Shown here: one piece after another, positions 1 to 32,072 of the stretch
Position numbering within the stretch: the stretch's first letter is position 1
Layout: each line of letters begins with the position of its first letter
Origin: an uncultured Erysipelotrichaceae bacterium
GTDB taxonomy: Bacteria; Bacillota_I; Bacilli_A; Erysipelotrichales; Erysipelotrichaceae
Reading direction: 5' to 3'
Assembly: GCA_902766435.1 (NCBI GenBank)
Contig: CACXDM010000063.1
Span: forward strand, 1-32,072
DNA: 32,072 nt
The notes under the pieces: generated by a model
What the model was told of the DNA's origin: nothing
The model's database searches: none
Seen by the model: the letters and a program-made list of their open reading frames with translations, nothing else
Translations under genes and position numbers: made by a program

Positions 1-272
1 GAGAAGGAGTACACCTCTTCACTTTCAGCCTCAAACGGTATTTCAATCTCTTCGCCGCTGATTGCATCGGGACAATACATATATCCCTCGACATACAGGC
101 TGACATAGAACCGCTCGGATTCCGGATCATAGACGCCGCTTCCTTCGACATGAACATCTTCTGCCGAATTGATCCGGCTGTTGCCGGAGAACTCTGACGG
201 GTCGATCTCAACATTTTCGTCGAATGTCACGTTCTGCGATCCGTGCATCAACTGCGCTTTAGTCCACTTCAC
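1..272 (-). CDS. DUF177/YceD family protein, C-terminus outside window
   Basis: The minus-strand frame opens with a GTG at 272 and stays open to the window edge, giving about 90 residues (start VKWTKAQLMHGS). The start has an AGGAG about 8 nt upstream and a near-consensus promoter at 304-332. The N-terminal pattern, with a short basic start, a stretch rich in Asp and Glu, then VEGYMYCPDAISGE, matches DUF177 (YceD). Members of that family normally sit directly before rpmF (ribosomal protein bL32) and affect 23S rRNA accumulation. The rpmF gene would lie off the left edge and cannot be seen. The family call rests on remembered pattern and the reading frame, not on a search. Confidence 0.75.
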   Translation of the reverse strand, partial: MKWTKAQLMHGSQNVTFDENVEIDPSEFSGNSRINSAEDVHVEGSGVYDPESERFYVSLYVEGYMYCPDAISGEEIEIPFEAESEEVYSF

Positions 273-303
273 GGTCTTTCTCCTCGTTCGTTAACGCTAA
301 AAC

Positions 304-332
304 ATTATAAGCATACTGCTTTTTAAAGTCAA
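304..332 (-). promoter_or_regulatory. Sigma-A promoter for the DUF177 gene
   Basis: Read on the minus strand, TTGACT (327-332) and a perfect TATAAT (304-309) are separated by 17 nt. The expected start lies about 25 nt before the GTG at 272. It is the closest match to the housekeeping consensus in the window, as fits a gene probably co-transcribed with a ribosomal protein. Confidence 0.85.
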
Positions 333-360
333 TTATTAACGTTTTTTTCAGGGAAAATCA

Positions 361-1245
361 TCAAATATGTGCTTTGATCCATGCCAGAATGTCATTATAG
401 ACCAGCATATGATCTTCTTCCTGAAGTATTTCGTGCCTCATGCCCGGAAACATTCTGACACCAACGTTCTTATAGCCTGCCTGACGGAGTCTTTCCGCGC
501 TGTAGTGAAATCCCTTCTCGCCGCCGATACACGGATCGTCCTCACCGGCAATCAGATAGATGGGAAGCTCAGGATTATTGCATCTGTAGAGTGAAAGATC
601 ATTCATCTGAATCATCCCGTCAAACAGATCTTTGTAGCCCTGAACCGTAAACGGGAAGCCGGCATCCGGATCAGCGATATAACGGTCAACGTTTTCCTCC
701 AGATAGCTCAGCCAGTCAAGCGGTGTACGCGGGTTTTCGATTCCCTTATTGAAGCTGCCGGTCGCCAGCTGATCAAGCAGAGAGGAATGTCCCTTCTTTC
801 CGTTTCTGACCGCTGATATCGAGGCAATCGTTTTTCCGGCAGAAGCAGCCGGCGTATAAACCGGAGCCCCGCTCAGAATGATGCCGTCAATCAGACCGTC
901 ATGCAGCTGCAGAAAGCATCTGCCGATCATCGACCCCATTGAATGCCCGAGCAGAAACACGGGTATCTTCGGAAACTGCTTCCGGGTGAACACCGCCATT
1001 TCCACAGCACTCATGACCAGGTTTCTCCACCCGCTGTTTTCACCGAACCAGCCGCGGTCCTCTCCCTGATCCGTCTCGCCGTGACCCGGCAGATCGTATG
1101 TTACGACAGCGATGTCATGATCCGCAAGAAAACGGGCAAAATCCTCATAGCGGTATCTGTGTTCCTGCATGCCGTGAACGATAAATACGGCTGCCTTCGG
1201 TTTTCCTTCCGTTCCGAAAACGTTGCTTGCATAATTATTATCCAT
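361..1245 (-). CDS. Alpha/beta hydrolase, monoacylglycerol lipase / lysophospholipase-like
   Basis: The 294-residue protein has the serine hydrolase layout of the Hydrolase_4 family. The oxyanion HG is at residues 24-25 (IVHGMQEH) and the nucleophile elbow GHSMGS places Ser at 102. An acidic GEDDP is near 234-238 and the catalytic His is at about 271 (MRHEI). There is no signal peptide, so it is likely cytoplasmic and acts on lipid esters; the substrate cannot be told from sequence. ATG at 1245 is preceded by AGAGGAG. It diverges from tmcAL with 66 bp between them. No U-tailed hairpin follows its stop, so its transcript may run into the DUF177 gene, which also has its own promoter. Confidence 0.85.
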   Translation of the reverse strand: MDNNYASNVFGTEGKPKAAVFIVHGMQEHRYRYEDFARFLADHDIAVVTYDLPGHGETDQGEDRGWFGENSGWRNLVMSAVEMAVFTRKQFPKIPVFLLGHSMGSMIGRCFLQLHDGLIDGIILSGAPVYTPAASAGKTIASISAVRNGKKGHSSLLDQLATGSFNKGIENPRTPLDWLSYLEENVDRYIADPDAGFPFTVQGYKDLFDGMIQMNDLSLYRCNNPELPIYLIAGEDDPCIGGEKGFHYSAERLRQAGYKNVGVRMFPGMRHEILQEEDHMLVYNDILAWIKAHI

Positions 1246-1311
1246 TGTAAAATTCTCCTCTGTAGAATCATTTTTCTTATTGTATCATGTTAAAGAAGGA
1301 AAATATATTGT

Positions 1312-2436
1312 ATGAAAACATGCGGAATCACGGCTGAATACAACCCGTTTCATAACGGACATGCATACCATATAAAGAAAAGCAGAGAACTGACCGGATG
1401 CGATGCGGTAATCGCCGTCATGTCCGGTAATTTTGTTCAGCGGGGTGAACCTGCTTTGATCGACAAATGGAAAAGAGCGGAAGCAGCCATCAGAGGCGGA
1501 GCAGATATTGTGATAGAGCTGCCGTTTCTCAGCAGCGTTCAGAGCGCGTCGGTTTTTGCGGCGAAAAGTGTTGAGTATCTCAAAATGGCAAAAGCTGACT
1601 GGATCAGTTTCGGCAGTGAGTGCGGCAATCTTGAAAATCTTCAGGATATTGCGGATACCTCTGTCAACCCGGACCATATAAAGATGCTGCTGGATGAAGG
1701 AATGTCCTATCCCCGGGCATACAGTCTGCTTACCAGACAGATGATGCCGAATGATCTGCTTGCAGTCTCTTATCTGAAGGAAATGAAGAATACCGGCATT
1801 ACCCCTGTTATCGTTCAGCGTACCTCAGAATACCTGAGTGAGGAAATGCACCCGTACGCAAGTGCAGCCGCAGTCAGAAAAGCTGTTTCAAAAGGTGCGG
1901 ACATCAGTCATGCGACCCCGATGGCAGAAACCATAAACAACAGTTTCTGTGTATTGCCGGAAATGTACTATCCCTATCTCCGGACTCTTCTTCTGACCGA
2001 AACACGTCAGCAGCTTCAGCGTTATTTTCTGAACGCCGAGGGAATCGAAAAAGTCCTGACGGAAAATGCCATGCATGAGAGCAGCTGGGAAGGATTCCTG
2101 AATGCCTGCACAAGCTACAGATATACAGCATCCAGAATCAGGAGAACCTGTCTTCAGATCATGTGTCATGTCACCCGGGATGAAGCCGGACAGATCGCTT
2201 CCGAACCGGCTGTGCTGCGGATTCTCGCCCTGAATGATACGGGAAGAAAATGGCTGAAGGAAAGAAAAACGGAAGACCCGGACTTCCCCGCCGCTGCCAG
2301 ATTTGCCGAACTGCCTGAGCACAGAAGAGAAGCCGAATACCGCGCAGCCATGCTGTATGCCAGTGTTCTTCCGGAAGAGCAGCGTGAGCAGGTAATAAAA
2401 AAAGAGATCCGGGGATCTCTTTACATCACAGACTGA
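1312..2436 (+). CDS. tmcAL: tRNA(Met) cytidine acetate ligase (TmcAL, YlbM family)
   Basis: This 374-residue nucleotidyltransferase-fold protein opens with CGITAEYNPFHNGHAYHI, whose FHNGH is the HxGH-type ATP-binding motif. It continues with VMSGNFVQRGEPA, typical of the YlbM/TmcAL family. The known B. subtilis enzyme uses acetate and ATP to make N4-acetylcytidine at the wobble base of elongator tRNA-Met. The length is a little under the usual 390-400 residues. AAGAAGG lies about 11 nt before the ATG. The last codons also encode the hairpin used as the yebC terminator on the opposite strand, and its own terminator begins in its stop codon. Confidence 0.92.
   Translation: MKTCGITAEYNPFHNGHAYHIKKSRELTGCDAVIAVMSGNFVQRGEPALIDKWKRAEAAIRGGADIVIELPFLSSVQSASVFAAKSVEYLKMAKADWISFGSECGNLENLQDIADTSVNPDHIKMLLDEGMSYPRAYSLLTRQMMPNDLLAVSYLKEMKNTGITPVIVQRTSEYLSEEMHPYASAAAVRKAVSKGADISHATPMAETINNSFCVLPEMYYPYLRTLLLTETRQQLQRYFLNAEGIEKVLTENAMHESSWEGFLNACTSYRYTASRIRRTCLQIMCHVTRDEAGQIASEPAVLRILALNDTGRKWLKERKTEDPDFPAAARFAELPEHRREAEYRAAMLYASVLPEEQREQVIKKEIRGSLYITD
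2396..2420 (-). terminator. Intrinsic terminator for yebC, inside the tmcAL coding end
   Basis: Minus-strand reading gives AGAGATCC, a two-base CC loop, GGATCTCT, then at least seven T. It lies 40 nt beyond the yebC stop and within the last codons of tmcAL. On the plus strand the same hairpin has no U-tract after it, so it is directional. Confidence 0.8.
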
Positions 2437-2461
2437 TACTTCCCTGCGGAAGTATTTTTTT
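2436..2461 (+). terminator. Intrinsic terminator of tmcAL
   Basis: ATACTTCC (2436-2443), loop CTGC, GGAAGTAT (2448-2455) and a run of T follow immediately. The hairpin starts on the last base of the tmcAL stop codon, and its T-run overlaps the yebC stop codon on the other strand. Confidence 0.9.
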
Positions 2462-3194
2462 ATGCTTCAGACGGCATTCTGACGTTTGTATAAACCTTGT
2501 TTACGTCATCTACGTCATTCAGCATATCCATAAGCTTATGATAGGATTCAATGTCTTCCGGTTCTGTGAGTTCGACATACTCGTTCGGCAGCATCGTTGT
2601 CTCGCAGACATCAAACTCGATATTCGGAATCAGTTTTTCAATTGCATCCTGGGCCGGACCGAAATCCGCAAATGTTGTCTTAACAGTCATAATGCCGTCT
2701 TCAACAGTAATATCCTGAACATCAACATCTGCTTCCATCATTGCATCAAGCATTGCCTCTTCATCGTCAAACTTGAATTCAAACAGACCGACATTTTCAT
2801 AGTTGTAGGAAACACCGCCGGCATTAACCATCTTGGCTCCCTTTGTCTTATTGAAGGCTGTCTTGACATTTGTATAAGAACGGTTAGTGTTGTCTGTCAG
2901 ACAGTCAACGATAATTGTGCTGTTGCCGGGACCGAATCCTTCATAACGGGCTTCATCATAGTTCTCATCTGTTCCGCCCTTTGCCTTATCGATCGCTCTT
3001 TTGATGACATCAGCCGGAACCTGGTTGGATTTGGCTTCAGCAATCTTTCTCTTCAGCGTGAGATTCATATCCGGATCGGGAACGCCGCTCTTTGCCGCAA
3101 TATATAATTCTTTTCCGAATCTGGAATACAGCTTGGATTTGATCGCTGCTGTTTTTGCCATACTGGCAGCTCTGACTTCATGTGCTCTTCCCAT
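2460..3194 (-). CDS. yebC: YebC/PmpR family translation factor, YeeI (YebC2)-like
   Basis: The 244-residue protein is a full-length member of the YebC/TACO1 family. It shows the conserved YEGFGPGNSTIIVDCLTDN block near residues 85-103 and the N-terminal KSGVPDPDMN block. Its start MGRAHE and the SEENYDE-like GTDENYDEARYEGFG resemble B. subtilis YeeI rather than YrbC. Recent work assigns the YebC2/TACO1 group a role on the ribosome in relieving stalls at proline-rich sequences; older annotation calls the family transcriptional regulators. It is a single-gene transcript with an extended -10 promoter (3240-3268) and a terminator nested in tmcAL. Confidence 0.93.
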   Translation of the reverse strand: MGRAHEVRAASMAKTAAIKSKLYSRFGKELYIAAKSGVPDPDMNLTLKRKIAEAKSNQVPADVIKRAIDKAKGGTDENYDEARYEGFGPGNSTIIVDCLTDNTNRSYTNVKTAFNKTKGAKMVNAGGVSYNYENVGLFEFKFDDEEAMLDAMMEADVDVQDITVEDGIMTVKTTFADFGPAQDAIEKLIPNIEFDVCETTMLPNEYVELTEPEDIESYHKLMDMLNDVDDVNKVYTNVRMPSEA

Positions 3195-3239
3195 AATTGA
3201 TACCTTCTTTCATTCCTTACTTACAAAAATAACGTAAGT

Positions 3240-3268
3240 ATTATATCAAATGCATTTTCTCTTGTGAA
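3240..3268 (-). promoter_or_regulatory. Promoter of yebC with extended -10
   Basis: On the minus strand TTCACA (3263-3268), a 17-nt spacer, then TGA-TATAAT (-10 at 3240-3245) form a strong promoter with an extended -10. Immediately downstream, ACTTAC and GTAAGT (3219-3224 and 3234-3239) make a short inverted repeat that covers the likely transcription start. It may be an operator or a small 5' hairpin. Confidence 0.75.
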
Positions 3269-3312
3269 CAAAATATCTCACGGAACAGTTTTACAAAACG
3301 TAATTTCCCGCT

Positions 3313-4872
3313 TCACTTCCGACCGGAACGGTAATTGGCAATCAGATTTTCAGCCTGTCTGATCCCGTCCACGGCACTCGAGACAATTCCGCCGGCATAA
3401 CCGGCACCCTCTCCGCAGGGATACAGACCGCTGCAGGAAATACTGACACCTCTCTCATCTCTTTCCATTCTGATGGGTGAGCTGGAACGGGATTCCATAC
3501 CGACCATGATCCCCTGCGTGATAAAACCGGGGATTCTGCGGTCAAAATCACTGAATGCTTCGGCAAGTGAAAGATTCACCTCTTCCGAAAACAGACCGTG
3601 CATATCCTCCCAGACATTCCCCCGCGGATAGGAAGAAGCCAATACGGGACTCTCCGTTTTTCTGTTCTTCAGATAGTCGGCAATGTTCTGCGACGGTGCC
3701 TGATACTTTCTGCGCCATGCCCTTTTTTCCAGTTCGCTCTGAAAAACATAACCATCCAAAGGATGACCGTGATCAAAGTCTCTGCGCGGAATCTGAACGA
3801 GTATTGCGCTGTTCGCATTATTTCCGCTGCGGCCGGAGTAACTCATACCGTTAACCGCAAGCATCCCCTCTTCCGTAGATGCAGGAATCACGATGCCTCC
3901 CGGGCACATACAGAAAGAATATACTCCTCTTCCGGAAGAAGCTTTGAAAGCCAGGCGGTAGCTGGCAGCCGGCAGTCCGGGACTGCCGCTGAATTTCCCG
4001 TACTGGTTACGGTTGATCATTTCCTGCGGATGTTCAACACGGATGCCTGCCGCAAAATCTTTCTGGAATATCTCAATTCCGCAGGCAAGAAGACTCTCAT
4101 ACGTTTCCCTGGCGCTGTGGCCGAGAGCAGCGATCAAATCGGTGCATTCAATCATTCCCCGGCTTGTCTCAACTCCGCTGAGCTTTCCCTGAGATATCAC
4201 AATACGCTGCGCCTTAGTCTCAAAACGGACCTCTCCGCCCAGCCGGATAATCTTTTCCCGGATATTCTTCACGATACCGACCAGCTGATCCGTACCCAGA
4301 TGAGGCATCGCCTGATACATGATTTCCGGTGAGGCACCTGCTTCCACAAACTCTTCCAGTACCTTTCTGATTCTGTGGTTCTTGATTCTTGTCGTCAGCT
4401 TGCCGTCGGAAAATGTCCCGGCGCCGCCTTCCCCGTACTGCACGTTGCTTTCCGGATCCAGTATTCCTTCTTTGAAAAAACGCTCAACATCTTCCGTTCT
4501 TTGTTCAACCGGTCTGCCTCTTTCGATCACAACCGGGCAGCACCCGCATTCCGCCAGAATCAATGCCGCAAACATACCGGCAGGACCGAAACCGGCGACC
4601 ACCGGTCTTTCCGGCATAACTGTCTTCTCAGGAAGAATGTACTTTTCTTCGTTTCCCTCCGCAACATCTTTCCTGCGGAGATACTTTTCCTGCCGTTTCA
4701 CTTCAGCGAATACACTGTATGAATACCGCAGTTCGCAGTGTCTGGCATCAAGGGACTGTCTGTCAATCTTAAAGGAAATGATATCCGAGGGCGGACATCT
4801 CAGCTTGGCTGCGATATGTTCCCGGTTCAGTTTTTCATCTATTTCCGTATAAACCTGATGTATTTTCAGCAT
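3313..4872 (-). CDS. FAD-dependent dehydrogenase, COG2509 family
   Basis: The protein has 519 residues from the ATG at 4872, which AAAGGA precedes by 8 nt. An upstream in-frame TTG at 4893 lacks such support. After an N-terminal domain of about 85 residues comes the dinucleotide-binding motif VVAGFGPAGMFAAL. Next are ERG and the family-typical YGEGGAGTFSDGKL block, then a C-terminal FAD site (LYPCGEGAGYAGGI). These are hallmarks of COG2509, annotated as NAD(P)/FAD-dependent oxidoreductase. Substrate and partner are unknown for the family. It is monocistronic, with its own promoter-like sequence and no obvious U-tailed hairpin before the yebC promoter region. Confidence 0.88.
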   Translation of the reverse strand: MLKIHQVYTEIDEKLNREHIAAKLRCPPSDIISFKIDRQSLDARHCELRYSYSVFAEVKRQEKYLRRKDVAEGNEEKYILPEKTVMPERPVVAGFGPAGMFAALILAECGCCPVVIERGRPVEQRTEDVERFFKEGILDPESNVQYGEGGAGTFSDGKLTTRIKNHRIRKVLEEFVEAGASPEIMYQAMPHLGTDQLVGIVKNIREKIIRLGGEVRFETKAQRIVISQGKLSGVETSRGMIECTDLIAALGHSARETYESLLACGIEIFQKDFAAGIRVEHPQEMINRNQYGKFSGSPGLPAASYRLAFKASSGRGVYSFCMCPGGIVIPASTEEGMLAVNGMSYSGRSGNNANSAILVQIPRRDFDHGHPLDGYVFQSELEKRAWRRKYQAPSQNIADYLKNRKTESPVLASSYPRGNVWEDMHGLFSEEVNLSLAEAFSDFDRRIPGFITQGIMVGMESRSSSPIRMERDERGVSISCSGLYPCGEGAGYAGGIVSSAVDGIRQAENLIANYRSGRK

Positions 4873-4909
4873 TGAATAATCCTTTCTCTGCAAAGGTCAA
4901 GTAGATTTT

Positions 4910-4937
4910 ATCATAATGTCCGGTACCGGTCTTTGAA
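4910..4937 (-). promoter_or_regulatory. Possible promoter of the COG2509 gene, with palindromic spacer
   Basis: On the minus strand TTCAAA (4932-4937) and TATGAT (4910-4915) are 16 nt apart. The spacer contains the perfect 10-bp palindrome CCGGTACCGG (4920-4929), which could bind a repressor between -35 and -10. The match to consensus is moderate. Confidence 0.45.
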
Positions 4938-4985
4938 CATAGTATATTTTGCCGAAATCATGTAATCGCTTTCAGCAGAGTCTTG

Positions 4986-4994
4986 TGCTACAAT
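4986..4994 (+). promoter_or_regulatory. Extended -10 of the PPP phosphatase gene
   Basis: TGC-TACAAT is an extended -10 element 22 nt before the ATG at 5016. No good -35 hexamer is seen at the normal distance. The ribosome binding site TTGAGG sits 5 nt before the start codon. Confidence 0.6.
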
Positions 4995-5015
4995 GAAAAA
5001 TGATTTGAGGTATAT

Positions 5016-5750
5016 ATGTCAACATATGTTGTTAGTGATCTTCACGGATGTAAACAGGAATTTGACCAAATGCTGGATCTGATTCAGTTCAGCGAATATG
5101 ATGATCTTTGGATTAACGGCGATATCTGTGACCGGGGAAAGGAATCCATTCCCCTTCTCCAGGAAATCATGTCATATGAAAACATGCATCTGATATTCGG
5201 CAATCATGATGTCTGGCTGGCAAGATACTGTCAGGAAATGATTGATGCAAAAAAAGACAATAACTCTGTCGATATGACAGATGATCTGACCTGCTGGCTC
5301 CATTACAACGGCGGCTACCGTACGGCAGACCAGTTCATGGATCTCGATTTCCCGGAATGCTATGATATCAAGCTTTATTTTGAAGACAAGCTTCTTTATA
5401 AATATCTGACGGTAAACGGACGCAGATTTCTTCTGATCCACGCCGGACTGGCAGATAATTATATGGATCCTTCCGTAAAGCTCTCCGAAGTGCCGGAACA
5501 GATTCTGATCTGGTCGCATGTCGATATCGACTGCAATCCGTTTCCGGATACGACAATGATCGTCGGTCATATCCCCACCTTCCTCTACGGGCCGGAGTAT
5601 GACGGAAAGATCATCCACAGTGAAAATGATTCGACGATTCATATTGACTGCGGCTGTGCCTATGGGAGAACCCTCGGCTGTATCCGTCTGGATGACATGA
5701 AAGAATTCTATGTACCCAGCACCTATCCCCGCAAAGGCGGTCTCGTGTAG
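5016..5750 (+). CDS. Metallophosphoesterase of the PPP serine/threonine phosphatase family
   Basis: The 244-residue cytoplasmic protein carries the full PPP metal-site set: SDLHGC (D-x-H), NGDICDRGKES (GDxxDRG), IFGNHDVW (GNHD), LLIHAGL and IVGHIPTF. In bacteria this family includes phosphoprotein phosphatases and diadenosine tetraphosphatases (PrpE, ApaH). Nothing here separates the two, so the substrate is open. It is a single-gene plus-strand transcript with an extended -10 promoter and a strong terminator. Confidence 0.88.
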   Translation: MSTYVVSDLHGCKQEFDQMLDLIQFSEYDDLWINGDICDRGKESIPLLQEIMSYENMHLIFGNHDVWLARYCQEMIDAKKDNNSVDMTDDLTCWLHYNGGYRTADQFMDLDFPECYDIKLYFEDKLLYKYLTVNGRRFLLIHAGLADNYMDPSVKLSEVPEQILIWSHVDIDCNPFPDTTMIVGHIPTFLYGPEYDGKIIHSENDSTIHIDCGCAYGRTLGCIRLDDMKEFYVPSTYPRKGGLV

Positions 5751-5760
5751 AAAACAAAAG

Positions 5761-5790
5761 AATCCCCGTGCAGAAATGCATGGGGATTTT
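5761..5790 (+). terminator. Intrinsic terminator of the PPP phosphatase gene
   Basis: A 12-bp stem (AATCCCCGTGCA with TGCATGGGGATT, one G-U pair) is closed by a GAAA tetraloop at 5773-5776, and TTGT follows. It begins 10 nt after the stop codon. Confidence 0.85.
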
Positions 5791-5807
5791 GTATTGACTT
5801 CAGATAT

Positions 5808-5833
5808 TAAAAAAACCGCTTTTCAGCGGTTTT
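5808..5833 (-). terminator. Intrinsic terminator of ptsI
   Basis: Minus-strand AAAACCGCT, loop GAAA, AGCGGTTTT, then further T form a compact terminator 6 nt after the ptsI stop. It sits back to back with the terminator of the convergent phosphatase gene. Confidence 0.85.
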
Positions 5834-5839
5834 CAAAAA

Positions 5840-7540
5840 TCAGATGCTTGCCTTAACGAGTTCGGTTACTTCTTCCATCGTGTCGAGTTCAACAGCCTTG
5901 GCAGCCATTTCCTTCATTGCTTCATAGCTGAGTCCGTTAATCATCTTACGGGCACGCAGAATGGAAGTTGCACTCATTGAGAATTCATCAAGTCCGAGAC
6001 CGAGCAGTACAGGTGCTGCAAGTTCATCACCGGCCATTTCGCCGCACATTCCGCACCATTTGCCGTTCTTGTGAGCGCCGTCGATTGTCATCTTGATCAG
6101 ACGGAGAATTGACGGGTTCAGCGGCTGATACAGATAGGATACCGGCTGGCTCATACGGTCAGCAGCCATGGAGTACTGGATCAGGTCGTTTGTTCCGATT
6201 GAGAAGAAGTCAGCATACTTGGACAGCTGGTCAGCGAGAACTGCAGCAGCCGGGATTTCGATCATGCATCCGACTTCAACCTTTTCACCTACAGGGATAC
6301 CTTCAGCGATCAGCTTAGCACGTTCTTCATCGTAAACAGCCTTCGCATCCTGGAATTCCTTAACTGTAGCGATCATCGGGAACATAATGCAGAGATGACC
6401 ATATGCGGATGCTCTGAGGAGAGCTCTCAGCTGTGTACGGAAGATGTCTTTCTTGATCAGACAGAAACGGACAGCACGGACACCGAGGAACGGGTTCATT
6501 TCTTCGTCGAATGTATAGTACTTCAGCTTCTTGTCGCCGCCGATATCGAGTGTACGGATAACAACCGGCTTGCCCTCGAGTCCTTCGAGAACTGTCTTAT
6601 AAGCCTGATACTGTGTTTCTTCATCGGGCCAGTCTTCGCTCTTCATATAGAGGAATTCTGTACGGAACAGACCAACGCCTTCGCCGCCGTTGTCCTTGAC
6701 ACCCTGTACGTCTGCCGGTGAACCGATATTGCCGACCAGGAGGACTTTGTGACCGTCTGTGGAAACGGAAGCCTGATCCTTGAGAGCCTTGAGAGCGTCT
6801 TTTTCTGCCTGAAAAGCTTCGCCCTTCTTGATGTATTCTGCCTTCTGCTCTTCTGTCGGATTCAGAATGACTTCACCGCTGATGGCGTCGAGAATGATTT
6901 CATCGCCTTCCTTGGCAGCATCAAGGATTCCTGTACAACCGACAACTGCAGGGATTTCAATGGATCTTGCCATGATGGCGCTGTGGCTTGTACGGCCGCC
7001 GATCTCTGTTGCGAAACCCTTTGCGAATTCCTTGTTCAGGGAACCTGTATCGGAAGGAGTCAGATCCTTTGCAACAATAACAACAGGCTCATCAATTGTT
7101 GCGAGGTTCGGAATCTGCTTTCCGCAGAGATTGCACTTAAGACGGAAAGTAACGTCCTTGATGTCAGCAGCTCTTTCTCTCATATATGCATCTTCCATGG
7201 ACTCGAAAATGCTGACCATCATGTTTGCAACCTGATCTGTTGCGAATTCCGCATTGACGCCTTCGTTCTTGATGGACTCTTCGATCTGACCGCGGAGTTC
7301 AGGGTCATTTGCCATCATAAGATGAGCGTCAAATACAGCGAGTTCTTCAGCTGCGAGACTCTTGGAAGCGACTTCCTTAATCTTTTCGATGTCTTCAACC
7401 GTTTTCTTGAAGGCAGCATCCAGCTTTGCAAGTTCTTCTTCAGCTTTAGCTTCTTTTCTGACAATTTCGAGCACCGGCTGTTCAAGCTTATAGACTTTTG
7501 CAACAGCAATGCCCTGTGAAGCAGCAATACCTTTGAGCAT
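5840..7540 (-). CDS. ptsI: Phosphoenolpyruvate-protein phosphotransferase (PTS enzyme I)
   Basis: The 566-residue full-length enzyme I transfers phosphate from PEP to HPr, the first step of PTS sugar uptake. The phosphorylated His is at 186 in GGRTSHSAIMARS. The C-terminal PEP-binding barrel shows IGTNDLIQYSMAADR and the CGEMAGD loop with the proton-donor Cys at about 499. The start at 7540 has AGGAGG 9 nt upstream. In many Bacillota ptsH precedes ptsI in one operon, but here no HPr gene is adjacent. A cre-like site at 7628-7641 upstream suggests CcpA control. Confidence 0.97.
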   Translation of the reverse strand: MLKGIAASQGIAVAKVYKLEQPVLEIVRKEAKAEEELAKLDAAFKKTVEDIEKIKEVASKSLAAEELAVFDAHLMMANDPELRGQIEESIKNEGVNAEFATDQVANMMVSIFESMEDAYMRERAADIKDVTFRLKCNLCGKQIPNLATIDEPVVIVAKDLTPSDTGSLNKEFAKGFATEIGGRTSHSAIMARSIEIPAVVGCTGILDAAKEGDEIILDAISGEVILNPTEEQKAEYIKKGEAFQAEKDALKALKDQASVSTDGHKVLLVGNIGSPADVQGVKDNGGEGVGLFRTEFLYMKSEDWPDEETQYQAYKTVLEGLEGKPVVIRTLDIGGDKKLKYYTFDEEMNPFLGVRAVRFCLIKKDIFRTQLRALLRASAYGHLCIMFPMIATVKEFQDAKAVYDEERAKLIAEGIPVGEKVEVGCMIEIPAAAVLADQLSKYADFFSIGTNDLIQYSMAADRMSQPVSYLYQPLNPSILRLIKMTIDGAHKNGKWCGMCGEMAGDELAAPVLLGLGLDEFSMSATSILRARKMINGLSYEAMKEMAAKAVELDTMEEVTELVKASI

Positions 7541-7614
7541 TTTACATTACCTCCTGAGTATACTCATTGTTTACACATAAATCAGAACCCCGAAAAAAAG
7601 TCAGGACATCAAAG

Positions 7615-7656
7615 TCAGCTAACATTTGGGAAGCGCTTACAATTCTGATTATGCAT
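7615..7656 (-). other. Possible 13-codon leader ORF upstream of ptsI
   Basis: On the minus strand a clean AAGGAG lies 5 nt before an ATG at 7656 that opens a 13-codon frame ending in TGA at 7615. The frame reads MHNQNCKRFPNVS and overlaps the cre-like site. It may be chance, because no promoter is evident upstream of it and no repeated codon or attenuator hairpin follows. Confidence 0.2.
7628..7641 (-). promoter_or_regulatory. Catabolite-responsive element (cre) upstream of ptsI
   Basis: Minus-strand TGTAAGCGCTTCCC matches the cre pattern TGWAANCGNTNNCW closely, with the palindromic core AAGCGCTT intact. It lies about 90 nt before the ptsI start. In Bacillota such sites bind CcpA with HPr-Ser-P. 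No convincing -35/-10 pair was found nearby, so whether it activates or represses cannot be said. Confidence 0.65.
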
Positions 7657-7687
7657 AATATCTCCTTGTTAAAAATTTTAACATCAT

Positions 7688-8014
7688 TCAAATATTAAGG
7701 CAATGCATGAATTCCTCTACCGCCCTGCGCTTCAGACGGTAATACGACGACGGATTATAGAATACTCTGTACCAACCGGTTTCACTTTTTTCAAGAAAAT
7801 CGTGACGGATAATATTCTTCGTGTCGTTTGAGCAGTCCTGTAAGGTACGGTCAATCGAATGAACATAGGCAATATCGTTCAGATATGAAGGATCGTTTCC
7901 CCTTGCGCCGGAGAATTCATACAGATCAATCCTTTTTTTCGAAGCGATATAAGTATCGCCCATGAACTGCAGAAGTTTTTTCTGCGTCTGATAATCTTTC
8001 GGTTTTTTGATCAT
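7688..8014 (-). CDS. Small HTH-like protein, possibly MG284/MPN403 or ArpU-like
   Basis: The 108-residue protein starts at the ATG at 8014 behind AAGGAG. It is basic and helical. Its C-terminal WYRVFYNPSSYYRLKRRA segment (about residues 80-98) resembles the recognition helix of ArpU and sigma-like phage regulators, where a Ser-x-Tyr-Tyr-Arg-Leu-Lys run follows a turn. I recall a similar pattern in mollicute MG284/MPN403 proteins, but the family name is tentative. It is divergent from the CPBP-like gene, and the 180-bp space between them contains an inverted repeat (8114-8128). That fits local or self-regulation, which is an inference. No terminator separates it from the ptsI leader. Confidence 0.7.
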   Translation of the reverse strand: MIKKPKDYQTQKKLLQFMGDTYIASKKRIDLYEFSGARGNDPSYLNDIAYVHSIDRTLQDCSNDTKNIIRHDFLEKSETGWYRVFYNPSSYYRLKRRAVEEFMHCLNI

Positions 8015-8113
8015 TTTTTCACTCCTTTTCTGATGTCAGTATGGAATCTGTTTCATCCGCTTTCAAACAGATACCAGTTATACGGGACAAAAACCAGGAA
8101 TATGGGCGTAAAA

Positions 8114-8128
8114 TCCATAATATATGGA
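8114..8128. repeat. Inverted repeat TCCATA-ATA-TATGGA in a divergent intergenic region
   Basis: Two 6-bp arms around a 3-bp centre make a 15-bp operator-like site. It lies between the small HTH-like gene (minus) and the CPBP-like gene (plus), just upstream of the plus-strand promoter at 8143-8171. Confidence 0.45.
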
Positions 8129-8142
8129 CTTCTGTACAATAC

Positions 8143-8171
8143 ATGACAAGATGAGAGAAATCGAATACAAT
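8143..8171 (+). promoter_or_regulatory. Promoter of the CPBP-like membrane protein gene
   Basis: ATGACA (8143-8148), a 17-nt spacer and TACAAT (8166-8171) lie 23 nt before the ATG at 8195. AAAGGAG is in between, 6 nt from the start codon. Confidence 0.7.
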
Positions 8172-8194
8172 AGAAAAACATCAAAGGAGTCTCT

Positions 8195-8857
8195 ATGTCG
8201 AATACCTTATCTTCGCTTTCAATGAAGCGGATTATCATATCTCTGATTATTTTTGCCCTGATACCGGTCTGTGCGCATGTCCTTAATCTCTTCATTCATG
8301 AAGAAGACCTGTCGATGATGGTAAGCATGAATGTCCTGACTTCGGTACTGATCATTTATGACTGGAATCTGGTCGGCATTCATTACAACAGAGCCAAAAA
8401 CAACATCCCCGACACAATACTGTTCTTTGTGATCGGACTTGTTCTGATCCGGCTCTGGACATGGTTTGGAATGTCATTTCTGCAGGTAAGACCTCTTCTT
8501 CCGGCTGCCGAAACCGCCGTGAAATATCCCTATGCCGTACCTTCACTGCTCATTGCGTTCAGCTATATTCAGGCAGCCATGGTAAACATCAGCTTCAAAT
8601 GCATTACCGATCATCTCGATGTCCGCTCAAGAGAAATACAGGCCATTCTGATTTCCGGCATCCTCTTCGGTCTAGTGTATACCATCGCATTTACCTCCCT
8701 TCCTCTTTCAATGAACAGCCTGTTCAGAACATACCTTTATAACCTGGTTCTTGTCGCCATACTTTCTTATCTTTACAATCAGTCAAACAGCTTTATTCCC
8801 GGCATCCTGTCCATGGGAACAATCTACCTGCTGCTGATGCTGTCCGAGATATTGTAA
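8195..8857 (+). CDS. Polytopic membrane protein, degenerate CPBP (CAAX protease-like) family
   Basis: The 220-residue protein has about six to seven hydrophobic segments. Its last third, SREIQAILISGILFGLVYTIAF followed by LYNLVLVAILSYLYNQSNSFIPGIL, follows the CPBP/Abi layout. The catalytic signature is missing: there is no EExxxR pair, the His after LFGL is replaced by Tyr (LFGLVYT), and the last motif lacks its His and Asn. If the family call is right it is a pseudo-protease, perhaps a scaffold or immunity-type membrane protein. It has its own promoter and two tandem hairpins after it. Confidence 0.7.
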   Translation: MSNTLSSLSMKRIIISLIIFALIPVCAHVLNLFIHEEDLSMMVSMNVLTSVLIIYDWNLVGIHYNRAKNNIPDTILFFVIGLVLIRLWTWFGMSFLQVRPLLPAAETAVKYPYAVPSLLIAFSYIQAAMVNISFKCITDHLDVRSREIQAILISGILFGLVYTIAFTSLPLSMNSLFRTYLYNLVLVAILSYLYNQSNSFIPGILSMGTIYLLLMLSEIL

Positions 8858-8891
8858 AAAGCTTCCGGATCATATTCCGAAAGCTTTTTTT
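8856..8891 (+). terminator. Intrinsic terminator of the CPBP-like gene
   Basis: A 14-bp stem with one mismatch (8856-8869 with 8876-8889) is followed by T to 8891. The left arm overlaps the stop codon. The A-rich left flank lets it act on the minus strand as well, behind hpf. Confidence 0.85.
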
Positions 8892-8900
8892 CATTATTCT

Positions 8901-8926
8901 GAAAAGCCCGAAGGCTTTTGTTTTTA
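8901..8926. terminator. Second hairpin between the convergent CPBP-like and hpf genes
   Basis: AAAAGCC (8902-8908), CGAA, GGCTTTT (8913-8919), then GTTTTT on the plus strand. On the minus strand the loop reads TTCG, a stable tetraloop, directly behind the hpf stop, though the T-run there is short. It probably serves as tandem plus-strand terminator and minor hpf terminator. Confidence 0.65.
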
Positions 8927-9466
8927 TTCTTCAGCCGGTTCGACTTCAATCAGGCCGTAACCGGAACTGCTTCTCCTGTAAACCACGGAAACCTGGCCGG
9001 ATTCTTCATCTGTGTAGATAAAGAAATTGTGACCGAGAAGTTCCATTTTCATAATGGCCTCATCAAGATCCATCATGTCTGCCGTGACATTCTTTGTTCT
9101 TACGGGAATTGAATTCGCTGCCTTCTCTTCCTTTTCATCCATTTCCACAAATGCATTTGCAAGATGTTCACGGTGTCTTCTGTTCAGTCTTGTCTTCTGA
9201 CGTCTGATCTGATCCTCGAGCTTGTCAATTGCCAGATCCACCGCCGAATAGAAATCATCATGTTTGACTTCCGTTCTCAGGATACCGACTTTCGAAGGAA
9301 TCGTAATTTCGACTTTCTGGGAAGACGGATAAACGCGGGCTACGACTCTCGCTGTCGTATCCGGATCAATCAGAAGATACTTGTCGAGAGCAGAAAGTTT
9401 GTTCTCGATTTTTTCTCTCATTGAAGAAGTGATGGAAATATTCTTTCCGATAATTTCGAACCGCAT
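8924..9466 (-). CDS. hpf: Long-form ribosome hibernation-promoting factor
   Basis: The product has 180 residues from the ATG at 9466, which AAGGAGG precedes by 5 nt; the in-frame extension to 9502 is not supported. The N-terminal S30AE domain (residues 1 to about 100) opens with MRFEIIGKNISITSSMREKIENK. The C-terminal dimerisation domain (about 125-180) ends VVYRRSSSGYGLIEVEP. Long HPF dimerises 70S ribosomes into inactive 100S particles in stationary phase or stress. A TATAAT at 9573-9578 (minus) may be its -10; no matching -35 is seen. A small CCGGA/TCCGG hairpin (9514-9528) lies in the leader. Confidence 0.96.
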   Translation of the reverse strand: MRFEIIGKNISITSSMREKIENKLSALDKYLLIDPDTTARVVARVYPSSQKVEITIPSKVGILRTEVKHDDFYSAVDLAIDKLEDQIRRQKTRLNRRHREHLANAFVEMDEKEEKAANSIPVRTKNVTADMMDLDEAIMKMELLGHNFFIYTDEESGQVSVVYRRSSSGYGLIEVEPAEE

Positions 9467-9601
9467 ATGTACCTCCTTACTATAATTGTCAGCTTGTTTC
9501 ATCTGCGGTAAAACCGGATCATGTCCGGATTATTTATATTATTATTTTCAGATCTGTTTCTTTTCTGATTCCATTATACATTGCTTTCGTTAAACAAGAC
9601 A

Positions 9602-9634
9602 GAAAAAAAGCACATCCGCATTCCGGATGCACTT
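9602..9634 (-). terminator. Intrinsic terminator of the rimO-DUF2779 transcript
   Basis: Minus-strand AAGTGCATCCG, a 5-nt loop, CGGATGTGCTT and then T form an 11-bp stem with two G-U pairs. It begins right at the DUF2779 stop codon. Confidence 0.88.
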
Positions 9635-11109
9635 CATCCCCCTGCAAGTTCAAGAAGCCATTTATAAACCACTGTCATGGCATAGGAATCCATACCGCAG
9701 TATGCCTTAAGGTCTTCCGTGATTTTCTCTGTATCGGCACTCTCGTCATCGTAGTCCAGCAAACGCCACTGAAAGACCGCATCCATGCCCTCACGGATAT
9801 CCAGATTCTTATAGCCCTCGTCATCCATCATCGACATGATGGTTTTCAGTGACCAGAATCCCCGCATACGCACATCATAGACGGTTCCGGAAGAAAACGG
9901 CAGCTGAAGATCCTCCATCCGGCTGATCATATCCCTCAGCTGACCGGCATATTCGGGAAACTGCAGCGCAAGTTCCTCCAGCCGGATTTTCTCCGCACCT
10001 TCGGCGTTGTAGGCAACAAGTGTTCCTTCTGAAGGAACATCCCGGATCAGACCTTCCGCAAATTCCCGTCTGTCATCATGAACGGAGAGAAACACCGTAT
10101 GCGTAACTGTTCCGTCCTCATGGAGAATATGAATGGAATATTCAAAAGGAAGAACATCAAACGGATGCATTCCGTCATACGGCGGAATGGCAAATCTTTC
10201 CCATTCAAAATCAATGAATGTGATCGGATATTTCACATAGGAGAGCCAGGAACACAGCGCCGGTCTGTCAACGAACAATCCGCCGTTCTGATCACCGGCA
10301 ATCTGTGAATACTGCTGTCTGGACCCTTCGATCAGATCGGGGTCGGCATCCGCCAGATACTCGATTCCAGCGGCCTTCATGTCATAACGGTAATGGGAAG
10401 TAATCAATGTAATGATCGAATTCGCCGGTCCCTCTTTTTCCTCGGGAAAACAGGAGTCATAGTATCTGCACTTCTGCCGCGACACACATCTTGATGTTCT
10501 GACAGGAAGCTGAACCGTATCCCATCCGCAGGCCTGTACCCGAAGAATCAGATCAGTGAGATCCTTCATGTTCTTCTCCACCGCCTCACGGACAGGAATC
10601 ATCGGATGATTCTTATGATTGTAAAAACAGTCACTGATTCTGAACAGCTGATCCGGATCCAGTTCTCCCTGACGGACATAATCACTGTTCAGATGAATAA
10701 TATAGTAATCTTTGATCTTCAGGCCGTTTTTCTTCAGAACCCATACCGTATCACAGTACATCTCCATGTCATAGGGATGCGGGAACAGACCGATAAACAT
10801 AAAATAGATATCCCATCCGTCTTCATTCCGGTGAAGAAACGGCACTTTTACCCGCAGGTCCATATACGCAAATCTTGCGCTCACCAGCCAGTCATAATTC
10901 ACGGCCGCTTCAAGGGCTTTTTCAGGCTCGTCTCCTCTTTGTCCGCGGAATGCATTCACAGCCCCTATTTTCCCTGCTGCAAGCTCCGTCACTTCTTCAT
11001 CAAGACGCACAAAAGGCCGGTATTCACGCGGCGGTGAATCACGGTCTGTCAGATACAGACGCGGGCACCGTACAAATTTTTTCAGATCTGAAATATGAAG
11101 CATCATCAT
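9634..11109 (-). CDS. DUF2779 protein: Cas4-like Fe-S nuclease fold fused to a DEDD exonuclease-like domain
   Basis: The 491-residue protein has two parts. The N-terminal half has Cys15 (RCPRLYL) and Cys208, 214 and 220 (C-x5-C-x5-C, ending YYDSCF), the four-cysteine arrangement of Cas4/AddB-type Fe-S nucleases. The usual E-x-K metal-site strand appears to read IYFMFIGLFP (101-110), so this nuclease site looks dead. The C-terminal half is the DUF2779 RNase H-like fold: FIDFEWE (D300, E302), VAYNAEGAEKIRLEEL (366-381), DLQLPF (D400) and YCGMDSYAM (D474). ATGA overlap with the rimO stop points to translational coupling; three ATGs in a row leave the exact start open (11109, 11106 or 11103). The function is unknown. 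Confidence 0.82.
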   Translation of the reverse strand: MMMLHISDLKKFVRCPRLYLTDRDSPPREYRPFVRLDEEVTELAAGKIGAVNAFRGQRGDEPEKALEAAVNYDWLVSARFAYMDLRVKVPFLHRNEDGWDIYFMFIGLFPHPYDMEMYCDTVWVLKKNGLKIKDYYIIHLNSDYVRQGELDPDQLFRISDCFYNHKNHPMIPVREAVEKNMKDLTDLILRVQACGWDTVQLPVRTSRCVSRQKCRYYDSCFPEEKEGPANSIITLITSHYRYDMKAAGIEYLADADPDLIEGSRQQYSQIAGDQNGGLFVDRPALCSWLSYVKYPITFIDFEWERFAIPPYDGMHPFDVLPFEYSIHILHEDGTVTHTVFLSVHDDRREFAEGLIRDVPSEGTLVAYNAEGAEKIRLEELALQFPEYAGQLRDMISRMEDLQLPFSSGTVYDVRMRGFWSLKTIMSMMDDEGYKNLDIREGMDAVFQWRLLDYDDESADTEKITEDLKAYCGMDSYAMTVVYKWLLELAGG

Positions 11110-12416
11110 TCTTCTCCGTCAACCTCTTGTCCGATCAGCGTATGACCCGCTGCCTTTGTATATTTCACAAACGCAAAATCACCGGCCTGATGAACCTTCT
11201 CCGAATGAAAGCGGACATTTCCGTCAACATTATCCGGAGCGTGGAGTGCACTTCTGCCGATATACATCTCCGTAAGCGGATCGCGTTTTTCAATCAGAAC
11301 TTCCTCTGTCCTGCCGATCCTCTCCGCAAGTCTGGCATCTGAGATTCCTGCCTGCAGTTCCATAATATCCGCCCGCCGTCTTTCCTTTACTTCCGCCGGG
11401 ACATCATCCTCCAGTTCATATGAAGGCGTGTCTTCTTCGCGGGAATACGTGAAAACTCCCAGATGGTCCCACTGCACCTTTTCCGTCATGGAAAGATTAA
11501 GCGCATGGTCTTCTTCCGTCTCACCGGGGAAGCCGGTAATCAGTGTCGTTCTGAGTACCGCGCCGGGAAGTTCGCGTCTGATCTTTTCCGCTCTTTCCAG
11601 AATCAGGCTCCGGCTTCCGCGCCGGTTCATCGCCTTCAGCATATGATCACTTCCATGCTGAACGGGAATATCAAAATAAGGCAGTATATGCCGGCTGTCC
11701 CTGATTGTTTCAATCAGATCATCCGGTATCTCATCAGGATACAGATAGAGGACTCTGATCCATTTCACACCTTCAATGCTGTCCAGCTTTCTGAGAAGAG
11801 ATGAAAGATGGAGCTGATGATCAAGATCATATCCGTAGCGTGAACTGTCCTGGGCAATGAGATTCAGCTCCTTTACTCCCTTCTTTACAAGGCTTTCCGC
11901 TTCTGTCAGAAGTTCATCTTCCGGAACCGAACGCATACCCCCTCTGATCAGGGGAATTGCACAGTAGCTGCATCTGTTGTCACATCCGTCTGCGATTCTG
12001 AGATATGCCATCCAGGGCTTGCCGGAAAGCATTCTGGGCGCTTTGCCGTACTGATTGGCAATCTTCACACCAAGTGTTTCCGAAAGTATGTTTCCGAGAT
12101 CACGGTATTCATCAATTGAAATAAACCGGTCCACCTCAGGCATTTCCTCTTCCAGCTGCGGCTTATACCGCTTCGCAAGACAGCCCATGACGATCAGCTT
12201 CTTCAGTTTTCCTTCCTTCAGGTCAGCCATACTGAGAATTGTATCAATCGCTTCCGTCTTCGCACTTTCGATAAACCCGCATGTATTAATGATGATGGCT
12301 TCTGCCTCTGCCGGTTTTGTAACGATTTCCTGCCCGCTGAGATTCAGTATTCCCAGCAGGTTTTCCGTATCTACAAGATTTTTTGCACATCCAAGTGAAA
12401 TTACACCGATTTTCAT
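11106..12416 (-). CDS. rimO: Ribosomal protein S12 methylthiotransferase RimO
   Basis: The 436-residue radical SAM enzyme adds a methylthio group to the conserved Asp of ribosomal protein S12 (uS12). UPF0004 domain cysteines are at 10 (SLGCAKN), 46 (INTCGFI) and 79 (MGCLAK). The radical SAM triad is C145, C149 and C152 in DGCDNRCSYCAIP, and a TRAM-like domain ends the protein. GCAKNLVDTE marks RimO rather than MiaB. I chose the ATG at 12416 (GCGGAG 7 nt upstream); the open frame extends 36 codons further but would cross the promoter. Its stop overlaps the start of the DUF2779 gene. Confidence 0.95.
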   Translation of the reverse strand: MKIGVISLGCAKNLVDTENLLGILNLSGQEIVTKPAEAEAIIINTCGFIESAKTEAIDTILSMADLKEGKLKKLIVMGCLAKRYKPQLEEEMPEVDRFISIDEYRDLGNILSETLGVKIANQYGKAPRMLSGKPWMAYLRIADGCDNRCSYCAIPLIRGGMRSVPEDELLTEAESLVKKGVKELNLIAQDSSRYGYDLDHQLHLSSLLRKLDSIEGVKWIRVLYLYPDEIPDDLIETIRDSRHILPYFDIPVQHGSDHMLKAMNRRGSRSLILERAEKIRRELPGAVLRTTLITGFPGETEEDHALNLSMTEKVQWDHLGVFTYSREEDTPSYELEDDVPAEVKERRRADIMELQAGISDARLAERIGRTEEVLIEKRDPLTEMYIGRSALHAPDNVDGNVRFHSEKVHQAGDFAFVKYTKAAGHTLIGQEVDGEE

Positions 12417-12438
12417 ATCAATACTCCGCAACCAAAAT

Positions 12439-12447
12439 ATTATAACA
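12439..12447 (-). promoter_or_regulatory. Extended -10 promoter of rimO
   Basis: Minus-strand TGT-TATAAT has its -10 at 12439-12444, 22 nt before the rimO ATG. No strong -35 is present, so activity would rest on the extended -10. It lies directly downstream of the pepC terminator. Confidence 0.65.
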
Positions 12448-12459
12448 AGGTTGAACAGA

Positions 12460-12483
12460 AAAAAGAATGTATGTTTCCATACA
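12460..12483 (-). terminator. Short intrinsic terminator of pepC
   Basis: Minus-strand TGTATG, GAAA tetraloop, CATACA, then TTCTTTTTT start 3 nt after the pepC stop. The 6-bp AT-rich stem is weak, so read-through into rimO is likely. Confidence 0.65.
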
Positions 12484-12486
12484 CCC

Positions 12487-13821
12487 TCAGTCAGCCAGTG
12501 ATCCGAACGGATCCCACGGTTCAAGTTCCTTCGGTTCCGTATCCAGGATTTTCCTCTGTTCTTCAGTCAGATATTTTTTGTTTACCACTGCCTCATAGAC
12601 ATATTTCTCAAACCAGGTATCACTGCAGATGTAGTAACCCTTGTTGGCGCGGTCTTCGCCCCATGAGTTCTCAATCTTCCACCGCAAAGGTTTCTCACCG
12701 GCAAGACTCACTCCGGTAAATACCATAGCGTGATTCATGGCGCTGTATCCCGTGTCAAGCATCTCCGCTTTGGTCATGGAAAGACTCATGTCAAATGTAT
12801 TCTCATAATCAAACTGTGTGTCATCCCAAAGTCCGGTTTCCCTGTCACCGTCCTTGCCGCAGTCGCATCCGAACCATACCGGTTCAGACTGCTTCAGCTG
12901 GCGGAGAATCGCTTCCCTGAACTCATCAACCGGCAGATTCATGAACAGCGTTCGGTTGCCGCCGACAACATTGCCGAGATACTTTACCGTATACATTTTG
13001 TGGAACGGTTTGTCTTCTGTCGGACCGTTGATAATGCCGACGTAGTCATCAAGATCCACGGCCAGATATTTCTCATAGAATTCTTTCGGACTGACATCAC
13101 AGACCGCATGATATTTTCCGTCCTGATCAGCGTATTCGAATGTGAATTTCTCGGGCGGCAGACCAAGACAGGATACGAGAAGATTATAGTATTCTTTCAG
13201 TGCCTGTTCCTTGATGGCAGGGATTTCATCCGCTCTTCCTTCCTTTTTTGCCTTTCTGATATCGGCGTTGAACTTCTTGAGCCTTTGATCAAGAAGCGCA
13301 TTCATTGAGCGGGTGTTGGAAGACTGATACGTCTCAGGCATTGCCGTCTTGGGACAGATGCCGTACTTCTTGACAATACTGACAAGCATATCCCACTGTC
13401 CTCCGTCATGAACACCGGTTGCCAGCAGAAAACGCATGATCGGACTGTTCAGCGGCTGATCGATCTCATTGATAGATGCCTCCATCATGTAGTTTGCTTT
13501 TTCCAGCTTGTCATGGAAGGCAATGAAATTCTGGGAAAGTTCAAAATCTGAGATATTGTACTTTCTGCCGATGATTTCACGCAGAACATTCATTGCCGAG
13601 AATATCCAGCATCTTCCCGACTGTTTCTGGTTTGTTGCCTTCATGGTCCTGATGTCAATCGAGAAAAGATTTGGATTACGGACTTCGGCCTCAAATACGC
13701 GGCTGATCTGACTGACATCGTTTCTGGTCAGTGCATTTCTGACGACTCTTGCCTTTGTGTCCTTCAGATATGAGCTGCGAAGGGCTGATACTGTTTCCGA
13801 ACTGATGGGTTTCATAATCAT
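12487..13821 (-). CDS. pepC: Aminopeptidase C (bleomycin hydrolase family, peptidase C1B)
   Basis: The 444-residue cytoplasmic cysteine aminopeptidase carries the papain-type triad: Cys71 in NQKQSGRCWIFSAMNVLRE, His364 in MNHAMVFTG and Asn385 in WKIENSWGE. The length matches PepC (about 440-450). It forms a hexameric barrel in known members and trims N-terminal residues from peptides. AAGGAG lies 4 nt before ATG 13821 and 10 nt before ATG 13815, so either could be used. It is preceded by the HTH pair (89 bp gap) and followed by a weak terminator. Confidence 0.96.
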   Translation of the reverse strand: MIMKPISSETVSALRSSYLKDTKARVVRNALTRNDVSQISRVFEAEVRNPNLFSIDIRTMKATNQKQSGRCWIFSAMNVLREIIGRKYNISDFELSQNFIAFHDKLEKANYMMEASINEIDQPLNSPIMRFLLATGVHDGGQWDMLVSIVKKYGICPKTAMPETYQSSNTRSMNALLDQRLKKFNADIRKAKKEGRADEIPAIKEQALKEYYNLLVSCLGLPPEKFTFEYADQDGKYHAVCDVSPKEFYEKYLAVDLDDYVGIINGPTEDKPFHKMYTVKYLGNVVGGNRTLFMNLPVDEFREAILRQLKQSEPVWFGCDCGKDGDRETGLWDDTQFDYENTFDMSLSMTKAEMLDTGYSAMNHAMVFTGVSLAGEKPLRWKIENSWGEDRANKGYYICSDTWFEKYVYEAVVNKKYLTEEQRKILDTEPKELEPWDPFGSLAD

Positions 13822-13910
13822 GTTTCTCCTTACCCTAATACTTTATTACGAATTCCTCTGAACGTGAATCAGAACTATCCCGTATCCTTCTTCCCCGATA
13901 TTATTCTAAT

Positions 13911-14357
13911 TTACTTCGGGGCGTTTTGATCCCGTAAGTTGACGCAGTTTTTCAGACATGTATCCTGCAGTGTGCGCTGAATTTTCTTTTCCACGCATGA
14001 CACACTTACGCCAAGACACCAGGCAACTTCCGAAACCGGAATTCTCTCGGCATAAATCATCCAGATCATCATCGCCCCGATGCTGTCATCGATACAGGAT
14101 ATCACCTCCATTGTTTCATACAGCACTGCCTCATATCTCTGCTGTTTCATGTACAGTTCATCCTTACGGCAGATCCACTTCGTCAGATCCTTTTCCCTTT
14201 CCCCGGGATGGCTTATCTTCTGATACTGCTGCGCCCTGACACCCTCCATCATGTAATCGGCATATCTGATTTTCTCCCGGCATCTGAGCAATCCCTCAAA
14301 ATCACTGTAATAGCGGTTCAGTCTTTTTTTGAATGCGCGGATTTCCTGTGCGTTCAC
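13911..14357 (-). CDS. Small HTH protein, sigma-70 region 4-like, second gene of a coupled pair
   Basis: The 148-residue product starts with GTG at 14357, overlapping the previous stop as GTGA. It begins with a long helical basic region (about 1-100). It ends with a helix-turn-helix resembling sigma region 4 (IPVSEVAWCLGVSVSCVEKKIQRTL, about 107-131). The layout matches the upstream gene product, so the two look like diverged copies that may work together. Similar sigma-like or ArpU/DUF1492-type regulators occur in phages, but no other phage gene is near. An inverted repeat CCCCGA/TCGGGG (13893-13921) spans its stop and lacks a U-tract. Confidence 0.65.
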   Translation of the reverse strand: MNAQEIRAFKKRLNRYYSDFEGLLRCREKIRYADYMMEGVRAQQYQKISHPGEREKDLTKWICRKDELYMKQQRYEAVLYETMEVISCIDDSIGAMMIWMIYAERIPVSEVAWCLGVSVSCVEKKIQRTLQDTCLKNCVNLRDQNAPK

Positions 14358-14704
14358 AGGTCGATCTCCTGCAGCCAGTCAGACATTCTCTTCTGCATTG
14401 TTCTGACCGATACACCGCAGGCAGCGGAAAGATCTCTGATATCTTCTTTTCCGATGTATTTGCGGCGGAGCATCTGCCCGGCTTCTTCACCGAACAGGTC
14501 ACTCATTTTCTGTATTCCTCTGTCTACCTTTTCGATATTCTTTCTCAGATACATGCATTTGTTCGTCAGATGGACACTGTCATTTCCGGCGCTTCTCTGT
14601 TCCTCCAGCCTCTGCAGCCACTTCTTTTCCGCATTGTAATAACGGCACAGTTCCCTGAACTGTCTTGCCTTCAGCAGTTCTCCTTTTCCCGTATAGATTT
14701 CCAT
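14354..14704 (-). CDS. Small HTH protein, sigma-70 region 4-like, first gene of a coupled pair
   Basis: The 116-residue product starts at ATG 14704 with GGAGG 8 nt upstream; the open frame extends further but that part crosses the terminator and promoter region. An N-terminal charged helical region (1-85) is followed by a helix-turn-helix, EDIRDLSAACGVSVRTMQKR (about 88-107), of the sigma region 4 or ArpU kind. The shared GVSV turn and size suggest it is paralogous to the gene it overlaps. A 13-bp palindrome lies 27 nt upstream (14731-14743). DNA binding is inferred from the motif; targets are unknown. Confidence 0.65.
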   Translation of the reverse strand: MEIYTGKGELLKARQFRELCRYYNAEKKWLQRLEEQRSAGNDSVHLTNKCMYLRKNIEKVDRGIQKMSDLFGEEAGQMLRRKYIGKEDIRDLSAACGVSVRTMQKRMSDWLQEIDL

Positions 14705-14730
14705 TACAACATCCTCCGCATATACTATTG

Positions 14731-14743
14731 CGTAAAAATTACG
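14731..14743. repeat. Palindrome CGTAA-AAA-TTACG upstream of the HTH pair
   Basis: Perfect 5-bp arms around a 3-bp centre sit between the terminator at 14750-14776 and the start at 14704, where the promoter of the HTH pair must be. It could be an auto-operator; no clear -35/-10 pair was resolved. Confidence 0.4.
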
Positions 14744-14749
14744 GATTCC

Positions 14750-14776
14750 GAAAAAAAGGACGATCATTCACGTCCT
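14750..14776 (-). terminator. Intrinsic terminator after the coiled-coil protein gene
   Basis: Minus-strand AGGACG, an 8-nt loop, CGTCCT and seven T follow the stop codon at 14784 by 7 nt. It separates the ABC-HAD-coiled-coil transcript from the HTH pair. Confidence 0.8.
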
Positions 14777-14783
14777 CAGTTTA

Positions 14784-15296
14784 CTATTCTTCCTTTGTTC
14801 TGTTGTTGGGAATCAGAGAAACCGGAAATACCGCCGCATAGGTTGCGTAGTATCTGATCAGTTCATCGACTGTGTCTTTTAAACTGCACTCAGGATCAGA
14901 TGAACTGATCACAGCGTTCATCTCATCAAGTTTCTTCTGCAGCTGACGGAATCTTACGGAAGTCTGTTCCAGGTCACTGCGGATCTTACCGGTATCCGCT
15001 GTTCTGTTGAAATTCCGGAAAAACTCATGTTTCCTGTTCAGATCTCTTTTTCTTTTTCCGGCTTCAAACGCAAGAATCTCGTTTTCCGTTGCCGGGTGTA
15101 TACCGGCGGAAACAACCTCTTTTGTCCGCGCATAACCGGAAACGATCCTGCAGGCTTCCGCAGTCAGATCATCCGTATCATCAGAAACGCCTTCCTTCAG
15201 ATCAGCACTGTCAAATATTTCCGCCCGCATTTCGTCATTCACCGTATGATATCTGACAATCACCGTATACCGGCTGTTATCTTTCTTATTCTTCAT
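14784..15296 (-). CDS. Uncharacterised protein with C-terminal coiled coil
   Basis: The protein has 170 residues from ATG 15296 (a GTG sits one codon upstream). I do not recognise a family. The N-terminal part (about 8-30) is beta-like (YTVIVRYHTVNDEMRAEIF) and the middle is acidic. Residues about 85-140 are strongly charged and helical with a heptad look (IRSDLEQTSVRFRQLQKKLDEMNAV). There is no signal peptide or membrane segment. It follows the HAD gene by 19 bp in the same operon as the ABC exporter and ends at a terminator. Confidence 0.7.
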   Translation of the reverse strand: MKNKKDNSRYTVIVRYHTVNDEMRAEIFDSADLKEGVSDDTDDLTAEACRIVSGYARTKEVVSAGIHPATENEILAFEAGKRKRDLNRKHEFFRNFNRTADTGKIRSDLEQTSVRFRQLQKKLDEMNAVISSSDPECSLKDTVDELIRYYATYAAVFPVSLIPNNRTKEE

Positions 15297-15315
15297 CACC
15301 TTTACCCGTATCTCT

Positions 15316-16014
15316 TCAGATCAGAGAATGATTACGCAGTTCTTCTGCAGGCAGATGATATCTGCCGTCTTCTGTCTGCTCCATTCTGAATACCGAATAT
15401 GCCCACTCAGCGAGTGAATCATCATAAAGGTCTGCCGTGAGATAAACCGTATCCTCCTTCTTAAGGGAAAGCTTCCGGGCTGAACGGATGGCAGCATTCA
15501 CACGGTCATCCCTGTCAGTCAGAACATAACCGAAAGATTCATCACCTGACAAAAACATTCCTTCAGGCAGCTTCATATTTTCCAAAGTCCCGTAAAAGAC
15601 ACAGCCGAAGAATTTACTGTCAGCCGGTATGCCGTGTTTAACGTAACCTGCGCCGAATCTGTTCACAAAAGCATCATAACCTTCCTGCGTACCTTCATAG
15701 TACAGACTGCGCAGGTCGCTGAAGGCACATCCGGTGTTTTCATCTGCCGCGCATTTCCTGAGTGAACTGACTTCCGTTTCCGTCATCGGATGATTAACAA
15801 ACATCTCACAGCACGTAAACGCAAGTCTGCCGTTATTACAGATGAATCCGTTGTAGTAGCGGTAGAAATTCTTCTGGATATGAAACCGGGGCAGACGTGA
15901 GATAAAACAGATCAGATTTCCCTTCTTTCTGATTCTGTTCAGCAGTAATGCCGTATCCGCTGCCAATTCATTTTTATCGATCAGCACATCCAGATCGATC
16001 ATGATCAGCTTCAT
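15316..16014 (-). CDS. Degenerate HAD-superfamily protein (Cof-like)
   Basis: The protein has 232 residues from ATG 16014, one base after the ABC exporter stop, with GGAGGG in the end of that gene; the longer frame to 16083 overlaps the exporter and is unlikely. It follows the Cof-type HAD outline. MIDLDVLID replaces the usual DxDGTL, FISRLPR stands for the TGRP motif, ICNNGR for SNGA, and TADLYDDSL for GDxxND. The two motif I aspartates remain, but the Gly-Thr and the motif IV GD are lost. Weak or altered phosphatase activity is expected. The substrate is unknown. Confidence 0.7.
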   Translation of the reverse strand: MKLIMIDLDVLIDKNELAADTALLLNRIRKKGNLICFISRLPRFHIQKNFYRYYNGFICNNGRLAFTCCEMFVNHPMTETEVSSLRKCAADENTGCAFSDLRSLYYEGTQEGYDAFVNRFGAGYVKHGIPADSKFFGCVFYGTLENMKLPEGMFLSGDESFGYVLTDRDDRVNAAIRSARKLSLKKEDTVYLTADLYDDSLAEWAYSVFRMEQTEDGRYHLPAEELRNHSLI

Positions 16015-16015
16015 T

Positions 16016-17785
16016 TCATCCCTCCGCCATTCTGCCGTTCCAAAGCCGGTAATAAACCCCCTTGTCAGCCAGCAGGCTTTCATGGGTTCCTTCCTCTTCT
16101 ATGCCGTTTTTACCGAGAACAATGATTCTGTCGGCATCTCTGATTGTTGTCAGACGGTGCGCGATTGTCAGCGTAGTTCTTCCTTCGGACAGTTTTTCCA
16201 GACTGTTTTCGATCAGAATTTCACTCTCGTTGTCCAAAGCGCTGGTCGCTTCATCAAGAAGCAGGATCGGGGGATTCTTCAGAAATACACGGGCAATGGA
16301 AATCCTCTGTTTCTGTCCGCCGGAAAGCTTTACCCCTCTTTCACCGACATAAGAGTCATAACCGTCCTTCAGTTCACTGATGAATTCATCGGCGCCGGCA
16401 AGGACTGCGGCCTGTTTAACCTCTTCATATGAAGCACCCGGTCTGCCGTATGCGATATTCTCGTATACCGTTCCGGAAAAGAGATATACATCCTGCTGCA
16501 CGATTCCGATCGCCGAGCGCAGACTCTTCAGTTTTACATCGCGGACGTCCTGACCGTCGATCAGCACCGCCCCTTCCGTCACATCATAAAACCGGGGAAT
16601 CAGTGAGGACAGCGTTGTCTTACCGCCGCCGCTTTCTCCGACAAGGGCAAGGTTTTCTCCCGGTCTGATCTCCAGGGAAAGATGATGCAGAACACGGTTA
16701 TGATCATCCGGGTATTCAAAAGTCACATCATCAAAGACGATATGTCCGCCCTTTACAACAAGATCAGCCGCGTCTTCCTTGTCTCTGATATCAACCGGTG
16801 TGTCCATAATCTCGAGAAATCTTTCAATGCCGGTAATACCGGACTGAAACTGTTCGGCAAATTCCACAATACGCCGTATGGTTGCGATCAGCGCCGTCAC
16901 ATACAGGATATATGCGACCAGATCACCGGCCGTAATATATCCGTATACCAGAAACAGACCGCCCGCAATAATCGTCAGCACATACATCAGACCGTCAAAC
17001 AGTCTGGTTGACATACTGTAGCTTGCCATCGCATAGTATCTTTCCTTCTTGATTTCCTTAAAGCGCTGATTGCCGTCATCAAACTTCTTCAGTTCGATTT
17101 CCTCCGCCGTAAACGCCTTGACAACCCGCTCACCGAGAAGCGAATCCTCCACCTGTGCATTCAGTTCACCGATCTGCACTCTCTGCTTCTTTGAGGCATT
17201 CCGGAAGCGCAGATTCAGCCGTACCGAAACCACCAGCATGAACGGCACACAGGAAAATATAATCAGCGTCAGTATGATGCTTGAATGACAGAGAATAATA
17301 AAGGAAACAACAATCTTGATTGCCGCAATAAAGAATTCCTCCGGACAATGATGGGCAAACTCCGTCACATCAAACAGATCACTGGTGATCCTGCCCATGA
17401 TCTGTCCGATCTTCGTATTGGCATAATAGCTGTCACTGAGCCGTTCAAGATGATCGAACGCATCCGTACGCATATCTGTTTCAATATAGACTCCCATGAT
17501 ATGTCCCTGGGAACTCATATAATAATATGCGGCAGCGTCAATGATCCGCAGAACGGTGTAAACCGCAGCCAGACGGAATACAAGAGCGGCAGTAAGATCA
17601 GCCGCATGATACATGGCCGTATTTGTCAATGTACTCATAATCCGGGGAAGCACGATATCACACAATGTCGTAAGCGCAGCACAGAACAGATCAAAGATCA
17701 GCAGTTTTTTATATTTGAACAGATACGGGGAAAAACGGCCAAGCAGTTCTTTATATGTATACTTTTTCTCTTCGGTAAAACTCAT
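16016..17785 (-). CDS. ABC exporter, fused membrane and ATPase half-transporter
   Basis: The 589-residue protein starts at ATG 17785 (AAGGAGGAG 3 nt upstream), chosen over ATGs further up. The N-terminal type I exporter domain has six predicted membrane spans (about 28-310). The ATPase follows: Walker A VGESGGGKTT at 382-391, the signature LSGGQKQR near 490, Walker B ILLLDEATSALD, and the switch His in IAHRLTTIRD. It is a half-transporter, so it would act as a homodimer or pair with a gene elsewhere. Drug, lipid or peptide export are all possible. The upstream region holds an 18-bp palindrome (17864-17881) likely to bind a repressor. The HAD and coiled-coil genes follow in the operon. Confidence 0.93.
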   Translation of the reverse strand: MSFTEEKKYTYKELLGRFSPYLFKYKKLLIFDLFCAALTTLCDIVLPRIMSTLTNTAMYHAADLTAALVFRLAAVYTVLRIIDAAAYYYMSSQGHIMGVYIETDMRTDAFDHLERLSDSYYANTKIGQIMGRITSDLFDVTEFAHHCPEEFFIAAIKIVVSFIILCHSSIILTLIIFSCVPFMLVVSVRLNLRFRNASKKQRVQIGELNAQVEDSLLGERVVKAFTAEEIELKKFDDGNQRFKEIKKERYYAMASYSMSTRLFDGLMYVLTIIAGGLFLVYGYITAGDLVAYILYVTALIATIRRIVEFAEQFQSGITGIERFLEIMDTPVDIRDKEDAADLVVKGGHIVFDDVTFEYPDDHNRVLHHLSLEIRPGENLALVGESGGGKTTLSSLIPRFYDVTEGAVLIDGQDVRDVKLKSLRSAIGIVQQDVYLFSGTVYENIAYGRPGASYEEVKQAAVLAGADEFISELKDGYDSYVGERGVKLSGGQKQRISIARVFLKNPPILLLDEATSALDNESEILIENSLEKLSEGRTTLTIAHRLTTIRDADRIIVLGKNGIEEEGTHESLLADKGVYYRLWNGRMAEG

Positions 17786-17863
17786 AAACTCCTCCTTCCG
17801 CATCTTTCCTGTGCCGGCGGTCACACAGCAGTTCTATTCTATCTTTTTTTCTTTCCGTAATCA

Positions 17864-17881
17864 GTCAAAATGCATTTTGAC
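17864..17881. promoter_or_regulatory. 18-bp perfect palindrome upstream of the ABC exporter
   Basis: GTCAAAATGCATTTTGAC is its own reverse complement over all 18 bases. On the minus strand its last bases form a TTGACT -35-like hexamer facing the exporter. A TAGAAT lies 21 nt further on, a spacer longer than normal. The site has the size and symmetry of a MarR- or TetR-type operator; no regulator gene is adjacent. Confidence 0.6.
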
Positions 17882-17884
17882 ACG

Positions 17885-17915
17885 AAAAAGAAAGACCGGC
17901 TTCATTCTCCGGTCT
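17885..17915 (-). terminator. Intrinsic terminator of the CNNM gene pair
   Basis: Minus-strand AGACCGG, a 9-nt loop, CCGGTCT, then TTCTTTTT. The left arm overlaps the end of the coding sequence and the stop at 17902 lies in the loop. Confidence 0.82.
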
Positions 17916-19161
17916 CAACGTTTTTCTGAATTCTGACTTTCAGCACTCTGCGCTCATCCACTTCCAGTACGGTAAACTCTGCCGAACGCCAGGTAAAACT
18001 CTGGCCCGCCTCAGGAAAGCGGCCGATCATTTCGATACACCATCCGCCGATCGTCTCACTCTCGAAGTCAAAATCATCTTCGTCCCAGCCCATCAGATCC
18101 AAAAGCTCTGAAACAGTCTCATCGCCATCCACCTCGTAGATGCCTTCGTTCACTTCCTTCACGGGAGTCTCAACCGTATCCGTTTCATCCCATATGTCAC
18201 CAACAAGCTCTTCAAGAACATCCTCCAATGACACAATGCCCATTGTGCCGCCGTATTCATCCGTTACGATGGCAAGATGCTGCTGTGATTCCCGCAGCAA
18301 AGAAAGAACATCCGGCAGCTTCATTGTCTTGTATACATAGCAGGGAGGCATCATGAGTGAGCGGATATCAATATCCTTGTCATCGATCATTGCCTTCAGC
18401 AGATGATTCATCGAAAGAATGCCGATAATATTGTCAATACTGTCCTCATAGACGGGTATACGTGAAAAGGAAGATCCGCCGATCTTGCGGAGAATTTCCG
18501 GCCGGTCATCATCAATATCGATTGCCAGAATATCCACTCTTGCCGTCATGACTTCCGAAGCGGAGATATCAGCGAAATCAATCGCCGCAATCACCAGTTC
18601 CGAAGAATCCTCATCAATGACATTTTCATCCTCTGCCGTTTCAATAATGGAATGCAGTTCTTCAACAGCAGCTTCGTCATCGTCATCCTGCTCGCCTTTC
18701 AGTCCGGATGTCAGAAGATTTGTCAGCTTTACAACCGTCCATGTTACAGGCCGGAATAATATCAGAAGAAAATGAAGAAAACCGGCTGACTGAACCGCAT
18801 ATGCGGTTGCGTTCTTCTTTGCCGTAATCTTCGGAATCGTTTCACCGAAGATGATGACAACAACCGTCAGAACCAGGGTGGAAACCCATTCATATCCTTC
18901 CTTCAGCAGAATCATGGCAAGAATCGAACCGAGTGAAGAAGCTGCGATATTGACCAGATTGTTGCCGACAAGGATAGTTGAGAGTGTATCATCATATCTT
19001 TCACTCAGCATCACTGCTTCGGCAGCTTTTTCATCTCCTTTTTCCGCCATGTTTTCCAGACGGATCTTATTACTGGAGGAAACCGCCATTTCGGAAGCTG
19101 AGAAAAAGGCCGAAAAAGCGACACAGACGATCACTGCCGCCACAAGAATATAGACCGTCAT
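17902..19161 (-). CDS. CNNM/CorC (HlyC) family membrane protein, second of tandem pair
   Basis: The 419-residue protein contains an N-terminal DUF21/CNNM domain with about four membrane segments (SAFFSASEMAVSSSNKIRL; GETIPKITAKKNATAY). A CBS pair follows (about 195-330: VMTARVDILAI, IVTDEYGGTMGIVSLEDVLEELVGDIWDE). The C-terminal CorC/HlyC domain (about 340-415) comes last. Family members are linked to magnesium and other divalent cation efflux; haemolysin naming is historical. Its ATG overlaps the previous stop as ATGA, so the two are translationally coupled. Confidence 0.93.
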   Translation of the reverse strand: MTVYILVAAVIVCVAFSAFFSASEMAVSSSNKIRLENMAEKGDEKAAEAVMLSERYDDTLSTILVGNNLVNIAASSLGSILAMILLKEGYEWVSTLVLTVVVIIFGETIPKITAKKNATAYAVQSAGFLHFLLILFRPVTWTVVKLTNLLTSGLKGEQDDDDEAAVEELHSIIETAEDENVIDEDSSELVIAAIDFADISASEVMTARVDILAIDIDDDRPEILRKIGGSSFSRIPVYEDSIDNIIGILSMNHLLKAMIDDKDIDIRSLMMPPCYVYKTMKLPDVLSLLRESQQHLAIVTDEYGGTMGIVSLEDVLEELVGDIWDETDTVETPVKEVNEGIYEVDGDETVSELLDLMGWDEDDFDFESETIGGWCIEMIGRFPEAGQSFTWRSAEFTVLEVDERRVLKVRIQKNVETGE

Positions 19162-20441
19162 TCTTCCTCACCTCCCTTTTGAGGGTTTCTGCTTACCAGC
19201 AGACGGATGATTCTGTTCTGTTTCATGGTCTGAACGGTAACCGTACAGGAAAGGAAGTCAAAGCTGTCTCCTTCCCTGGGAATGCTGGAAAACTGTTCAT
19301 ATGTCAGTTCGCTCATCAGCTTGTTCGTCAGAGCTTCCTCTTCTTCTTCCGTACAGCTGATCTGCAGCTCATCCAGAACATCAGTGACCAGTTCATTTGG
19401 ACTTACGCTGTACAGATTATCCGAGACCCGGACAATGTTTTCCGTTGCCTTGTCGTCTTCATCCCAGATTTCCCCTACCAGTTCCTCCAGAATATCCTCG
19501 ACGGAAACGATACCCACGGTTCCGCCGTAATTGTCCGTCACAACGGCGACGTTCAGTTTTTCCTTTGTCAAAGCGGCAAGAACATCGTCAATCTTCGCAG
19601 ACTGATGCACAAATAGAGGCTTATCCAGCAAAGGACGTATATCGTCGATCTTTCCCTTCCGGAGATACTCGATGATGTATTTTCTGATCTGAAGGATACC
19701 GAGAATATGGTCAATCGACCCTTCATAAACAGGAAGCCGGCTGTGATTTTCCTTTTTGATTACCGCAAGGATCTTCTCCTGCGGCATGGATACTTCCAAA
19801 GCTGCCAGATCCATTCGGCTTGTCAGAATACTTTCAACCGTCACATCCTGAAACTGCAGCGCAGAGGAAATCAGATCTCCCCGTTCCTCATCCAGCGTTC
19901 CTTCCTTTGTCATGTCTTCGATAATGTCATAAAGCTCATCTTCCGTAACGGACACTTCTCCTTCACCTTTCGAAAGAGCCGCCGCAGCCTTGCCGACAGC
20001 GCTGAGAAACGAAGCAGCCGGTTTGAAAATGAACATGAAGAACCGCAGTATTCCGGCCGAAGACAAGGCAATACGCTGGCTGTACTTGCGGGCAATGCTT
20101 TTCGGAAGCATTTCACCGAAAAAGAAAACAGCCAGAGTGGTAATCACTGTGGATAAAGTAACAGCGGAAACACCCCAGATCTTTGAGACATTTACTGTCA
20201 CGATCGAGGCAGCCGCTATATGAATGATATTTGTACAGATGAGTATTGTCGTAATGGCACGTTCAAAGTGTTCCAGTACGTAGAGCACCTTTTCCGCATC
20301 GGTATTTCCTTTGTCCGCAAGAACTTTGATCCGGCTGCGGGAAACAGACGCAAATGCTGTTTCGCACATAGCAAAAAACATAGCGCATATGATCAGAATC
20401 ACTACAGTTATCAGCCAGGATATTCGGGTACCATCATCCAT
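19158..20441 (-). CDS. CNNM/CorC (HlyC) family membrane protein, first of tandem pair
   Basis: The 427-residue protein has the same three-domain layout as the next gene: CNNM (MFFAMCETAFASVSRSRIKVL, GEMLPKSIARKYSQRIA), a CBS pair (ILTSRMDLAALEV, VVTDNYGGTVGIVSVEDILEE) and a CorC_HlyC C-terminal domain. Both copies keep the divalent-cation transporter architecture, so neither looks decayed. Upstream a TTGACA (minus strand, near 20496-20501) and a TATAAT (near 20466) are both present but 26 nt apart, so the promoter is not resolved. Confidence 0.93.
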   Translation of the reverse strand: MDDGTRISWLITVVILIICAMFFAMCETAFASVSRSRIKVLADKGNTDAEKVLYVLEHFERAITTILICTNIIHIAAASIVTVNVSKIWGVSAVTLSTVITTLAVFFFGEMLPKSIARKYSQRIALSSAGILRFFMFIFKPAASFLSAVGKAAAALSKGEGEVSVTEDELYDIIEDMTKEGTLDEERGDLISSALQFQDVTVESILTSRMDLAALEVSMPQEKILAVIKKENHSRLPVYEGSIDHILGILQIRKYIIEYLRKGKIDDIRPLLDKPLFVHQSAKIDDVLAALTKEKLNVAVVTDNYGGTVGIVSVEDILEELVGEIWDEDDKATENIVRVSDNLYSVSPNELVTDVLDELQISCTEEEEEALTNKLMSELTYEQFSSIPREGDSFDFLSCTVTVQTMKQNRIIRLLVSRNPQKGGEEE

Positions 20442-20515
20442 ATCGTTTCATTTCTCCAGTCAAATTATAAATAATTTTCGCATACAATCGTTCATTGTCA
20501 AGAATATCCCGATGA

Positions 20516-21292
20516 TCAGAACCAGAGATCATTCATGAAGACGGGAACCTGCCTTTCCCAGTCCGCTTCGGTATGTCTGCCGCCCGGCTGGAAATAAACA
20601 AATGTCTGTATCCCCTTCCGGTTGAGTTCCTGAGCGAATTTACGTGTACTGCGGGCTTCTCTTGTATCTGTGGCAGGATTGCCGTTGTGCGGTGCGCGTC
20701 CTGCCTCATATTCACCCCATCCCATGTATATTCTCGTATCATCCCAAAGCTGTGCCTCACCCAGCACTTTCCGGTAATGCGGCAGATTATGAAACACGCC
20801 GGCCGAAAGACAGGCCGCCTTGGAAAAATACTGATTGTACTTCAGCACGCCGTGCATGGCCATGATGCCGCCCATGCTTGATCCGGCAATCCCGGTAGCC
20901 TCACGGAAATACCAGGTACGGAAACGCCGGTCAATTTCCGGTTTCACATCATTCAGGATCCATGAAAATGTCTGATCCCCGATGCCGTGAATCACTTTGC
21001 CGAACATCCTTTTCTCATACGGACAGTATTCTGTCAGACGCGCATCCCCTTCGTGCGAACACTCCATGCCGACGATGATCATATCCTTGTTCCAGCCGTC
21101 AAGAAATGTCTTCAGCCCCCATGATTTACCGTAAGTGGCATCTGAATCGAAAAACAGATTATGGCCGTCGAAAAAATACATGACAGGATATCTCTCATCC
21201 GATTCGTCATAATGATCCGGCAGACAGATATGCAGCCGGCGGTACCGGTCTGCCGGCCAGTACCAGAAATCTTCCTTTATTACTCTCGTCAT
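20516..21292 (-). CDS. Putative esterase (esterase D / enterochelin esterase-like)
   Basis: The protein has 258 residues from ATG 21292, chosen over an in-frame GTG at 21322 because AGAGAAGAG lies just upstream and the GTG falls in the argS terminator. PF00756-like features are YPVMYFFDGHNLF near the N-terminus, the nucleophile elbow GIAGSSMGG (Ser at about 139), an acidic stretch near YMGWGEYE, and a C-terminal GGRHTEADW with the likely catalytic His. It is cytoplasmic, with no signal peptide; the substrate is unknown. It follows argS through a terminator, so expression probably depends on read-through or an unseen promoter. Confidence 0.85.
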   Translation of the reverse strand: MTRVIKEDFWYWPADRYRRLHICLPDHYDESDERYPVMYFFDGHNLFFDSDATYGKSWGLKTFLDGWNKDMIIVGMECSHEGDARLTEYCPYEKRMFGKVIHGIGDQTFSWILNDVKPEIDRRFRTWYFREATGIAGSSMGGIMAMHGVLKYNQYFSKAACLSAGVFHNLPHYRKVLGEAQLWDDTRIYMGWGEYEAGRAPHNGNPATDTREARSTRKFAQELNRKGIQTFVYFQPGGRHTEADWERQVPVFMNDLWF

Positions 21293-21303
21293 ATCTCTTC
21301 TCT

Positions 21304-21333
21304 CAAAAAAGAATTCCCGCACCGGGGAAATTC
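21304..21333 (-). terminator. Intrinsic terminator of argS
   Basis: Minus-strand GAATTTCCC, loop, GGGAATTC (one bulged base), then six T. It lies 7 nt after the argS stop and only 12 nt before the esterase ATG. Confidence 0.8.
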
Positions 21334-21339
21334 TTTCTT

Positions 21340-22998
21340 CTACATTGATTCAGGCGCGCTTACACCAATCAGAGTCAGTGCGTTCTTCAGTGTGATCATT
21401 GTTGCCTTAACCAGGCCGAGACGCTGATTCGTCAGTTCGGGATCATCCGGATTATTGACCCGGCAGCTGTTGTAATAGCTGTGATACTGTTTGACAAGGG
21501 CAATGATGTAATCCGTCAGCTTGTTCGGCTTGCGGGAAGCAGCCGCATCAGCCACCACATCGGGGAACTCACTGACTGCCTTCAGAATCTGCATCTCCTT
21601 CGGATCACTCAGCCGATCATAGCTTTCTTCCTTATGGAAAGCAGGAATCTCCGGATTCTTCAGAATGGAATTCATTCTGGAATAAGCGTACTGAGCGTAA
21701 TATACCGGGTTATTGTTGTCCTGGGTTCTGGCTATTTTCAGATCAAAGTCCATATGTGTTCCGACATCCTTGGAAACAAAGAACCATCTTGCGGCATCAA
21801 CGCCGACATCCTCACAGAGTTCTCTGATCGTAATGGCATTGCCCGTCCGCTTCGACATCTTGACCTCGACGCCGTCCTCGACCATTCTGACCATCTGGAT
21901 CAGATCAATCTCAAGCGTTCCGTCGGGATATCCGAGCGCTTTCAGAGCAGCCTTCATACGCGTGACATAAGAATGATGATCCGCACCCCAGAGGTCAATC
22001 AGTTCGCTGTATCCTCTTTCGACTTTATATACATGGTTTGCAATATCAGGCGTCAGATAGGAAAGTGTACCGTCGCTTTTACGGAGCACTCTGTCCTTGT
22101 CATCACCGAATTCCGTGCTCTTAAACCAGAGAGCGCCGTCTTTTTCATACAGCAGCCCCAGACTGTTCATTCTGTCAAGGCAGTCATTGATTCGTTTTCT
22201 GTCATTCTCATAGAAGAATGTCTCATGCATGAAAGAATCAAAGTGCACTCTGTAAAGGTCAAGATCTTTTTTGATCTTTTCCAGCTCCCGTGTCTTTCCC
22301 TCCTGCATGAAATAGGCAAGTCTTTCATCCGGATCCGCATCCAGCCACTTGTCACCGTCTTCCTGAGCAATCTGAACTGCGATCTGTTTCACATCTTCAG
22401 CGTGATACCCGTCTTCAGGCAGTTCAAATTCACGTCCGAAATATTCAAAGTAACGGGCAGTAAGTGATTTGCCGAGATTGACGATCTGATTTCCCGCATC
22501 GTTAACGTAGAATTCCCGCAGAACATCATATCCGCTGGCTTCCATCAGACGGCAGATACTGTCGCCCCATGCTGCGCCGCGGGCATGTCCGCAGTGAAGA
22601 TCCCCGGTCGGATTGGCGGAAACCCATTCAACCAGAATTCGGCGTCCTTTTCCTGTTTCATTTTTACCGTAGTTTTCATCCGCATCAATTACATGATTGA
22701 TGCAGGAAGACAATGCACTCTGTGTCAGGCGGAAATTGATAAAGCCCGGCCGCGCCACTTCAATGCTTGAAGCTTCAGGAAGCTTACCGGTCAGTCTTGA
22801 AGTGATTTCCTCTGCGATCTGCAGCGGATTTCTGCGGAGTGTCTTTGCAAGACGCATTGCCGCGCTTGTTGAATAATCGCCCATCTTCTTATCACGCGGT
22901 GTTTCGACATTCAGTACGCTTTCATCTGCTTCAATTCCGAATGCCTCTTTTACGGCTTCTCCCACAGCACTGCGGATTTTGATTTCTATATCACTCAT
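21340..22998 (-). CDS. argS: Arginyl-tRNA synthetase
   Basis: The 552-residue class I synthetase has the N-terminal Arg-tRNA synthetase domain, the HIGH-type motif HCGH at 135-138 in SANPTGDLHCGHARG, KMSK at 380-383, and the DALR anticodon-binding domain at the C-terminus. ATG 22998 with AAAGGA upstream is preferred over an in-frame TTG at 23031. The leader is short and shows no T-box elements. A TAAAAT lies near 23042 on the minus strand as a possible -10. Confidence 0.98.
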   Translation of the reverse strand: MSDIEIKIRSAVGEAVKEAFGIEADESVLNVETPRDKKMGDYSTSAAMRLAKTLRRNPLQIAEEITSRLTGKLPEASSIEVARPGFINFRLTQSALSSCINHVIDADENYGKNETGKGRRILVEWVSANPTGDLHCGHARGAAWGDSICRLMEASGYDVLREFYVNDAGNQIVNLGKSLTARYFEYFGREFELPEDGYHAEDVKQIAVQIAQEDGDKWLDADPDERLAYFMQEGKTRELEKIKKDLDLYRVHFDSFMHETFFYENDRKRINDCLDRMNSLGLLYEKDGALWFKSTEFGDDKDRVLRKSDGTLSYLTPDIANHVYKVERGYSELIDLWGADHHSYVTRMKAALKALGYPDGTLEIDLIQMVRMVEDGVEVKMSKRTGNAITIRELCEDVGVDAARWFFVSKDVGTHMDFDLKIARTQDNNNPVYYAQYAYSRMNSILKNPEIPAFHKEESYDRLSDPKEMQILKAVSEFPDVVADAAASRKPNKLTDYIIALVKQYHSYYNSCRVNNPDDPELTNQRLGLVKATMITLKNALTLIGVSAPESM

Positions 22999-23069
22999 AA
23001 GTCGTTCCTTTCTGATCTGCTGATAATTCAATGTTAATTATTTTACACCAATATGACGCTGTTTTGTAC

Positions 23070-23095
23070 AGAAAGAAAACCGGCTGCTCTGCCGG
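23070..23095 (-). terminator. Intrinsic terminator of the MBL-fold gene
   Basis: Minus-strand CCGGC, loop AGAGCA, GCCGG, then TTTTCTTTC. The stem begins 7 nt after the stop at 23102. Confidence 0.75.
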
Positions 23096-23101
23096 CCTGC
23101 T

Positions 23102-23797
23102 TCAGTCATTCAGGAATACTGATGTTCCGCATGCATATGCGGTAATCTCCCTGCCGTGTACGGTTTCCTTTTTCCCTTCAATTCTCCCGGCAAGAACATC
23201 CTCTGCTTCTTTGATCAGCTGCGGAATGATTTCCTTCTCCAGCGGCAGTTCCGCATGAGACGGCCAGATACAGTCAAAATCATCTGCGTACTTCAGCACA
23301 TGCCGCAGTCCCGCAGTATACGCCTTCATATTCCGGAAAGGACCGAACATGTAGATTCTGCCGTTCCGCTGAATCGGATCACCGCTGATCAGAACCCTGT
23401 ATTTCCTGTCGAGAAGGCCGATGCTTCCGGGTGTATGTCCGGGGATATGGATGATTTCAATCACCCTGCCGCCAAGATCAATCTGATCTCCCTCATATAC
23501 AGGTAGGATTTCCCCTTCTTTTCTGCCCCTTGCCTCAAAATTGCAGATTTCCGCCGGATGCATCATAAACCGTTCAAATTGACCGTTGCCTCCGACATGA
23601 TCCATATCGGCATGTGTATTAATCAGCTCCACAGGCATTCCTGCCAGTTCCTGAGCTGTTTTTCTGACGTCCGCAAAATGCATGCCGCTGTCGACAAGAA
23701 TTGCTTTTTCCGTTCCTTTCAGCACGAAAAACCTGACGCCGCTGTCCTCTACCGCATAGCTTTCTTCATTGAGTTTTCTGATTACCGGTTCACTCAT
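23102..23797 (-). CDS. MBL-fold metallo-hydrolase
   Basis: The 231-residue protein has the beta-lactamase-like fold. The first metal motif is THADMDHVGG with H62, D66 and H67; the second position of the usual HxHxDH is Asp64 instead of His. Next come a His near the beginning of HPAEI, HIPGHTPGSIG, ISGDP and a C-terminal SHAEL. This fits a glyoxalase II-like hydrolase subgroup; the substrate cannot be assigned. GGGAG lies 8 nt before ATG 23797. A minus-strand TATAAT at 23829-23834 may be its -10. Confidence 0.88.
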   Translation of the reverse strand: MSEPVIRKLNEESYAVEDSGVRFFVLKGTEKAILVDSGMHFADVRKTAQELAGMPVELINTHADMDHVGGNGQFERFMMHPAEICNFEARGRKEGEILPVYEGDQIDLGGRVIEIIHIPGHTPGSIGLLDRKYRVLISGDPIQRNGRIYMFGPFRNMKAYTAGLRHVLKYADDFDCIWPSHAELPLEKEIIPQLIKEAEDVLAGRIEGKKETVHGREITAYACGTSVFLND

Positions 23798-23947
23798 CCT
23801 TCATTCTCCCTTTACATCTTTTGTCTTCATTATAATATCCAGGTTCATGATAATCCCTTTTTCTGCCCGGCAAATCATGTGATTATTCGATAATTGTTAA
23901 TGATTCAGCAGAAAATTAAACTATAATAGAGAACAGGAGGTATTTCC

Positions 23948-24256
23948 ATGGATAACATCAACATTGAAGAATATGTACAGAAAATTCTTGACACAGTCAA
24001 GGAGAGTCCGGAAAAACTGAAGGCAGCTCTTTCCAACAATGAGACAATCAAGTCAATCCTCGGTGAGGACGGCAAGCTCAGCAAAGATGATCTCGACCGT
24101 GTGGTAGAATCCATTAAGAAAAGCGCAGCTGCAAAGGCTCTCCTCGGTGAAGACGGAAAGATCGGCAAAGATGATCTGGACAGAATCGCCGGAGAAGCAA
24201 AGAAGACCGGTGAAGATCTTCTCGAAAAAGGAAAAGATTTCCTCAGCAAACTGTAA
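23948..24256 (+). CDS. Small repeat protein with EF-hand-like repeats
   Basis: The 102-residue acidic and lysine-rich protein has two copies of a 25-residue unit (about 48-72 and 73-97, counted loosely). Each contains LGEDGK-xx-KDDLDR, with about 15 of 25 positions identical. The D-x-G-x-x-x-x-D-D pattern recalls a calcium-binding EF-hand or dockerin loop but is shorter than the 12-residue consensus, so calcium binding is only possible. There is no signal peptide. AGGAGG lies 7 nt before the ATG and TATAAT (23922-23927) upstream, and it has its own terminator. I know no named family. Confidence 0.8.
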   Translation: MDNINIEEYVQKILDTVKESPEKLKAALSNNETIKSILGEDGKLSKDDLDRVVESIKKSAAAKALLGEDGKIGKDDLDRIAGEAKKTGEDLLEKGKDFLSKL

Positions 24257-24283
24257 TCTGTCATAAACGGTATGTACTATTCG

Positions 24284-24311
24284 GATCCGCTGCAGGCGGA
24301 TCTTTTCTTTT
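24284..24311 (+). terminator. Intrinsic terminator of the small repeat protein gene
   Basis: GATCCGC (24284-24290), loop TGCAG, GCGGATC (24296-24302), then TTTTCTTTT. Confidence 0.88.
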
Positions 24312-24363
24312 GCATGCATGATTTGAACTGTCTAACTAATTCTGCAACATATTCTGAAAGTCA

Positions 24364-24372
24364 TGCTACAAT
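24364..24372 (+). promoter_or_regulatory. Extended -10 of the polysaccharide deacetylase gene
   Basis: TGC-TACAAT is the same extended -10 as in front of the PPP phosphatase. The predicted start site (about 24379) falls after the first in-frame ATG (24376), which argues for the second ATG at 24388. Confidence 0.6.
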
Positions 24373-24387
24373 GTCATGGGTGAGAAA

Positions 24388-25860
24388 ATGGCTTCAAACA
24401 AACGAAAAAGAAATACAGTGAAAAGAAAGATTAACATCGGCAACCTTCTGCTGGTGACTGCAGTACCTCTTGTACTGATATTGCTTCTCTTCAACCGCCT
24501 CCGCCCTCAGGTCAGACTGATCGGTGAAGAAACGATGACGGTGGAATTCGGTGATACATTCACGGATCCCGGTGCGACGGCAAAAGCCCGCGGGACATTG
24601 ATTCCCTTCATCAGTAAGAAGATTGATGTCCGGGCAGACGGCAATGTAGATACGATGGCACTGGGGGAGTACGCGGTAACATATACAGCCGAATACAAAG
24701 AACACAAGGCAACCGCAGTACGGAAAGTAAATGTCGTTGATACAACACCGCCGAATATCGAACTGACAGCGGACCCTGAGGGATATACTCTGCCGGGACA
24801 CGCTTATGAAGAAGAAGGCTTTACCGCCGTGGATCTCTGCGACGGAGATATCACGGACAAGGTTGTCTCGGAAGAAAAAGACGGTGTCGTAAAATATACC
24901 GTCACCGATGCATCCGGCAATACCGCCGAAACCGAAAGAAAGATTGTCTATGACGACCGCAAAGGTCCTGAAATCGAACTGGACGGCGGCAGTGAAATGA
25001 TCGTATACAACGGTTCGGCGTTCACAGACAGCTATACTGCCGTGGATGATCTCGACGGTGATGTCACTTCCCAGGTCAAAGCCGAAGGTAAGGTAAATAC
25101 TTCCGAAAACGGCGATTACACAATCACCTATACCGTCAAGGACAGTTACGGAAACGAAACAAAGGAAACGCGCACGGTTCATGTCATTACCAGACCGGCA
25201 GATGCGGACACAGACATCGATAAGTCAAAAATCATCTATCTGACATTCGATGACGGTCCCGGCATGTATACCGATAAGCTCCTTGATATTCTTGACAAAT
25301 ACAATGTCAAGGTTACCTTCTTCACCACTTCAGGATATTCGAACTACCTCTCCTGCATGACAAGAGAAGCACAAGCGGGACACACGGTTGCCGTTCACTC
25401 GGCTTCGCATAACTATGAACAGATCTATGCGAATGAAGATGCATACTGGGCAGACTTCAATCTGCAGAATGACCGGATTGAAGAATACACCGGTTCAAGA
25501 ACAACACTCTTCCGTTTCCCGGGCGGCAGTTCAAATACGGTCAGTGCAAACTACAACACCGGCATTATGAGCAGACTTGTCGATCAGGCAGCGGAAAAAG
25601 GATATAAATACTTTGACTGGAATGTCTCGAGCGGTGACGCCGGCGGCACAACGGATACCGAACAGGTATTTCAGAATGTCATCAAAGGCGTAACGGCAAA
25701 TTCGGAAGCCGGATACTCAAGTATCGTGCTTCAGCATGACATCAAGGAGTTCTCAGTCAATGCAGTGGAGAAAATCATCAAATGGGGTGATGAGAACGGA
25801 TATATCTTCCTTCCTCTGTCCCCGAGTTCTCCCGGCGCGCATCACGGAGTCAACAATTAA
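24388..25860 (+). CDS. Membrane-anchored polysaccharide deacetylase with Ig-like repeats
   Basis: The protein has 490 residues from ATG 24388; ATG 24376 is in frame but lies upstream of the expected transcript start. A basic tail and one hydrophobic span (about 17-36) anchor it outside the cell. Three DUF5011/Ig-like domains follow (about 45-117, 122-190, 195-268), with repeated D-GD-T and GNxAET features. A NodB domain completes it: TFDDGP (D288, D289), HSASH (H337, H341), RFPGGSS (about 376-382), then FDWN and LQHD. The catalytic set is complete. The likely substrate is N-acetylated peptidoglycan or another wall glycan. Confidence 0.92.
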   Translation: MASNKRKRNTVKRKINIGNLLLVTAVPLVLILLLFNRLRPQVRLIGEETMTVEFGDTFTDPGATAKARGTLIPFISKKIDVRADGNVDTMALGEYAVTYTAEYKEHKATAVRKVNVVDTTPPNIELTADPEGYTLPGHAYEEEGFTAVDLCDGDITDKVVSEEKDGVVKYTVTDASGNTAETERKIVYDDRKGPEIELDGGSEMIVYNGSAFTDSYTAVDDLDGDVTSQVKAEGKVNTSENGDYTITYTVKDSYGNETKETRTVHVITRPADADTDIDKSKIIYLTFDDGPGMYTDKLLDILDKYNVKVTFFTTSGYSNYLSCMTREAQAGHTVAVHSASHNYEQIYANEDAYWADFNLQNDRIEEYTGSRTTLFRFPGGSSNTVSANYNTGIMSRLVDQAAEKGYKYFDWNVSSGDAGGTTDTEQVFQNVIKGVTANSEAGYSSIVLQHDIKEFSVNAVEKIIKWGDENGYIFLPLSPSSPGAHHGVNN

Positions 25861-25892
25861 AAAGGCCGAGGATCATTGATCCGCGGCTTTTC
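25859..25892. terminator. Bidirectional terminator between the deacetylase gene and purC
   Basis: GCCG-A-GGATC, loop ATT, GATCC-G-CGGC form a stem with one internal mismatch. T-runs lie on both sides (CTTTTC on plus, CCTTTTTAA on minus), so one hairpin can end both converging genes. Confidence 0.85.
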
Positions 25893-25898
25893 TTATAC

Positions 25899-26774
25899 TC
25901 AGCAGTCGATTTCCTTACCTGTCAGAAGACGGTAGGCTTCAAAATATTTTTCAATTGTTTTGTCAATGACATCCTGCGGCAGCAGATAATCACTGTCGGG
26001 ATTGGCCTTCAGCCAGTCTCTGACAAACTGCTTGTCAAAAGACGGCTGGGATTTACCCGGTGCGTAGCCTTCCGCCGGCCAGAAACGGCTGGAATCAGGT
26101 GTCAGCATTTCATCACCAAGTACGATATTTCCGTTTTCATCGAGACCGAACTCAAACTTTGTATCGGCAATGATGATTCCTCTGGAGAGAGCATAATCCG
26201 CACACTTCTTATAAAGGGCAATCGTATAGTCACGGAGCTTCTCCGCATATTCCCTTCCCTTGCCCGGGAACTGTTTCTCAAGTACTTCAACAGACTGTTC
26301 AAAGCTGATGTTTTCGTCATGATCACCGATCTCTGCCTTGGTGCTGGGCGTATAGATCGGTTCGGGAAGCTTATCGCATTCCTGCAGTCCGGCAGGCAGT
26401 TCAATACCGCAGACCGTACCGTTTTTCTGGTAGCTTGCCCAGCCGCTGCCCGTAATATAACCTCTGACGATGCATTCAATCGGCAGCATCTTCAGTTTCC
26501 GGCACAGCATTACATGATTTCTGAACCGGTCCTGACGGAAGAACTCCGGCATTTCATTGACGTCTGTGCTGATCATATGATTGTCAACAATGTCTTTTGT
26601 ATAGCCGAACCAGAAAGCAGACATCTGCGTCAGAACTGCTCCCTTGTTGGTAATAATGTTCTTCAGAATCACATCAAATGCGGAACTACGGTCAGTCGCA
26701 TACATGACAAGCGCGTCGCCTGTGTCGTAGATCTCTCTGACTTTCCCTTCCTTTACCGGAAAATATTCTTTCAT
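25899..26774 (-). CDS. purC: SAICAR synthetase (phosphoribosylaminoimidazole-succinocarboxamide synthase)
   Basis: The product has about 291 residues. It joins CAIR with aspartate using ATP in purine synthesis. Markers are the N-terminal VKEGKVREIYD, LPIECIVRGYITGSGW, the ATP site region, and GIIIADTKFEFGLDENG. The length is in the range of the longer PurC form. Two ATGs are adjacent; GAGG is 6 nt before 26774 and only 3 nt before 26777, so I prefer the second. It stands alone, apart from other pur genes, with its own promoter and a shared terminator. Confidence 0.97.
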   Translation of the reverse strand: MKEYFPVKEGKVREIYDTGDALVMYATDRSSAFDVILKNIITNKGAVLTQMSAFWFGYTKDIVDNHMISTDVNEMPEFFRQDRFRNHVMLCRKLKMLPIECIVRGYITGSGWASYQKNGTVCGIELPAGLQECDKLPEPIYTPSTKAEIGDHDENISFEQSVEVLEKQFPGKGREYAEKLRDYTIALYKKCADYALSRGIIIADTKFEFGLDENGNIVLGDEMLTPDSSRFWPAEGYAPGKSQPSFDKQFVRDWLKANPDSDYLLPQDVIDKTIEKYFEAYRLLTGKEIDC

Positions 26775-26800
26775 CATCCACCTCTTTCACAAACACTGAA

Positions 26801-26828
26801 AGTATACTACACGAAAGCATAATTACAA
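26801..26828 (-). promoter_or_regulatory. Promoter of purC
   Basis: Minus-strand TTGTAA (26823-26828), a 16-nt spacer and TATACT (26801-26806). The -35 lies just past the stop of the preceding DUF3592-like gene. No PurR-type box or guanine riboswitch fits in the short leader. Confidence 0.7.
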
Positions 26829-26835
26829 CAGCCAA

Positions 26836-27324
26836 TCAGAACAACCCGCGGTGATCACTGACCGGCAGCAGCGCTGAATCAATATCCACATAATACCTGT
26901 CAAAATCTTCCGGATCGACAAAGACACGGATCTGATCCCCCTTCAGCATCGGCGAAGGATCATAGGGAAGATCTTCACTTCTGAAAAGATGAAATTCATT
27001 CGTATACGGATCTTCATACGCACACTGAATCACATACGGATGTCTGCCGTTGACGGTAACGGAACCGTTATATGTGATTTCCGTAATATCCGCCGTTACA
27101 TAGTATCCCCTGTCAGTCAGTTCTTTTTTCATCCTGTTCTTTTTCACGATAACCGAAAGCAGAAGAATACCGATGAAAACAAACACGGATCCGATCAGAC
27201 CGAAACAGAACAGGAAGAAACGGTCCTGATTGATGCCGAGAACAATTCCGATCGGCAGAAATACCATACCGATGGCTGTAAACAACGCGCCGACAAACAG
27301 CAGCGGATCAAACTGTTTTTTCAT
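26836..27324 (-). CDS. Small membrane protein with C-terminal DUF3592-like domain
   Basis: The 162-residue protein has two hydrophobic spans (about 9-30 and 36-60). A soluble beta-rich part follows (about 72-150) with GYYVTADITEITYNG and GDQIRVFVDPEDFDRYYVD, resembling the DUF3592 fold. It overlaps the end of the lipid kinase gene by ATGA, so it is translationally coupled to it and is likely the last gene of the rarA operon. The function is unknown; a membrane role near the lipid kinase is inferred from position only. Confidence 0.75.
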   Translation of the reverse strand: MKKQFDPLLFVGALFTAIGMVFLPIGIVLGINQDRFFLFCFGLIGSVFVFIGILLLSVIVKKNRMKKELTDRGYYVTADITEITYNGSVTVNGRHPYVIQCAYEDPYTNEFHLFRSEDLPYDPSPMLKGDQIRVFVDPEDFDRYYVDIDSALLPVSDHRGLF

Positions 27325-28247
27325 GACTTTTCCTCCTGATCACGCATGATGGACACAGCCTTGGGAAGAACACAGATCTCGACATCACGGTGACTTCCGC
27401 CCGGCTCTCCGTCAAGCGTCCATTCAATATCCCGGTTAGCATGTATTCTGATACTGCGGCAGCGGAAAAGACGGATATGCTCTTCATCATATATACCGGA
27501 CGCAAGATTCGAAGCCAGGCCGACAAGGTCAGCCGGATTTTCCGGTGCGATGACAAACAGCACTTCAAACAGACCGTCATCCAGTTCGGTGTCTGTTCCG
27601 AAAGGAAGCGTAATACCGCCAACGGATGAGGAGTTTGAAATACTCCCGTAGAGCACGGAAATCTCATCTTCCCCTTCCTCATATTCATAACTGATCTTAG
27701 TCTTAAACGAAAGGTCTTCAGCCAGACTGCCGATGGAATTCAGTACATAGGCACCGTATCCGAGCAGATTTTTTGCCTGCTGGCTGGTCATATAGCTGGA
27801 CTTGGTAAATGCGCCGAATGCCGCCACATAGTTATAGTATCTGTCATTGAAACGGCCGATATCATATGGAAACGGATTTCCCATGGCGATCCGGTGGCAG
27901 ATCTCTTCCAGCGTTCCTCCTCCGTCAAGGCTTCTGGCAAAATCATTTGTTGTTCCGGCGGGAATATAGCCGATCGGTTTATCAATGCCGCTTTTCACAA
28001 GCGCGTTCACCGCAAAATTCAGTGATCCGTCACCGCCGCAGACAACAACCGTATCATAGTCCTCTGCCTTTTCGGAGATAATCGTTTCCGATCCGAGTCC
28101 GTGTGAGGGAAGAACCGGATACACCGTAACTTCACATCCGTCCATTGTCAGGTATTCGATAATCTGTCCGAGGTTCCTCCGCACCGAACCCTGACCGGCC
28201 GACATGTTTGCCATCAGAAGAACTTTCTTTCTTTCGTATTTTTTCAT
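27321..28247 (-). CDS. Diacylglycerol kinase family lipid kinase
   Basis: The 308-residue member of the DagK/YegS family phosphorylates diacylglycerol or a related lipid, returning it to phosphatidic acid. It shows VVVCGGDGSLNFAVN (GGDG at 71-74) and PAGTTNDFARSL, the nucleotide-binding motifs, and a C-terminal beta-sandwich ending near DGEPGG. AAAGAGG lies 6 nt before ATG 28247. It is 31 bp behind rarA with no terminator between, so they are probably co-transcribed. Confidence 0.92.
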   Translation of the reverse strand: MKKYERKKVLLMANMSAGQGSVRRNLGQIIEYLTMDGCEVTVYPVLPSHGLGSETIISEKAEDYDTVVVCGGDGSLNFAVNALVKSGIDKPIGYIPAGTTNDFARSLDGGGTLEEICHRIAMGNPFPYDIGRFNDRYYNYVAAFGAFTKSSYMTSQQAKNLLGYGAYVLNSIGSLAEDLSFKTKISYEYEEGEDEISVLYGSISNSSSVGGITLPFGTDTELDDGLFEVLFVIAPENPADLVGLASNLASGIYDEEHIRLFRCRSIRIHANRDIEWTLDGEPGGSHRDVEICVLPKAVSIMRDQEEKS

Positions 28248-28278
28248 AGAGCACCTCTTTACTCATGCATATTCCTTT

Positions 28279-29622
28279 TTACTTTTTCGGGTCCTCACGG
28301 CCGAAACCGGTCTTTCCGATCGAGCGGAAATAGTTCTGAAGCCTGCCTTCATATCCGACATCCGATATCAGATAAAATTTCTCATTTCTGATTTTATCCG
28401 GCAGATACTGCTGTTCCACATAATGATGCGGATAGTCATGCGAATAAAGATATCCGGTCCCCCTGCCGAGTTTCTCTGCGCCGCCGTAATGGGCATCCTG
28501 CAGCCATGGCGGAACAGCCAGATTGCCTGTTTTCCTTACCATATCAGCAGCCCGGAAGATACCGGCAGAAGCCGCGTTGGATTTCGGCGCACATGCGACA
28601 TAGCTGGCTGCCTGGGCGAGAATAATCTGTCCTTCGGGCATCCCCACCCGTTCTACCGCAAGGGCCGCATCAACTGCCACCGTAAGTGCCCGGGGATCGG
28701 CGTTGCCGACATCCTCCGAGGCACAGATCATGATCCGCCTGGAAATGAAACGGACATCCTCACCTGCTTCCAGCATCCGCGCCAGATAATACAGCGCCGC
28801 ATCGGGATCTGATCCCCGCATTGATTTGATAAATGCCGATATTACATCGTAATGACTGTCTCCGTCCCGGTCATACCGGATGGACTTTTTCTGAATGCAT
28901 TCTTCCGCTGTCTCAAGATCAATATCGATATACCCATCATCCGACCTGTCTGTTGTAAGAACCGCCAGTTCCACTGCATTCAGCGCTGCCCGTGCATCAC
29001 CATCCGCCGCATCAGCCAGAAACGATACCGCTTCCGGGGTCATCCTCACCATTTCACCTGCTATGCCGTTAACCGGATCTGCCAGACATTTTTCGATCAG
29101 AGCCGTGATGTCTTCTTTTGTCAGGGGCTTCAGTTCAAAAATCCTTGAACGTGAAAGCAGAGCCTTATTGACTTCAAAATAGGGATTCTCTGTTGTGGCG
29201 CCGATCAGAATCACCGTTCCATCCTCAACAAACGGAAGCAGATAATCCTGCTGTGCCTTATTGAACCGGTGAATCTCGTCAATAAACAGGATTGTCTTTT
29301 TCCCGTTCATCGCAGCCGTATCCTGCGCCTCCCGGATTACCGCCTCAAGATCCTTCTTTCCCGATGTCGTCGCATTTACCTGGCGGAACACTGCTTTTGT
29401 GGAATTGGCAATCACCATGGCAAGAGAAGTCTTTCCCGTTCCGGGCGGTCCGTAAAAGATCAGCGAACCGAGACGGTCGGCTTTGATTGCCCTGTAAAGC
29501 AGTCTTCCTTTGCCGATCAGATGCTGCTGACCGATTACATCTTCAGGTGTTTTCGGTCTCATGCGTGATGCCAGAGGCTCTTTCTTACCGCTGTTTTCTT
29601 CATCATAGTCAAACAGATTCAT
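28279..29622 (-). CDS. rarA: Replication-associated recombination protein A (RarA/MgsA AAA+ ATPase)
   Basis: The 447-residue AAA+ protein related to clamp loaders acts at stalled replication forks. Walker A GPPGTGKTS is at 58-66 and Walker B ILFIDEIHRF has D115 and E116. Next come sensor 1 IGATTENP, the arginine finger region LLSRSRIFEL, and the C-terminal MgsA domain with ICASEDVGNADP and HYGGAEKLGRGTGYLYSHDYP. GGAGG lies 5 nt before the ATG. A minus-strand TATAAT at 29660-29665 right behind the tRNA terminator is a likely -10; the -35 is poor. Confidence 0.97.
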   Translation of the reverse strand: MNLFDYDEENSGKKEPLASRMRPKTPEDVIGQQHLIGKGRLLYRAIKADRLGSLIFYGPPGTGKTSLAMVIANSTKAVFRQVNATTSGKKDLEAVIREAQDTAAMNGKKTILFIDEIHRFNKAQQDYLLPFVEDGTVILIGATTENPYFEVNKALLSRSRIFELKPLTKEDITALIEKCLADPVNGIAGEMVRMTPEAVSFLADAADGDARAALNAVELAVLTTDRSDDGYIDIDLETAEECIQKKSIRYDRDGDSHYDVISAFIKSMRGSDPDAALYYLARMLEAGEDVRFISRRIMICASEDVGNADPRALTVAVDAALAVERVGMPEGQIILAQAASYVACAPKSNAASAGIFRAADMVRKTGNLAVPPWLQDAHYGGAEKLGRGTGYLYSHDYPHHYVEQQYLPDKIRNEKFYLISDVGYEGRLQNYFRSIGKTGFGREDPKK

Positions 29623-29668
29623 ACATGCCTCCGTTTCCGTCTTCCTGTTTCAGGATAACATTATAATA

Positions 29669-29697
29669 CAAAAAAAGAGCCGATATTCATCAGCTCT
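29669..29697 (-). terminator. Intrinsic terminator of the tRNA-Leu transcript
   Basis: Minus-strand AGAGCTGAT, loop GAAT, ATCGGCTCT (one G-U), then a T-run. It begins 7 nt after the tRNA 3' end. Confidence 0.88.
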
Positions 29698-29703
29698 CTC
29701 AGG

Positions 29704-29785
29704 TGCGGATAACAGGACTTGAACCTGCACGGGTCTCCCCACATGAACCTGAATCATGCGCGTCTGCCAGTTCCGCCACATCCGC
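29704..29785 (-). tRNA. tRNA-Leu (anticodon CAG)
   Basis: The cloverleaf reads from G1 at 29785 to the discriminator A at 29704. The acceptor stem GCGGATG pairs with TATCCGC (one G-U). The anticodon stem CATGA/TCATG encloses the loop TTCAGGT, giving anticodon CAG, which reads CUG. A long variable arm (TGGGGAGACCC region) marks it as class II, and the T-arm is GCAGG-TTCAAGT-CCTGT. The next three bases are CCT, so the CCA end is not encoded and must be added. A TATAAT at 29798-29803 is 12 nt upstream. Confidence 0.95.
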
Positions 29786-29797
29786 ATCGCAAAATCT

Positions 29798-29803
29798 ATT
29801 ATA
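29798..29803 (-). promoter_or_regulatory. Likely -10 element for tRNA-Leu
   Basis: A perfect TATAAT on the minus strand would place the start a few nt before tRNA position 1. The -35 region falls inside the HAD coding sequence and matches poorly, so the tRNA may also be made by read-through from the HAD gene. Confidence 0.5.
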
Positions 29804-29809
29804 CATACA

Positions 29810-30358
29810 TTATTTCAAAAATCCAGAAATTTTTTTTCTGGCTTCAAAATCTTTTTCTTCCGTCCATCCTTTCAGGGGATTCGTCTCAATCTGATACTCT
29901 GTCAGATGCGGCATATGCATATCATCAAAAACAATGAATCCGCTGAAATCAGGATGCTCAAACAGATATTCAGCAATCTCATTCTCCCGTGTCATACACA
30001 GATCAGTGCTTGTTGTGTCATAGAACGACAGCTCAGGATCCATCCCCGCCTTCAGCAGATACTCACGGCAGTAATCCAGGCCGCCGTAGCGCCAAGAACT
30101 CGATACGATAATCCTTACCGGAAAATCATGATAAAACCGGTTCAGTCTTTTAACGATGTCCCGGTTTGCGAAATCAAATTCACCGGTGCTGACCGCCTGT
30201 TCATACTCGGGCGTTCCCGGTTCGCAGAAAACGTTGATCACGCCGTCAAAATCAAGAAACATGTATATGACCGGATCCCTATGTTTCCGGTTATGACTGA
30301 TGATTCTTCTGATCCGAAGCAGATCCCTCTTCCATTTCAGATACGTTCTGTTTTCCAT
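29810..30358 (-). CDS. HAD-domain phosphatase-like protein (Swiss Army Knife RNA repair HAD type)
   Basis: The 182-residue HAD-fold protein has motif I FLDFDGVINV (about 34-43), motif II IVSSSWR, and a late acidic FIVFDDM in place of the usual motif IV. The DGVI and SSSWR pattern fits the HAD domain found in RNA-repair multidomain proteins, here as a single domain. The ATG at 30358 has a strong AGAGGAG 6 nt upstream, so the gene overlaps the end of the P-type ATPase gene by 68 bp. An internal ATG at 30262 lacks a good ribosome site. The tRNA-Leu gene follows 24 bp after its stop. Confidence 0.8.
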   Translation of the reverse strand: MENRTYLKWKRDLLRIRRIISHNRKHRDPVIYMFLDFDGVINVFCEPGTPEYEQAVSTGEFDFANRDIVKRLNRFYHDFPVRIIVSSSWRYGGLDYCREYLLKAGMDPELSFYDTTSTDLCMTRENEIAEYLFEHPDFSGFIVFDDMHMPHLTEYQIETNPLKGWTEEKDFEARKKISGFLK

Positions 30359-32072
30359 TAAAGACTCCTCTCAGCCTGCTGATATTCTTATCATACAGCA
30401 CTTCATTCAGCTTTACACACGGGTAAATCAGCACAAACGCGGGAACAATCATCAGAATATCCTCTATTGTAAGACGGATGGAAAATACCTGCGGAATGAT
30501 CATGATAATCAAAGTTACGGTAATTGTCACCGACAGGATAATCAGTGCCCGCCATCTGCTCAGCGGCTTTGAAACGCGCAGCAGTGTGAAAGCATACACG
30601 GAAAATGTCAGAACAACCACCTGTCCGTAATATCTCTCCGCTGAAAGCCCGGCATAGTTTCTGGTAAACATACAATATAAGACAACAAAGAGAACCGTAA
30701 CCGATGCAGGAACAGCATTCCTGAATGCCCTTGCCAGAAATGTCCCGTCACTTTTTTCAAAACTCGGCTCCATCTGCATGAAGAATGTCGGTATACCGAC
30801 ACCGAAGGCGCTGATCAGCGTCAGCTGTACCGGCAGGAAAGGATACTCCTGCTGCAGAAGAACTGCATACAGAACAAGAAGCACCGAGAATACGGTTTTC
30901 ACGAGATACATTGAGGATGCTCTGCCGATATTGTTGATTACCCTTCTGCCTTCGTTGATTACGGAGGGAAGCTGGGCGAAATCATTTGAAAGAAACACGA
31001 TGTCGGCACTGTCACGTGCTGCCTGGGTGGCTGAGGCAAACGAAACTGCCGTATCCGCCGCATTCAGCGCCGCCACATCATTAACGCCGTCACCTGTCAT
31101 TGCCGTACAGTGACCCTGATCATGAAGTGTCTCGATGATATTCTTCTTGTCAAACGGCATCACTCTTCCGAAGACTCTGTATTTTTTCACGGCATCCGCA
31201 AAGAAAGACGGCTCCGGCGGGATAACCGAAAGATCCAGACTGTATGCCGCATCGGGAACACCCGCTCTTTCTGCCAGCGCGCTGACAGTACCGGGATGAT
31301 CACCCGAGATGATATAGACCGTAATCTGCTGATCGGCAAAATAGCTCATGATTTCCGCCGCATTGGGCCGCAGCACATCCGTAATCAGTATCATGCCCCA
31401 TGGAACAAGATCCTCCGGCAGTGTCTCACCGATTGTTTCCGCTCTGCTGTAAGCAAGCACAACAACCCGGTTTCCCGCACTGACATACTGATCCAGCTCT
31501 GAAAGTGATTCCGGTCGTTCAGGAAACAGGTTTTCCGGTGAACCGAGATACCAGGTTCCTTCGTTCTCAAAAGACACAGCCGCGTATTTCCTGTCACTTG
31601 AAAACGGGAGTATATCCTTATATTGAACATTTTCATCTGCGCCGAAATATGCCTTCAGGGCAGAGGAAGTCATGTTGTCCGTATCTATACTGCCGAGATA
31701 ACGCCGCATGACAGACGCAAACGCCTCCTGATCAACACTGCCTGTCATGACTGTTCCGGCAGCCTGCATCCTGCCCTCCGTCAGGGTTCCCGTCTTATCC
31801 AGACAGATGACATCTGTTCTGGCAAGCATTTCTATTGCATACAGATCCTGAACAAGAACCTTCTGACGTGAAAGACGGATTGTCCCAACCGCAAGAGCGA
31901 TACTTGTCAGCACGACAAGACCTTCGGGAATCATTCCGACCACAGCCGCTGTAGTCTTAAGCGCTGCTTCATTCCATTCCATGCCGACCACATAATACTG
32001 GGTCAGAAACACAATCAGACCAACCGGAAGAATCATGACAGACACAATCTTGATCAGCCTTTCCATATCCGA
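30291..32072 (-). CDS. P-type cation ATPase, CtpE-like, N-terminus outside window
   Basis: 593 residues are visible and the frame is open through the right edge, so the gene is truncated by the window. Visible parts are a membrane segment, VVGMIPEGLVVLTSIALAVG, the phosphorylation motif CLDKTGTLTEG, and hinge MTGDGVNDVAALNAADTAV. The C-terminal membrane spans and a hydrophilic tail rich in Glu and Ser follow. The PEGL membrane motif and VQDLYAIEMLARTDV match the CtpE group, linked to calcium transport in mycobacteria. The N-terminal actuator domain is not visible. The substrate is inferred from similarity only. Confidence 0.9.
   Translation of the reverse strand, partial: SDMERLIKIVSVMILPVGLIVFLTQYYVVGMEWNEAALKTTAAVVGMIPEGLVVLTSIALAVGTIRLSRQKVLVQDLYAIEMLARTDVICLDKTGTLTEGRMQAAGTVMTGSVDQEAFASVMRRYLGSIDTDNMTSSALKAYFGADENVQYKDILPFSSDRKYAAVSFENEGTWYLGSPENLFPERPESLSELDQYVSAGNRVVVLAYSRAETIGETLPEDLVPWGMILITDVLRPNAAEIMSYFADQQITVYIISGDHPGTVSALAERAGVPDAAYSLDLSVIPPEPSFFADAVKKYRVFGRVMPFDKKNIIETLHDQGHCTAMTGDGVNDVAALNAADTAVSFASATQAARDSADIVFLSNDFAQLPSVINEGRRVINNIGRASSMYLVKTVFSVLLVLYAVLLQQEYPFLPVQLTLISAFGVGIPTFFMQMEPSFEKSDGTFLARAFRNAVPASVTVLFVVLYCMFTRNYAGLSAERYYGQVVVLTFSVYAFTLLRVSKPLSRWRALIILSVTITVTLIIMIIPQVFSIRLTIEDILMIVPAFVLIYPCVKLNEVLYDKNISRLRGVFNGKQNVSEMEEGSASDQKNHQS

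Follow-up and report, generated by a model that had tools for sequence, protein, structure and literature searches.

What a Cas4-like domain does once its cutting site is gone and its cysteines remain is the question raised by a gene at positions 9634–11109 of the window, by which we mean the whole 32,072-nucleotide stretch of DNA analysed here, from an uncultured Erysipelotrichaceae bacterium. All features given below by window position lie on the minus strand. The open reading frame encodes a protein of 491 residues, and its third ATG (11101–11103) is probably the conserved start. Residues 298–420 match the Pfam family PF11074 (DUF2779), scoring 115.6 bits where the cut-off is 23.3. The UU173 family of NCBIfam (NF045869) stayed below threshold at 17 bits against a cut-off of 225, and a PDB sequence search with the protein gave no match at E-values up to 1. 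Searches with PADLOC and PHROGs gave no match either, which leaves a defence or CRISPR link without support. The gene is single-copy in its own genome, and a DUF2779 gene was found, mostly as a single copy, in 46 of the 55 near-complete genomes of this bacterial family. Named relatives include Solobacterium-labelled MAGs, Lactimicrobium, Anaerorhabdus, Holdemania and Amedibacillus, all of the Erysipelotrichaceae.

DUF2779 has been described as family F.17, a predicted 3'-5' exonuclease with a DUF83 (PD-(D/E)XK-like) partner domain (Majorek et al. 2014, PMC3985635), and the parts of that survey drawn on here make no mention of an inactivated subfamily. Likewise, we found no report of such a subfamily in searches of one open-access library, which includes little from subscription journals and bioRxiv and so does not prove absence. 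The exonuclease prediction and the PD-(D/E)XK-like partner were therefore known, and what appears to be new, judging from aligned sequences, is a clade in which the partner's site is dead and the cysteines are kept. In the sections of a Mycoplasma bovis study considered here, disruption of the DUF2779 gene Mbov_0804 led to a growth defect in host-cell co-culture, and the gene set concerned also included replication, recombination and nucleotide-metabolism genes (PMC7373297). The defect shows that the wider DUF2779 family can matter; it says nothing on what DUF2779 does.

We compared 188 open reading frames over 400–430 residues, which reduced to 154 distinct sequences: 91 orthologues of the clade (loci of the same family with a frame of >430 residues, duplicates removed), 24 canonical paralogues of about 500 residues and 39 other DUF2779 members, mostly of 600–700 residues. 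Named GTDB genomes contributed 79 of 80 loci, the remaining one (L257) ending at a contig end; the named and unnamed sets share species and are not independent. When aligned with the canonical paralogues, the D-E-K-Q residues of active relatives correspond to P90, F103, F105 and T121 of the window protein. Pro90 (10840–10842) stands where active relatives have the catalytic Asp, with P in 88/91 orthologues and D in 24/24 canonical paralogues. Phe103-Met104-Phe105 (10795–10803) replaces E-x-K, with F or Y at 103 in 82/91, and Thr121 (10747–10749) takes the Gln column of the QhxxY helix, where Q occurs in 4/91 orthologues compared to 24/24 canonical paralogues. A helix Asp at 117, found in all 24 canonical paralogues, is also lost in the clade. 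A complete D-E-K set was seen in none of the 91 distinct orthologues and none of the 79 named genomes, in comparison to 23/24 canonical paralogues and 36/39 of the remaining members. This confirmed the sequence-only reading that the strand I101–P110 (IYFMFIGLFP) carries no E-x-K metal ligands. The same reading had put forward D84 as a candidate ligand, and this was ruled out, as D84 is not conserved and the catalytic Asp column falls on P90. The N-terminal domain also shows residues that are specific to the clade and absent from the canonical paralogues, namely H5 (87/91), D8 (88/91), R79 and R86 (89/91 each) and P90 itself.

The cysteines and the C-terminal half are as intact as had been claimed. 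Cys15 (11065–11067), the presumed first Fe-S ligand, is kept in 90/91 orthologues, and Cys208-x5-Cys214-x5-Cys220 (10450–10488), presumed ligands two to four, in 91, 90 and 90 of 91. All four are present in 90/91 orthologues, in 79/79 named genomes and in 24/24 canonical paralogues, and the spacing of the last three is identical in the active paralogue L033. The sole exception among the 91 (L191) has only the cysteine at 208 left. From this pattern we infer that the four residues may bind an Fe-S cluster. The C-terminal DEDDy 3'-5' exonuclease-like domain, placed by PF11074 and VIA-align at residues 291–491 (9637–10239), carries D300 and E302 of DEDD motif I (10204–10212), the third acid E373 in an N368-x4-E373 arrangement (9991–9993), and Y470-x3-D474 (9688–9702). 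Conservation of Y470 and D474 marks motif III as the DEDDy type. Each of the five DEDDy residues, including D300 and D474 where they had been placed, is found in 91/91 orthologues and 24/24 canonical paralogues, and the full set in 78/79 named genomes, the single miss being gaps at the last two positions.

To characterize the fold of both halves, we modelled the full-length protein with AlphaFold2 on 64 homologues, which gave a pLDDT of 94.1 and a pTM of 0.86; a separate model of residues 1–276 had a pLDDT of 94.6. With VIA-align, the N-domain model matched RecE (3h4r, Z 9.7), Cas4 (7mi4, Z 9.2, rmsd 4.8, 173 aligned), SSO0001 (4ic1, Z 8.7), AdnA (Z 8.2) and Exo5 (Z 8.1). AddB (Z 7.2) and Dna2 (Z 5.5) ranked further down among the matches, most of which are PD-(D/E)XK-type nucleases. 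The C-terminal part of the full-length model (residues 294–491) matched a PolB exonuclease domain (5mdn) with Z 15.2, rmsd 3.0 and 171 aligned, and ExoI (4hcc) with Z 13.1. Foldseek alone returned nothing below an E-value of 0.001, its best values for the N-domain being 1e-3 to 1e-2. For the fold assignment we therefore rely on VIA-align, on the composition of its match list and on homology to the canonical paralogue L033, which matches the PADLOC Cas4 profile with E 0.00079; the 491-residue protein has no match to that profile. The models thus predict a Cas4/RecB-type fold for the N-terminal half and a PolB-exonuclease fold for the C-terminal half. The Cas4/RecB-like domain without catalytic ligands, drawn from AlphaFold2 and VIA-align, spans residues 1–230 (10420–11109). 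With the catalytic D, the E-x-K and the QhxxY Gln all absent from its predicted RecB-type fold, it would be a nuclease-like fold stripped of catalytic residues, as in RecC. The main claim of the sequence-only reading, a Cas4-like four-cysteine module without a metal site joined to one intact (predicted) DEDDy exonuclease, thereby held clade-wide, under constraint and with matching folds.

Next, we considered how often the site was lost and whether the domain is still under selection. A tree of the C-terminal half only, which excludes the N-domain trait columns and whose root was not inferred, was built from 81 sequences and then from 78 after removal of the long branches L188, L195 and L197. 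It placed all 38 clade rows on one side of a branch with UFBoot/SH-aLRT support of 100/100, and an earlier C-half tree with 39 clade rows gave an SH-aLRT of 99. A single clade in this tree is most simply explained by one loss of the metal site, which would have come before most Erysipelotrichaceae diversified. In 23 close pairs taken from 31 candidates, dN/dS was 0.027–0.196 for the N-domain and 0.012–0.114 for the C-domain, with one C-domain value undefined. The low N-domain values indicate that the dead domain is under purifying selection, and that it is less constrained than the C-domain; dN/dS was higher for the N-domain in most pairs, and mean identity was 0.32 for the N-domain compared to 0.47 for the C-domain.

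The wider family shows that these parts can decay separately. A paralogue bearing D-E-K stands alongside the dead version in some same-genus genomes (for example G007, G013, G022, G192 and G201). This second paralogue, with D-E-K and all four cysteines intact (L027–L044, e.g. L033:1276–2757, minus strand), is carried by fewer than half of the genomes of the genus. Three proteins from two genomes (L159, L160 and L170) show the reverse of the window protein, with D-E-K kept and the cysteines gone. Proteins of code-4 Mollicutes have D-E-K intact and one of the four cysteines missing (the fourth position in one alignment, the third in another), and L162 has lost the ligands and kept four cysteines. 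Three proteins from small code-4 genomes (L188, L196 and L198) have lost both ligands and cysteines and kept all DEDDy residues. The DEDDy residues are kept in all of these proteins; in L195 part of DEDDy is lost as well. Since DEDDy persists as D-E-K and the cysteines decay separately, the exonuclease half appears to be the most constant part of the DUF2779 family. Matches to PF13482 (RNase_H_2, MrfB-like) included many frames of ~1,400–1,490 residues, probably PolC; the shorter ones occurred both alongside DUF2779 and in its absence.

The gene neighbourhood had been read as a pointer to RNA or translation. At the window the coupling is physical: the stop of rimO (11106–12524; UPF0004, radical SAM and TRAM_2 domains), whose start is likely at 12416 (MKIG...), overlaps the first ATG of the DUF2779 gene. 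A terminator-like hairpin (9607–9635, a 12-pair stem with a T tail) follows right after the DUF2779 stop. The overlap and the hairpin together suggest that the unit is likely rimO-DUF2779. A further terminator-like hairpin after pepC (12463–12488) would delimit rimO-DUF2779 as its own unit. Next downstream lies a syntenic neighbour, a gene for a long ribosome hibernation factor (HPF, 8924–9502; PF02482 and PF16321), which is not part of our proposed mechanism and is separated from DUF2779 in the window by the hairpin. We also noted two frames without a Pfam match: one of 108 residues (7688–8014) between HPF and ptsI, present in 17/61 clustered loci, and one of 148 residues (13911–14357) upstream of pepC, whose C-terminus resembles a sigma-like helix-turn-helix by eye.

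Counts of HPF and rimO, made with profiles built from clustered neighbours, showed that the linkage changes between genera. Among 20 same-genus loci, rimO was adjacent upstream in 15 and somewhere upstream in 19, and HPF was adjacent downstream in 19. Among other-genus loci with enough flank, rimO was adjacent in 0/38 and HPF in 8/38; HPF lay somewhere downstream in 21/40, always on the same strand, and was absent from the examined region of the other 19. The rimO linkage thus stood within the genus and was absent beyond it. In four other-genus loci (L119, L120, L132 and L133) the order is rimO-ROK-M29 peptidase-DUF2779-HPF, which suggests that rimO adjacency probably arose through loss of the two intervening genes. 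Neighbours were clustered at 61 loci, one of which (L104) carries no DUF2779 cluster label. In other genera, an HTH-WYL regulator gene immediately precedes DUF2779, in the same orientation, in 17/60 clustered loci, and in 18/38 other-genus loci by profile count; 9/9 of the WYL-type neighbours tested carry PF13280 above cut-off. Examples of upstream WYL genes are L111:8264–9205 and L112:8570–9517. WYL regulators have been tied to single-stranded DNA and DNA damage in the portions of three studies considered here (PMC11804915, PMC12340889, PMC10693628). In the same setting, a PF00882-like gene follows DUF2779 in 13/60 clustered loci, often with small gaps or overlaps between the genes. The neighbours vary between lineages and include no constant DNA-repair complex gene, which weighs against the reading proposed below.

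Taken together, we propose with slightly better than even confidence that the protein is a single-site DEDDy 3'-5' exonuclease whose inactivated, presumably Fe-S-stapled N-domain binds or threads the strand. The C-terminal site would trim 3' ends, most likely of single-stranded or end-processed DNA. The N-domain, presumably stapled by an Fe-S cluster, would bind or thread the strand and hand the 3' end over to the catalytic residues of the C-domain. The old metal site would be packed with aromatic residues and a proline, with H5, D8, R79 and R86 fixed. Exonuclease activity of the C-domain is predicted from its model and motifs. We favour DNA over RNA as the substrate, given the fold shared with PolB and ExoI and the presence of WYL genes next door; the likeness to PolB exonucleases is compatible with an RNA substrate too. 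For the strand-threading role we reason by analogy. In AddB, Exo5 and Dna2, a domain of this Cas4-like shape surrounds the single strand. A variant in which the old site became a ligand or strand sensor, with a pocket of H5, D8, R79, R86 and P90 that binds a nucleic-acid end or nucleotide and with the Fe-S-stapled domain as a gate for the DEDDy exonuclease, possibly responsive to the redox state of the cluster, seems unlikely.

The closest precedent for the N-domain is RecC, in which an inactivated RecB-type nuclease domain serves as a hoop for single-stranded DNA, according to the parts of that work used here (Rigden 2005, PMC1185551). As in RecC, a RecB-type domain without catalysis would be retained for handling single-stranded DNA, and a hoop role for the N-domain is suggested by this analogy. 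RecC differs in being part of a helicase complex, whereas in the clade the domain adjoins an exonuclease domain in one polypeptide and retains four cysteines, presumed to hold Fe-S. In the sections consulted of another study, the TTV1 nucleocapsid protein TP1 is described as derived from Cas4 with its catalytic residues lost, and as lacking an Fe-S cluster owing to a split of its gene (PMC4625639); the clade, in contrast, retains the cysteines. Cas4 itself is alike in fold (Z 8.7–9.2) and in having four cysteines, but the PD-DEXK motifs that are conserved in Cas4 proteins, as stated in the part of a Cas4 survey seen here (PMC5704561), are gone in the clade, and the PADLOC Cas4 profile is unmatched. 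The nearest relatives, the canonical DUF2779 proteins, share with the clade the two-domain layout, the four cysteines and their spacing, and the DEDDy residues, and they differ in keeping D-E-K (23/24 compared to 0/91). The spacing of the cysteines is Cx5Cx5C in the clade, compared to CxxCx5C in Cas4. The C-domain resembles PolB-type and MrfB/COG2251-type DEDD exonucleases in fold and acidic residues and has a different partner domain; MrfB is of the DEDDh type according to the part of the source used here (PMC11194089), whereas the window protein is DEDDy.

Alternative roles for the N-domain have to be weighed against the same alignments. Ligand migration is a known trait of PD-(D/E)XK nucleases, and the domain could still be a nuclease with its metal site rebuilt from D/E114, which immediately precedes the former ligand helix, and K88, perhaps with H5 and D8. 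Position 114 is D or E in 79/91 orthologues and position 88 is K or R in 76/91, in addition to the near-invariant H5 and D8. We nevertheless consider this very unlikely. The strands 74–82, 85–95 and 98–105 hold no invariant acid among the orthologues, the Glu column is F or Y in most of them and no orthologue has a complete D-E-K. Moreover, the code-4 Mollicutes members, whose D-E-K is intact, also carry basic residues around positions 86 and 88, which are therefore not a clear compensation for the lost site. A fairly unlikely alternative is that the N-domain is a passive scaffold for folding of the C-domain, with structural cysteines holding Zn or Fe-S. Its lower identity and higher dN/dS would fit such a role, as would the separate or joint loss of cysteines and D-E-K in the wider family where DEDDy stays; the clade-specific, near-invariant charged residues H5, D8, R79 and R86 and the N-domain dN/dS of 0.03–0.20 argue against it.

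Whether the substrate is instead RNA, or ribosome-associated RNA handled alongside RimO and HPF, depends on the neighbourhood. The overlap with rimO in the window and the adjacency of HPF in 19/20 same-genus and 8/38 other-genus loci speak for such a substrate, and the downstream, same-strand HPF of 21/40 other-genus loci would fit a ribosome or stationary-phase role. In a lineage with longer DUF2779 proteins, the gene adjoins cysS and a Mini-III-like gene; trigger-factor, cysS, gltX and Mini-III are names that we assume for neighbours in these loci from reading their sequences rather than from profiles. We regard an RNA role as quite unlikely, given that rimO is adjacent in 0/38 other-genus loci, that the rimO-ROK-M29-DUF2779-HPF order suggests adjacency through gene loss, that a terminator-like hairpin precedes HPF and that WYL genes are the neighbours in other genera. 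For the first two reasons rimO was rejected as the main clue, and with it the argument for an RNA or translation role that had been drawn from this gene; the HPF link is commoner, and it stays part of this less likely alternative in spite of the hairpin in the window and the absence of HPF from the examined region of 19/40 other-genus loci.

In conclusion, a single-site exonuclease with a strand-binding, Fe-S-stapled N-domain is the reading we favour for the window protein. In Cas4, AddB, Exo5 and Dna2 an Fe-S cluster and a cutting site come together, so that it is difficult to tell what the cluster does apart from cleavage. In the present case an entire bacterial family appears to have erased the cutting site and kept the cysteines, and D-E-K paralogues, where they share a genome with the dead version, provide a natural control. 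What a cluster-bearing domain does without cleavage would thereby become directly testable, and DUF2779, a family without an assigned function, gains a specific mechanistic hypothesis.
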